Positions 1-64,000 of a stretch of 64,000 nucleotides of DNA are shown in pieces. A model generated the notes under the pieces. The model ran no database searches. It was given only the letters and a program-made list of their open reading frames with translations, and was not told where the DNA came from. A program made the position numbers and the translations under genes. The DNA is taken from positions 3,286,001 through 3,350,000 of the forward strand of contig JAJTUQ010000003.1 in NCBI GenBank assembly GCA_021399445.1, written 5' to 3'. Origin of the DNA: Xylogone sp. PMI_703 (Eukaryota > Ascomycota > Leotiomycetes). Positions within the stretch are counted from its first letter, which is position 1; each line of letters opens with the position of its first letter.

Positions 1-107
1 ACGGTCCTCACGTCCGATTCTCTGAAGACACCAATACGTCAACATTTCAGTCCTCAGGAGCTGGGTGTCCCGTACTCAACTTCATCTACTCGGATAAACA
101 GCGATAT

Positions 108-127
108 TTCTCTATATCTATATAACG
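108..127 (+). promoter_or_regulatory. TATA-like element upstream of the Nup2-type gene
   Basis: The stretch with tctatatctatataac lies about 25-45 bp before the ATG at 153. It is the only obvious core-promoter-like element in the first 152 bases. It is close to the start codon for a TATA box, so it could instead lie in the leader. No experimental start site is available. Confidence 0.3.
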
Positions 128-152
128 GCGCGTCGCCGGTGATACAGACACA

Positions 153-3100
153 ATGGCTGATGTTCCTCAACGCGCAAATGCGGCTCAGCTCGCAGCGAGA
201 AATATCAAGGCTAAGCCAACATTGAGGCGCAAAACCCCTCTCCGATCTGATAACTTAGGTGCATCTACACCATCATTTGCGCCTAGTCCAACTCAAGGAG
301 GAGGAGGCGGTGGTCTCTTTGGGGGAAATATACAGGCTCCAACAACATTCAACTTCTCCTCTAGTTTTCCTGCCCCATCATTCGGGGGTGGTAACCCCTT
401 CTCTACAAACACGAGTTCAGATAATGAAGATTCACGCGCAGATACAACTGGAGAAGAAGCGGCGAGACGTAGTAAATCATTTAGAGTTGAAGGAAGCGCG
501 ACGGAATCGCAAAGTCAAACTATGCCATTCCAATTTTCTGCCAGTTCTCAACCTGCATCTTCAGGTGGTTTGTTTGGTTCCGCGAATGCGCCGGCTAGTA
601 ACCTGTTCAGTTTTGGGCAGAATTCGGCGGCATCTTTCAATTCACCTTCAAGTCAAGGCCAGCAGTCGAATAACATGTTCTCCTTCCCATCTGGTCAATC
701 ACAACCTTCTCAGCCAAGTAATAATATGTTATTTGGATCCGCATCAACGGACAACAAACCTGCAACCAATATATTTGGTGGCTTCGGACAGTCAACAAGC
801 CAACCACCAGTATCACAGCCTTCGAGTTCCTCCGCAATCAACTTTGGCTCCACCACCCCTCAGTCGAAGCCACCGAGTGCTCCATTCTCATTCAATACAA
901 CTGCCCAGACCCCCAAACCAGCAGGCAACCTGTTTGGCGCTGCGGCATCACCAGCGAATCCTTTCGCATCCTCTCAATCCCCAGCAGCTACGCCATCTGC
1001 TAATTTATTTGGTTCATTCAATCAACAATCCACTCCTGCATCGACTTCAAAAGATCAAGCTGCAACAAATCTGTTTGGAAGCCAACAACAAGACAAACCT
1101 ATAAATTCCTCAGTCAACTTATTTGGTGGACAAAGCCAACAGACTGTGCAACCTAACAATCTCTTTGGTTCAAAGGAGCCGGCTGTGGCCACCCAAAATA
1201 TTTTCAGAGGTTTGAAGCCAGGATCTGATCCTACAAATAATTTCAATACGCAGCCAATGGGCAATCCCTTTCAAACAGCTCAGCCAGAACCTCCTGTCAA
1301 CATGGATATTAGTCCTAAACACCAAGCACCAGCACCACCAAGTAACATATTCGGCAACTTAAATCAATCTCCAGCCCCAGCACGCAATATCTTTGGCAAT
1401 CTTAATAAGCCAATTGATCATCAACCAGAGGTAGCGACGCCTAGTCTCAATGAAAACTCGACTGTCTCGACTACCGATTCTCAACAGAGTAATACTGGTG
1501 GTTTCAAATTTACTCCAAGCGCTACTGCGCCTTTATTTTCAGGACTCAAACCACAACCGGTACGTTCTCTTACAATATTCCAATGCAATCCATTGAGCTA
1601 ACTCTGCCATGCAGGATCAACCATCAACTCAGAGCATCCCTCAGGTAACAGACGCGACAAACGCTACCAAACCTTTATTTAATGCAACGCAACAACCCGA
1701 GCCTTCTACCAACGGCGGTACACTTTTCTCGCCCTTCAAATCCGTTGGGACGCCTAAACCTGCAAGCCAACTGCAACCTACCAACCTATTTTCTAATCCT
1801 TCACAACAACAGAGTGAACTTCCTCCGACATTTAACAAACAGCCCACTCCTGCTCCTACATTCGTGCCAAGTACACCCGTCACTACTGGCCCGACTAGTG
1901 CAATGGAATCTACGTCGAAAGAGAGCGTAGTTAAAACGTATTCAGAGATGGCAGCTGCTGGTGATGTGTCAGATGAAGAGATTGCCCCTGTTGTACCTGC
2001 TAACTTCTCGGATGCACAAAAGAGAGAGTTTTATGCGGGATATCGTCTTCGATGCTTGAATAAAGCGATGCAGAAGTTCTTTGGTCAAGTGCCGCTCGGA
2101 GCTGATATAAGCAGCATCCTTACATTCTATGCCGAGAAGAGAGAAGATATCTTGAGCCGAAGTGGAGTTCTCTTCAAAACTTCCAAACGCAAGAGCTTTG
2201 AAGATGAGGATCAGGAAAATGAGAATCCAATGAAAAAGGCTAAGCCGGCTCCTTCAACAAACTCTACTCAGATCCCTGCTACCAAGCAGAGACCACCAAG
2301 TCCAGAAAAATTATCGAGCAATGGAAATGGATCGCAGGCACGCTCTGTTTCTCCTGTGAAGCCACAGTCCCAAGTCAATGGAATTTCCGTACCTAGTGCA
2401 TCCTTATTCCCAGCTCCACAACTTCAACAACCGAGCACTACTCCTGCTGCATCTCTCTCTCCAAAGGGTAAGCGTAAGGCAGAAATTCAGCTGACTGACC
2501 AAGACCCGACTGGAGAGATAGAAGAAGAACGTAGAGCAAGGATGTCAAAAACAAATGGAAATGCTGATGGCTCCGAGACTATGAAACGCTTCAAAAATAT
2601 CATTCAAGGAGGCGCTAATAGTAGTAGCCCGGACAAACCAATGTTCTCGTTAAATAAGTCAGGAAAAGATGATGAGCCCAAGGCAAATCCGTTTGCCGCC
2701 TTGTCAGTCCCACCTACATCTGTTACACCAAAACCAGCTACAGCTGCTTCAAGCAATATGTTGACTCAATCGCCTGCTCAAAGTGCCCCTAATATGTTCG
2801 CGCCAAAACCAGCGGGAGCTCAGACTATCAAGCCCCCAACATTCGGTACTGGCCCTGTTAACTTTCTAGCTCAGTTTAAAGCAAAAGCGTCTCAGGATAC
2901 CGAGGATGCAGAGAAGAAGTTAATGGAGAAAGCCAAAGAAGAAGACATGGATTCTGATGAGGACGAGGCGGAGTGGGAGGCTAAATACAAAGAAAAGCGC
3001 AAAGCTGAGCTAAAACAGATCGAAGAGATTTCGAAGAGTAAACAGGCCAGCTTTGTAGCTGGTAAAGGCTTCAATTTTGGCGCTGAGCCAAAGACTACGA

Positions 3101-4479
3101 GTACAGAAGAGCGCCCTTCAATTGCGCAACCGACTCCCTCCAAACCCCTCTTTGGCCAGAGCAGCGGTCAACAGAGTACGGGCAACAGTATCTTCAGTTC
3201 CAATGGTTCGGGAGCTTCCACACCTGGCCCTACAACTAGCAGACCCGGATCAGTCCTAGATCTTCACACCCCTGGCAAGCCTGTTTCCTTTGGCGGAAAT
3301 ATATTCGGCCACTTATCTGATGTTGATTCTGGAGCTGAAAGTGGTAAAGGAAATGATGCTGATGAGGAGAGTGGAGATGCTGATACTGCGAGTTCAGATG
3401 CAGGCCCTGATTCCGAAAAGAAGGATCCAACATATCGGCCAGATCCAACAGAAGACGAGGAAGAGACAGGCCCGGGAATAATGTCCGCAAAGAAGGCTCC
3501 AGCCGCAAATCCCTTCAACATTAACGCTGCATCCGGTCTTGGAGGAAGCACGGCCAATTCCGGTACCAGCACTCCAGGTGGTAGTTTATTTGATCGGATA
3601 TCTAAGGATAGTAATGGCAATCCAATACGTCAAGTTTCAGCTGAAGAGAAGGAAAATTCGAAGCCGACTACCAACCTATTTGGGGGCCAAAGTAATATCT
3701 TCGGTGGTTTGAACAAGACACCAGGTACACCTACAGATAAGACCTGGAAGGCAGATAGTCCGATTAAGTTCGGAAACTCACCACAGAGTCCTTTCAAATT
3801 TGGCGACTCAACGCCATCGAATGGAGCTCCTGCGGTAAATGTTACAGCTGCTACACCAACGAAACCCGCTACACCTTTCGGCGGTTTGTTTGGCAACTCT
3901 ACTACATCAAAGCCATCGACATCAACTCCCTTTAGCACTGTGGGATTTGCATTTGGTGCAGCATCAAGCACTACGTCATCCCTTCTCCCCTCAGCCGCCG
4001 CGTCAGGCGACACATCTAGGGCAACGACACCGGGAGGAACCACTGATGGTGAGAGCGCAAATGACGCAAATGATCCAGATGGAGAACATCATGAGCAGAT
4101 CGACCTAACAAAGGGTGGTGCTGGCGAGGAAAATGAAAACATAGTTCACGAGGCCCGTGCAAAGGCACTGAAGTATGTCCCCAAAGAAGAAGGACAGGGC
4201 AGCCCATGGGAAACAAAGGGACTAGGCCCTCTTCGTGTGCTAAAGCATAAAGAAACAGGGAATTCCAGGATTCTGCTTAGGGCTGATCCGAGTGGGAAAA
4301 TAGTGATGAACAAGAGTATTCTCGGAAATGTTGAGTACAAGGCATCTGGAAAGACATTGAAGCTCTTGACAGCTGGGGAAAATGGAGGCGCATTGGAGAC
4401 GTGGATCCTCCAACTTAAGACGCCAGAGATTGCTGAGAGCCTTGCGAAGGCTCTTGAAGCAAACAAATCATCTTCTTAA
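153..4479 (+). CDS. NUP2: FG-repeat nucleoporin with C-terminal Ran-binding domain (Nup2/NUP50 type)
   Basis: Two exons, 153-1559 and 1615-4479, joined across a 55-bp intron (GTACGT...GCAG), give a 1,423-residue protein. The N-terminus is short and basic (RRKTP near residue 25). It is followed by a long Ser/Gln/Pro/Asn-rich region studded with NLFG, NIFG, GLFG and FSFG-like repeats. Around residues 590-655 lies a compact conserved-looking helical segment (FSDAQKREFYAGYRLRCLNK). More FG motifs and acidic stretches follow, then a RanBD (about residues 1300-1420, containing WETKGLGPLRVLKHKETG and RILLRADPSGKIVMN). In the family, Nup2/NUP50 is a mobile nuclear-basket nucleoporin that binds Ran-GTP and importin-alpha to release cargo. 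It is larger than the 720-residue yeast Nup2, with the extra length in the disordered FG region. The same-strand neighbour downstream is unrelated. The family call is firm and the symbol is by analogy. Confidence 0.9.
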
Positions 4480-5120
4480 GAAGAACCTGTATCTCTCTAT
4501 TCTGCAGGACGCTGGTTCCTTGAATGTGTTTCATATGAAGAGTTCGCCTTCTAAGGTACAAGGAAGTGATAATGGATATATTTGAAATGTGGTCGGAAAT
4601 GGAAACACTCAACTGATCAGGTCTGCGTAACAAAAAGTAAAGGAATAGCATGGGCAGGCGTTAGCATAGCGGCGGTTGTTTGATTAATAATACAGTAGAA
4701 TCATTCTTAGAAGTATTTGTATTAAAGTTAAAATAATTGTTTTATATAGTTTCCTCTATGTACAGTTAATGCACCCCGCATTCTATTGTCCTCTGAAGCG
4801 GAGATATTTCATAGTTGCGGGAGAGAGACATGAAAGACACGAGTCATGTAGCTGTCGACTGGACACTAGCTAATTATTACACAAATAAGCTACCAGGGGC
4901 TTTGATTACTTTCTGGAGCTCGGAATTGGCTGAGATTACTGCACGGATCTTAGTCTTGCCTCGGCATCTGGGTGTATCCACTTGCTCCTCGGATCAGAAT
5001 CTGGGGAGAGCATATACATAATAATTCCCCGTTGACTATCCTTTAAGCTCAAAAATATAACATTCTTTGTATTTCTAGTTTTATTTACGCATTCCCAGAA
5101 AATATCCATCTCCAGACACA
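4480..5120. other. Intergenic region, Nup2-type to cytochrome-b5/ACAD gene
   Basis: This 641-bp stretch holds the 3' region of the nucleoporin gene, AT-rich around 4680-4750 with attaaagttaaaataattg as a plausible polyadenylation context. It also holds the promoter of the downstream gene. I see no coding potential beyond short chance frames. Confidence 0.5.
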
Positions 5121-6889
5121 ATGCCGCACAAAGCTTTCAGTCGAGCCGAAGTAGCCAAACACAACACAGAAGATTCTACATGGTTTATAATAGATAGTAA
5201 AATTTACGATGTGACTGACTTTCTTGATGCTCACCCTGGTGGTGAGTTTGTCTTAAAACAAGTTGCCGGGACAGATGCTACGGAGGCTTTCTATAATCTG
5301 CATCGTCAAGAGGTCCTCCAGAAGTATGCCGACCTCTGCATTGGTACAGTCGAAGGCGAGAAACCGCAGATTATTGAACAGAAGATTGGAGATCTCAGCG
5401 TGGTACCATATGGCGAGCCTGCATGGCTAACCTCCGAGTTTAAGAGTCCTTACTATAATGACAGCCATCGACGACTCCAAAAGGCCCTTCGAGAGTTTGT
5501 GGAGACACATATCACACCAGAAGCGCAAGAGGCCGAGAAGTCCGGTGCATATATTAGCCAGGAGCTCATTGATAAAATGAGCAAGGCCGGACTTCTCCAC
5601 ATGCGACTCGGTCCTGGAAAGCACATGAAAGGAGTGGATCTACTTGGTGTGATGAAGGGAGAGGACTTTGATTATTTTCACGACTTGATTGCTGCCCAGG
5701 AATTAACGCGCGTTGCTGCCCGTGGATTTCAAGATGGGAATATGGCTGGGATGACGATCTCTCTGACAGCTGTTATGCAATGGGCCAACGATGAGGCTTG
5801 GAGGGATAAGATTGCCCAAGAGGTCCTTTCTGGAAAGAAGAAGATCTGTCTCGCTGTCACGGAAGCTTTCGCCGGTTCAGACGTTGCTGGAATACGCGCT
5901 ACCGCAACTAAGACCCCTGATGGAAAATACTATATTGTGAACGGCACCAAGAAGTGGATTACAAATGGTGTCTGGTGCGACTACTTTGTTACAGCTGTGA
6001 GGACTGGTAAGTTCAATCCTCATAATAGAGTGAGCTCTTATATTATCAGATAGGATTCTAACGATAGACCGGCTATTAGACAAGGGACTTAGTGTGTTGC
6101 TGATTGAGCGTGGAGAAGGAGTTGAAACCTCCCAAATAAAGACCTCCTATTCTACTGCTGCAGCAACTAGCTTTATTACATTCGACAATGTCAAAGTCCC
6201 AGTCGGGAACTTGCTTGGAGAAGAGAACAAAGGAATTTATGTTGTTCTATCCAATTTTAACCATGAAAGATTCATGATGACGTCCAGCACTGTTCGAATG
6301 AGCAGATTAGTGACAGAGGAATGCCTTAAATGGAGTTGCCAGCGGGTCGTTTTTGGAAAGAAACTCATTGACCAGCCAGTTATCAGGCAGAAGTGAGTTC
6401 CCAGCCTCTTTAGTAGCTTCACTATGATTGACTAACGATCCGTAGACTTGGAAAAATGATATCTCATGTTGAGTCCAATCAAGCATGGCTCGAACACATT
6501 TGCTATCAAATGAACCACATGACATACAAACAGCAGTCTACCCATCTAGCTGGACCCATCGGGCTGCTGAAGATGTTTGTTACACGCTCAGCCCATGAAA
6601 TTGCAGATGAAGCCGTTCAGATATTTGGTGGAAGAGCCCTCACTCAGACTGGAATGGGCCGAGTAATCGAGATGTTTCACAGAACGTAAGTTATGACGCA
6701 GTTTTAATACGATTCTAGAAGTTAACCGGTCATCCAATAGCTACAAATTCGATGCCATTTTGGGAGGTTCTGAAGAGGTAAGTTGTGATGCCACTATGTA
6801 TGACCAGAATGGTTACTAACTTTGATTAGATCTTGGCAGATCTTGGAGTAAGGCAAGCTATTAAGAATATGCCTAAGAGCGTATTATAG
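5121..6889 (+). CDS. Cytochrome b5 - acyl-CoA dehydrogenase fusion protein
   Basis: Five exons: 5121-6006, 6080-6392, 6446-6685, 6741-6777 and 6830-6889. The introns are 73, 53, 55 and 52 bp, and the product is 511 residues. Residues 1-85 are a cytochrome b5 heme domain with the HPGG motif (His38) and the second axial His61 (FYNLHR). The rest is an acyl-CoA dehydrogenase: N-terminal helical domain, middle beta domain (LAVTEAFAGSDVAGI, IVNGTKKWITNG) and C-terminal flavin domain ending ILGGSEEILADLG. This fusion architecture is widespread in filamentous fungi. The dehydrogenase oxidises acyl-CoA esters with FAD, and the b5 domain presumably hands electrons on. Substrate and compartment cannot be read from the sequence. 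For intron 1 the acceptor at 6079 is chosen because it lies about 18 nt after a CTAAC branch site. An acceptor at 6067 is also in frame and would add four residues. Confidence 0.9.
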
Positions 6890-7484
6890 AGGGTTCTTAG
6901 AGATGAGTTTAAGCCTGTTAAGATAACATGTTTCAAAACATAATATAAGAAGCAAAGTCATATGTTACGCCCTGTCCTTGACATTTTGACACGGTGCTGC
7001 AGATGTAACCATACTCTAGTCTTGCCATGGGCTCGTAGTAAGTGCTCCTAATACAGTAGAGGTGGATCCCGATTAGATTGAGATTCACTGGCCTTTTGGG
7101 GAATTTCTCGTTTTAGCCTCCAACCTAAGTTAAATCGGCGAGAATATATCCAGCATTGAGCTCCCTGTTTAGGTTAGTTTTCCGCACGCTACTGTATTTG
7201 GTACAAATATGTAGGTAGCTGTGCCCTTGCATGATGTAAAGTTCCGACCCCACCTTTTACCAATGATAAACACACCTTCCAAACTGTCTCGCCGGGAGAC
7301 CCCGCTGTTGATAGAGTCATCGGGAGTCCGTAGCTTAAAATATCATAGTTAGGCAAGATAGGATATATAAAATATATATCTATACCCCAGAACATACCTC
7401 TTCCCTATCTTTTTGATTTAAATGCGTCTTCTATATTCTCTTTCACACTACTAGACCTCCACACTGTCTGGCTGCCTTGTCGCC
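6890..7484. other. Intergenic region with TATA-like stretch before the adenosine deaminase gene
   Basis: A run of alternating A/T (gatatataaaatatatatc, about 7361-7380) lies some 105 bp before the ATG at 7485 and is a plausible core promoter. The first part of the region is the 3' flank of the acyl-CoA dehydrogenase gene. No gene is seen. Confidence 0.4.
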
Positions 7485-9342
7485 ATGGCTCATGCAATGT
7501 CGATGCGTGTAAGAGAGCTACAATGGCCCTCTGCAATGCCTGATGATGAATGGGAAGAAGTCTCGCAAACTGTCCCTACCTTGGAAGAACCCTTCATCAA
7601 ACAATACGTAACCGGCCGCGAAGCCCTGATCGACCAAGAGAAGAAACAGAGAAGTGGTATGTGTACGACTTTTTCAAAGTTTGAAACAAGACTAAAAGCG
7701 TTTTCTCCATGCAGATTACTCTTTTCGCCAGTCATTGTCTCCCATTGCAAAAAAAGCTTGTGAAATCGTTGGTAGGATCCGAGATCATGAAAAGAAGACG
7801 ATATGGACTGCAGAGTTTGAAGATGCTTTGGCGCAAAAAATCGGGACGAATATATACCCAGGGATGATGTTCTCACTGGCAAAGGAAAGGATGGAGAAAA
7901 CAAAACTATGGCAGATTGTGCACAAGATGCCCAAGGGGGCTCTACTGCATGCCCATATGGATGCCATGGTAGATTTCGATTTTATATTCGATACCCTCCT
8001 TTCCACCCCAGGGATACACATACATTGCGCGACGCCTCTGTCTACACCGCATGCTCTTGAGGTTGGCCAGTTCAAGTTTCGTTTTTCCAAGACGGAGCAT
8101 AAAGACGGAACTATCTGGAGTGATTCCTATGAACCTAACGCCCTAATTCTCCTTACCCAAGCTGCAGATTCATTCCCAAATGGAGGGAGACAAGGTTTTC
8201 TACGCTGGCTCAAGGACCGCTGCACGATTACATGTAATGAATCTTTGGAACATTTCCATGGTGTAGATGCAGTATGGAGGAAATTCACGTCCGTATTTGT
8301 TATACTGAACAGTATGATTTTCTACGAGCCTATATTTAGGGCATTTATGAGAAGATTATTGAAGTTATCTCTGGATGATGGAGTCAAATGGCTGGACTTG
8401 AGACTAGCATTCACATTCAGGTATTTCAAAGAAGGGTCTGAGACGCCTGAAGAAACGTATCACGAATTCTTCAGAGTTTTCGGTGAGGAAATCGAGAAAT
8501 TCAAGGCTTCCGAGGAGGGTAAAGGGTTTTGGGGAGCTCGGATGATCTGGACAGGACTACGTGTCTTAGATACGAGAAAGATTATTGAAGATATGGATGC
8601 TTGCATATCTGTCAAGCTGGAATACCCTCATCTCATATCCGGGTATGACTTGGTTGGCCAGGAAGATTCCGGGAGGCCACTCAAAGATATCCTTCCAGAG
8701 TTATTCTGGTTCCGCAAGCAATGCGCACAAGAAGGAGTGAATATTCCATTCTTTTTCCATGCGGGAGAATGTCTGGGAGATGGTAATGATACGGATCAGA
8801 ATCTTTTTGATGCAATCCTTCTTGGCACTAGAAGAATTGGTCATGGATTCTCCCTCTACAAGCATCCGCTCTTGATTGACATGGTCAAAGACAAGAAGAT
8901 CTTAGTGGAAAGCTGCCCGATTTCCAACGAAGTACTTCGCCTATGCTCGGGAATCATGTCACACCCACTGCCAGCCTTACTCGCACGAGGGGTCTCATGT
9001 GCGCTCTGCAATGACGACCCTGCGATTCTTGGTCAAGACACTGCTGGCATGACGCATGATTTCTGGCAAGCCCTCCAGGGTTGGGATAATCTAGGTCTTG
9101 CGGGCTTGGGTGCTTTGGCAGAGAACAGTGTTCGCTGGGCCGCTTTTGAGGACCAATCCAATGCTGAATGGCTAGATGATATCAAGGAGGCTACCACTGG
9201 AAACGGCATAAGAGCTCAGAAGATGAGTGAGTGGTTGGTGGAATGGGAGAAGTACTGCTTGTGGATCGTAACCGAGTATGGCGACAGCGAAGACAATGCA
9301 GAGCTAGAGAGGTACCACGGTGCTTCCGACACCAAAGCTTGA
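7485..9342 (+). CDS. Adenosine deaminase, CECR1/ADGF-related family
   Basis: Two exons (7485-7656 and 7715-9342) flank a 58-bp intron (GTATGT...GCAG) and encode 599 residues. The zinc-binding signatures of the metal-dependent adenosine deaminase fold are present: HAH at residues 136-138 (LLHAHMDA), HAGE at 406-409 (FFFHAGE), RIGHGF with His434, SCPISN, and NDDP with Asp491/Asp492. The extended N-terminal part before the first HxH and the total length fit the ADGF/CECR1 subgroup rather than the short (about 350-residue) classical or adenine deaminases. The family hydrolyses adenosine or 2'-deoxyadenosine to inosine and ammonia. The N-terminus is hydrophilic and acidic with no signal peptide, so unlike animal ADGFs this copy looks intracellular. 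Some fungal members may act on other purine nucleosides. Confidence 0.88.
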
Positions 9343-10212
9343 GATATAGTGGTATTGGGTTTTACGGCGTTCTAGGAATGAGTTTATGAGTTTATGAGGT
9401 ACGGTCAAAGGACAGGTGGCTATAAACAGCATGGCGTCCTGGGGAATCCTAATTTCAACATTAGAGACGTGGTGTGCTCAGACCATAAGTCATCTCTTTC
9501 AATAAGTAAACAAATACAAAATTTCTGGCACAACTTCCGGGTCAGAACTTGTTGTCATACAGCTCTATTCACATGTCAAAACCTCGCATCTGTCTCACGT
9601 ACAGGTACTTCGTACAGCACACCTTTACCCACTTCGCAAGTCAGAAAAGGGTAAGAGCTACCCCACAGGTTGCTACATCAAATCTTGATAAACAACGATG
9701 ATTCGAACGCCTTTGAGAAAATTCCCTAGTCCTTTATGAAAATAAGCAATTACTAGCTCTTAAGTTCCTGTCCTCAACAAGATGGACCCTGGGCGGGGTG
9801 TGCGCTTATCTTCACGTGATTGAGCCGCGGGATCCCTTTATCGGCGCTGTGGACGAGGCGGAATCATTGGCTAGACAACATCACGAGCGCCTGTGACAGT
9901 TCATCCCCGTCTCTTTATTCGTATAACTCTTTCCTCAGGATAAGCAAGAGCTCACAGAGCTCAGAGAAACACTTGGAGCTGACTATGCTATCTCGGTTCG
10001 CGCCCGTGACTAAACTTCGCCAAAGATGATACAAGCCCGGCTTAACATCTCCATCGGTATTGAGCACGAGGCGTCATTGATTTGGAGGAGTGGCAGTGAC
10101 TGAGGAATAGCCAGGCTACACCACCCTTGACCCTTGATATGGTCACGAGTGTCGGATCTCTATATAGGAGCTTCATCGTTGATTCTTCTTCCGCGCTCGA
10201 AACATTGTAGCC
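9343..10212. other. Intergenic region, adenosine deaminase to ATG2
   Basis: The region holds a palindromic CACGTG E-box-like site (9813-9818, tcacgtga context) and a TATA-like ctctatataggag at about 10159-10171, some 45 bp before the ATG2 start codon. I see no gene. Confidence 0.4.
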
Positions 10213-13200
10213 ATGGCGTCATACTTCCAAGCTTACTTCCAGGCTTCCTCGATGCCGAAGAGGTTACTTCAGTTCGCGTTGTCACGGTTAGATATCCTCG
10301 ACACGAACGACTTGGACCTGGAGAACTTGGATATTGTTTTTGGGAAGAATAGTACATTCGAGTTTAGAGATGTTGGTTTGCAACAGAAGGTAGCTCTCAC
10401 TGTTTACCGACCTTAGAACGTCTGCTAAATATAAGCTGTGAATCAGAAGCTCGAGAATCTCCTCAAACTACCTGAATCGCTGAATCTCGCTAAATCTCGA
10501 ATACTCTTACTTCGCCTTACAATCCCAGTAGACATCTATAGTAGCCCGATACTAGTTGAGGTGGAAGGTGTGGAATGTCAGTTGCGGGTGCAGCCTAAAT
10601 CAGAGCCGCCAACAACTCCTACAAAAAAGAATAAAGACTTAAAGCGAAAGCGAAAACTGTCAGATCCCGGAAGATCAGAGAGCGATCATGCTAATACAAG
10701 ATCGCCTAACGCGAGACATAATCTCCGGACTGAGGAGGGGGAGGACGATGAGGATGGCGCGGACGAAGAACCTGTGATCCCAAGAGCTGTTGACCTGGCT
10801 CAGTCATTCCTCGAGACAGAGGCGAGGGAAGAAACCGCGGAGCTTGAGGCTGCTATGCTTTCTCAATCCGAAGATCTTGCCGCATCGAGCCTTCTTAGTG
10901 ATGATGGAGAATCGGATGCGCCCATCGGTACAGGTGCTGCTCTTACACTGCCCGGATTTATGGCTAGGTTTTTACAAGGGATTGTTGATAGATTGCAAGT
11001 GAGAATTCGCAATATTACAGTTTGTCTCGATGTTGATCTACCAAACGATGCTGCTCAATCACCGTCATCCCCAGGGACTGATCCTCTTACCGTTCAGCTC
11101 AAGATTGACGATATCGACATTGAAGGCATCACGGTTCGATTAGACGAAGATCTCGACTCAAGCGGTGTTCGAGAGAAATTTTTACCAAAGGAAGGTAAAC
11201 GAGTTATATATCTCAGCAAAATAAGAGGACTCTTGATATCTGAAGCCAATGTGTTCTCCAGTTTGGCTCGGTCACCAGACGTCCCTTCACCGTCTATTAC
11301 TCATTCTAGCGTATTCGACGAGAGCAGACAGCCGCCTCCAACCCATATGAGCAGTCGCTCTAATAGTAGTCCAAGTATACATTCGAGCGTTCATTCCAGC
11401 ATTCATTCAAGCGTCCGTTCTAGTGCCGAAAGAGTCGAAACTCAATCTGCTAGACAGCTTAACATCCAGGAGGAAGAGCTAAGAACACCCACCAAATCAA
11501 ATTTCTCGCCATCTCTAGACTCCTCAAAATCTCCTGGATACTCACCACCTAGATCATCTCCTCTTCAAACTTCAGTAGTTGCGAGTGATGGTGGACGCTT
11601 TGACGATGCATCTGAAGACGGGGACTACATGGATAAGTCGGGTGTTCTTAAGGATACCAACGAAAGTGCCATGGGCGGCAGTATTTTCGATGACCAGCAA
11701 TACACGGATCATATGACCGAAAGCCAATTTTTAGATAACCCGGAAAACGAGGAAGGAGATACATCAGGCTCGGGATTGATTGGTGATGTTGATGTTAGCT
11801 CAACCACGAAATCAGGACTCTCAACTCCAAGAGCATCCATTCACGCTCTTGGTACCACTGAAGCGAATTTGGCATCTCTTGGGAATGCTGAGGCGAGAGA
11901 ATTTACGGAGCGAACTATGGCCCATTCCACAATACTTCCTACGAGACATCGCACGCGATTCTCACAAGACAGAGTTTCACAGTCACAACCATCTCTCCCC
12001 CCCATACACTCCATGCCTGTGAAATTAGATGCTGTTACACCTGCTAAAGCAGATGGCGAGGATGATGATAAAGAGGTGGAAGACGAAGTAGATCCTGCGG
12101 CTGATGAAGAGCTTGCTCAATCGCACTTATTTAGTCACGAAGAAGCTGAAAGCATGTATATGAGTGCTTTATCACACGATTTATCTATGTCAACCGAGAG
12201 ACATACAGATATACCCCAAAGTACACCGAGTAATGCACCAAATCTCGGAGGGTTAGATGCCGAAGCCCATCAAGATCCACAATCCTTAGAAGAGACAAAG
12301 GCTATCCGTGAACGTAGTAGACCAGGCTCTCCAGAAACCACACCCGAATCCTTTTCGCAGTCGCCACAAACATCTCCTCCACCACCTAGACCTACTCTTC
12401 CTGAATCGAGGAGTGATGGCTCAGAGAAATCCAGTGCGTCGTCTAACTATGGCTCACTAGTTATAAAACAGATATTCAACCTTGATCAAGTGGCGTTATA
12501 TCTTCCTTCGATAAGCCCAGACACTGCAACAGAATCCCGATATACATTCTCTGAGAATACTGCATCCGCTGAAGAGATTAGGAGAAGTAGTTTTGGTTCT
12601 TCTGTGTCTGTTAATATTCCTGGTGCCTTTTCTACGGAGCTACCACCAAAACCATCCTCTCCGCCTCGACCTGCACCAGCAGCAATAAGCAGGCCGCCGG
12701 TTGTTTCCAAGAAAGAGACGTCGAAGCAAGATAGCTCTATCGAGCTGCGTCTTGGCAATATTTCTCTCCAGTTTGACGTCTCTATTGGAAAGATCGTTTT
12801 CAAACTCATCCAGATACTTGGGAATTTCCTGAAACAAGAGCCATCAGAGCATGACACTTCAAAACCGAAAAGTGATACCGTAAAGCCAGAGCAAGCTTCG
12901 GACAAGACGGATATGAAACTTGATATCGGCCAAATATCTATTAAGTTCCTAGAGAGGCTTCAAGGCACAGTAGCTTCCGCTCCTCCTACAAGCGTTGGCC
13001 TACCTGACATTGCGGACACCGACGTGCTATTACAGACCACTCTAAAAGGTCTTAGCATCTCAAGGACCACCACTTCCTCATATACAAAAATGGTGCTAGC
13101 ATTGAAAAAGTTCACATTCGGCTATGCTCATGATAATATGGTCTCATTTGACTCGAGTCTCCAGATGCGTGCTTCAGTCCGCGACCTAGCAGCCTCCAGT

Positions 13201-16200
13201 GGTATTGACGTATGCATCAACTTACTACAGACATCAGATACTACGCGCTGTGAAATTCTAACACTCCCACTCCACGTGTCAATGGATTTACAAAGACTTG
13301 ATGAGACTTTGAGCTGGTTTGGGGGACTGAGTAGTGTACTGAACTTAGGGAGCTCGATGGTGTCGAATGCTACTGTCACAGCTGCAAGCCCAGGAAAACA
13401 AAAGCCACGCGGCGTCCGATTCGAGGCCCCCATAACCCCAGAAGACAAGTCTGCGGTCTCACAAAACAAAGTGGATGCACGAATCGGAGGCTTTATTCTT
13501 GACATTATCGGTACAGACTGTAGTATAGGGGTAGAGACATCTACTGTAAAAGTTGTCAGTCGTGATGAGGGAGTAGGAGTCAGCATACAGAAAATCATGT
13601 TGTCTGGTCCGCATTTAAGGCGCTCCAATAATGATCCGGCTATCGTAGTAGATATAACCTCAACGCGCATCGAATACGTTCCATCACCTACAGGCAACGA
13701 CCTCGATCGATTGTTGGACCTCATTACCCCTTCTAAGTCTAAATATGATGAGGGTGATGATATACTACTTGATACATTGCTACGACAACGAAAGCAAGGA
13801 GCAGTGGCAAGACTTACGGTAGATGACTTAAAGATGCGAGTAAGCAGACTGGACGAATTAAGCTACTTACCTGAACTGGGCGAGGAACTTTCGCGGCTGT
13901 CAACTGTAGCAAAGTATCTTCCAGAGGATGATCGTCCCGGACTACTATCTTTGGTTTTGGTCCGCAATCTTGACGCTAATATAGATATCAACAATACCAT
14001 TGGTACCATCCAGCTCAGATCTAAGGATGTTGAGGTGGCTCAAATTACTATCCCATCCCTCATAGCACTTAGTGTCGATGCTATTTCAGTTCATCGTAAT
14101 AACTCTGAAGAACTCCTTGGTATCGCTACTGCAGTGGAGCTACGTGAGCCGAGCTCACGAGGACCGGCAATAATGGCACGCATGATCGGTGACGAAATGG
14201 AGCCTATTGTAAAGGTCAAGCTTTGGAATCTGAGAGTGGAGTACAGGGTCCCTACTCTCATGATCCTGCTTGGGCTGTCGGAAAGTGCAACCTCAGAAGA
14301 TCTTTCTGCAGGACTTACTGCTTCCTTAGCAACGATTACAGACCTTACCCGGTCCACCATTCTCCACAAAGCTACAGACCCTCAGATCAAAGGCGATGAG
14401 AGTAGCAGCCGTGTTTCAAAGCCTCTCACCGTAGATGTTGTTGTTCGAGACTGCATTATCGGTCTAAATCCATTAGGTCTGCCTTCTAAGGTTCTCCTTG
14501 TACTCACAGAAGCACACCTCTCTGCAGTCTTACCAAGTGAGCAGAGGTCAAGCGCTACAAGTGAATTAAGTAAGGCATCGCTACTCGTTATTGATAATGT
14601 TGCAAATATAAGAACGGGAGATATTGGCAAATCAAGACGGCGATCTTTTGATGGTGGTAGCAGCCAAGTTGCCGATATCTGCGCTACTGGATTCGTCTCA
14701 GTTAGCTACATCTCTTCAGCAAAAGCAAAATTTGAGGTTAGGAAGAGTGAAGAGGGGGAAAGCACAATTGATGTAGAACTTCGAGATGATCTCTTTGTCT
14801 TGGAAACTTGCGCCGATTCGACCCAGACACTGATATCGGTGTTGAGTGGATTAGCACCCCCAACGCCTCCCAGCAAAGAGATCAAATATCGAACCAAAGT
14901 TATTCCAGTCAAGGACCTCCTTGCATCCCTATCCGGAGATGCTTTCGGCACTGCGGAGGGTAATTATAATTTTGATGATGATTTCGGTATTATTGAGGAA
15001 GGCTCACTAAGTGAAGACGGGACAACTGAAGAGCAGGGCTTAGGCTTTGATCCCAATTACTACGAGGAAGACACCCAGGAGCTCTACCATGACGCCATTA
15101 AAGAGGATACCGATGATAAATCCTTATCCTCGTTGCAACTGTCAGTCCGAGACACTGCTGATGGCGTTTTGCTGGAAAGCTTTGTTGCTCCAACAGAACC
15201 TGTAGAAAACGAGCCTCTAGAATTTCAGGATGATCATTTTGGCTCTAAGTCTATGGTCGAAGGAACGGCTCATAGATGGAACTCGGCGAGAAATACATAT
15301 GATAGATTAAGCGATGCTAGAGTACGTAAAAGTCCACTGACGGTGCGTATTCGAGATGTGCATATCATATGGAATCTGTTCGATGGCTATGACTGGCAAC
15401 ATACTCGCGACACAATCACAAAAGCGGTCCAAGATGTCGAATCCAAGGCAATAGAAAGACGTGCTCGTTCTGACAGATATCTTGCATTCGATCAAGATAT
15501 AGATGACGAAGAAACAGTTATTGGAGATTTCCTCTTCAATTCAATCTATATTGGCATTCCTGCAAATAGAGATCCTCGAGAGCTCGCTGCAGCCATCAAT
15601 CAGGACTTGAATGACAATGCCACTGAAACTGAATCTATTGCGACTACTACAGTATCTGCTTCATCAAGTAGGCCGGGGGGATCGCGCAGACCAAGGGTTA
15701 AGGGACTACGCCTAAATAGAAGTAAGCATCACAAGATAACTTTTGAGCTTAGAGGAGTCAATGTCGACATGGTCACATTCCCTCCTGGCACTGGCGAAAG
15801 TCAAAACTCCATTGATATACGTGTACATGATTTTGAAATTTTCGATCATATACCAACATCAACATGGAGGAAGTTTGCGACCTATATGCAAGATGCTGGA
15901 GAAAGAGAAACCGGCGCCAACATGATTCATATCGAGATTCTCAACGTCAAGCCTATCCCAGAACTTGCAGCCTCTGAAATTGTGCTCAAAGCCACAGTTT
16001 TGCCTCTCCGTCTACATGTCGACCAAGATGCTTTGGATTTCATCACCAGATTCTTTGAATTCAAAGATGACAATGCTCCTGCCTCAACATCGACTGGTGA
16101 TGTTCCATTCCTACAGAGAGTAGAGGTGAATTCGGTGCAGGTCAAGCTAGATTTCAAACCGAAGCGGGTAGATTACGCCGGATTACGCTCGGGACATACG

Positions 16201-16996
16201 ACGGAGTTCATGAATTTCCTGATCCTGGATGAGGCTGATATGGTTTTAAGACATACCATCATATATGGAATTTCAGGATTTGATAAACTTGGGAAGACGC
16301 TCAATGACATATGGATGCCAGATATAAAGAGGAACCAGCTACCTGGTATCTTGGCGGGTATTGCGCCGGTGAGATCTCTAGTTAATGTTGGTGGGGGCTT
16401 CAAAGACCTAGTCGCTGTTCCTATGCAAGAGTATAAGAAAGATGGACGCATAGTTCGTAGTATATCAAAAGGAGCCGCTGCATTTGCAAGAACTACTGGT
16501 ACGGAGCTTGTGAAGCTAGGTGCTAAAGTTGCTATCGGCGTCCAAACGGTACTTCAAAGCGCCGAGGAGATGCTTGGGGAGAATGAAGGGACTTCTCGAA
16601 TGGGTGCAGAAGACGATGACTCAGAGGAGGAAAGCAAGCAGATCAGCCTCTATGCCAACCAGCCGGTTGGAGTGCTTCAGGGCCTCAGGGGCGGTTATGC
16701 CGGTCTCCAACGAGATCTTCTCCTTGCCCGAGATGCAGTTATCGCCGTTCCAGGGGAAGCTATGGAAGGAGGTACGGCTGCTGGAATACTACGTGCTGTA
16801 CGGAAGCATGCACCTACAGTAATATTGAGGCCTGCTATTGGGGTTGCAAAGGCTAGCGGACAGGTCCTGATGGGTGCTACGAACTCTCTTGATCCGGTAA
16901 ACTTACAGAGAGCTGACGCTGTAAGTTATTCCCGCTGTCTAATTTTCTTTGATTCAGCATTTGCTAACGTCTCTACAGAAATACAAGAAACACTAA
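10213..16996 (+). CDS. ATG2: Autophagy-related protein 2 (bulk lipid-transfer protein)
   Basis: Three exons (10213-10389, 10447-16920, 16979-16996), with introns of 57 and 58 bp, give 2,222 residues, normal for fungal Atg2. The N-terminus ([19 protein letters not shown]) is the chorein-type module that opens the lipid-transfer groove. Long acidic, Ser/Pro-rich disordered linkers follow (roughly residues 130-230 and 330-760). The conserved C-terminal Atg2 region (about residues 1950-2190) contains [30 protein letters not shown] and [16 protein letters not shown]. Atg2 tethers the ER to the phagophore edge with Atg18/WIPI and Atg9 and feeds lipid into the growing isolation membrane. The last exon codes only for KYKKH plus the stop. 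If intron 2 is retained, the frame stays open to 17001 and gives a different C-terminus. Confidence 0.93.
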
Positions 16997-18333
16997 ATTA
17001 ACGATGTCATGATAAACCCCCTTGGCGAGGCGTAATCGGAGAATTTGCATTCTATATTATCGGAAGAACTATAAGCTAGAGCATATCTTATCACATGATT
17101 AATTTTTATGTTATTACCTTTTTCCTTTTGTCATTGTTTCCCCAAGTACCCATTACTGGCTCGCCAGCTCCGTTCCAGCTGTAGAACGTGTTTTATGTAA
17201 ATAGCATGGTTAGCCCGAGGTTGGTCAAATAAATTATGTTTCTGGTGCTCTATTTTTTTGTAACTAAAACGCATATCCAACTGAGAAATATATCAAAGCT
17301 AAAATACTTGTCATTGGTCTCGTTGTGATGACACACGATGGATGGTTGAATAATCATGTGTAGCATATATCGAGATGGGGTCTAGACCCTGATATTGTGA
17401 ATGAAGAGGATTGATAATGAACCAATATCCAATAGATAAGAGAGTTAGTTCGAATCTCAGGGCTCATAGAAGCCGATATGATAAGGAAAAGGAGTATGAG
17501 AAAATCCACAGCCACTTATCACCTCTACCCAGGATAAACAATAAAATTCCTATCGTAGGAAATATAAACATAAATCCTCAAAAAAAAGGACATACGATTT
17601 AATCACGAGCTATCCAGACATGCAAAAACCGTTACCTACAGGATTTTCACGTTACTCTGCACACCGTACTTTTACTTCAATTATCGTTCTCACTTATATC
17701 TCGAAAGAATCATGTAGATAAAGGATCCCCTAAGGTAGACGAGGTTTTTATATCTGTTCCGCACTTGATCTCCGTAATACGTGAGTGCAGAAGACCACCT
17801 AGCCTAAAAACTCTCCTAATAGATTACATGAAAAAAACCAACAATAGGGCACGCGAAGTGTGTGTAATGTGTGCGATGCGCGCGTGCGTATATATATGTA
17901 GTATGCTAAGGAGAGAGGGAGAGAGAGAACGGGGGCAGGTACATCGTGACGTATTCTTTTGGTTGCGATTAAGAATAAAAGGAAATAGGCCAAAGAAAAA
18001 AGAAAAAAAGGAAGAGGGAAAAGAGGAAAAATTCCCAGAGTAAAGCCCATTCCCATGTCCCGTTTGTTGTAAAAAGATTCCCCCATTTCGCGCAGTAGAA
18101 AAATGTTTGATGAAACCCCTGGAAATGCGCTTTGCCCAATAATAATCCCGTAAACTCCATCGCTGATCCCGTTTGTAGAAATCCGCAACACCCGTATCTG
18201 ATGTGTATGTATATATTAACAAGAAGAGTAAAAGAAAAAACATCGTATGCTATTTTCGGGCTTTTACTTTTGAATACCAAGTTCTGGGAGACGTTGAAAG
18301 CCCAAAAATATGAATGAAAAATGAAATAAATTA
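16997..18333. other. Convergent 3' region between ATG2 and the SLN1-type kinase
   Basis: This 1.3-kb AT-rich stretch lies between two convergent genes. It contains a GA-rich run (about 17909-17932), an A/G-rich run (about 17985-18030) and a (GTAT)-like patch near 17888. At 17448 a GTTCGAATC motif resembles a Pol III B box, but it has no tRNA around it. No gene can be supported. Confidence 0.4.
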
Positions 18334-21300
18334 TTAGTTATCCGTCGACTTTTCCACCACGCCATCGATCTTACCATCTGGAATTGGACTTTTTGCTTCG
18401 TTGGATTCATTAGAGTCTTCAGGTGTTCCTGCGTCTGAGCCGCTTCTGCGAGTTGAAGATGATTCGTTCTCCTCTGGGATTGTCGCAAACGTCTTCAACA
18501 CATGTTTGAGAGCCGGTCGTCGAATAGGTTTACTAGAATCTGTTAGCGCCGAAATTTTCTCCATAGCAACGAAAACCAAGGGAGAACTTACCTTAAGAAC
18601 ATGTTCATGCCCGAATCGTAGCATTCCTTAACATTGCTCTCTTCCGCAAATGCTGTCAATGCTACAATTGGCGCTTGATAACCCATTTGACGAATCAGCC
18701 GCGTACTCTGCAAGCCGTCGAGATTTGGCATCTGGATGTCCATGAAAATTAAATTGAACAGCCGTCCCTTTTCCATGCTCTCTTTGACCATGTCGTACGC
18801 TTCTTGGCCATCCTTTGCAACTACCACATCGTAGACATCCTCAAGCTTGAGCATACGTAAGACGACTTCCTGGTTGACAAGGTTGTCTTCGGCAACCAGC
18901 ACTCGAATCTTTTTCTTGGACGATGCCGCGTTCTCAAGTGCTTGAATATGTTCATCAGAGTCCTGTACTGCGGTTGATGGAGGAGACGATGCAAAGAAAG
19001 GCTGACTAAATCCGACTAATCGAGGTTTTGCATCCTTGTTGAAACTAAGGGAACTGGTTCTGGACACATTGGCCGCTGCTTTGTTCTCGAAAGAATTTTT
19101 TGTTCCACTACGGTCTTCGAAGGACTTCACGCTAGCTGCCTGAGACCCCTGGACAATATCAGAACTTGAGGTACTCGGTGCCCGCTCTTTGATAAACTTA
19201 AGAGGAATCCTCATAGTGAAAGTCGATCCGACACCTTCAGTACTCGTTAGAGAGATATCGCCACTCATTAGTGTGGCCAGTTGCGAGCAGATGCTCAACC
19301 CAAGACCGGTGCCACCGAATTTCTTGCTCAAACCCAAATCTGCTTGGACAAATGGTTCAAACACCCGCTCTTGAAGATGCTTAGGGATGCCAGGTCCTGT
19401 ATCCTCAACCTCAAACTCAAACATCAATACCTTCGCTCCAGGTGGTGGCGGTGTTGACGGTCGATCACCCATCTGTAAGAATCGGGGATTCGGTTCCATT
19501 GGATTGATGAGTAAAGCCGTGCCAACCTGTCTGGAACCGTTGGCTGTGAACTTTGACGATGATCCCTGACTTCCCTCCCAGCCCCTCCTACTCGTCCTCG
19601 ATCCGCGACCGGAGCCCTGTTTTGAACTAATGGATATCCTGCTCTTGTCCGAACTTACTTCGGCTTCACCTAGACACCGAATTCTAACCTGCACGCTGCC
19701 TTCTTTTGGAGTGAACTTCAAACTATTGCTGACTAAATTGATCAGAACCTGAAGTATTCGATATTGATCACCCCACAGGCACAGATCCTTTAACCTTCCG
19801 ATACCACCTGGAGCAAGAGCTGGTAAGGGCTTCGCAGGCGGAGATACATCAGGCGCCGTCTCAGAATCATCTGAGCCGATGAATTTGACGGAGAAATCGA
19901 TGTTACCTTCTCGAGCTTGCTTCTCGAAGATCGCGACGACTTGACTCCTAATATCGGCTAGGCGGAACTCCTTTTCTTCTAAATTAAGTTGTTGCCCGAT
20001 TTGGTTTTTGCTGAAAGTTAGGACATCATCTAAAAGATGTAATAACAGATCACCGGATTTATAGACGACTTGAAGTGATTTCTTGATCCGTGGTAGGTCA
20101 TCCTCGCCCATGCAGACCGCACACATTCCTAGAATGCCGTTCAGCGGTGTTTTGAGTTCGTGGGAGATGTTGGCGATGAAGAGCGTCTTGCTTTCGTTCG
20201 CTGCTTCTGCTGCTTTCTTGCTAATTTCCAACTGCTGGGTTCGTTCAGCCACCTTTTCTTCGAGAATCGAATACTGTGAAAGTAACTCATCGCTCATTGC
20301 GTTGAAAGTCGACGTAAGCTCCGTTAGCTCATCCGTTATCCAGTGCTTCCTCTCTGGTACCTTTCCTGGAATCCTGAAGCCTCTTCTCCTGTGCTCATCG
20401 CTGTGCGTTGTCATAGTGTCTATTCTTCTTCTCTTGCGGCGTAATCTTCTCAGTCGAACGAAAATGTTTGGTCGCATCCTTTCCTTAAACCCTCCTGTAC
20501 CCGTTCTTTCCATATCTCCAGCCGGACTTCCTTCATCCTCAGACTCCAGACTGTCGTGCTCGCTGTAACCGGGCGGTGCCACTGTCTTCTCTGTAGCGTC
20601 TCGTAATCTGCGAATCGGACGGACACCAAAATGTGCCATAGGAACGACTACCAGAATTATCAAGCCCACAGTACCGAATACACATGCCAGAATGATGTTT
20701 CTGAGGTGCACTATGGGCGCCCAAGCCTCGCTATGCGACAGCTCGACTACGAGGAGCCAATCCACCAGATTAGTTTGCGGACGCGCGAAGCCCACCGAAA
20801 CTGAGGATCCGTCCTCATTTTTTGTACTGAGCATGCTGCTTGCATTGTTGACTTGGAAGTGACGCCTGCCGAAGCCATTTACGACTGCGGGGTACCGACC
20901 CATGACGAAGGCGGACGAGCCGTACATACTGATATTCTTCGTATATTCACTATGCCGGTCCGACTTTCCTTCTTGTGGTACTGGGGGGAAGACATATCGG
21001 ACGGGAGTCGTCGCCAGAACGCTTGGTGATGGTTTTGAAACTGCATTTGCCGGCTGGCTTTCTGCGGAGAAGTGGTTCTCTCGACGCTGTGGCCCAACGA
21101 GCAGCACGACTCCGGTGTCGCCAAGCCCTTCTTTAGACTGGACAACCCGAAGTATAGAAGCAGCGGATGCCACCGCAGTCATGTATCCCAACACAAATCC
21201 TTTCCGAGTGGTGTCGAGGAGTGGAATTGTCAATGAGAATATAGAATATGTACTGTTGATCTGAACAGGACCCAACAACAGGATAGAGGATGAGTTTAAA

Positions 21301-21884
21301 GGGTAGTCGGAAAAGGCATTGACCAGTGTAACGTCTGTCGTGGGATCTAACGGGTCGGGATCGTTTGTTCTCGTGTATGTGATATTGGGATAAAGCTGTG
21401 GCGGATAACCCAGACCCCGATCTCCGAGGTGGTAGTGTGTGCCATTAGGATATGTGGAGGGAAGAATGATATCACTTGCGGCGGTTGATGTGATGTTCAG
21501 GATGCCATTCGGATTGCCGGTCGTATTCCTCGAGAACAAGGTGAGTTGCAGCAAATCCGGAAGGCCGCCACTTTCCAATGCCTGGCTCAGATCATTTTCA
21601 CCCGACGCCAGCACGCTGTTCGATCCGTTCGACTGGTAGAATCGCCTAAGATCGCTCTGCAAGACGATGCGGGTGGATATAGTGGTAAGGGTGGACTGTA
21701 TCAGGAGGATGGCGGAAGCGATCTCACCCGCCTTGAGCGATGCTGTGAGGGAGAGACTGGATGACTTGATGTCGACCACGAAGTTGTAGTTATTGAACCA
21801 TACTGCAATGGCAATGACAGCAAGAGGCAACAGAGCGGCTAGGGCTACGAGCAACGCCAACTGTTCTCGGATACCAATCCGCAT
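18334..21884 (-). CDS. SLN1: Hybrid histidine kinase osmosensor, Sln1 type (group VI)
   Basis: Two exons on the minus strand (21884-18592, then 18532-18334) encode 1,163 residues. I chose the ATG at 21884 because MRIGIREQLALL leads straight into transmembrane segment 1 (residues 9-30). An external sensor region with several N-x-S/T sites follows (about 31-395). Then come TM2 (396-416), a HAMP-like linker, a coiled coil (540-565) and HisKA with phospho-acceptor His575 (NISHELKTPLNG). The HATPase_c domain has INLVSNSLKFTP, VEDTGPGIP and FGGTGLGLS. The C-terminal receiver has acidic ED 999-1000, phospho-acceptor Asp1049 (FMDIQMPNLDG) and invariant Lys1099. In fungi Sln1 feeds a Ypd1-Ssk1 phosphorelay controlling the HOG MAPK pathway at the plasma membrane. 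The 59-bp intron falls one residue before the receiver lysine, and its donor creates an in-frame TAA if retained. It is slightly shorter than the 1,220-residue yeast protein. Confidence 0.93.
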
Positions 21885-22051
21885 CTCGCTCGGCACCCAG
21901 GACGGACCAGAGTCCTCGGGCGAGCACTTGGTTCGGGCGCAAGTGCTGTGTTCCCCGTTGAAAATGAAGCTGTCGTGATGGCCAATTCACATATCCCCGC
22001 GTGGTCCGTTGAAGGTCGAGTCGAAGTGGTCCCACGTCGCCCCTCGCCCTC

Positions 22052-22076
22052 CCTCTCTCTCTCTCTCTCTCTCTAT
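22052..22076. repeat. CT dinucleotide microsatellite
   Basis: An almost perfect run of ct repeats lies about 170 bp upstream of the SLN1-type start codon. On the gene's own strand it reads as a GA run in the promoter or leader. Confidence 0.8.
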
Positions 22077-23758
22077 CTCGTTGGAAATCTCTTCGTATCG
22101 ATCGATGGAAAAACCGCCAGGACTCGCGACAGCCTGTCGGCTGGCAGGCGGAATAAAATAGTCAGGCGATGCAGGGCATCATCCAGCGTGGGAGGCAAAT
22201 TAAGATCGATGGAGGCAATGGACGATCCGGGGCATATGTTGGACGTTGAAAGAAGCAGTTCTCGCAGGAGGAAATTGACGGAGCTGAGCTAAGGTCAAGT
22301 CGTGGCTTGGGGAAACAATTAGCGCAAGACCAGGGGGGAAGGCCGAGTCTCGACCGTCGCGGGTCCAGTGAGCGGACAGGCTCGACTCGCTGGACTTGCT
22401 GGACTGGGCGCCGGAAGCTCGTTTGCGCTGGGCTGTTCCGAGGCGATGTGACTATATCATAATAATGCTGCTGTTTTTGACTGTGCCGATATTATTACAA
22501 GTACTTGTATTATGGCGGGCTCCTTGTCATTTCAAACTCTACACAGTACCGGTACTGCAGTATGGTATTGTGTCAAGGCTAGGAGTCGGTTCCTTGGTCC
22601 CCTCGGAGCGGCTCTTGCGGATGAGGTGAGAGCTTGAAGACGAGCGTACCGTACGCAGAGCAAGGTGTATAGTACTGCACATTACTCCGTAAATGACATC
22701 TGGGGCGATTCTCACACAGCCCAGCGGATAAGTCGTGCAGTAGGACGCCCTAGCAAGAGAGATCGGAAGCAGCTGTCCAGCAGTGGAGGATCTTCCGCCG
22801 GTGGCCAAAGACTGGACTCTAAACTGCCCTACGGTGATGCCTCCAACGGCAGTAGCATTCCCCAGGTTTCCAGGCCAGAATGTCAGCATCTCATCCAATT
22901 TCCTGAACCAGAATAGTTACTGTGTACATGTAGCAGCCGATGCTTTGCGCATAATAACCATTCTCCATTCTCGCACGATGCTTGCATTGCTTCGGTCCAC
23001 AGCAAGACAGTCGAGATACGGAGTACCTGTCACTGACTGCGGACAAGAACAGCCTAGGACTGGACACGAGACACCCGTCCAGGAGAGGCCAAACGGGCCG
23101 CGCAGTTCTCCCGTCACTGCCCTGAGAAAAGCTTTTGCAGCAGGCCAATGAGATGGTAGCAGGCGCGAGAGGATCTTTCCCGGTCGTATCCATCCATAAC
23201 GCCATCTTTGGTACCTTCGTACACTGGGCGAGACTGGATTCCAGCAAAAATAATAATACCGGTAAATGGCCAAACCGGCAGTCCCGTAATACCGGCTTGG
23301 TGATTGGTGATGGGGAGTTCTGGACGGGCTGGACTGCCCAACGGGGCCTGAGGATGGTGGCACCGAGTTCTAGATCGCGCCGCCCCGAGGCCAGAAGGAC
23401 CAGAAAAGCGCAAGTCGCTGGGGCTGCTCCAGTGTCCGTGCGGCCGCGGCATCCATTGGGCCAATCACCGTGCTAGAGGTTCTCCTCTCGAACTGCTGGC
23501 CATCCCGCAGAATCTCCATCCTCTTCTCTCATTGGCTCGTCTGGGCCCGTTGTTGAAAAGCGCCAATTTTGCTTTCATTTGCAGATACACCGCAGCAAAT
23601 ACCATACATTGCAGTTGTGCAATGCACAAAGGTTAATGTATATACACACAGTCCGAGGCGATGCAAGAAATTGTTCGTAGTCCAGGATCACTATTGACAC
23701 AGCATAGCATAGCCTCTCGCATTAGCACTGGCATTAGTATTGACATTGACATTAGTAA

Positions 23759-23799
23759 CAGCACCAGCACCAGCACCAGCACCAGCACCAGCACCAGCA
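23759..23799. repeat. CAGCAC hexamer tandem repeat
   Basis: About six to seven units of cagcac follow a degenerate run of gcattag/gacatt units (23718-23757). It lies in a gene-free stretch and no coding frame of note covers it. Confidence 0.8.
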
Positions 23800-26700
23800 T
23801 ACCGGCTCATGCTGGGTTTGTCATCCGGCAGCTAAACGGCGCGCAACATCCCATCGCTGCGAAGCATAAGCGAATGCCACTGTCCCCGTTAACCATAACT
23901 ACTTGCACGACTACTGCTGTATATACTCGCATTGTCAGTAATCACTTTATATCCTTTCTTAGTTGCTGCATCCAAGCACTTAGCTACCTCTTTCTTTCGC
24001 TCTCTCTTTGCTATTAATTCTCGACATATCCCGTGCGACATGCTTGTCTAATCCCCATCTCATTTGCTGGATGGTCCAGACCGGCAGTCGAGGGAGGGTG
24101 TCATTTCATGCAATTCGTGGCTTTTGCTGATTTTGCTTCTTTTATACTCCCGCCTGCGCCAACTAAGAAAACCGTCGCTCCCTAAATCCTCTCACTGGTT
24201 CCCAAACTTACAGAGTCTGTGTGGACCGTGTTCGCCCATCCGTGATAGGGTTCTCGCAAGCCCTAGTTGGCGGTGTTCATGTCGTGACGCATGGTTTGCT
24301 GTATCCCTGCAAACCACGTGTACCCTGAGGACTGCTCAACTCAACCGCAGGGGAAATCTAAAATCTTTCAACCCGGCAAAAAAAGGGAGAATGTGAGAAG
24401 GGTCTGCAGATTATTAGTTGCATTGTGCGTTCTGAGCTATACCCACTGAATTGCGGTTCCGTTGCTGCCAAATTGTCAACTCTCGTCTTGGTTTCGGCCC
24501 TCTCTTCCTATTCTCCCGATGGATCATCTTTGGATGTGGCATCAGCCATTGCAGGGAGAAACCATCAGCTTCCTGACCGCAACGCAGAGATGAACGAATG
24601 AAGCCAGAAAGAATCCATGACCATGCTATCGTGATGGCAATGAGTCAATCAGCAGAGTGGATCGAAGCTAGAAAACCAAAAACGGCCCGGAGGTGAAGAA
24701 GCTGAGTCTGGACGGGAGATGGTCTACCAGTCCAGTCGGGAAGATGAGGAACAGGGCGTGCCATTCCAGACTTCAGGGCATGAACAAGCCTGAAATACTC
24801 TGGAATGGGCAGAGTCCAGCGCCCGATTAAAAGGAAATGGGTTTCATCCGGTGCGTCATCCATCAGACAGCTCATGCCTAAACCAGCTCTTGTCCCTGTC
24901 GAGCCTGTCTAGAGCTCACTGAGCCCTGGAGGTGGCCGGGCCAGAAAAAGGAAAACGTGAAGCTAGAAAAAGGATCCCGTCGTAATACTGTACCAAAATA
25001 CTTCACCGATCTTTGTGACGCATCGCCACGAAGGGCTGTCTACAAGCCCTAAAACATCTCCATTATGGGGAAGGATCCCCATCATCTTTTCCGAGTCCCA
25101 CCAACACATCGGCAAGCACGCCCACACACACACATTTACTCACCCACAAACCTATTTTTTTCTGCTTGAACCCTTCTTTTGCGATCTGCACCCCTGAAGC
25201 CACGCGAAGCCACGTAGATTTTGCGACCCGATGTTTCCAAAACAACAATTCGCAGAACCCTACGCGGCATACCCAAAGTGCTGGCAAGGGACGCTGCGAG
25301 ACGGCCCTCCCATATATGCTGTTCGGGGAGCTGGCAGGCCCCATGAAACCAGGGGTGCCGCACAAAAAAATGCAGTGTGTAGCGACATCGGGCACACACA
25401 CACAAACAATGCACATATCTGAATTTACACGTAGGAATCCCATTTGACGGGCAAGTAGGGTGGCAGAACGCAGCGAGTAGGAAAAAAGAACCAAAGAAAC
25501 ACACGAAACGGGAAAACACGCATACTCGACCCCGCAAAAGAATCCAAAAAATTGACAATAACAGTACTGTAAATGTAACCGTAACATCAACGCCATCACG
25601 AAACACCAAACATCTTTTCCACTCACAAACTCGCACCGCGATCTCCCGTGTTGATGGCTGCCAGAAACGAGGGAAAAGTGGAGTCAACGGGAGACGGGTA
25701 ACGGGATCCCGCCCACCATCGCTTGCGCTGGACACAGAGCCCCAAGAAGCGAAGAAACGAGAAACGAGGAAACGAAACACAAACACACGGCCCAGACGCA
25801 CGGCGCGTCTCTTTAAACGCGAAACAAACGCGAAATCGCCACGCAGAACACCAAACCCTCAACCCGGCTTCCACCAACCACCTGCCACGCCAATGCACGA
25901 TTCCTCAAAGCTACTGTGCGGTTCCATCCAAACAGCTTGCTCGGAGCTGCCTCTAGATTTCCCATCGCTGCCCATCCGGTAGCGCTTAAGTTAAACCCAT
26001 GCTCTTTCCACGCTTTTGCTTCCATGCCATATGGATGGGAGGGGGGAAACACAAGGGAAGATCCCAAAAAACGCCCTACCATTGCGCCCACTCTCCTCGA
26101 GAACCCGCATTTCCCAATCCCAATCGCCATCCGGAATCACGGTAAAGCCAAAGTCCTGGACTATAACCAGTTACTCCGTAACTAGCAACCATTCAAACAT
26201 CCCCAACCTCGACGCATCCGGCACTACTTGCTGCAGGTGAAATGTTTCAACCGCTCTCCATTGGCTCACGACCGCGCTGCCTCGAAACATTTCCTGCGCT
26301 TGGCAGCATTGACAGCTGCACCACCCTTCTCCTCCTTTCCTGCGCCGCTGCCCTTCTTCTCCATAACAACTCATCCACTCATCGCGGCTATCACGGTCGT
26401 CGCGATCGTGGCATGGTCGTGATTTCCTGCTGCACGTTGGCATTTTCTCACAACTAAACCCCCGTAAACGCTACTGTACTTTCTCTCTCCCCCTTCCCTT
26501 CTTGCTGCTGCATGTGCCATGCAGTGCAGTAGTGTAAGTCTCTGCCCCATCCATACCATACCGTTACCCATCCATCCACGGAGGAGGAAAAATGACCGGG
26601 TTGCACACTGAGTCACCCAGTTCCATCACGTGATGCGCACTGCCAGCCCAAAGGGAAAAGGGAAGTTTGGGAATTTAATATATAGGAGGGGGGTGGGTGC

Positions 26701-27274
26701 CGGCTCAGGAAAGAAAAGGTTCAAAAAGGGAGCCCCATCCTCAGGATTAGGTGTTTTTTTGCGGATTTTCCTTCCACTTACTTACTCTACTTTTACTCTA
26801 CTCACGTCTCTTCCTTTTGTTACTGGGTACTTCCTTCCTTCTCTTTTCTCTCTCTTTGTTTTGGCTTGGCTCTCCCGCCTCCTCTGTACACTTCTGTACT
26901 CATATATCAATCTATTCTCGGATATCTTATCTCAGCGGACTCAAAATATCTATCGGGAAAGGCCATCTCATCTGCAATAAAGCTATTGTTACGAAAGAAA
27001 AAAGAATCAAGGAATCAGGAACAGGAACAGGAACTGGACAGAACTAAAGAAGAAAGAAGAACTTTATTACCTGGGAAAGAGAAAAGAAAAGAGAAAACCA
27101 AAATTTTAATCAAGACCACACAAGCCAACTGATTCGCTTCAGTGTTCACATATTCTGCCAACTCCGAGTAGATAATTGTACCAAAGCTCTCTACCTCTCT
27201 GCCTCTCCCACCTTCCCCTCGAAGCACCAAAAAACCACCATCCCTATCTCCTTCTCCAACGATATGCGACAGTT

Positions 27275-28966
27275 ATGGCACAGGCAAGCTCAGATTTCCT
27301 CCGCCTCTGGCGGGACCAAAACATTAAGTCCACCCTCATCTCATACATGGACACCGACTCCCTGTGCGCCCTCCGTCTCACATCCGCAGCATACTGCAAT
27401 ACGATTACCCAGCCGCTTTTCTCCCGAACCATCTTGACCTTCACGCCCAGCGCCCTGACGCGGCCTTCCCGCCTCGAGGGCTTGGCTCGCATCGGTCATC
27501 TCATCGAGCACCTCACCTTCTCAATGCCTCACACCGATGCAACCTTCCTACCTCCTCTCCTGAACCCGCTCACTGGGCAGGAAATCGCTTTCTTATATAC
27601 CCCTCACACGAGCTTTGCGTCGGTGATGCAGCGCCCTAAATATGGGTGCCCCGAGTTGGGTGACATCCTCACTCAGCAATACCCCCCAATCTTTCATGCC
27701 GCCACCAATGTGTCGGCCTTTATCAACTTAATGTCAAAACTCCCAAATCTCCGCCACCTCACCGTCTCCTGTCCTGATCAAGATCCTTCTCAGAGATACC
27801 GCCGTGATGCAGTCGACTATGCTCTCATCAGTCTGCGCATTGCAATAGAAAGAGCGCCAGTAACCAAGCTGGAGAAGCTCTCGCTCAAGCACATCCATCC
27901 TTCTGGGCTGCTCTATTTCCGAGCCATGCCCGGCTTCGGCTGCACTCCCGCAGCAGGACGTCGTTGGAAACAGATCAAGAAACTCTACATCACCATGGAC
28001 TCCTGGGACTTCTACGGCTCGCGACCGGGACTCGATCACCTCAAGATTCTCGAGGACTACATCCGAGGCTTCTCGTCAACTCTCGAAAAAATCAGCTTCG
28101 GATGGAAAGGTCGCAGAGGACCATGTCCACTCACCTTGTTCTCAGATCCGCTCTTCGCCGTTCCCAAGAAGCGGGCGAAGTTATTCAACGAAGTCACCTC
28201 GCCCATGTCCCCCTTGCCCACGACGCCCAGAAAGCCCGCAATGAGGTTCCCTAAATTGCGATACATGCAGATCCGCAATGCCGCCATGTCGATGGAACAG
28301 GTATCAGAGTTCATTCTCGATCACCGGGATACCGTCCATGAGTTTGATTTTGAGAACGTACCATTGATCAATGGCGGCACCTGGGAAGAAGCGCTTGCTC
28401 CACTGACAAGATTGAGCGGCGACGAATGGGCCTCACGCCACAGTGCTTCCGAGGGTGAGAGTTACTGCAGCTCACCCAAGCAGATCTACTTAGACCACTT
28501 CGATCAGTTCAAACCTCCTGTGGAAACTGTTGCTGACACTGACCGCATGTCTGTTTCCGTGACCAAGCTGAAGAAGAAGAAACGACATCACAGAAGAAAG
28601 CGCAAGCACACCCATATGCGCAACCAACCCGAGATATCCAAACCCATGCCTGTAGCTGAATCTACTGTGCAAATGTTGCAGCCTACCATATTCGATCCTA
28701 ATGTACAGGGCGTCCAGCGCAACTTCGAGCGGGACGCCGCCCAACAGAGACTTGCCGATGACCCTGACCAACGGGTAACCACCTTGAAGAAAGCCAAAGA
28801 AGCTGTTTTGACGAAGCTAAGCAGGGAGTACTCCAAGGGTCATGAAAAGAAATCAACCGTCTCAAATTTTTTCAAGAACACTTATCCTTCTGGCCTATCG
28901 GGCCGTAGCTTTCTGAGACTGGAGAGTAATACTGCTTTAGTGCCTCTGATGTTCAGTCACTCCTGA
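27275..28966 (+). CDS. F-box-like protein of unknown target
   Basis: A single exon encodes 563 residues from the ATG at 27275. The N-terminus (LISYMDTDSLCALRLTSAAYCNTITQPLFSRTI, written here in parts: LISYMDTDSLCALR at about 21-34, TQPLFSRTI at about 46-54) resembles a degenerate F-box helix bundle. Leucine-rich, repeat-like segments follow (LPNLRHLTVSC, KLEKLSLKHIH, LRYMQIRNAAM), as in fungal F-box/LRR proteins. A strongly basic patch (KKKKRHHRRKRKH, about 433-445) could be a nuclear localisation signal. F-box proteins recruit substrates to SCF ubiquitin ligases; the substrate here cannot be inferred. An out-of-frame ATG 11 nt upstream opens a 57-codon overlapping frame (27264-27437). The first minus-strand neighbour is convergent, 243 bp away. 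Confidence 0.72.
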   Translation: MAQASSDFLRLWRDQNIKSTLISYMDTDSLCALRLTSAAYCNTITQPLFSRTILTFTPSALTRPSRLEGLARIGHLIEHLTFSMPHTDATFLPPLLNPLTGQEIAFLYTPHTSFASVMQRPKYGCPELGDILTQQYPPIFHAATNVSAFINLMSKLPNLRHLTVSCPDQDPSQRYRRDAVDYALISLRIAIERAPVTKLEKLSLKHIHPSGLLYFRAMPGFGCTPAAGRRWKQIKKLYITMDSWDFYGSRPGLDHLKILEDYIRGFSSTLEKISFGWKGRRGPCPLTLFSDPLFAVPKKRAKLFNEVTSPMSPLPTTPRKPAMRFPKLRYMQIRNAAMSMEQVSEFILDHRDTVHEFDFENVPLINGGTWEEALAPLTRLSGDEWASRHSASEGESYCSSPKQIYLDHFDQFKPPVETVADTDRMSVSVTKLKKKKRHHRRKRKHTHMRNQPEISKPMPVAESTVQMLQPTIFDPNVQGVQRNFERDAAQQRLADDPDQRVTTLKKAKEAVLTKLSREYSKGHEKKSTVSNFFKNTYPSGLSGRSFLRLESNTALVPLMFSHS

Positions 28967-29209
28967 GGCTGTTTGTATGTTTAACTTATGATGTAACGAC
29001 TTATGATGATCTAATGAATGAAAAATAATGACTTTATGAGATTACTATGTGCCTTTGACTGTCGTTTTTTCCTCTCTTTGTTGCATTCCATGCATGTAAT
29101 CCTTTTTTTTTTCGGCATGCGACCATATGACAAATGAGTAAGCCGAAAGTATACTGCCGGTCCCAGATAAAAAATTAAGTTTTTCATAGATCAAAATTAG
29201 GCCCGGCAA

Positions 29210-30442
29210 TCATGACCGGCGGTATAGGTGCATCTGATAGCGCATATTCTCCAGGGGTATTGGGTACCGAAGTTGTTCAGCTAGCCTGAACCATAACGAA
29301 TCTTCAGATATAACCTTGTCCCACATGGGGTTGCTCTCTTGGCTCAACGTCTCGAGTAACGTGTGATCCATGAGCCATTTCATGGGATACTTCTTTAGTT
29401 CATGACCAACAGACGTTTCCGAATAACTGCCGGGACTATCAACCACGAGCAACAGGGAACCTGACTTCATGCATGTAGTAATGTCTAAGAGTAATCTAGT
29501 CGTCTTACCGATGGAAGCCGTGTATAGTTCATTCAAGGTGAAGAGTAAAGTCAACAACGTTGGCCGTTGCCCGACGAGATCTTGCAGCTCGGCCTCCGTC
29601 AATCCGAGGACGTCTTCTGTATAGAACCTTGTATTCAATTGTCCCGAATGAATGAGTGCAGAGTTCGACCCCTTGGCAGTAGCGCTTGCATATTTTGACA
29701 AGGGTGGAGGGGTGATTAAGCCTTCCTGCAGTCTTTGTACAACGGGGCCCCACTGAGCCACATCAACGAGAGTAACGGCCAGATTTGCGTTCTGATGTGC
29801 TGACAAGGGGCGGGAGATTTCGAGATCTGACATGGCTTCCACAATCGAACTCCCACTCTTCACTCCAACTGCCGTTGACGAGGAACTATAACGTAAAGCC
29901 GATAAAAGTCCCCCACATGCCACTGTCTCTGCTGCACCTCCTCCAATGCATACCACATTAAGAGTAGACGAGGAAGGTGCGTTGTTGCCATCATCTGCGA
30001 TACCGGCAATGGAATCTCCCAATGATGACTGGAATAGAGGCTCGAGATGTTGGCGCAGCTGTACCAATATAGAAGCATAACAGAGGGCCCTGCTTGGGCT
30101 CCACCGTGCTGAGTATGCATCCAGGTACCCTTCTTTCCCAAATGCACGGGCAAAATCTCTATCGAATAGTGCGGATTTGATTTCCTGCAACGTCTCGTTT
30201 AATGCGGTTGAGGATAAGGTATCCGAGAAGACATTCTGGAATATGTTGAGAAGTAGTTGTTGCAGTTCGATTGGTATCGTATGATCCGATTTTATGGACC
30301 TTCCATCTTGGTCTCCAACGGGCTTTGATATGGGATAGTTAGATCCTTGGACGCCCTTAGATCCTCTTGAGACAGGCTGTGACGTGTTCTTTTTTCCACT
30401 GGCTTTCCCCTGGGATTTTCCAGATTTAACATTCTTCTTCAT
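29210..30442 (-). CDS. BMT6: 25S rRNA (uridine-N3)-methyltransferase, Bmt6-like
   Basis: An intronless 410-residue frame runs from an ATG at 30442. A basic, low-complexity N-terminus (KSGKSQGKASGKK, residues 6-18) of the kind seen in nucleolar proteins precedes a Rossmann-type SAM-binding segment at about residues 161-180 (LNVVCIGGGAAETVACGG). It also has conserved features of the Bmt6 family: ARWSPSRALCYASI, LNTRFYTEDVLGL, LLTLLFTLNELYT, LLLVVDSPGSYSE and a C-terminal ENMRYQMHLYRR. In yeast Bmt6 makes m3U2843 in 25S rRNA. The family match is from memory of conserved segments, so the family is fairly sure and the exact target nucleotide is inferred. Confidence 0.8.
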   Translation of the reverse strand: MKKNVKSGKSQGKASGKKNTSQPVSRGSKGVQGSNYPISKPVGDQDGRSIKSDHTIPIELQQLLLNIFQNVFSDTLSSTALNETLQEIKSALFDRDFARAFGKEGYLDAYSARWSPSRALCYASILVQLRQHLEPLFQSSLGDSIAGIADDGNNAPSSSTLNVVCIGGGAAETVACGGLLSALRYSSSSTAVGVKSGSSIVEAMSDLEISRPLSAHQNANLAVTLVDVAQWGPVVQRLQEGLITPPPLSKYASATAKGSNSALIHSGQLNTRFYTEDVLGLTEAELQDLVGQRPTLLTLLFTLNELYTASIGKTTRLLLDITTCMKSGSLLLVVDSPGSYSETSVGHELKKYPMKWLMDHTLLETLSQESNPMWDKVISEDSLWFRLAEQLRYPIPLENMRYQMHLYRRS

Positions 30443-31566
30443 TGTAGAAAGGTGGAAGGTTTCTTGTTCCCCCGATAGAGTGTATTCTGCAAGAGTTTTT
30501 TTGTAGATTAAACAAATGGAGCACTTGGTCTTCAGGCGAACTTTCCTGTCGGGATTTAGCGCATACTTTTTCCATCTTTCACTACTTCCTACCAGATTTC
30601 TTCTTTTCTACGATCTAGAGCACATCTAGGACATTTGTCTAGCAATGATTGATCTACATCGGTATCTCAAGGGGTATGTTAATATTTGCCTCTTAAATAT
30701 TAACAGCATAGCTTGATACGCAGTATATAGTACAGCACTTGACTGTAAGTATAAGGTCTGAAATCGAATTCTCACTCAAGAAGACAGTGATAAAACAATG
30801 GCACGAGCTCTGAATAACTAAACTGGAAAAACTTTGCGGTTGGCGTGTCAAGTATAGAATGATTAACTAAATAAAAATCGTGATTCAAATGTAGCATCTG
30901 AACATATATACACGGAGAAGACCAATACTGAGATAAAATAGGCCACATCTGTAGTACGTTGGAAAAGGCCAACATACACGTTTCGAGGTGCATCCTCTTA
31001 TGTATACTTCGACGCTTCTCTGTGCTGCATCTATTGTCGTGGCAGAAACTTGACGAATCAAATCTTCCAAAGCACATAGGAACGCAGAGGATTAAGAGTT
31101 ACTGACATCGTAATCCAATACACGATCACATCGATGCGAAATTCGACACGCAGAAGCGAGAGACTGCAGCAGCAGTAGGAGCCCTGTGAAAAGGTGTAAC
31201 AGAAATGGAACTATCTTAACTTACCAGTCTATCATTAGTCTAGAGAATGAACAAGCACCTGGGCAAATTAGAGCTGAGGTTTTCAATTATAAGCCCACGA
31301 AGAAAACTTGTAATTACTTTGATACAGCTAGGAACCGGATCTTCAAGTTTCATTGCTCCTTCCAGGATTAACAAAAAGAGCTAGCCATATATGGTTAGCT
31401 TGGTAAGCTGGCGAAGGCTCTCCTCGATGAACCTCCGTCGTCACCGTCCAAGATACACATTCGCAAGCTTCATCGCCATCACTACCATCTAAGCTATCAT
31501 CCATCGAGCTATCTAAGGATTGAGAATATCTAGAGATATCAAACGCAGTTACTACACGCCGTCACA
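30443..31566. other. Divergent promoter region, BMT6-like / V-ATPase c
   Basis: This 1.1-kb region serves two divergent housekeeping genes. A perfect local repeat, cttaaatattaacagc and atgttaatatttgcctc, lies around 30676-30710 and can form a hairpin around ttaatattt/aaatattaa. No gene is seen. Confidence 0.4.
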
Positions 31567-32394
31567 ATGTCTTTCGATCTCTGGTAAGCCGGGTCCCGTG
31601 TTTTCGTGTTTGTTGTTGGCAGTTCCAGCTGAGCTTTCTCAACCTATCATGCATTGGCATTTCCCATTAGTATCAGCTATCGTATCTGTGTATAGCCTGC
31701 TAACTTGCGACATCAATACAGTCCTGCGTATGCGGTTAGTACTTTCAACTTCGTTGAGCTCTTGGAACATCCTCTTCGAGATCCACCTTCGAGCTCCACT
31801 ATACCCGAGTCCCGATGCTGATATGTTTCGTAGCCCTTCTTCGGTGCGATGGGATGCACCTCTGCCATTGTCTTCACTTGCTTTGGCGCTGCATATGGCA
31901 CGGCCAAGTCCGGCGTTGGCATCTGCGCCATGGGTGTCCTTCGACCTGATTTGATCGTGAAGAGTACGTGTCTTATCAAAGTATGCCCCGACGGAACACT
32001 AACCTTCTATTTAGACATCGTCCCCGTCATTATGGCTGGTATCATTGGTATTTACGGCCTTGTCGTCTCCGTCCTTATTTCCGATGGATTGAAACAACAA
32101 CTGCCGCTGTATACTGGTTTCATTCAGCTTGGTGCTGGTCTTGCCGTCGGTTTGGCAGGTTTGGCCGCTGGCTTTGCCATCGGCATTGTTGGTGATGCTG
32201 GTGTACGTGGAAGCGCACAACAACCAAGACTCTTCGTCGGCATGATCCTTATTCTCATTTTTGCTGAAGTTTTGGGTAAGCGATTTTGCCAAGTTATGTA
32301 TGTTATATCATATCTGACTAATATCACAGGTCTCTACGGTTTGATCGTTGCCCTCTTGATGAACTCGAAGGCAGGCTTTGATGTCAGCTGCTAA
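31567..32394 (+). CDS. VMA3: V-type H+-ATPase 16-kDa proteolipid subunit c
   Basis: Five exons: 31567-31583, 31722-31734, 31834-31963, 32015-32275 and 32330-32394. The product is 161 residues, the usual length. Exon 2 is only 13 nt. The protein has four transmembrane helices, the N-terminal segment [25 protein letters not shown] in the first repeat and [21 protein letters not shown] in the second. The proton-carrying glutamate lies in helix 4 ([11 protein letters not shown]). The sequence follows subunit c (Vma3) rather than c' (Vma11), notably ending DVSC and with [18 protein letters not shown]. The c-ring rotates in the Vo sector of the vacuolar membrane to pump protons. Intron 1 is 138 bp, intron 2 is 99 bp with a GTTAGT donor, and introns 3 and 4 are 51 and 54 bp. 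All exon joins keep frame. Confidence 0.95.
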
Positions 32395-33765
32395 ACGGAA
32401 CCTTGAAAAGAGAGGGAGAGTAAGAGTCAAGTTGTGCCCGCAAACTCTCCGGCAAAATCTTATTTAATGACGGGCAAGAAATCGCGGCAAGATCGTAGGG
32501 TAATTGGTCGATTAAGAGATGGTACTAATGTCTATCTCAGAAAGGAAACATGTATATTGGTTTGAACCATGGCTCTTTTGGCGTTGACAAAGCATAGAGT
32601 AGAAATTGCAAAGTGACAGGTGGCCTGTGCAGGCCGTGTATGCTAGTATTCATGTTTGGCCTGGATCAATTCAATTTCTTTTCACACTAAGCAGGCTGCG
32701 CATCTGAGGGCATCTCGTGTAAAGACAAATTCCAAGTTGTTGGCGACCTGCACATTTCGTGTTGGAAGATAAGGATTCTATGCAAGGGCATTATTGGCCG
32801 CATCGGTGTGAATATCCCCATCTACCCCAGGCTGACTAACATATCCCAACGAACTACCGGTCATGTGGTTCAATTCAAAACCAAACCCATCTGCCGTCTT
32901 TTAAGCATCTCACCTCCGTACGGCATTCTCGAGGGTTTAACTCCATGGGATGGAAAAGGGGGGGATTGTATAGCATGAAAATTGCAGTTAATGTAGCTCT
33001 CTCCGGGGCTCCACAATTTGAATCCAGATCGCTGCACCGTGACGTCTCCTATAATTACTTCTCTACCTCTCTGTCACATCGTATCTATCCGACGGTGGAG
33101 AATGCTTCAAATTCCTAAATAGTAAATATTTTTTAATTCACCGAGAACACTGACATCGGAGCTGTTGGTGTGTGAAAGTACTTCATCGTGCAGTGTGGAG
33201 GTGAATTGGAAAATTCCATGAGAATCTTTTGACGTCTGTACATTAGATTGTTTCCAGGGATCAAGTGGGGAGGTATGCAGTTGGAATTTTGCGTGGTGGC
33301 TTGCATTGTGAAATTGGAAGTGCATTGCTGGTTAGAGCTGGAATAGGATGGTTGATTATATATCTGGAAAAGGCTGTAAGGGGATAAAGTGGAACGTTAT
33401 ATGATGATTTATTCGTTAATGACGTTTTCCGGTATCACTGTTCCTGAGTATCTGGTTTGGTACTGTCATATTATTGATACTGTTGTTGCTGCTGGAAGAT
33501 GATAACTGCACACGTGAGTTGGGGAAAGCTGTCTCAATTGCCGAGCTTCTTACCCCAAATGATGGAAAACTCCGGCAGAGTTACAGCTAAGGTATCTTCT
33601 AAAAATTACCCCTCGGGGTCTCGAGAAATGGGGGGCCATATTACGCTGTATTCAAGATTCCACCCCACTTACTCTTTTTTCAACTATTCTCTACCACGCC
33701 ATTGCTTACCTTTCTTCTCTCCTACTGCTTCTGCAACTGTTATTCCAAGAAGATTTTTATCAACT
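32395..33765. other. Intergenic region, V-ATPase c to CMD-family gene
   Basis: The 3' region of the V-ATPase gene is followed by a promoter-like stretch. The frame of the downstream gene stays open upstream of its chosen start as far as 33499, so the last 267 bp may be coding (see the CMD gene). I see nothing else. Confidence 0.4.
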
Positions 33766-34487
33766 ATGCGTCTTCCTTACGCCGATGTCAATGCGGAGAA
33801 GTTCTCCAGCCCAGAGGCCGCTGCCATTGTAAGCCGCGTCCAGGCGCGTAGAGCACCCCGCCCCCTCCAACCACTGGATCTCACCTTACTTCACGCACCC
33901 AATGTAGCAGATGGCTGGAACAGCTTCCTCGGGGCCGTGAGGACCAAGACTAGCCTGCCAGATGATCTTCGAGAGATTGCAATCTGTAGAGTCGCCATAA
34001 TTAACAAGGCTTGGTATGAGTGGGGTCACCACGCTCCTCTAGCTGAGGCTGGAGGGGTAACTGAAGCCGGCATGAAGCTGTTGAAGGAAAGCAATCTGGA
34101 TGGTCAGAGCGGTGGTGCCCTCAACGAGAAGCAGTGGGCCGTGGTGCGATACACGGATGCCATGACTAGGAACGTCTCTGTCAAGCAGGAGATCTTTGAC
34201 GAGCTGAAAAAGCATTTCAACGATCAGGAGATAGTGGAAATCACTGCAACGGTAATGGTTTCTTAGCGACTTAAGGTTTCCCCTAAAAGTATTTTGGAAG
34301 CTGACTGGTTGGCTCGTATATAGGTCGCGGCATATAACTGTGTTAGCAGATTCTTAGTTGCTCTTGATGGTGAGTTCCTCCCCTCTCCCCTCTCTTCCTC
34401 TCTTTTTTGGCGTCTTCAGTAAAACACTAAAATAATGGACTTTTTGAAATCGTAGTTGGAGAGAGGAATAGCACTCCAGCCCCATGA
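33766..34487 (+). CDS. Carboxymuconolactone decarboxylase (CMD/AhpD-like) family protein
   Basis: Three exons (33766-34251, 34324-34369, 34456-34487), with introns of 72 and 86 bp, give 187 residues from the ATG at 33766. The CMD core is visible: a helical segment PLDLTLLHAPNVADGWNSFLG, then LPDDLREIAICRVAIINKAWYEWGHHAPLAEAGG, the family's helix with the WEWxxHxxxA-type signature, and the tail VAAYNCVSRFLVALDV. The usual AhpD CxxC is absent; the signature here is RVAIINKAWYEW..H, as in gamma-carboxymuconolactone decarboxylase-like fungal proteins of unknown substrate. The frame is open 267 nt upstream. A start at 33628 would add 46 residues with no acidic residue, ending IPRRFLST, which looks like a mitochondrial presequence. 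I kept the shorter start because it gives the normal family length. Confidence 0.8.
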
Positions 34488-37400
34488 TATGGCACAACAA
34501 GCTCGGGGACGCCGTATGGGCGTCGTCATAATGCCGGTGTGTCAGCGGATGAGTTATTTGTGCGTTCTACTGTAGCTCCCTGTACCTCAGTACCTGGCAC
34601 GCCTGCTGCCTCGGGAGTTGTTGTTCGTACCTCGCACATTAGCTAGCTAGCAATTGGAGATCTGCCGCTACTTGTACGCTGCTACAAGATGCTTTATCCA
34701 GATATAAATTAGTTGCAGAATAAAGTATGAAATTTTGCTGCGTGCCCAAGGGGGTTTGATTCGCGTGTAATTCTCCGACGAGGCAAGAGTCATACGATTC
34801 TCTTCAGCATGGTAACAGTGACGACGTCAACGGCTTTGCTCTTGTCTCTCGCTACCGATAGGCCGCAAACGTGCACAATCTCATTCTATCCTCCACAGGG
34901 AGTCTATTGCCCGCATTGGGAAATTCAAATGCCCGCGGGACACTTTGGGACTCATGCTCTGCGATCCCCTTCTCCTTGCGGTCGTCAAATCGTGAGCCGC
35001 TCTACGAAAGCCATCGCCACCACCAGTCCTCCACAGTATCGAGATCTCCAGAGCTTCAACTGCATCTTGCCATGCCGAGATCCAGACCCTGAGATGGAAC
35101 TCTCTTAAATCTCACCCGTTGCGTCCATAGCGGTACTCGAGCCCGCCGCCGAACTCAGATCATCGAAGAGCCACAAGTTCGGATTAAGGTCCTGAGTGCA
35201 TGCGGTTGCGAAGGCATCAGCCACCAGTGCTGCATGCTAAAGTTTCGACTGTTGTAGCCATCCTTCGGAGACCAACCTAACCCGTTTTGATACAACCGGG
35301 TCAGTTTCCCTTCTTCGTTGTGTGAAGTACCGGTCCGGAGTCTGCAGTAGTAAAACGTGCCACGGCGTTCTCCTCTCACTCAACAAAAGAACCCAAGTTA
35401 CGATCACTGCAGGTGAAGAGATAATCCACGGCATCAATACGGCTCTACCAGGATGACATCACAACCGTGCGTCTGTGACATCTGTCGGCTCAATTGATCC
35501 GTGAATCTCGTCCACCTCATCTCATCAACAGCTCATGACAAGGTCGGAAAAATCGATGCACAATAATACCCTAACACTCCGAGAGCGGATTGTCGGCGTA
35601 GGGGAGTAACCATGGGAAAATCCAGTGTTCATTGGACGCGTGGTTCTCGGTGGCTTTCCTTCTGGACGTGTGGCAGTGGCATTCCACCCGCCTCTGATAA
35701 CGATTGCAGTTCAACAACCTGAAGCAACCCCCCTTGCTAGGTGTTATTGCTGCTGCTGACCTGTCGGTTTTAAGAGACGCCCTGCATGAGGGCTCCGGCG
35801 TTCGAAATAACTTCTTCAGAGTCCAAGGATCTTCAACAATCCTTCATAGGCAAAACACCACGCTAAACGTTAAATAATTGGATAATGAAAGGTCTGGAGG
35901 TTGGTGTGCCGCGGTACACTAGCCCATGGTGGAATCAGCTGCAATAATAACCTAATTCGGCGCGTGGCCGTGGATATCATTTTGTACCGACAACCGCAAA
36001 TTCTACTTGTAGCATGCATATCGGTGGCTGTTGCATGGCTCCGTGGCTCCACGGCATTACACGATTGCTGTTGGTGGTTGTCCATGTGTGCCCATGTGTT
36101 GTTACTCTATCCTCCTTTGCGGCCACTCGGCGTCCCAAGCTCCCCTCTGGCATACCGGCGAGCCGTGCATTCGGCACCTGGGCCCCCTGAATGGATGTCC
36201 AGGACCATCCACAAGCTACTGGGTACGGTAGCGCAGTAAGATAGTGGGTTGAGCCCAGCGGCTTCAGCGCTTCCGGGGCGGCCTGGGAGTTGGGCCGGCG
36301 TGCCAGCGGCGAAGAGAGGCTGGCAACCAAAAATAATAACCATCGTGGCCCCGTGCTGGCAGAGGACCCCTTCCACCAGCAATCCGGAAACGATGAAGCA
36401 ATCCAATCGCGATTGCTGTAACCTGCAGCAGCTCGCATAGCACTGATCCTTTCATGCCTGCAGACAAACGGTACGGTAGCAGGATGTGGATATCACATGG
36501 GGCATTGGCCGCTCATACCAAAATACAGTAATGTGCTACGGTATTTCTCTGGTGTAGCATCATTTCTGCCGTAGAGGATCTTCAGGTTCGGGAACCTCCA
36601 AAGGGCAGCTGTTGCTGCGCGGTAATTCTCGCTCACTCCATGCAGCTCCAAGATGGCAGTATCAAAAGCAATATTCTCACCGAAATGGGAAGGGACAGCG
36701 ATGCCTACAAACTGTACGACGGTAAGTACAGCGAGTGCTGACCCCGGCAGCCCAATTTAGTTACTGGTAGGCGCTAAAGAGGATAAGCTTGTCGGCGGTG
36801 GCCCTTGAGTGCCTGTAGCTCGTATCGTATTTTTGTGGTTTCAGAGGAGGATAATAATTATTGCGCTGGGAATTCAGGCGCATTCAGGCGCTCTCCGGCG
36901 TTGCGGCCACGAGGTCTAGAAGCCCGCCTCAAGATTCTTGACACCCTTGGCGGAGCGGCGTACAATCTTCCACTACTGTGTATCACCACTACCGGTACCG
37001 ATCTCTCTTCTCGAGGCGATTGAGTTCCCAGAACTGGGGACCGCAGGGCATAGCAACGCAGCAACGCCGCAACACTGCACTCGCTATACTGGTGACCTGG
37101 TACGCATCAGCAAACTCCGGGCTTGGACTGTGCTATGCTATACTAGCACAAACAGTTACTCAGTCTTTTTTGGCTGGTGACCACCGCCAACCATCCCCTT
37201 TCCCTCTCCACCATGACTACTCTCATGTCATGTCATCACCATAATCGGCGGCCACGATCCCATCCACACGGAAACGATGAACCGTCATCTCGGGGATTAT
37301 TAGCGCTTGACATGGAAAGGTGTCTGACTTTTGTCGGAGAGTTACCACAGGAGGAGAAGCCAGAGAGAGCTGTGAACTGCCGACAATGGCCGAGCAAAGC

Positions 37401-37976
37401 ACGACGATTGGCACGAGGCCCAGGGTCCAGGGCCATCTGCTTCTCGTGTGTTTATTTGCGGGAAAGGAGCTACAACGATGATACAAGAGCGGTCCCGTCC
37501 ATGGCAGCTGGGAGGTGGAAGACGCTTTGCCTGATCTACGGTATACGGTACGGAGTACGGAGTACAGAGGTACAGCAAGCAGGTGGTGCCGAGCAAGCAG
37601 CCAGCAGCCAGCAGCCTGCATCCAACAGTGGCAGTCAGCCTGCAGGAAGGGGGCCCGCCGAAGGGAACGGCTAAAGGGGAGGGGGAGATGCCCATACCCG
37701 ATGCCCAAGGCGACCAGAAAGTCAGCATCCTTAGGCCGACAGGGGAGTCCGCCGAGGGGCCGGGGGCCAAGCCTTGGCCGTCAATGTCAGCACCGCAAAA
37801 TTTTGGTGTGGGCGTTTAGGTAATGCAGTTTGTGCGTTGTCATCCACGCGTGATTGGCTCGCTGCCGGCATATGTGCACCACACCTGCACCACGCCTGCA
37901 ACACGCCCGCATGCCCGCTAGCAACAGGGCCCTCCTCGACACTTCAACCACGGCCCGGACAAAGGTTTGGCTGCCA

Positions 37977-38007
<31 letters not shown>

Positions 38008-38734
38008 CGCCCAAGATCCCCATCCTGCGCCGAATCGACAATCCAGCGATGGCGAACTTTCCAGGAGGGGATCGTGGGATGGGGGAGGCAAAAGAGAAAC
38101 ACTGAGAAAAACCGTCTCTGCCTGTCTGCTGCCTTACCGCTCATCCTACGCTCAGAACCTCCTGGGTTCGAGTGCTCATTGGTGATATTGCTGCCCCAAA
38201 TGGGAAGCTGCCACCAGATGCGGCGGTATATCAGTTCTGGGAGTATCCGCTCTGCGCAGCGTTCCCAGGACCCTCTCTCCCTCTACCTGCCCTCTCCACC
38301 TGCCCATCTTCTCGCCCATCAACGGCCATACACTAGCCGGGATCCCCTCTGGAATGCCTCCTCGTAGACCCCAAGCCCTGTCCTGCCCGCGTAACCCGTC
38401 TACGGGCGCCCTCATGCGAAGTTTCTATTAAGACGTCCCTCGTGCCCCCTATGACATCCCCTTTTCATCTGTCATCATTATCTCCCTTACGTACGCACTG
38501 TAGGTGGGTCACGCTGGGGTTCCTACATCTAATAACTCTACCGGATTGCTATTTAAAAAAGAACATCCTTTACTACTAAGAACCCCCATCTCGTGATATC
38601 TCAACCTCTCCTCAAATATTCATCAGCACTCGTCCATTGCATACCTTGTTGATTTCTCTCTCAATCTCTATATCTCTTCTCTCTCTCCGCCTCTCAAGTC
38701 TATTCTTTGATTGTCACAATCTACTCTATCCTCG
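34488..38734. other. 4.2-kb gene-free region upstream of the bZIP gene
   Basis: No convincing coding region is seen on either strand. The overlapping frames at 36000-36450 and 37200-37820 change reading frame freely and have no domain. It contains two overlapping TACGGAGTA motifs at 37549-37564, a CTG trinucleotide run (37978-38004) and a TATA-like tatttaaaaaa (about 38549). A pyrimidine-rich leader (38656-38700) typical of fungal 5' regions sits immediately before the bZIP start codon. The long upstream space fits a regulated transcription-factor gene. Confidence 0.45.
37978..38004. repeat. CTG trinucleotide microsatellite
   Basis: Nine uninterrupted ctg units lie in a gene-free region. Frames through it give Leu, Cys or Ala runs (Gln or Ser on the other strand) and do not belong to any recognisable gene. 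Confidence 0.85.
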
Positions 38735-39561
38735 ATGATGGCAGCGGGACCATTCAATACGGAGACGGCTGATTCTTCGTACTACCAGCCCGTCGACATG
38801 GCTCCCGTGATCTACGACAGCAATTCGGATTCTTCCACAAGTTCTCCCGTGACCACAGCAGTACGTATTTTCTTGGAATTTCTTGGCTTCTTATATCTCT
38901 TCAGCTTTTCACTGTTTCCTCCGTTTCCTCGAACAATTGATCTTTTTATCCAATAATCCAATGATTTTCGTTTGCTAACTGGCATTTTAGGGATTTGACG
39001 GAGTCGTCTTTCCTGGAAATGCTTATTTGCCGTATCCTGCTTTCCCCATTCACTATCCCATCACTTCAGAATCTCTGGCCCAGATGGGCATGATCCCCGT
39101 GGAATTGGACATCAAAGGCCTCTATGAGGATCATGACCGCCGGAGAAAACGAAACGGAGAGGAGAAAATCGTCTCTTCACACGTCCATTCTGTAGGTCCC
39201 TCGCATACCTGTATTTCTCTTACAACGGAGCCAAATTCTAATACTTCTCCAGCGTCGTCGAGCTCAAAATAGAGCTTCTCAGAGAGCATTCAGAGACAGG
39301 AAAGAGAAGCATATGAGAGAGCTCGAGGCCCGGCTCACAGAGCTTGAAGGCCGGCATAGCGAGCTCACAGCATCGTACGATTCGCTCCAGGTTGAGTATG
39401 CAACTGCCAAAGAAGAGCTGGACAGGCTTCGAAAAGAAAATGACGCCCTCACGGGACTATCTGGTTCGCCAAAGGAGTATCAAGAGAGGGTAGACGGTGT
39501 AGACCCGCTCTTGTTTGATGTCTCGGCGTATTGTTACGACGAAGACGGGGAGTCAAAGTGA
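38735..39561 (+). CDS. bZIP transcription factor, Yap/AP-1-like
   Basis: Three exons (38735-38860, 38991-39191, 39253-39561), with introns of 130 and 61 bp, encode 211 residues. The N-terminal two exons are short and Ser/Thr/Pro/Tyr-rich (possible activation region). Exon 3 starts exactly at the basic region RRRAQNRASQRAFRDRKEK (residues 110-128). This is followed by a leucine-zipper coiled coil (MRELEARLTELEGRHSEL, then LQVEY and LDRLRKEN), with heptad leucines. The core NRASQRAFR is close to the fungal Yap signature NRAAQRAFR, with Ser in place of the second Ala. The short acidic C-terminus (YCYDEDGES) has no obvious cysteine-rich redox domain, so it is not a full-length Yap1. Paired ATG codons lie at 38735 and 38738, and I took the first. 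Small Yap-like bZIPs of this type act in stress or secondary-metabolism control in fungi; targets are unknown here. Confidence 0.87.
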
Positions 39562-41987
39562 CATTTACAAAAAAGGAGCACATCCAAAAACAAATCAAAC
39601 CAATAAAAAAAGAGCGAGACTATTTCCATTAAAAGTAGGGTCTGGAAAAAAGTAGTAACAATGAGGGTTTCAACAAAGGTAATGACACATGTCACTTAGC
39701 ATATTTTTCTTTTTTTTATGGGTGGGTTTTCCACACGGTGGGGAGGAGTTGGAGGGAATTTTGGCTTTTCACGAAATGATTACCCCTTTTGGGAAAGGTT
39801 GGGTTCGGGAATACGGACACATCACACACACATATAGCCTTTTTGTTAAAAGATCAGATACCGGTATGGTTGGTTTCAGGAAAGCTGGGTCGCCTGCAGG
39901 AGACCAGGTGGACAGGCTAGTGATTCTGGTTGGACTATGTATAGCTCTACTTTTAGGCTTTTCTTTTCCCACTTTACCCTGGCTAATTGTATAGACAGTG
40001 GCTATTAGCAGAGATTAATGAAACTATATCTTCTTTATCTTTTCTGACTCTGAAAATAGACCATATATACCATAATCATCATACAATGTGGTCCATGAGA
40101 TTATGGGCCCCTTCAAAGTTTCTCCCACCTCCGGTCCGTTCAAGCCTTTCTCCGGTGGGAACCGACGAGATTCTCCCAAAAACCGCCAAGACAATCCCTC
40201 ATGCTTCGTATCAAGCCATCACTGTAACCTCTCCTTTCCCAACAGAGGACTAGTCAGGGTTGGTTTTTCTTTAATCTTAATCCCAGTTGAGCCACGGCAC
40301 GGCACTAAAAATTGTCCAGAAATGGCCACCCGAGATACGACTATGACCATCTGAATCTATCTAGAGGTTGCATATTTGGGATCTAACATTAGATCTCAAT
40401 ATAGCAATGTCCAATGAAAATGAGAGTTCGGAGCCGAAACGATGGAGAATAGAGGACATTTCATACCACTTTCCCACATGAAGGGCTATTCCATTGTATA
40501 TCCCTTTGGGATATGAGGTGGCAAAGGGAGAGGAAGTGAGCGAGCGATTAGGTACAGTACATTATTAGGCACGTTTGCTGGTCTGGCCTCTTTTCTAGTC
40601 CACCCCCACACTACCTCGGAGGCTCTTGTCACGGTGCGGTAGCCGTCGTATCTGTGCGTAGGGCGTAGTACTATACTCTACTATAGTCAGACGTGATATA
40701 GTCTTACCGGTGAAGTGCCATCAGGGTTTCGGAGGTAGTATTGCAGCAATAGTAGTGGTATTAGTGTAGTTAGAAGTAGTCACAGTAGCCACAGATAGTG
40801 TAGAGTGGCGAGCCCCGTGGCTCACAGCTACATAAACAAGCACATACATTAGTGTAAGAGGATAGGCATGTGTGGTCGGGAGCCAATGTAACTTTGTCTA
40901 ATGTAGGTTGGTTGATTCTTACTTCCTGCTTTAACTTATTAAGTTTCCGAGAGACGGGGCCGTGGCAAAGTATGGTAAATGGCCTTTTTTGGCTTGGACG
41001 TCCATCCATCGACCTGGTTCTTGCTCCGCTTTAAATTACCCTTACGGTAGTCTACTTGTTTATTGGTGTAGACAAAGTGATCTTTACGACGCGGTGGAGT
41101 TTCAGAGTTATCTGCAGTATCACTATCTGCATATTGGAGAAAAATAATAAGTGGCAAAGCATCTCACCAAGTAGTAGAGGGAAATGATAGGCCGCAAAGC
41201 ATATATCAAGGCTGGTACGCCACAGCACAATCAATATGCGAGGGTGTTTAGGATACTTACTTTTTGGGGAAGGAATGAATGCGTACTGGCCTGACCACTG
41301 GAATAGTTGTATTCAGGCACGCAGGCATAATATCTGTGAATGTCTTCATTCAAAGTTCCCGCCACACCGTTGTTGGTCATGAAGATAATGTGATTACTCA
41401 ATGCAGTGGAGCGGCCCAGGCCGTGATGCCCCGAGGTTGCTCACATCTGTATAAGATGTTATTAAGCAATTACTTTACCTCCCGCCGGGAAGTTGGGAGT
41501 AATTGGCTTGCATCGCAGGAAAAAGGATCTAAGCGGACTTGAGCGGATTATCCAATTCCGCAACTGCATATGGCTCTTGGCCCAGAAGTCGGTTGCCCTT
41601 TTGCATAGTAGATGATTTGCTGGATGCTCAACTATACCATCAGGAAAGAGATCGATAATCGTGACATAAGAAAAGGCTGATTCAACCGTGTTCAAGGTTA
41701 GAGGTAGCTCCATAGCTCCATCGCTCCATCAAGTAAAATACCCGCTGATAGTTTGTACAGTAACTGCTTTGTAGGGGCATGACTAAGCCTTCTGACGACA
41801 CATCCCGCCCAGTTGGTGGTCCAAAGTGTATGACCCCACCCCGTCACCCTACAGACCTAAAACATCAGTTGCTCTATTTCTTCGACTCCTGCCCTCACCC
41901 CTTCTTCCTCTCTCTCTTCTTTGCCAAAAACCACACCACTGAATTCACTGAAACCCCTTAATCGATATAATCTCGGAATCTATCAAA
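39562..41987. other. Intergenic region, bZIP to transketolase
   Basis: This 2.4-kb gene-free stretch is AT-rich in its 3' half. It contains a gtacagtac palindrome near 40553 and a CT-rich, TATA-poor transketolase promoter (41880-41930, cttcttcctctctctcttctttgcc). Short frames here are not coding by composition. Confidence 0.4.
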
Positions 41988-44707
41988 ATGGGGTATTCTG
42001 ACCTTGACTGGTTAGCTATCAACACCATCCGATTGCTCGCTGTATGTTTCCCTCACCCCTCCATTTTGCCCCTTTGTCAACTGCCCCGCCATCCGGTGCT
42101 TTTTCGCGGGCAGGCAAGCTGTTTGCATCACCGCCCCAACAAAAACAACCGCCAATTTCCATCACAACAGAGCTCTAATTCCATTATTTACAGGTCGATG
42201 CGACTTTCAAGGCAAATTCGGGCCACCCTGGTGCTCCCATGTGAGTTTTTTCATTCAATAAAAAACAGACTGCTGTTCTGGTGTTTGAGCCTGTTACTAA
42301 TGATGTATCGCATTTCTACAGGGGTATGGCACCGGTGGCCCACATCCTTTGGAACAAGATCATGAACTACAATCCCAAGAATTCCAGCTGGGTCAATCGT
42401 GATAGATTCGTGCTTTCGTGAGTTCTTGGCCCAATTTCAAAAAATTTTTCTTCACTTTCACCCTTTTTTGCCGGAGGGATAAATCAGCAGAGGAGCTTGT
42501 GCTCGGATACCGGGCTTAGGTGGGGTAGAGGGGTAGCAGCTGGAGGGGCCAAATTTTATATCGGTGAAGATGCCCAGAGCTACTTCGCCACCAAAGTCAT
42601 TCTGTGACGTTATTGCAGTGTTTATCTGTGAAAATTGTCATGGGAATCCGGTTCCGAGGAGAATCGCTGATTGGTTTCCGTTTCCGCGGGGTTCACTGTT
42701 TTAAATCACTATGATACGGCAACTGACGGAATTGGTAGTAATGGCCACGGATGCATGCTTCAATATGCCATGCTCCACCTTGCTGGGTACAAGCTGTCTA
42801 TGGATGACCTCAAGGCATTCAGAGTAAGTTTTAAAGCGTTATTCTGCGGCCTTGAGCTCTAATTAATACTTCGCCCAGCACATTGACAGCCATACCCCTG
42901 GTCACCCGGAAGCTGCCGATACCGACGGTATTGAAGTCACCACTGGTCCTCTTGGTCAGGGTTTCTCCAACGCTGTAGGTCTTGCAATTGCTCAACACCA
43001 TGCATCTGCCGAGTTCAACAAGCCTGGCTTCGACGTCATCAACAACCACACATACGTCTTTTTAGGTGATGGTTGTATGATGGAGGGTGTTGCCAGCGAG
43101 GCTGCTTCTCTCGCCGGTCACCTGCAACTGGGCAACTTGATTGCCATTTATGATGACAACCACATCTCCATCGATGGTGACACCAACTGTGCCTTCACTG
43201 AAGATGTTGTCAAGCGATTTGAGGCTTACGGCTGGCACACTGAGATTGTTAACGATGGTGACAATGACCTAGACGGCATTGAGGCCGCAATCAAGAAGTG
43301 CCAGGCCGTCAAGGACAAGCCATCCTTGATCAAGCTCCGCACCACCATTGGATTCGGTTCCAAGCTCCAGGGAACTCACGGAGTCCATGGTAACCCTCTC
43401 AAGGCGGATGATATTGCGGCGGTTAAGACCAAATTCGGTTTCGATCCCGAGAAGACCTTCGTCGTCCCCCAGGAAGTTTATGACCTGTACAACAAGAAGT
43501 CTGCCGAGGGTGCGGCCTTAGAACAAGAATGGAACAAAATGCTCGAGAGCTATAGCCAAAAACATTCTTCTGAGGCTGCCGACCTCAAGCGTCGCTTGAC
43601 TGGAGATCTTCCAGAGGGCTGGCAGAAGAGCTTGCCCGTATACTCTCCATCAGACGCAGCTGTTGCATCAAGAAAGCTTTCAGAGACCGTCTTGACTGCT
43701 GTTCATAACGCTATTCCAGAACTTGTCGGAGGATCCGCAGATTTGACTGGCTCAAATCTTACCCGATGGAAGGATGCTGTTGATTTCCAGCCACCAAACC
43801 TTGGAATCGGCGACTGGTCCGGACGATATATCCGATATGGTGTCCGTGAACATGCTATGGGTGCTATCATGAATGGTCTTGCTGCATATGGTACAGTCAT
43901 CCCATACGGTGGTACCTTCTTGAACTTCGTCTCGTACGGTGCTGGCGCTGTCCGTCTATCTGCCCTTTCTAAAGTCCGTGTCATCTGGGTTGCAACCCAC
44001 GACTCCATTGGTCTTGGTGAAGATGGCCCAACCCATCAACCTATCGAGACTCTTGCACACTTCCGTGCCCTTCCCAACTGCATGGTCTGGCGACCTGCAG
44101 ATGGCAATGAAACCAGCGCTGCTTACTACATCGCGTTGACCGCCAAGCACACCCCCAGCATTCTTGCCCTCTCTCGTCAGAACCTTCCACAGCTTGAGAA
44201 CTCCACTATCGAGAATGCTATCAAGGGTGGTTACGTTGTGCATGAAGACAAGAACGCAAACATCTCGTTGGTCTCCACCGGATCCGAGGTTGGTATCTGC
44301 GTTGATACCATTAAGTACCTTAAGGAGAAGCACAACATCACTGCTCGTGTAGTCTCTCTTCCATGCTGGGAGGTATTTGACACTCAGTCCAAGGAGTACA
44401 GACTTAGCGTTCTTCCTGACGGCATCCCACATCTCTCCGTTGAGGTCATGTCCACCATGGGCTGGGAGAGATATACCCACGAGCAATTCGGTCTTAACCG
44501 ATTCGGAGCCAGTGGTGCTTACAAGGATGTATACAAGGTACGATTTCCATTATATCCCTAGCTTTCGAGTAGTTCTAACCCATTTTATAGAAGTTCGAAT
44601 TCACCCCAGAGGGAATTGCTAAGCGCGCTGTTGACACTATCAACTTCTGGAAGGATGTACCAAACATTCGCTCGCCTCTTAACAGGGCATTCCAGCAACT
44701 CATCTAA
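41988..44707 (+). CDS. TKL1: Transketolase
   Basis: Six exons: 41988-42041, 42194-42240, 42322-42417, 42739-42823, 42879-44537 and 44591-44707. The product is 685 residues, the standard length. The thiamine-diphosphate/metal motif runs from GDG at 157-159 to Asn188 ([10 protein letters not shown]). Upstream are [21 protein letters not shown] and HTPGHPE. The pyrimidine domain has [18 protein letters not shown] and [16 protein letters not shown]. The C-terminal domain has [11 protein letters not shown]. Transketolase moves two-carbon units between sugar phosphates in the non-oxidative pentose phosphate pathway, in the cytosol as a dimer. The first third of the gene is cut by four introns of 152, 81, 321 and 55 bp, while the rest has one of 53 bp. 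The 321-bp intron 3 is far longer than any other coding-region intron in this window except the one in the AP-1 sigma gene. Confidence 0.96.
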
Positions 44708-45014
44708 GAAAACCATATCACGGCTGAGAAAGCTAGCTGGTTGTAGATTTTAGGAAGACAAAACTTTTAGGACAAAGTTTCTTAATAGACAAATGAGAAG
44801 ATAAATTGATAGGCAGTAGAATATCAACAATATAACCGTGTATTAATGTAACATGTGCTTGCTCTTTTTAAGTTCAGTTGGGCCTCCTGCAATAAACCCC
44901 ATTCCATCCGCCATGAAGGCGATAAAAGCCAACCAATATGTTTTTCGCTCTTTCCTTTTTTTGTCGTGAGATCGATATTTTGTACATCGTGAATATATAC
45001 AACTACCATCAATG
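44708..45014. other. Convergent 3' region, transketolase / roadblock-like gene
   Basis: This 307-bp AT-rich stretch between convergent genes holds the 3' ends of both. No other feature is seen. Confidence 0.4.
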
Positions 45015-45692
45015 TCAAGCACCTTCTGATGGGCCCTCGAGTTGCTGTTCCTGCTCCCGAGCCCACTCCCTCTGGAACTCCCTCCCCATCCTTTCCAACC
45101 TCGCCGCAGCCTGTCTTGCTTCCCTGACCTCATCCGTGCCAGAAGCTACCACCGTCGCTATCAACAGCGGAGGTTGCTGCATCTCGTTCTCGCTCTGCAA
45201 CCCTTCCGCATCATCATCTTCGCCCTCTACGGCATGCTTTCCCAGGCTGCCGCCTGTAGCTCCAGTCATCCCGTTGACCATGCTATCGAAGCCATCGACC
45301 GCAACGCTGCTTCCGTCCGTGGTGCTACTTAACGGCCTCATGTTCTCCCGCACTTCCTCTACGATACGGCGCCCGTATGTGTGACTGTTCGATCGTCTCG
45401 CGACATGCTGTTGCTGGCGTTGGGCGGTCTGGGGATTGAGAAATGAGTGGAGAATGACTGGGCCCGCGTCGCTTGTCTCTATCATTACTCGCTGGGGGAG
45501 GCCAAGGGAGAGACGGGATGCGGAGTCGTAGGCTGAGATCGCGGCCGTGGTGAGGGAGGACAGGGCTTGTGCTTGGGTGTTATTGCCACTGGCTGTTGCT
45601 GTGGACCGCGAGGAAGACGAGACGAGAGGGGTGAGGGAGCGATCGCTGAGGTGGATGGCAAGATGGGGATTGCTGGATTGAAGGGCCGCCAT
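45015..45692 (-). CDS. Small hypothetical protein, possible roadblock/LC7 fold
   Basis: An intronless 225-residue frame starts at the ATG at 45692. The N-terminal half (about residues 1-110: LQSSNPHLAIHLSDRSL, then ALSSLTTAAISAYDSASR and RVMIETSDAGPVILHSF) has the helix-strand-strand pattern and the 'ETxDGPV'-like turn seen in roadblock/LC7 or LAMTOR/Ego3-type proteins. The C-terminal half is Gly/Glu/Gln-rich, probably disordered, and ends in a charged coiled-coil-like helix (EVREARQAAARLERMGREFQ). A role in the EGO/Ragulator complex that recruits Rag GTPases to the vacuole is only a suggestion from this pattern. I do not recognise the family securely. It is divergent from the coiled-coil gene, with a 391-bp shared promoter. 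Confidence 0.6.
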   Translation of the reverse strand: MAALQSSNPHLAIHLSDRSLTPLVSSSSRSTATASGNNTQAQALSSLTTAAISAYDSASRLSLGLPQRVMIETSDAGPVILHSFLNPQTAQRQQQHVARRSNSHTYGRRIVEEVRENMRPLSSTTDGSSVAVDGFDSMVNGMTGATGGSLGKHAVEGEDDDAEGLQSENEMQQPPLLIATVVASGTDEVREARQAAARLERMGREFQREWAREQEQQLEGPSEGA

Positions 45693-46083
45693 GGTTGGCA
45701 AAAAGGTACCCCCCTCTAACGAGAGGTTGGAATTTCAAGAATGAGATCAGAGCAAAGATCTAGGCGAGTCGAGATAATTTGATTCTGTGATATCTTGGGA
45801 ATAGGGGAGATTCGGGTCTGGGGTTCGAGGTGCCTCAATTGTCGACTGATAACGATACCTTTGGGGAAAGCTCTCGTGGATGCAAGGCACCCTTGCACAA
45901 GGGGGGGCGGGAGCTAAATTAGCGGTTACGCAATGTGAACTCAGAGCACAAGCCCAGGAAGCTTTGCGACATAGCTGTCCTAACGAATAACATCACAGAG
46001 CCTCGTATTTCTCGTCACGGCCACTCACTCAGCACCTCGATTCCAATTCACTTAGGCTGAGCAAGTAGGAAAACTAGGAAGAA
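45693..46083. other. Divergent promoter, roadblock-like / Bug1-like genes
   Basis: This short 391-bp shared upstream region contains a run of nine G near 45900 and no clear TATA box. I see no other feature. Confidence 0.4.
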
Positions 46084-48010
46084 ATGGCTGACGAGGAGAA
46101 AGCCAAAGCGGAGAAGCTGGCAGCAGCTAGAAAGAGGGTACGTGTTCCTTTACTGTTGATGGACTAAGGCCGGAACCCTGTGGTCTCGGGAACTGGCATT
46201 GAATGGGGCTGATGAATGTTTTAGGTGGAGCAAATGAAGAAGAAGAAGAAGTCGGGCTCAAGTGCGAAGAAGGAAGAGAAGGCTGAGAAAGGCGAATCGG
46301 CTGCTGACTCGGCTGACGTTGAGGAGACCAAGGCGGAGGAACCTGAGCCTGCTGCTGAAGACACAAAGGAGGATGAAGTCAAAGAAGATGCTGAAAAAGA
46401 GGGAAAAGAGTCTGCGGCTACAGAAGAAGAGACTGTTGCTGACCTCCCGACTCAACCGGCGTCGCACCAGCGACAGCCGTCGCTATCCGTGCAATCCAAA
46501 ATGAGATCGTCCTCGTTTCGAAGTGCATCAGGACCGCTGTCTCCAGGGAATATCTACAGTCCAGAGGGCGAGACTGCGCCGGATATCTACAGGAAGCAGG
46601 CGCTGAGGATTGAGGAACTCGAAAAGGAAAACAAGCGCCTTGCAAAGGAAGTGGGCGAGGGGGAGAAACGCTGGAAGAGGGCTGAGGAAGAGCTCGAAGA
46701 TTTACGGGAAGCTGAGGGCAATGCCGAAGCTAAGGGTGCAGCAGCAGCGAGGTCAGCCGAGATTGAGAAGTTGGTACGTTTGTGGCTTCATTATTCAGTC
46801 GAGCCATTTACCTTTGCTTCTTTTCTAATAGAGTTCAAATGTATAGAAGAACGAGATTGCAGTTCTCCAGCGGCAAAACACACAACTACAAGCTCACTCC
46901 CGAGGCCCTCGACATGGATCCTCCCCATCAATGTCAGTACCAAACCCCATAGATCTCGACGCCGCACTCGCCTCGAAATCAGCCACCATTGAATCAATGG
47001 AAATTGAAATCTCCAATCTCCGTGCCCAGCTGGGTAAAGCATCCTCCGGAATCTCACTAGAGAAAGAGCAGATCGCCGCCCTGGAGGACAAGCTAGCAAG
47101 AAGCGAAAAAGCAGCCGCTGCCTCGCAAAGAGAACTCGGCGACCTGAAGAAGAATCTGGAACGGACAACCGAGAAGGCAGTGAAGGAGGGCAGCGAGCGG
47201 ACATCTGCTGAGACGAAACTACGGACGCTGGAACGTGAGGTCGCCGAGGAGCGAGCGCTCAAGGAGGAGCTTCAGAAGAAAGTAGAAGTCCTGGAGAAAA
47301 AGATCGCAACCCTCACGACGCTGCACAAGGAACACGACTCGCGGTTCCAAGCCCAGAAGAAGGAGCGGGAGAAGTCCGAGAAGGAAGCTTCTGATCTCAG
47401 ATCGCGGCTGGGCAGCGTCGAGAATGAGAACCTTCGCCTCAAGGAAGAGCGAGAGCGTGCTAGGAAGCGCGATGCCGAGGGCGTCGATGATGACGGCGTG
47501 GATGAGCTCGAGAACGAAGAGCGGCAGCGATTAGAGAAGAAAGTCCGCGATCTGGAAGCCGAACTTTACGATCTCCGACGCGGCATCTGGCACGAGCGCA
47601 GGAAGGAGATGGAAGGCGAAGAGAACTCCGGTCTTACCAGTCCAGGCGCGCGATTCACGGATGTAGACCTTGGCGGCAACACATCGCCGTGGAGAAGGAG
47701 GAGTATCGCACCAGGAGCTGGCGGCGGTGGTGGGAAGGGGATCGGCGATTTCATTACTAGTGGGTTCAATGCCATTACGGGAGCTGCTACTGCTGCTGCT
47801 ACTTCTACGAGTGGAGATGGATTACTGGATGATGACATGGACTTTGACGAGGATGCATTCCGACGGGCTCACGAGGAAGAGGCGAAGAACCGGCTTGAGA
47901 GGGTGAAGGAGCTTAAGAGAGGGCTGAAGAACTGGGAAGGATGGCGGTTAGATCTCGTGGAGAGTCGGAGGTTAGGAGGGGAGGGTGTTGGCGAGATATT
48001 CGAGGTGTAG
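46084..48010 (+). CDS. Coiled-coil protein, GM130/Bug1-like
   Basis: Three exons (46084-46137, 46225-46773, 46847-48010), with introns of 87 and 73 bp, give 588 residues. The N-terminus (MADEEKAKAEKLAAARKRVE) is lysine- and alanine-rich and resembles the p115-binding start of animal GM130. An acidic disordered segment and a Ser/Pro stretch follow. Then come long coiled coils: about residues 125-205 (IEELEKENKRLAKEV) and 245-440 (EISNLRAQLGKASS, LEDKLARSEKA, LEKKIATLTTLHKEH). A Gly-rich break precedes the C-terminal helix with LKRGLKNWEGWRLDL, and the protein ends GEIFEV. A short hydrophobic C-terminus is what the PDZ-like GRASP/Grh1 partner binds in GM130/Bug1. Function as a cis-Golgi tether is inferred from this layout alone; many fungal annotations call such proteins only 'M protein repeat'. 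Confidence 0.68.
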
Positions 48011-48948
48011 AATTTATTTTATCATACATATACACACATATACATCACGATCCCGCAAGAAACATTGGTTTTCTAACTTGTTTTTTTTGTAAATGTTCTT
48101 TTTCGATTTGGAAAACTCGTGATATCATGCTCTGGTTTATTCCGAAACCCTCGAGAGAATAGTAAAGAAAAGATGTAGACCCGTGAGAATTGTAGAAAGT
48201 AGAGAATATAAAATGATTGCCGTGATGAGCGCGTGTGGGTTAGGTAGTCCATGATGACTACTATTAAAAAAAACCGTATAACAAGGGGGTATCAACGAGA
48301 AATGTAACTCCCTAAGTACCTCGAACCTAAGAAGGAAAAGCAAAGGAAAAGAAATCAGATAGCCTGCCCTGAGGATGTAAATGAAAAAAGAAGTACGTCA
48401 TCTAAGAAGACTCCCCTGAAACTGTTTTCTTCTTTTTCCGCTTTTCTCTATCTTCCAAAAAATATGCAGCCCGTCTCTCTTCACACTTGCTAAAAAGGAC
48501 TCAAATTTCTGGTTGGCAACACTTTTTTTCTACCCTCTCGCTGGTCATGGATTGAGTATCGCTTTTTCATTGGGATGTCGTCGTGGTTGGTCGTCATCTC
48601 ATAAACGTAGAAGAAGTAGCAGCAGTAGAAGTGGTGGTAGTAGTTAGAGGGTGTCGTAATAAATCATCATAGGGCAAATATGGGGCCCTTTTCGGCGTGT
48701 CAAATTCATGAAAGCGGGGAGGAGGAAGGATTATAAAAATAGCCTTGTCGTGAAGAGTGGTTGTGCATGAAATATCCATACGTCGGGAAGAAGCTCAACA
48801 TAATTCGTTACTTTATTCGTTTTCGTGTCGTGAGAAAAAAGGGTTCGTTCGTTTGCAGTCTTTAAATGTTCGTTGCGTTGTCGTTGCATGAAGCGTAGCG
48901 TTGCGTTGCGTTAAAACCGGTCCCAAACCTTAAATGTCGTTCCTTCAT
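48011..48948. other. Convergent 3' region downstream of the Bug1-like gene
   Basis: This 938-bp AT-rich region lies between convergent genes. It contains an agaagtagcagcagtagaagtggtggtagtag repeat-like run (48607-48641, imperfect AGY triplets) and imperfect gttgcgttgc repeats near 48875-48912. No gene is seen. Confidence 0.4.
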
Positions 48949-49677
48949 TCAGGATCCTCCACGAGGACTTCCCATGCCGTTTTCGATCGAAGCGTGTCTT
49001 TTATGCATCAACGGCGAACTCTGCAGCTCTGCTACGACTCCGGCCCACCCTTGCGGCGCACCTCCTCCAACAAGAGGATTGTACCCCATAGCTTGGTGGC
49101 CCATGGGCTGGGTGGTAACGCGTCGCAGAGGAGGGGGCTCGGAGATGGCCTCTGCCAACCCAAAGGGCAGCGCGGGTCTCTTCTTGGGCGTCACCGGGCG
49201 CTGCTTCTCGAGCTCCTTATAGCTGGGTGGATCAGGAACGGGATTCTTTGCAGCGATCAAGCCCATGTACACGACCAGAAAACGCATGCGCAACAGATCT
49301 AGCCTACGGATGCTCTCCTCGAGATGCCTCTTCTTCACCGCCCACAGGACGCGCGCACTGGAGCGGAGTCTAGTGCCGCCGTCATCAATCAGCATGCCAT
49401 TCAGATCCTCGCGAAGATCATCACCAGTCTTCTGGATGTCGCGGAGCAGGCGCTCGAGCCGCAGCTTATCCTCGAGCTTCTGCACGCGGCCCAGGTCGCG
49501 ATCGTAGGACTCGTTCTCCTGGATGGAGGAGTCGACGGCGTCGATGAAGACGACGATTTCGGAGGGGGCCACGAGGTAGGCGGAGATATACGTGGCCGCG
49601 GTCTGGGAAATGACACAGATGGAGACGATGCAGGCAGTCAACGGCAGGACGTGGACGAAAGGGTTGCTGTCAGCCAT
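48949..49677 (-). CDS. Membrane-anchored hypothetical protein
   Basis: An intronless 242-residue frame starts at the ATG at 49677. Residues 7-36 (FVHVLPLTACIVSICVISQ onward) form a hydrophobic helix that can act as a signal anchor. The middle (about 50-140) is highly charged and helical (RVQKLEDKLRLERLLRDIQ, KKRHLEESIRRLDLLRMRF) and is probably a coiled coil, followed by a short hydrophobic stretch (LVVYMGLIAA). The C-terminal 90 residues are Pro/Gly-rich and look disordered. I do not recognise the family and no enzymatic motif is visible. It is divergent from BUD32 by 1.1 kb. Confidence 0.7.
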   Translation of the reverse strand: MADSNPFVHVLPLTACIVSICVISQTAATYISAYLVAPSEIVVFIDAVDSSIQENESYDRDLGRVQKLEDKLRLERLLRDIQKTGDDLREDLNGMLIDDGGTRLRSSARVLWAVKKRHLEESIRRLDLLRMRFLVVYMGLIAAKNPVPDPPSYKELEKQRPVTPKKRPALPFGLAEAISEPPPLRRVTTQPMGHQAMGYNPLVGGGAPQGWAGVVAELQSSPLMHKRHASIENGMGSPRGGS

Positions 49678-50760
49678 TTTTTCTCATAATCGAGGAGAAG
49701 AGCGAGCGACTCTCAGATCCGGATTGCCAGTCTCATCGATGCGATGCTGCGTGCACTCTCTCATTCTCTAATTTTTGTTTATGATTTGGGAGTATACGTA
49801 TGGGATGAGAGAGTAGGAAGGAGGAGAGGAGAGGAGAGAAAAGGGAAAGGCTCTTGGGAGGGATAGGGAAATGGGAGATTATTGGGACATCGGGAATCAA
49901 GAAGCGCCGCCCCTCAACAAAACGGGGGCGTCGGGAATGGGAGGAGGGAGAAGGGCAGAGAAAGAAAGAGAGGTGACTTCATGTGTGCGCGCTGCCTTGA
50001 GTGCCTTTGTGTGTGCGTGTGTGCGTGTGTGGGCAAGTAGTGAGCGAGTGCGAGAGAGGGCGAACAGGGCAAAAGAGCGAGAGAGCGTATGCGGCCCCTC
50101 AACGGAATCCCACGGTTGGACCGGATCGTTCTTCCAAGGCGAAAACCCGCGTGAAAAATGAGTCCGGGTACATGACAGGAAGAAAACCCACCCTGGTAGC
50201 TTGGTAACCTGCAGTAGAGCGACTCACCGCCAGCGAATCGTGAACTCCCGTGTCTTTCCAGCTTCATGGACCCAGTGCAGAGGGTGAAAGACTTGCAGCG
50301 AACTTGCGTCAGTCTGCTGCGGCGGGAGAAAGGGGCAGCGAGCCCGAGCAGAGGCAGGTGCAGCATCTTTCATGCACACAATCATCATGGCTCGAGATCT
50401 TACTTGAGCTTACTACTACTTTGAGAGATCGTTCTATTGTTCCATCGTTTCATCGTTTCATTTACCTAGTTACTCTATTGCTCTAGGGTTGAAGCTCTGA
50501 CTTATCGCCGGTTATCGGTACTGTGGATTGTTGAACCCCGCAGCAGCACGTGATGTCAGAGCAAACACGGCAAACTCAAACTCGTACTCGTACTCATCCC
50601 ACCAAGACACACCGAAACGCACGCTCAGGCAGAAATTACTGCTTGCTTGCATCAACCAACAACCACAACTCTTTGTGTTTCATACTAAAATTCTTGAGAA
50701 ACATCCGAGCTGAAGCAGAAGTATACTGCATTGGAGGTCAAAGCTACAGAAAACACAACC
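49678..50760. other. Divergent promoter region, hypothetical / BUD32
   Basis: The region contains a GT-rich run (49998-50034) and purine-rich stretches (49803-49850, 50040-50085). CACGTG in cagcacgtgatg lies at about 50547-50552, some 210 bp before the BUD32 start. No gene is supported. Confidence 0.4.
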
Positions 50761-51624
50761 ATGGCAGCAGCAGCAGTCGCACCGCCTACTCACGCCGCCG
50801 CAGCAGCTCCAGAAGACGCAGCTCCAGCAGAACTCGACTCCCAGATCGCCCCTCCCATGTTCCGCTATCCCTGCTCCACCCCGCCAGCCCTAATCACCCA
50901 GGGCGCCGAGGCCCTCCTCTATCGCAGCACCTACCTCCTGCCCTCCATCCCATGCGCCCTCAAATACCGTCCCTCGAAGCCCTACCGCCATCCCATCCTC
51001 GATGCCCGCCTCACCAAGCACCGCATCCTCTCCGAGGCCCGCGTCCTGGCCAAGTGCAGGCGCGAGGGCGTGCCCGTGCCCGCTGTCTACGCGATTGACG
51101 AGAGCGCTGGATGGTTGATGGTCGAGTGGATTGAGGGCGACGTGGTGAGACAGCGTGTGAATGAGTGGTTGAAGAGGAGGAAGGACGCTGGTGTTGCAGA
51201 CGGTGTGGATGAGGAGGAATTGGTCTCGCTGATGACCGCCGTGGGCAGCGTGGTTGGGAAACTGCATAACGCGGGCATTGTGCATGGAGATCTCACTACG
51301 AGCAACTTGATGTTGCGGTCTGCTTCAGATACGGAGAAGAATGGCTCAACCACGACGACAGCAGATTCCACACAGAAAAATACTCTAGAGGGAGAGGTTC
51401 TCCTGATTGACTTTGGCCTAGCCAGCCAGAGTGCCTCGGAGGAGGACCGTGCCGTAGACCTATACGTTCTCGAACGAGCATTTGGAAGCACGCATCCTAG
51501 AGCAGAGAGGCTCTTCTCAGAGGTCCTAACAGCATATGGCAAGTCGTTCAAGGGGGCTAATGTGGTCCTGAAGAAGCTGGAGGAGGTTCGGATGAGAGGT
51601 AGGAAGCGGAGTATGATAGGATGA
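50761..51624 (+). CDS. BUD32: KEOPS/EKC complex kinase Bud32 (PRPK)
   Basis: An intronless 287-residue frame starts at the ATG at 50761. It is an atypical small kinase: ATP-binding region QGAEALLYRS, lysine Lys68 (CALKYRPSKPYRHP), Glu92 (SEARVL), catalytic loop HGDLTTSN with Asp177 and Asn182, and DFG at 217-219 (LLIDFGLA). It ends with the typical tail (RGRKRSMIG, KxRGRKR-type). In the family, Bud32 supports Kae1 in making the t6A37 modification of ANN-decoding tRNAs, and has been linked to telomeres and transcription. An N-terminal Ala-rich extension of about 30 residues is absent from yeast and archaeal forms. It is convergent with the glutamate-cysteine ligase modifier gene, 305 bp away. 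Confidence 0.94.
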   Translation: MAAAAVAPPTHAAAAAPEDAAPAELDSQIAPPMFRYPCSTPPALITQGAEALLYRSTYLLPSIPCALKYRPSKPYRHPILDARLTKHRILSEARVLAKCRREGVPVPAVYAIDESAGWLMVEWIEGDVVRQRVNEWLKRRKDAGVADGVDEEELVSLMTAVGSVVGKLHNAGIVHGDLTTSNLMLRSASDTEKNGSTTTTADSTQKNTLEGEVLLIDFGLASQSASEEDRAVDLYVLERAFGSTHPRAERLFSEVLTAYGKSFKGANVVLKKLEEVRMRGRKRSMIG

Positions 51625-51929
51625 AACAAAAAAAGAAAAGAAAAGAACCTATATCAAAACTGTTTTCTGCACAAGGTCCTGGCGTATACGGTGGGTTAAA
51701 ATTGGGAATAATCTATCTGGCATCATATGTAACATTCGTATATCATGGCTCCTCTCTACATTAAGCCAACAGAAAAGGAAGACTGAGCTAAGACTCCGGT
51801 ACGCCTAGACCTAAATGAATACCCCTCCCAAAGAGCAGCTTCCTGCTCAGATGCAAATTATCGTATGCTTCTTCTTCTTCTTCCCCCCCTCGTTTGCTCT
51901 TCTTCCTCAGGATACATCCCCACCCGCAA
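51625..51929. other. Convergent 3' region, BUD32 / GCLM
   Basis: This 305-bp region has a pyrimidine stretch of cttcttcttcttcttcccccc near 51870-51890, which on the minus strand is a GA-rich run downstream of GCLM. No other feature is seen. Confidence 0.4.
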
Positions 51930-52978
51930 TCATTCGTTGAGTTCTGCTACAGCAAAGTAGCCCTTGTTCTCAATCACCCCGCGGTCTCGAACAACCGCCG
52001 TGTACTTGACCACCCATTCCGGCGTAAGCTCCCCCTTCATGCCATCAATGCCTCGCTTCGTCTGCGACAGGATCCCCGCGCCTCTCTCTCCCTGACCCAG
52101 AAGCTCTCTCAACGTACCACTAGGCAAGATATTCGTACAATCATTATGAGTCAAGAGCTCAATCTTCTCCAGCTTCGCAAGCTTCACCAGCGGCGGCGGA
52201 ACATTGCAGCAGTCCTTGACATTGATCTGGCACACCTGCGGCCGGACTTTCACCCGTTTCAAGAACCTCGCCAGCTTCTCGCTACCGAATTCCGCAAGCC
52301 CCAGCCTCCTGACGATGCCCTTGTTATATAACTCCTCCAGCGCCGGCCACGTCGCGACCTCTTCCTCGTCGTTGCCCTGCTCCGAGTTCTTCTTGTCTGC
52401 CTCCCACTCGCAGTCCCCATCGAACGACATGCCCGGGAACGAGACGATCAGTAGATCGATATGCTCGATGTCTAGCTCCTTCAGCACTAACTTGACGGCA
52501 TCCTGTGTGTAGCGCGCGCGATCCTTCACTTCCGCTCCAGGTAGGAAGAACAGCTTCACCGTGATATCGTACTGGCTCTCTTCCTCGGCCAAGCCGGCCA
52601 TTGACCAATCGATCCTGGGGATGTAGAAATCGTTCCCATCGCGACTCGTCCACTCGCCGATCTGGGGCTGGTGCTGGGGCTGGTGCTTGAGCAGCAGCTC
52701 GTTGGGGCAGCTGAGACAAATGCTGCTGTCGCCGTTCGTCGTAGAGGGCGGAGGGGAGTAGTCCTCCTGGGCGGCGAGGAAGTTGCTTCGTAACGAGTTG
52801 ATCAGCTCGGTGTTGGAGCGTTCTGCGCCTGGTTTGCGGATGATGGATGGGCCGCCAGACATGATATTCCTGCCCAAGCCGAAAGAGAATTACTATTAAT
52901 ATCAGGATGTCCTTCCCCTTTCATGAATAGGACTGGGGGTAATCTGGCTCACCCGGTAGAGAGGATTAAGCGCGTCAT
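51930..52978 (-). CDS. GCLM: Glutamate-cysteine ligase modifier (regulatory) subunit
   Basis: Two exons on the minus strand (52978-52953, only 26 nt, and 52869-51930) flank an 83-bp intron (GTGAGC...GGCAG) and give 321 residues. The spliced N-terminus MTRLILSTGNIMSGGPSI matches the start typical of the family, which fixes the small first exon. The protein has an aldo-keto-reductase-like fold (DIEHIDLLIVSFPGMSFDG, LEELYNKGIVRRLGLAEFG, VRPQVCQINVKDCCNVPPP, LLTHND) but lacks an evident catalytic Tyr/Lys/His/Asp set, as expected. The modifier subunit lowers the Km for glutamate and relieves glutathione feedback on the catalytic subunit in the first step of glutathione synthesis. It is divergent from AP-1 sigma, with 520 bp between start codons. 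Confidence 0.9.
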
Positions 52979-53498
52979 TTTTTCCTCGACCAGGAACTGG
53001 TTCGCCGTCGAAAAGGGGGAAAGGGGATTCTGATTGATTGATTTGATTGATTGCGTAAAAGGGCTCGGAATGGAAGATTGGGATACCCCGCGGCTACACA
53101 CTCTCCCAAGCTATTAAAAAAAGTTTCCACTTTGTATATGTACTTTAGCAGAAGTATTTATAATTGTAGAAGCAGCTCCTTTATGTACAAAGAGTAGGAA
53201 AGACTGCTTCTCAAAAACATGAGATCTTTGATATAGAAATGGCAAGGAGGTTTCCTCGGCGACTAGACGGTTCTCTTTTTTTCCTTCCCGCGCGGCGGGC
53301 GGGCGAGACCCTTTTTCGGAGATAGTTCTGGGGTAATAATTAATTAGCATCTTCGTTACTAAGCACACGCCTAACTGTAACTAGTCAGCCCCTTCTGACA
53401 TTTTTGCGATGAGAGCATGAGCACTTGTCCCGCTTGGCGCCGACCTCACTACTTGACACAGGCGCCGTCAGTAGACAGCTTGTCCTCACAACGTAGCC
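52979..53498. other. Divergent promoter, GCLM / AP-1 sigma
   Basis: This 520-bp shared upstream region has short tgattgattgatttgattgattg repeats near 53032-53054 and a GC-rich patch ccgcgcggcgggcgggcg at about 53288-53305. No gene is seen. Confidence 0.4.
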
Positions 53499-54630
53499 AT
53501 GGCCATCAAGTGAGTAATCTTCCTCGTCAGCAATTTCGTGTTTCTGCCGATGACACGATTGTCTCTTGCTATCATGTTTCATTCCGGTTGCATCCACTGA
53601 CAGCTTCCAGCTACCTCATCTTGCTCTCCAGGCAGGGGAAAGTTGTGCGTTGAAACCACCCCTACCCAGATCCATTAAGCTCCCTCCACGAACGAACGCA
53701 AAACTGACTACCTCTCTTCTCCAGCGCTTGGCAAAATGGTTTACTACCCTATCTCCCAGGGAGAAGGCCAAGATCATAAAAGATGTCTCCCAGCTCGTTC
53801 TCGCCAGGCGCACAAGGATGTGCAACTTCCTGGAGTATAAAGGTAAGTGGCCGGCGGGTTCCCCTCTCGTGACGAGAAAGAAAGTACCCTTCACCGCAAC
53901 AACAACACCAAAAGCTAACAAAAGAAAATTATTATTTTATTCTAGATACCAAGATAGTATATCGCCGCTACGCCTCGCTCTTCTTCATCGCGGGATGTGC
54001 ATCGACGGATAACGAGCTCCTGACGCTGGAGATCATCCACCGGTACGTGGAGCAGATGGATAAGTACTTTGGGAACGTCTGCGAGCTGGACTTGATCTTC
54101 TCGTTCGCGAAGGGGTACTTTATATTGGATGAGCTGTTGCTGGCGGGGGAGATGCAGGAGAGCAGTAAGAAGAATATCTTGAGGGTTATTAGTGCGCAGG
54201 ATTCGATTGAGGATACTGAGGTCAGTCATCTTTTTTATTCTCCTTTTGGCAAAGTGGTTTCATATCTTCATCTCTTGTCACTCTCTTTTCTCTTTCATCA
54301 TTTTTTCTTTCTTTATTTCCTCCTCCTTTCCAAAACATCTCCCAATGACAATCCTCCTTTTTTCGCACTGACACATCTTTTTCTTTCCAGGTCGACGAGG
54401 AGGTCACGAAGATTATGTGAAACATACAGATTTTTATTTGTAAACTCCCTCACGAATTTCAGCACATGGGATGGTGTTTGGAGTATAAATATGACAATTT
54501 AATTCTTTCTTCTTTTTCCGTGCAGATACAGTTTTTGCTTTTGCTTCCATTATTGCTAACGTGCTGGGTTTGTTTAATTTAGGAGGGTGAAATACTGAAA
54601 GAGCACCTTGAGGAGATAGGAATGATATAA
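53499..54630 (+). CDS. APS1: AP-1 clathrin adaptor complex sigma subunit
   Basis: Constitutive exons are 53499-53509 (11 nt), 53611-53644, 53725-53842 and 53946-54220. They encode the 146-residue core [20 protein letters not shown]...SIEDTE of the small adaptin sigma fold ([46 protein letters not shown]). Two alternative ends fit the donor at 54221. An acceptor at 54390 gives VDEEVTKIM and a stop at 54420 (155 residues). An acceptor at 54582, with a CTAAC branch site 22-26 nt upstream, gives [15 protein letters not shown] and a stop at 54630 (161 residues). The second resembles the LEEMGLA/LEEIGLT end of animal AP-1 sigma, so the CDS is drawn to 54630. The AP-1 complex sorts cargo between trans-Golgi and endosomes; sigma with gamma binds dileucine signals. 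LSRQGKVRLAKW assigns it to AP-1 rather than AP-2 or AP-3. Confidence 0.93.
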
Positions 54631-55893
54631 TTGATTCTGCATTCTGCCTAGGTTATTTTTTGCGGCTATACGATAAGGCATGGCGATGGGGCTTAATGTT
54701 GGACGACCAAGGGAAAGGTATTCATGGCATGGCGGACTTTTGAGGGTTTTCTGGAAGGGATACGATAAGTGTTTTCTTTTGGTTCATTGCGAGGCCTCGA
54801 TAGATAATGTGGTTTGCGTTGTGCACTAAACATTTAGATATCTGGCATTTCTGTTTATAGTAGGCGGCACTCTTCAGCAACTTCAGTCTATCTCAGTCTA
54901 CATCTCTGCTCCTGCGTGTTCAACTTTCGCCAACTTATCTAGGTTCTTGACTCAATTAGACACACTCCCGCCATCTCAGACCTCACCTGTCATTTAGGTT
55001 ACACGCAAACCATTGAGTGAATCTACTCTCTCATCGAAAATCAGAGAGTGAAACAGGTTGAGATACTTGATATTCACTTTCAAGCCCACTCTCTTCTGTA
55101 CTAACTGACAGATTCGAACGCGCAACCACATAAGCAGCCAAAGACAAAACGTGATGATCGACTTGATCATCTGACCGCGAAGGCGACACCACTTTCGTGG
55201 AACTTCGGATCAAGGAAACGAGACAGAGAACAATCCAGATTTGGCACCGAGAAGCAGCAAGTGACGGACGCGCTGCCCTCTTCTCCCCCGACCTCGTGGA
55301 AGGAGTTATTGGCGGGGACGCTTGCCTTGAGTTATCGTACTAGACTGCGTCGGGACTAGCGCGCGATACGGATTGCGACCAGCACCTCCGCTCCACAGTT
55401 TAACGCATCATTCATATGGCCAGCTCGTTCCCGCCCACATCGAACAACAACGACAACCACCTCATCCATCACTGAAGTCATCGTAGCAATGTTATCTACC
55501 TGCTAGACTTTACGTCTAGCTTGAGAACATATCGTTTCTGCCCCCGTAGCCAGCGCGAGGAAGCCCGATATTCGTCACTCCAGCCTAAGCAGGTCCGCCG
55601 AAACCGCTATTACCTACCCCAGACCGCTTGCGACCGTAGTGATCGCGCAACACTCCACAGACTTATTCACTCAATCTATTCACCTCTCCGGCTGCTAGAT
55701 CAACCAAGTTCCTGGTCGTCAGTTCTCCGAGTCTGAAGAGCGTCCCGCAAGGATCGTCATCTCCATCAGAACACTCGGAGCTCAGTCACCACAGACTCGG
55801 GCTGTGTTTCTGCACCGCGCTCAATACAAACAACCTTCTCCAATCCATCCTTCACAAAGACGAACTTAGGTGCTGCTCTTGAAATCAGCCACC
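54631..55893. other. Intergenic region, AP-1 sigma to MAF1
   Basis: The first 250 bp are AT-rich 3' flank. From about 54880 the composition rises in C and the stretch looks like a long promoter/leader of MAF1, with several small upstream frames (for example 55521-55736) of no recognisable content. Confidence 0.4.
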
Positions 55894-56913
55894 ATGAAGT
55901 TCCTACCCCTCCGCGATTTCGACGACGTTACCAGCGCGCTGAACTTCGATACTCCCGACTGCCATGTCATTGGAGGTTGCGATTTGTACACCACAAAAGC
56001 TGCTGGTTCGGACAAGAAGCTCTATCGAAACATTGAGAATTCATTGGAATCGCAATATGAGTCTCTTCTGCGACTGTCGGCGTCCATGTCGCCACCCAAC
56101 AACCCATCTTCGGTATCTCCAGTCAACCTCTCCCGGTCAAGTCCGTTTGGACCCCTGAGTCAGACGTCAAGTCGACGCACTTTTGCGTACCTGATCGCGA
56201 CATTGAACGCAAGTCATCCGGACTATGACTTCTCACATGTCCTCAGGCCCACCGATTTCAGGCGGGAACGAAACTTGAAGGTTGTCATGAACACCATTGA
56301 CTCAACCCTGTACAATCTGAGGCCAAACACAGGTATGACCCTCCAAGTTCCATTTCAATCGAGCTATTCCTCTATGTCATCTTCTCCGACAACTACTCAA
56401 GTATGGGGCCCTCATATGTGGACCTTGATTGATAAGGAAATGGTTCTGAAGGAGTGCTCTGTCTACTGCTGGGCTCCCCCAGATGAACCATTTGAAGGTG
56501 AGGAGGGTGCGATATGGAGCCTGAACTACTTCTTTTTCAACAAGGAAAAGAAGCGAGTCGCGTACCTATACGTCCGAGGAGTGCCTGTGATGACTCACAG
56601 TCCAAGACGACCCAAAGGCATGCTGAAGAGAAGCTCCGGAATCAGTTCCGGTGCCAACAAGCGAGCTCGGTATTGGCTAGGTGACCAGGCATCCAAAGTC
56701 ACACATGAAGATGAAGATGTTGAGCATCCAGATGCCTCGTGGGACCGCGATGCTGAACTGGTATCTGATGATGATGACGACTTCATGTTTGATGGAGACG
56801 AGTTTGATGATGGATACGGTGACGAGATTGACGATGAGTCTGATGAACAGAGCTACAAAGGACGTATACGCGGTGTTAGTGAGGATATTGCTGCGTCAAT
56901 GGACCTTGAATAA
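55894..56913 (+). CDS. MAF1: Maf1, repressor of RNA polymerase III transcription
   Basis: An intronless 339-residue frame starts at the ATG at 55894. The three conserved Maf1 boxes are present. Box A is at the N-terminus (MKFLPLRDFDDVTSALNF, CHVIGGCDLYTTKA). Box B is at about 105-145 (YLIATLNASHPDYDFSHVL, RPTDFRRERNLKVVMNTID). Box C is at about 175-235 (VWGPHMWTLIDKEMVLKECS, VYCWAPPDEPFEGEEGAIWS, LNYFFFNKEKKRVAYL). A Ser-rich linker between A and B and a basic KGMLKRSSGISSGANKRAR patch are where phosphorylation and nuclear localisation act in the family, followed by a strongly acidic tail. Maf1 binds Pol III and shuts down tRNA and 5S transcription when TORC1 or PKA signalling falls. Its position about 2.5 kb from two unusual tRNA-Trp genes is probably coincidental. 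Confidence 0.95.
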   Translation: MKFLPLRDFDDVTSALNFDTPDCHVIGGCDLYTTKAAGSDKKLYRNIENSLESQYESLLRLSASMSPPNNPSSVSPVNLSRSSPFGPLSQTSSRRTFAYLIATLNASHPDYDFSHVLRPTDFRRERNLKVVMNTIDSTLYNLRPNTGMTLQVPFQSSYSSMSSSPTTTQVWGPHMWTLIDKEMVLKECSVYCWAPPDEPFEGEEGAIWSLNYFFFNKEKKRVAYLYVRGVPVMTHSPRRPKGMLKRSSGISSGANKRARYWLGDQASKVTHEDEDVEHPDASWDRDAELVSDDDDDFMFDGDEFDDGYGDEIDDESDEQSYKGRIRGVSEDIAASMDLE

Positions 56914-57483
56914 GGAGGTGGCTTCTTTTTTCTTTCTTCCTATCTCGAATTTATCCTTTGAAGCTGGTAGGCGTTGGAGGCACCTTGAGGTCGATGGCAA
57001 CGGCCTTGGCAAGGTTGATTTTTTTTTCTTCTACCAATGTTTCTCTAGCTGTATTACTTGCTTTGGGCAGGGCGCAGGATATGGATACCTTAATGCAGGC
57101 GTTTAAGATACCTGGTTGGTAGGGGGCGGCTTAGTGTGGTATAGGATAGGTGGAGGTGTTCAACCAAATCTTTTCGCCGTAGCTTTTATCAAGCTTCTAG
57201 GTGTAATCAAGTATTGTAATCATACTTGTGAGTTGTGAAGTATGCGCCGTGATTTATGTAAAGGATGCACTGTTACACCGAAGCTGAGAGTACACATGAG
57301 TGAAGACCATCTCCACGCTATATCTTTTATTTTGATAAGACAACATCTTTTATAAAGATATATGAATCACAGCGCTTCAATATCAAATATCTATTCTTCT
57401 ACAAACGAACAGCAAATTGCCCCACCTTCTCTATAAAGATCTCAAAAACGCAACAAACAAAAACTCACCAGCTCACCCTCTGT
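56914..57483. other. Convergent 3' region, MAF1 / methyltransferase
   Basis: This 570-bp region is AT-rich from 57170 onward and contains a T-run at 57019-57027 in the MAF1 3' flank. No gene is seen. Confidence 0.4.
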
Positions 57484-58563
57484 TCACTCTCTATATACCA
57501 AAAACCGCAATCTCCTCATACTTGAATCATGCAACTTAGCCATAAGCCCCTCATCAATATTATCAGGAGCCGAAAGCGTGGCCTCGACCCTCCACTTCGT
57601 CCCCGTCAACTCCCCAACCTCATCCCACATCTTCTGGAAACTCTCGACGTTATGTCTGTACACCGAATGACCAGTTCTCCCTTCCTTCTCTCCAGGATTC
57701 ACATTCCCCACCTGGCGTCCGAGAATCAAAGAGTCCTTTTCAGGCTTCAGAATCCTGACAATCCGCTGACAAACCTTGACCTGCTCCTCGTAGTTAAACA
57801 GGTGCAAAAATGCACCTACAAAGACAATATCGATCTTCCCATCCAGTTCATCAAGGCCCGACTTCTCGTCGAAGATGTTCGCCGCAATGAACTTCGTTTT
57901 CAGCGTCTCCTTGTCCCGGAACAGCTTGTAGCCCAGCTCGAAGAACTCAGGCCGCAGATCGCTACCGTAGAGCTGCTCGGATGGCACGCCGTCGAAGGCG
58001 AGTTTCCGGATCTCCTGTCCGAAGCAGCATCCTAGATCGAGAAATGTCTCGTTTTTGGACTTGAGGCGCTCCAGGATGGTGCTGTAGTTGGGGTAGTTCC
58101 TGATGGAGAGGTCTAGGAAGCGGAAGCCGCCGAGGCAGGGGTAGGGCCAGACGCTCCAGGCATCGTCGCGCTGGAGGGAAGAGAAAATAGTGTGTTAATA
58201 TGAGGAGTTCGATGTCTCAGATGTAAAAAACAGTAAAACTGACTTTTGTGGGTTTGGTGCAGTGGAATATCAAAGATACCAGAGTTGCACACAGAAAATG
58301 ACATTTTATAAATTGAAATAGAGGAAATATATGCATAGAGAGATTGAAGTGGAATACTCAAATGAAGATCCTTTACTTACCACTTTGGCAATGTGGCTCT
58401 CAACCTCGTCAGCGGGCACCTTGCTATACTTCTCCAGCAACTCTCGCGCGGCAGGGTTAAGTTTGTCTCCTAGATCCTTCGAGTACCACGGCACATCCTT
58501 GCTATCAGTATAGGAGAATGGTGATGGTGTGCTTTCTGTGAGTTGACTAATATCTAAAGCCAT
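57484..58563 (-). CDS. Class I SAM-dependent methyltransferase of unknown substrate
   Basis: Two exons on the minus strand (58563-58381 and 58170-57484), joined across a 210-bp intron (GTAAGT...CTCCAG), give 289 residues. The join AKV/RDDAWSVWPYPCLGGFRFLD keeps the frame and restores a segment common to this fungal family. Motif I is FLDLGCCFGQEIRKLAFDG (about residues 93-111), motif II YGSDLRPEFFELGYKLF, and the post-I/motif III region DIVFVGAFLHLFNYEEQ and ILKPEKDSLILGRQVGN. Related enzymes occur in fungal polyketide and meroterpenoid clusters, but no other biosynthetic gene is present in this window. The substrate and pathway are therefore open, and a stand-alone role is equally likely. 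Confidence 0.82.
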
Positions 58564-59369
58564 CTTCTGAACAGCTTGAAACAGCTTGGTATCAAGAGTT
58601 TAGATCCAAAGCCACGACCATAAACAACCAACGGAGACGGAGATCTAATAAAGAACGGAGCGGGAAGTTTATCCAGAAAATGAGGGGTTGAACAAAAAGA
58701 GGTAACTCTTTTAACTAGGGAACCACTCCGATTCAAATACTGGCCGGAAAATACACAAAATGAGGGGGAAAGAAGAGTCTAGATGATCTCATATCTAATC
58801 GCTATCATCACTCCCTTGCCTTACCATCTTTCTCCACCCGTTTGCAGTAACACGCGGATGGCATGGTCCCGGAATACGGCACCTCGCATAATACACTTGC
58901 ACCGTTTTGATAGCAGACTGAAGAAAGGGTTGTCGCCCGAGAATAATCGGGAAATCAATCGACCCAGTGAGGAAAGTAGAATCCCACAGTTCACTACTAA
59001 CCTATATTGAACGCGCGCCACGATGAGGAACTGAACTATTACCGGCTGTTCTCTTCGTGCATCACGCAATAAGTGGCAAGATGGGACGCATATCGCGAAA
59101 GAAGTGAAATCGTCCTTTTCCTTTTCCAGCATCATTCATGGCAGCCATTACAAGAGGAGGGAACGTGAAGATGAACTCAGGGGCTGTAACACAATTGGCT
59201 TAATCATCAAATAGCGTCTTTATAAATGAAGGTAAAAGATGATTACTTACATGAGTTCCACAAATAATGTACTGTAACCCAGGCGCTTTGTGAAAACAGT
59301 GCTATGATAATGGAGCTCAATCAATTGCTGCATGTATATTGGGATAAGCAGTCACACGCTAACAAAAAG
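58564..59369. other. Intergenic region between methyltransferase and first tRNA-Trp gene
   Basis: The region contains the methyltransferase promoter. Beyond about 58800 it is AT-rich with no coding frame of interest. I see no clear upstream Pol III element other than the A/T-rich leader immediately before 59370 (aacaaaaag). Confidence 0.4.
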
Positions 59370-59500
59370 GGACCTGTGTCGCAATTGGTAGCGAGTCTGA
59401 TTCCAGTCCAGAAGGTTGTCCGGTAGGCATCAGAATCACAAGGTCAATTAATTGAATCCGAGAACTGACATCTAAAACAGTTCGAGTCGGGCCGGGTTCA
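59370..59500 (+). tRNA. tRNA-Trp(CCA), interrupted in the T-arm (copy 1)
   Basis: Without the 58-bp insert (59423-59480) a 73-nt cloverleaf forms. The acceptor stem is GGACCTG with CGGGTTC (59493-59499) and discriminator A (59500). The D-stem is TCGC/GCGA with loop AATTGGTA. The anticodon stem is TCTGA/CCAGA with loop TTCCAGT and anticodon CCA at 59403-59405, and the variable loop is AGGTT. The T-stem is GTCCG (59418-59422) with CGGGC (59488-59492), and the T-loop TTCGAGT starts right after the insert. The anticodon and A73 fit tRNA-Trp, and the overall sequence resembles plant and animal tRNA-Trp. There is no intron at the normal 37/38 site. Oddities are an A31-C39 mismatch, a T10-A25 pair instead of G10-C25, and a weakened A box (TGTCGC instead of TGGCGC). 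The B box GTTCGAGTC is completed by the last G of the insert. A run of eight T follows at 59522-59529. Confidence 0.85.
59423..59480 (+). other. Spliceosomal-type intron inside tRNA-Trp copy 1
   Basis: The 58-bp insert lies between tRNA positions 53 and 54. It begins GTAGGC directly after an exonic G, contains ACTGAC (59464-59469, matching the fungal branch consensus CTRAC) and ends ACAG. The branch A to acceptor distance is about 13 nt, similar to introns of nearby protein genes. Because a G lies at both ends, the boundary can slide by one base. It is unrelated in sequence to the insert of copy 2. Confidence 0.7.
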
Positions 59501-62500
59501 AATCCCAAATATACTCCCAAATTTTTTTTGTTACTTCAATTTATTGCTTTGTCCTTTCTTTGTTCTTTTTGCTTGTCCAACATGTTTGCATGCGTGCAGC
59601 CAATTGTAAGCGAGCGGACAGTCTTTTTATCGTAGGTAGACACGGCACCACACATGTTGTTCGGCAAGCAGCATGATCATAATCGAACTGAGTTAAGCTA
59701 CATGAGAGTTGCTTGAAAGATATGCTACTGAAAGGTAGGATCCGGTACAAAGATCAACTTAATAGCTTACCTGGCTCTTTTTGAGCAACTCACAAGTATG
59801 CTGTTAATAATCAAAGTGAGCATTTTAATCAATACCCGGTGACCACACGCCTGGTTGACTTAACAACCCAGCAATGATACCATCAAAGTCAAAAATCCTG
59901 CCCATTAAAGATAAACACAAACTCGCCCTTAAGCCGTGACTCAACCACCAGAGAAATGTGAGTCTTATACCATGATAGTCGTGTTGTTGGCGCTGATAGA
60001 GCCCGAAAGTCTTACAGTCAATCTTAACCATGGGAGGCAGACATTGTCGATGCCGACTATGTAACAAATGATCAAGATCCTTCATACTTCAGAATGTATG
60101 TTGGCCAGACAAAAGATTCTAGAGGGTCTATTTCATCCGGTTACGCTTCTCCTATACCCAGAGGAAACAATAACACCCTCCACTTTATATCACCTGGAAG
60201 ACAATGGCTTATGAAAAACAAACTTTCTAAGGTCCTAGTCATTTCCTGCGAGTGAAGAGAATTGAAAACTTCCATCCATTAGACTTTTCAGCAAAGTATT
60301 CCGGATACTGTCTTTTACTTCGTGTTTTGATTTATATCAGACTGAGCTCCTAAAGAGTATCTCCATGACAAAGAGGTGGCAAGGACATCAAATCCAGGAC
60401 CCCATATTTCAAGGGTTGATACAACCGGAGTAGAGAGGTCGGTTTATGTTGCAATTCTAGATCGGTGGGCCGATATCGCATTCGCGCCATTCATAAACAA
60501 AGATGCAAAACAAGGAGGATAATTTCGAGGTCCATTGGCTCGGGAGGGTTTTGGAAGAGCTGTTTGAAAAGCTTCTACCGTCAAAATCTCGTCCTCTTGG
60601 ATACAATCACTGTCTGAACCGCATAGCTGTCCAGCAGCGAAGATGAAATTGTTGCGGAACTGAGAGTGGAAATCCAGGATTACCATAGATTGCTTGACAC
60701 ACCCGCGTTCGCTCTCAGAATATTCTTTGCTAGAGTTGGTTCTGCTCTCGATGGCGTAAGCAATAGTCAGCCTCTTTTAGCCCAAAGTGACACCGAATAG
60801 CTTTACCGTGGTGGATACAGAGATTGGTCCTAAAGAGCAGGAATCCTTTGTGTGGACTTTTGATTTTCCGGAATTCCACCTTTAGCACATGAGAATTATG
60901 CTTGTAGTGAAACAGAAGCTGGTGACATTCAGTTCATTAAATGATATTATCTGCGTGGCTAGCTCTATCACCAGAACTATAGTCATATAACCGAGCAAAA
61001 GGGGAGTATCTCGACTCTAGATAGGCAACACCACCTTCCAGCATACATAATATTCAATGCAAGCAGAGAAGGTAGCTCTTTTTCTTCTTAAAAAAAATAA
61101 GGCTGATAAAAGGAAGTTCTTGCGACAAAAGAGTTCGGGCCATACAGCTATCGCGTCGTGGCGTATGCTGTATGCCCTACATCTCCCCTAATATATCAGT
61201 GTTTTATCCACTATTAGGATTGGCTCCATTATCCCACCTCCAGAACAATAATTGACCTGACACTCTGCCATGAGAGGCGCTGTTTACTGTTCCTTGAATA
61301 GGTGTTGCTTACTTGGGGCTATATAGCAATCCTTGGCCGCTTTCTCGTCGTGAAGTTGTTTTTAGCGTGAATTGTATAAACTCGGTGCTTGGTGAGGTCT
61401 AACACCTCATTCGATTAGTATGCCCAATTATTTGAGGCTATCTGTAAAATTGCACAGTAAACTGCTGTTAAACAGTTCACTAAAAGATGTTTTTCTATGG
61501 AGTCCATGAGCGGAAGAAGCCATGCCTGGTGTACTAGAGAAGGTCTCTGAGATAACACTTTACAAACGGAATAGAACTTATGGTGCATTCCATGCAACAA
61601 AGGACATTAGTGTGTTCTGTTTATAGAGCTTCCGCGCTTCTCAAAAGCTACGTGGAGCTCCCATAGAAGCAGTTCACAAAGACATGAGAAGAGACGTCCT
61701 CGTGTTTGTCAAGAACCACACTACCTACAACTTGAAGACCAAAATGCAGTATGGAAAACAGGTGCTAGAGAGAAAAGAAAAGTATCTTCAGATGAAAAGC
61801 GTATAAAGTATTTATTCTGCTAAATTGCGAGTAACAATAGGTTTACCTTTGCATTCCGCGGTGTCATATCACCTAAAAGATCGGATATAGGCAGTGGTAA
61901 ACTGTCTATCTATCGATGATACTTCACAAAATGAGACACTCACATATTCTAGCTATAGACCGTTCCGAAGATGATGCAGCTCGTTTTTTGCACTAGAATT
62001 CGTGGCCATACGCCTGGTGTATCGGCTTACCAGGATACAGAGAAGCGCTTTTAGAAGTGGGGGAAAAGATGAATACACTCGTAGATTTTATCACATAAAG
62101 CGTTACTCGCGTGAATCATTCTAACTTCTTCAGAGATGAAAAGGATATAGACCGGATCTTCTGAAACAATTAGGTCAATAATTAGAGTAATCAGAATCAT
62201 GAATAAGCTTAGAACTTGATGTTAGCTTTCAGAGAGCAGTGAAAAAGCCTACTATCTGGAGGAATGGCTTTGAATATGCATTCCCTTCTATCGTAGCTTT
62301 TCATATAATTACCACTCTGCACAATTAATCTGTTTCTTTCAGGGCAAAATAAGATGCTTATAAAAACCATCGTAACCTAATTAAGTACACCTACATAAAA
62401 CTACATTGCTGAGCTCCCTTTGCAGCCACCCAATGCTTTTGTGTTGTATCATGCAAGTCCCCGCTAGGATAGCCAATTGAACCAATCAAAATTGGTTTTA

Positions 62501-62563
62501 GTAAGCCTCTCAGCTAAAGTCATTTATATAGCCAAATAGGCGCCACAAAATTTCAACAAATAA
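59501..62563. other. AT-rich gene-free interval between the two tRNA-Trp genes
   Basis: No protein gene is supported over these 3 kb. The longest frames (59825-60085 and 60444-60686, both minus) are short, without introns that would extend them and without recognisable domains. A T8 run at 59522-59529 is the likely terminator of the upstream tRNA. I see no terminal inverted repeats or transposase remnants. Confidence 0.4.
59522..59529 (+). terminator. Pol III oligo-T terminator for tRNA-Trp copy 1
   Basis: Eight consecutive T lie 21 nt after the discriminator base of the tRNA. In fungi a run of six or more T on the coding strand ends Pol III transcription efficiently. Confidence 0.65.
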
Positions 62564-62692
62564 GGACCCGTGTCGCAATGGTAGCGAGTCTGATTCCAGT
62601 CCAGAAGGTTGTCCGGTATGTGGAAAGAAAAAAATCGAATAAGAGGTTCAAATAGACTAATAAGCGATGTAGTTCGAATCGGGCCGGGTTCA
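62564..62692 (+). tRNA. tRNA-Trp(CCA), interrupted in the T-arm (copy 2)
   Basis: Removing the 57-bp insert (62616-62672) leaves a 72-nt tRNA. The acceptor is GGACCCG (62564-62570) with CGGGTTC (62685-62691) plus A73. The D-arm is TCGC-AATGGTA-GCGA. The anticodon arm is TCTGA-TTCCAGT-CCAGA with CCA at 62596-62598, and the variable loop is AGGTT. The T-stem is GTCCG/CGGGC around loop TTCGAAT. Compared with copy 1 the tRNA halves differ in three places only: C6 for T6 (pairs with G either way), one T fewer in the D-loop, and A for G in the T-loop. All three preserve the fold. The gene has the same A31-C39 mismatch and T10-A25 pair. The B box GTTCGAATC spans the insert end. A T6 run lies at 62715-62720. 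Standard tRNA finders that allow an intron only at 37/38 would probably miss both copies. Confidence 0.87.
62616..62672 (+). other. Spliceosomal-type intron inside tRNA-Trp copy 2
   Basis: The 57-bp insert has a strong fungal donor GTATGT, a branch-like ACTAAT (62656-62661) about 13 nt before the end, and acceptor GTAG. The exonic base before the donor is G, as preferred at 5' splice sites. It is A-rich and unrelated to the insert in copy 1 apart from these signals. An internal GGTTCAAAT resembles a B box but lacks the following CC. Confidence 0.75.
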
Positions 62693-62714
62693 ATTCCTGA
62701 GATCTCTGATTTCC

Positions 62715-62720
62715 TTTTTT
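62715..62720 (+). terminator. Pol III oligo-T terminator for tRNA-Trp copy 2
   Basis: Six T lie 22 nt after the discriminator base, nearly the same spacing as in copy 1. A second T6 run follows at about 62738-62743. Confidence 0.6.
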
Positions 62721-63864
62721 GCTCTCACCTTGGGCCTTTTTTCTTGCTTTTTCTGGCTCAGCCTGGCTTTTGCCTTTGCTGAATCATTGTCCTTTTTTAC
62801 ACAAAATAGTAAACGAGATCCGTGTGGGAGATAATACCCTAGTAAAGCTGCTGATGTTGATTGAATTGCAAAACTTCAAACAGATTTTGGCAATTTTTAG
62901 TTGATTACGTTGTACTCAGTACTATGTATATCCTACCTCTATTCTTTTTTTATGTAAATTTCCTTTACTACGACAACATAAGCTTGACGCTGCTGCTAAT
63001 TAGCTTGAATTGCAACCAGCGGAGACGTTGGGTGAAATGGGAGCCGCCTAACTCGTCTGATTAGACGTATCAGTTCCCCAGGGTAGAGCAAGTGACCGCG
63101 GTTGAGCCTGCTTGCTAGCAACATCTCCGAGATCGTGAAATACACTAGATAAAAGCCTAATTTAGCTACAATATAAAGTAATCAATTGAGACAACGACGC
63201 ACAATGTACTGTTTCTCTTGACTTTGAAGACTCGAGGTTCCAGCTTGCCGACGTCGACATCAGGGACCTGTTTACAGAAAAGATCGAAGACGAGAAATAA
63301 GCTGGAGGGCGAAGAGAGATCGTAGCATATGTGTAAGTAGTAATCCGTAGGAGTTTCCAGACTCAGCGAGCAAAAGAAAGCTGTAACCATCTCACTCTGA
63401 TCTTGAAGGTATTGTTCGCGGCATTTGAGGATTATTCGTTTTGGAGTGATCTGGCTCATCGTTGGTTGAGGATACTAGCTGCGGGAGGTAGCCCAGGGGA
63501 TAGCCACGAAGTAGAAATGGTTGGCAGTACAGAACTGCTGTACAAGGACTTCGTACACACTCTCTCACTTGTTTGGACAATGCTCCTCCTTTTCCTTCAT
63601 TGGATACAAAATACGGTAGAATGATTGTGATCCAAATCTCCCACTCGGCGGGTCTCCCGGAAAGCTAGCCTGTACCGGTATTGTACTGCCTCACTGCGTC
63701 GTAATACCCCATACGTAACACCGGATCGGTTGGCACTTCTGTTACGATACCGACATGTGCGAATTCAGCTCGGTTATGATCATGTGACCTCGCCCCAACA
63801 AAGGGTGGCCTGCGTGGAAGCGGTTCGATGTCTGAAGAATCAGGTTGAAAATTTTTCACAAGGC

Positions 63865-63978
63865 GACCTGACAGGCAGACAGGCAGAAAGGCACAGCTGG
63901 CAGGAAGGCCTCAAGGCCTCATTCCCAGGCATTCAGGAAGTGTTAGAAAATGTGTACTTTGGCCTCAGGCCTGATAAA
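63865..63978. repeat. Short imperfect GGCAG / GGCCTCA repeats
   Basis: Successive units of caggcag, aaggcac and ctggcagg are followed by aaggcctc, aaggcctc and a later ggcctcaggcct palindrome. They form a locally repetitive stretch at the right edge. It may be the margin of a larger repeat that continues outside the window. Confidence 0.4.
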
Positions 63979-64000
63979 TGCAGTCCAGACGTCATTCTAT

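Follow-up and report, generated by a model that had tools for sequence, protein, structure and literature searches.

A group of split tRNA genes in the leotiomycete fungus Xylogone sp. PMI_703 very probably consists of working nuclear genes whose RNA polymerase III (Pol III) precursors would carry short U2-type introns and lose them through the spliceosome, as judged from the DNA. Fungal nuclear tRNA introns lie at the 37/38 site, where the tRNA splicing endonuclease cuts on a structural cue, and tRNA splicing and mRNA splicing are regarded as distinct pathways. A survey of the open-access literature, covering titles and opening abstracts of the papers listed, yielded no report of spliceosomal introns in nuclear tRNA genes. 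We infer three parts of this reading: that Pol III transcribes the genes, that splicing takes place in the cell and that the spliceosome carries it out.

In the proposed route, Pol III would transcribe the split genes into precursors holding U2-type introns outside the anticodon-loop site. The spliceosome would read a GTRNGY donor, a YTRAY branch site and a YAG acceptor and excise an intron of 50-58 nt with precise joining of the exons, after which the tRNA would fold and then be trimmed. In Glu(TTC) and one Pro(AGG), a 37/38 intron would additionally be cut by the tRNA endonuclease.

The tRNA-Trp pair

The first-pass annotation had described a tRNA-Trp(CCA) gene (here copy B) with a T-arm insert, and re-reading of the sequence bears out its coordinates, 62564..62692 of the window (the whole 64,000-nt stretch of DNA analysed), together with the 57-bp GT-AG insert between positions 53 and 54 whose removal leaves a tRNA-Trp(CCA). 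A second tRNA-Trp(CCA), absent from that annotation, lies at 59370-59500, 3.2 kb upstream in the same window (copy A). It was found by whole-genome DNA searches with the spliced tRNA and the flanked gene as queries, which returned copies A and B only. The features of the pair are as follows, with the basis of each in brackets.

59335..59339, + strand: TATA-like stretch, 35 nt 5' of copy A (promoter-signal tabulation)
59370..59422, + strand: tRNA-Trp(CCA) copy A, exon 1 (DNA search, alignment, stem pairing)
59423..59480, + strand: copy A intron, 58 nt, GTAGGC...ACTGAC...CAG, site 53/54, unrelated in sequence to the copy B intron (alignment, signal count)
59481..59500, + strand: copy A, exon 2 (alignment, stem pairing)
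59522..59529, + strand: T8 run, Pol III-type terminator of copy A (sequence, terminator tabulation)
62525..62530, + strand: TATA-like stretch, 38-39 nt 5' of copy B (promoter-signal tabulation)
62564..62615, + strand: tRNA-Trp(CCA) copy B, exon 1, positions 1-53 (sequence, local Rfam scan, exon alignment, stem pairing)
62616..62672, + strand: copy B intron, 57 nt, GTATGT...ACTAAT...TAG, site 53/54, with 12 nt after the branch A (alignment, signal count)
62672..62680, + strand: B box rebuilt over the acceptor, the intron's final G substituting for G53, GTTCGAATC (sequence, B box match)
62673..62692, + strand: copy B, exon 2, positions 54-73, including discriminator A73 (Rfam scan, alignment, stem pairing)
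62715..62720, + strand: T6 run, Pol III-type terminator of copy B (sequence, terminator tabulation)

The copy B insert (62616-62672, 57 nt) reads GTATGT...GACTAATAAGCGATGTAG, and its removal leaves a 72-nt tRNA-Trp(CCA) in which 20 of the 21 stem pairs are formed. The pairing count agrees with the earlier statement that A31-C39 is the only unpaired stem position; the same mismatch is present in copy A, which also forms 20/21 pairs when spliced. Each spliced copy folds into a cloverleaf with the correct anticodon, and each intron has the U2-type features of a GTRNGY donor, a YAG acceptor and a branch motif near the acceptor. The copy B junction has one alternative placement that is equally good (shift −1, GG..TA) and gives an identical product. 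In a local Rfam scan with laxer filters, RF00005 matched copy B over its full length (62564-62692) with 29.0 bits, equal to the gathering score, and placed the insert in the T loop. Copy B went unreported by RF00005 in the whole-window scan at gathering cut-offs with fast filters and in the genome scans, and ARAGORN called no tRNA over the window.

Comparison of the two genes shows where conservation lies. The exons are identical in 70 of 73 columns, with 19 of the 20 letters of exon 2 kept despite the randomised intron before it, whereas the introns share 29 identities against a mean of 32 for shuffled introns, the real score being reached in 109 of 500 shuffles. The 50 and 100 nt upstream of the genes share 30 and 56 identities (28 and 57 when shuffled), and the 50 and 100 nt downstream share 29 and 65 (28 and 59). 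Conserved in the pair are both exons together with the donor, the branch motif and the AG, while introns and flanks approach shuffled letters. Because copy A is interrupted at the identical site, has nearly the same exons and holds an insert of unrelated sequence that still keeps GT, branch motif and AG, the observation on copy B is confirmed as real and beyond chance. The insert lies at the edge of the B box, where the acceptor G takes the place of G53, and an intron between G53 and T54 would be tolerated in transcription because its last G rebuilds the B box of the gene. A gene for the Pol III repressor Maf1, whose protein is 89% identical to one from the leotiomycete Scytalidium lignicola, is present at 55870-56913 of the window, 2.5 kb from copy A, probably by coincidence.

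Other split genes and their signals

Besides the Trp pair, 14 further split genes were found, which gives a total of 16 split tRNA genes with 17 spliceosome-type inserts of 50-58 nt at eight sites (14/15, 19/20, 21/22, 25/26, 31/32, 32/33, 53/54 and 63/64; none at 37/38). Leads came from fragments at the end of the RF00005 genome lists, from 3' halves returned by a pattern search and, for the third Pro(AGG) gene, from a DNA search with spliced tRNAs as queries; GT or AG was required by no search except the T-arm screen at 53/54, and insert positions follow standard tRNA numbering, assigned by hand. The further genes are listed below.

Arg(TCT), two genes: insert at 25/26
Glu(TTC), two genes: insert at 63/64 and a separate 13-nt intron at 37/38
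Thr, four genes, two Thr(AGT), one Thr(CGT) and one Thr(TGT): inserts at 21/22
Pro(AGG), two genes: inserts at 19/20
Pro(AGG), third gene (Pro_3; L160, L161), C20:4000593-4000796, − strand: GT..AG inserts at 14/15 and 32/33 and an ordinary 19-nt intron at 37/38
Arg(ACG), three genes: inserts at 31/32
Two of the Arg(ACG) genes (L143, L144), C1 ~6080983-6081108 and ~6083438-6083561, − strand: inserts ending CTG and CCG, without AG; exon anticodon stem fully paired

All 17 inserts begin with a GTRNGY donor. A YTRAY branch followed by 9-17 nt after its A is present in 16, the exception being ArgTCT_1, which has no standard motif near its 3' end, and a YAG acceptor in 15, the exceptions being ArgACG_1 (CTG) and ArgACG_2 (CCG); these two Arg(ACG) copies may be dead or may use an unusual acceptor. 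Donor, branch and YAG occur together in 14/17 inserts. Letter shuffling produces the donor at a rate of 0.2%, the branch at 12% and YAG at 3%, and all three in none of 34,000 shuffles; the 17 inserts are not independent, as related genes are counted apart and the distinct sites number eight. Three of the Thr genes, for Thr(AGT), Thr(CGT) and Thr(TGT), form a cluster at C12:4218333-4220371 with a D-loop intron in each, and these introns resemble one another at the 3' end, around CTAAC-TTGAA. Spliced ThrTGT and ThrCGT have two stem mismatches (19/21 pairs). For Glu(TTC), the advance prediction of CGGA directly after TAG was wrong by letter, GGTATCGGA being found there with the acceptor strand present, and the donor, assumed to be GTATAC, is GTATGT.

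The ordinary 37/38 introns of the same genome lack such signals. Among 31 of them there is no GT..AG intron and no GTRNGY donor, and their lengths run from 9 to 51 nt with a median of 18; the set was drawn from 50 parsed tRNA matches by a parser that permits an insert at 37/38 only. These introns are plentiful (31/50 parsed tRNAs, loci L015-L086), with Lys, Ala, His, Gln, Val and Arg among the isotypes. Likely coding introns in the window, chosen by open frames and intron-like ends and therefore a rough yardstick, number four (starts 1560, 6007, 6393 and 42824; 53-61 nt). They carry GTRNGY, CTAAC or CTAAT, and YAG, with the branch in range in three; the intron at 6007 has its CTAAC closer to its end. 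Among 22 intron-like candidates in the window the branch is in range in four, one being the Trp copy A intron itself, against one of nine in the control.

Fifteen of the inserts were tested for junction shift, and none can be placed in more than one further way without altering the product. ARAGORN was discarded as a junction test since it also accepts 66 of 90 deliberately mis-spliced forms, as was stem pairing alone, which often ties at several shifts and in ProAGG favours other shifts (21 pairs) over the true one (20). The junctions are fixed by conserved loop letters and intron-free twins, not by software calls. Likewise set aside was a screen of the whole genome for GT..AG introns in the T arm at 53/54, which gave 27 matches against 62 for the reversed-pattern control; not one of the 25 matches besides the Trp pair closes both stems.

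Transcription signals were tabulated for 15 gene sequences, with Pro_3 outside the table. A B box is present in all 15 and a strict A box in 12 (all but the two Trp genes and ArgACG_2); the A box of Pro_3 is interrupted by its insert at 14/15. A run of at least five T residues follows 5-22 nt downstream in 15/15 genes, and a TATA-like stretch lies within 60 nt upstream in 9/15, ThrCGT being judged on 12 upstream letters only. TTTT, which could weaken Pol III transcription, occurs in 2/17 introns and TTTTT in none.

Uninterrupted genes, twins and decayed copies

The split copies might instead be dead relics, with the real tRNAs made from uninterrupted genes that the searches missed, a reading that we consider improbable. 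Normal tRNA-Trp genes elsewhere in the genome had been named in the first-pass annotation as one of the marks of such a relic; the 25 contigs (50.1 Mb) were searched with DNA queries and tRNA patterns, which, as far as they reach, brought up no uninterrupted tRNA-Trp. The spliced forms of Trp, Arg(TCT), Pro(AGG), Arg(ACG) and Glu(TTC) gave no full-length uninterrupted match in the DNA search, which speaks against relics; the same search recovered, for the Gly(GCC) control, the five known intact genes and one weaker Gly-like match. The longest matches spanning a junction were decayed Glu-like or Arg(TCT)-like copies. On the side of relics, the search tool scores some candidates only and could have passed over an intact copy, and the RF00005 genome list omitted the same five intact Gly(GCC) genes; absence from that list was accordingly dropped as a sign of splitting.

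The pattern searches also argue against a hidden Trp gene. A pattern of D loop, CCA anticodon and T loop gave 11 matches when 37/38 inserts of up to ~29 nt were permitted (10 in the reversed-pattern control), none recognised by eye as a tRNA, and 19 with longer gaps (control 12), of which only copies A and B were recognised by eye. Its generic version recovers 26 of 40 tested tRNA loci of the genome, so that a Trp gene with an unusual D loop could escape. A fixed tRNA 3'-half pattern with no demand on the D loop recovered nine of the ten intron-free, short-variable-arm, non-Met tRNAs among 50 parsed and is blind to a Trp gene with a 37/38 intron; it gave 33 matches (control 10), among which the CCA anticodon was absent. 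These matches comprise nine intact known tRNAs, 11 3' halves of split genes and 13 unrecognised sequences, to be set beside the ten of the control. Four identical matches to this pattern, TTGGGGGCAATAGG..., on contigs C5, C7 and C24, are perhaps a dispersed repeat. A second 3'-half pattern (Asp, Gly, Glu) gave 18 matches (control 17), five being the intact Gly(GCC) genes and the other 13 unrecognised as tRNA. The combination of CCA anticodon and T loop (350 matches against 243 in the control) proved too loose for use. ARAGORN called a tRNA-Trp at L017, but this locus parses as a tRNA-Val(CAC) carrying an 18-nt intron at 37/38. In viral and prokaryote contigs, scans with a pattern for the junction of Trp exon and donor gave no match. 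Trp and, by these searches, Arg(TCT), Pro(AGG), Arg(ACG) and Glu appear to depend on split genes.

Twins with and without inserts exist for two isotypes. Spliced ThrAGT_1 and ThrAGT_2 agree with two uninterrupted Thr(AGT) genes (L001, L002) in 72 of 72 letters; the presence of these intact genes is in keeping with relics, as the cell could do without the split Thr(AGT) copies. Although cut at differing sites (19/20 in two; 14/15, 32/33 and 37/38 in the third), the three Pro(AGG) genes all yield the same 72-nt tRNA, letter for letter. At 19/20, Pro_3 thus represents the empty site, as do the two genes cut at 19/20 for the 14/15 and 32/33 inserts. The genome searches found no intron-free twin of Trp or Arg(ACG), and the junctions of these genes rest on conserved loop letters.

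Further points favouring relics are the missing AG of two Arg(ACG) copies and the existence of Glu and Arg(TCT) copies that look decayed on inspection by eye (L156-L159). Glu-like L156 reads through 63/64 and Arg(TCT)-like L158 and L159 through 25/26, while Glu-like L157 carries a different insert; the read-through stretches (C21:5038121, C12:89379 and C19:7491882) are 5'-damaged as well as decayed by eye. The insert-free copies may have arisen from spliced RNA by retrocopying, or may be old duplicates without introns. Against relics stand the preserved exons between randomised introns and flanks in the Trp pair and a paired change across the Arg(ACG) intron, where T28-A42 in ArgACG_1 corresponds to C28-G42 in ArgACG_3 on either side of the insert.

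Route of removal and biological reach

Even less probable is that the tRNA splicing endonuclease, in its usual or a variant form, cuts out the inserts at non-canonical sites, as in archaea and Cyanidioschyzon. The many 37/38 introns of this fungus would fit such a route. Like canonical 37/38 (SEN) introns, the inserts interrupt nuclear tRNA genes, but they occupy eight other sites, measure 50-58 nt and carry GT-branch-AG signals; none of the 17 lies at 37/38, and Glu(TTC) and Pro_3 have separate introns there. GT, branch and AG play no part in the endonuclease route as known, and the 31 ordinary introns parsed from this genome lack such signals. A complete BHB motif (a 4-bp central helix between two 3-nt bulges) was present in 0/15 introns tested, the best reaching 3/4 (Trp copy A), with the two Pro_3 introns left out. 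BHB-cut introns at odd sites are documented elsewhere: archaeal and Cyanidioschyzon merolae tRNAs have ectopic BHB introns in the D, T and acceptor arms (PMC3978253). The present inserts resemble these in lying outside 37/38 and differ from them in having spliceosomal signals and no complete BHB in the 15 tested.

Self-splicing group I and II introns have a catalytic core of some hundreds of nucleotides; the inserts are 50-58 nt long, and an Rfam scan of the window gave no match at the gathering score. An assembly error or contaminant can be dismissed almost entirely, since, although the evidence comes from one assembly only, the split genes are spread over several multi-megabase contigs (C1, C12, C19, C20) that also bear intact tRNA genes, and close copies carry differing inserts.

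For removal by the spliceosome there are partial precedents. The fission yeast U6 snRNA gene, a Pol III transcript, has an mRNA-type intron, as here, but its host is an snRNA and not a tRNA. The rDNA of the lichen fungus Cladonia grayi contains a 57-bp spliceosomal intron (PMC8527467); the likeness is a short spliceosomal intron in an ascomycete structural RNA gene, and the difference is that Pol I makes the rRNA.

Spliceosomal removal of the Trp intron, as put forward in the first-pass annotation, gains support as a reading of sequence from the second Trp copy and the 14 further split genes with like signals, and additionally from the Thr and Pro twins, the lack of a complete BHB in 15 introns and the failure to find an uninterrupted tRNA-Trp. 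It is likely that the spliceosome is obligatory for translation in this lineage, with Trp(CCA), and probably Pro(AGG), Arg(TCT), Arg(ACG) and Glu(TTC), made only from genes with mRNA-type introns, and with Glu and one Pro (two spliceosomal introns and one at 37/38) processed by the spliceosome and the tRNA endonuclease together. Intron positions vary between genes for the same tRNA, and introns would therefore have been gained or lost in Pol III genes. Because intron-bearing and intron-free twins share one genome, this would be a natural system in which to watch introns enter and leave non-coding genes. tRNA finders restricted to anticodon-loop introns may report tRNAs as missing in such genomes. 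If the reading is true, spliceosome-dependent tRNA genes would break the divide between tRNA and mRNA splicing, Pol III precursors would be spliceable at many sites, and the tRNA supply of the fungus would be tied to its splicing capacity.
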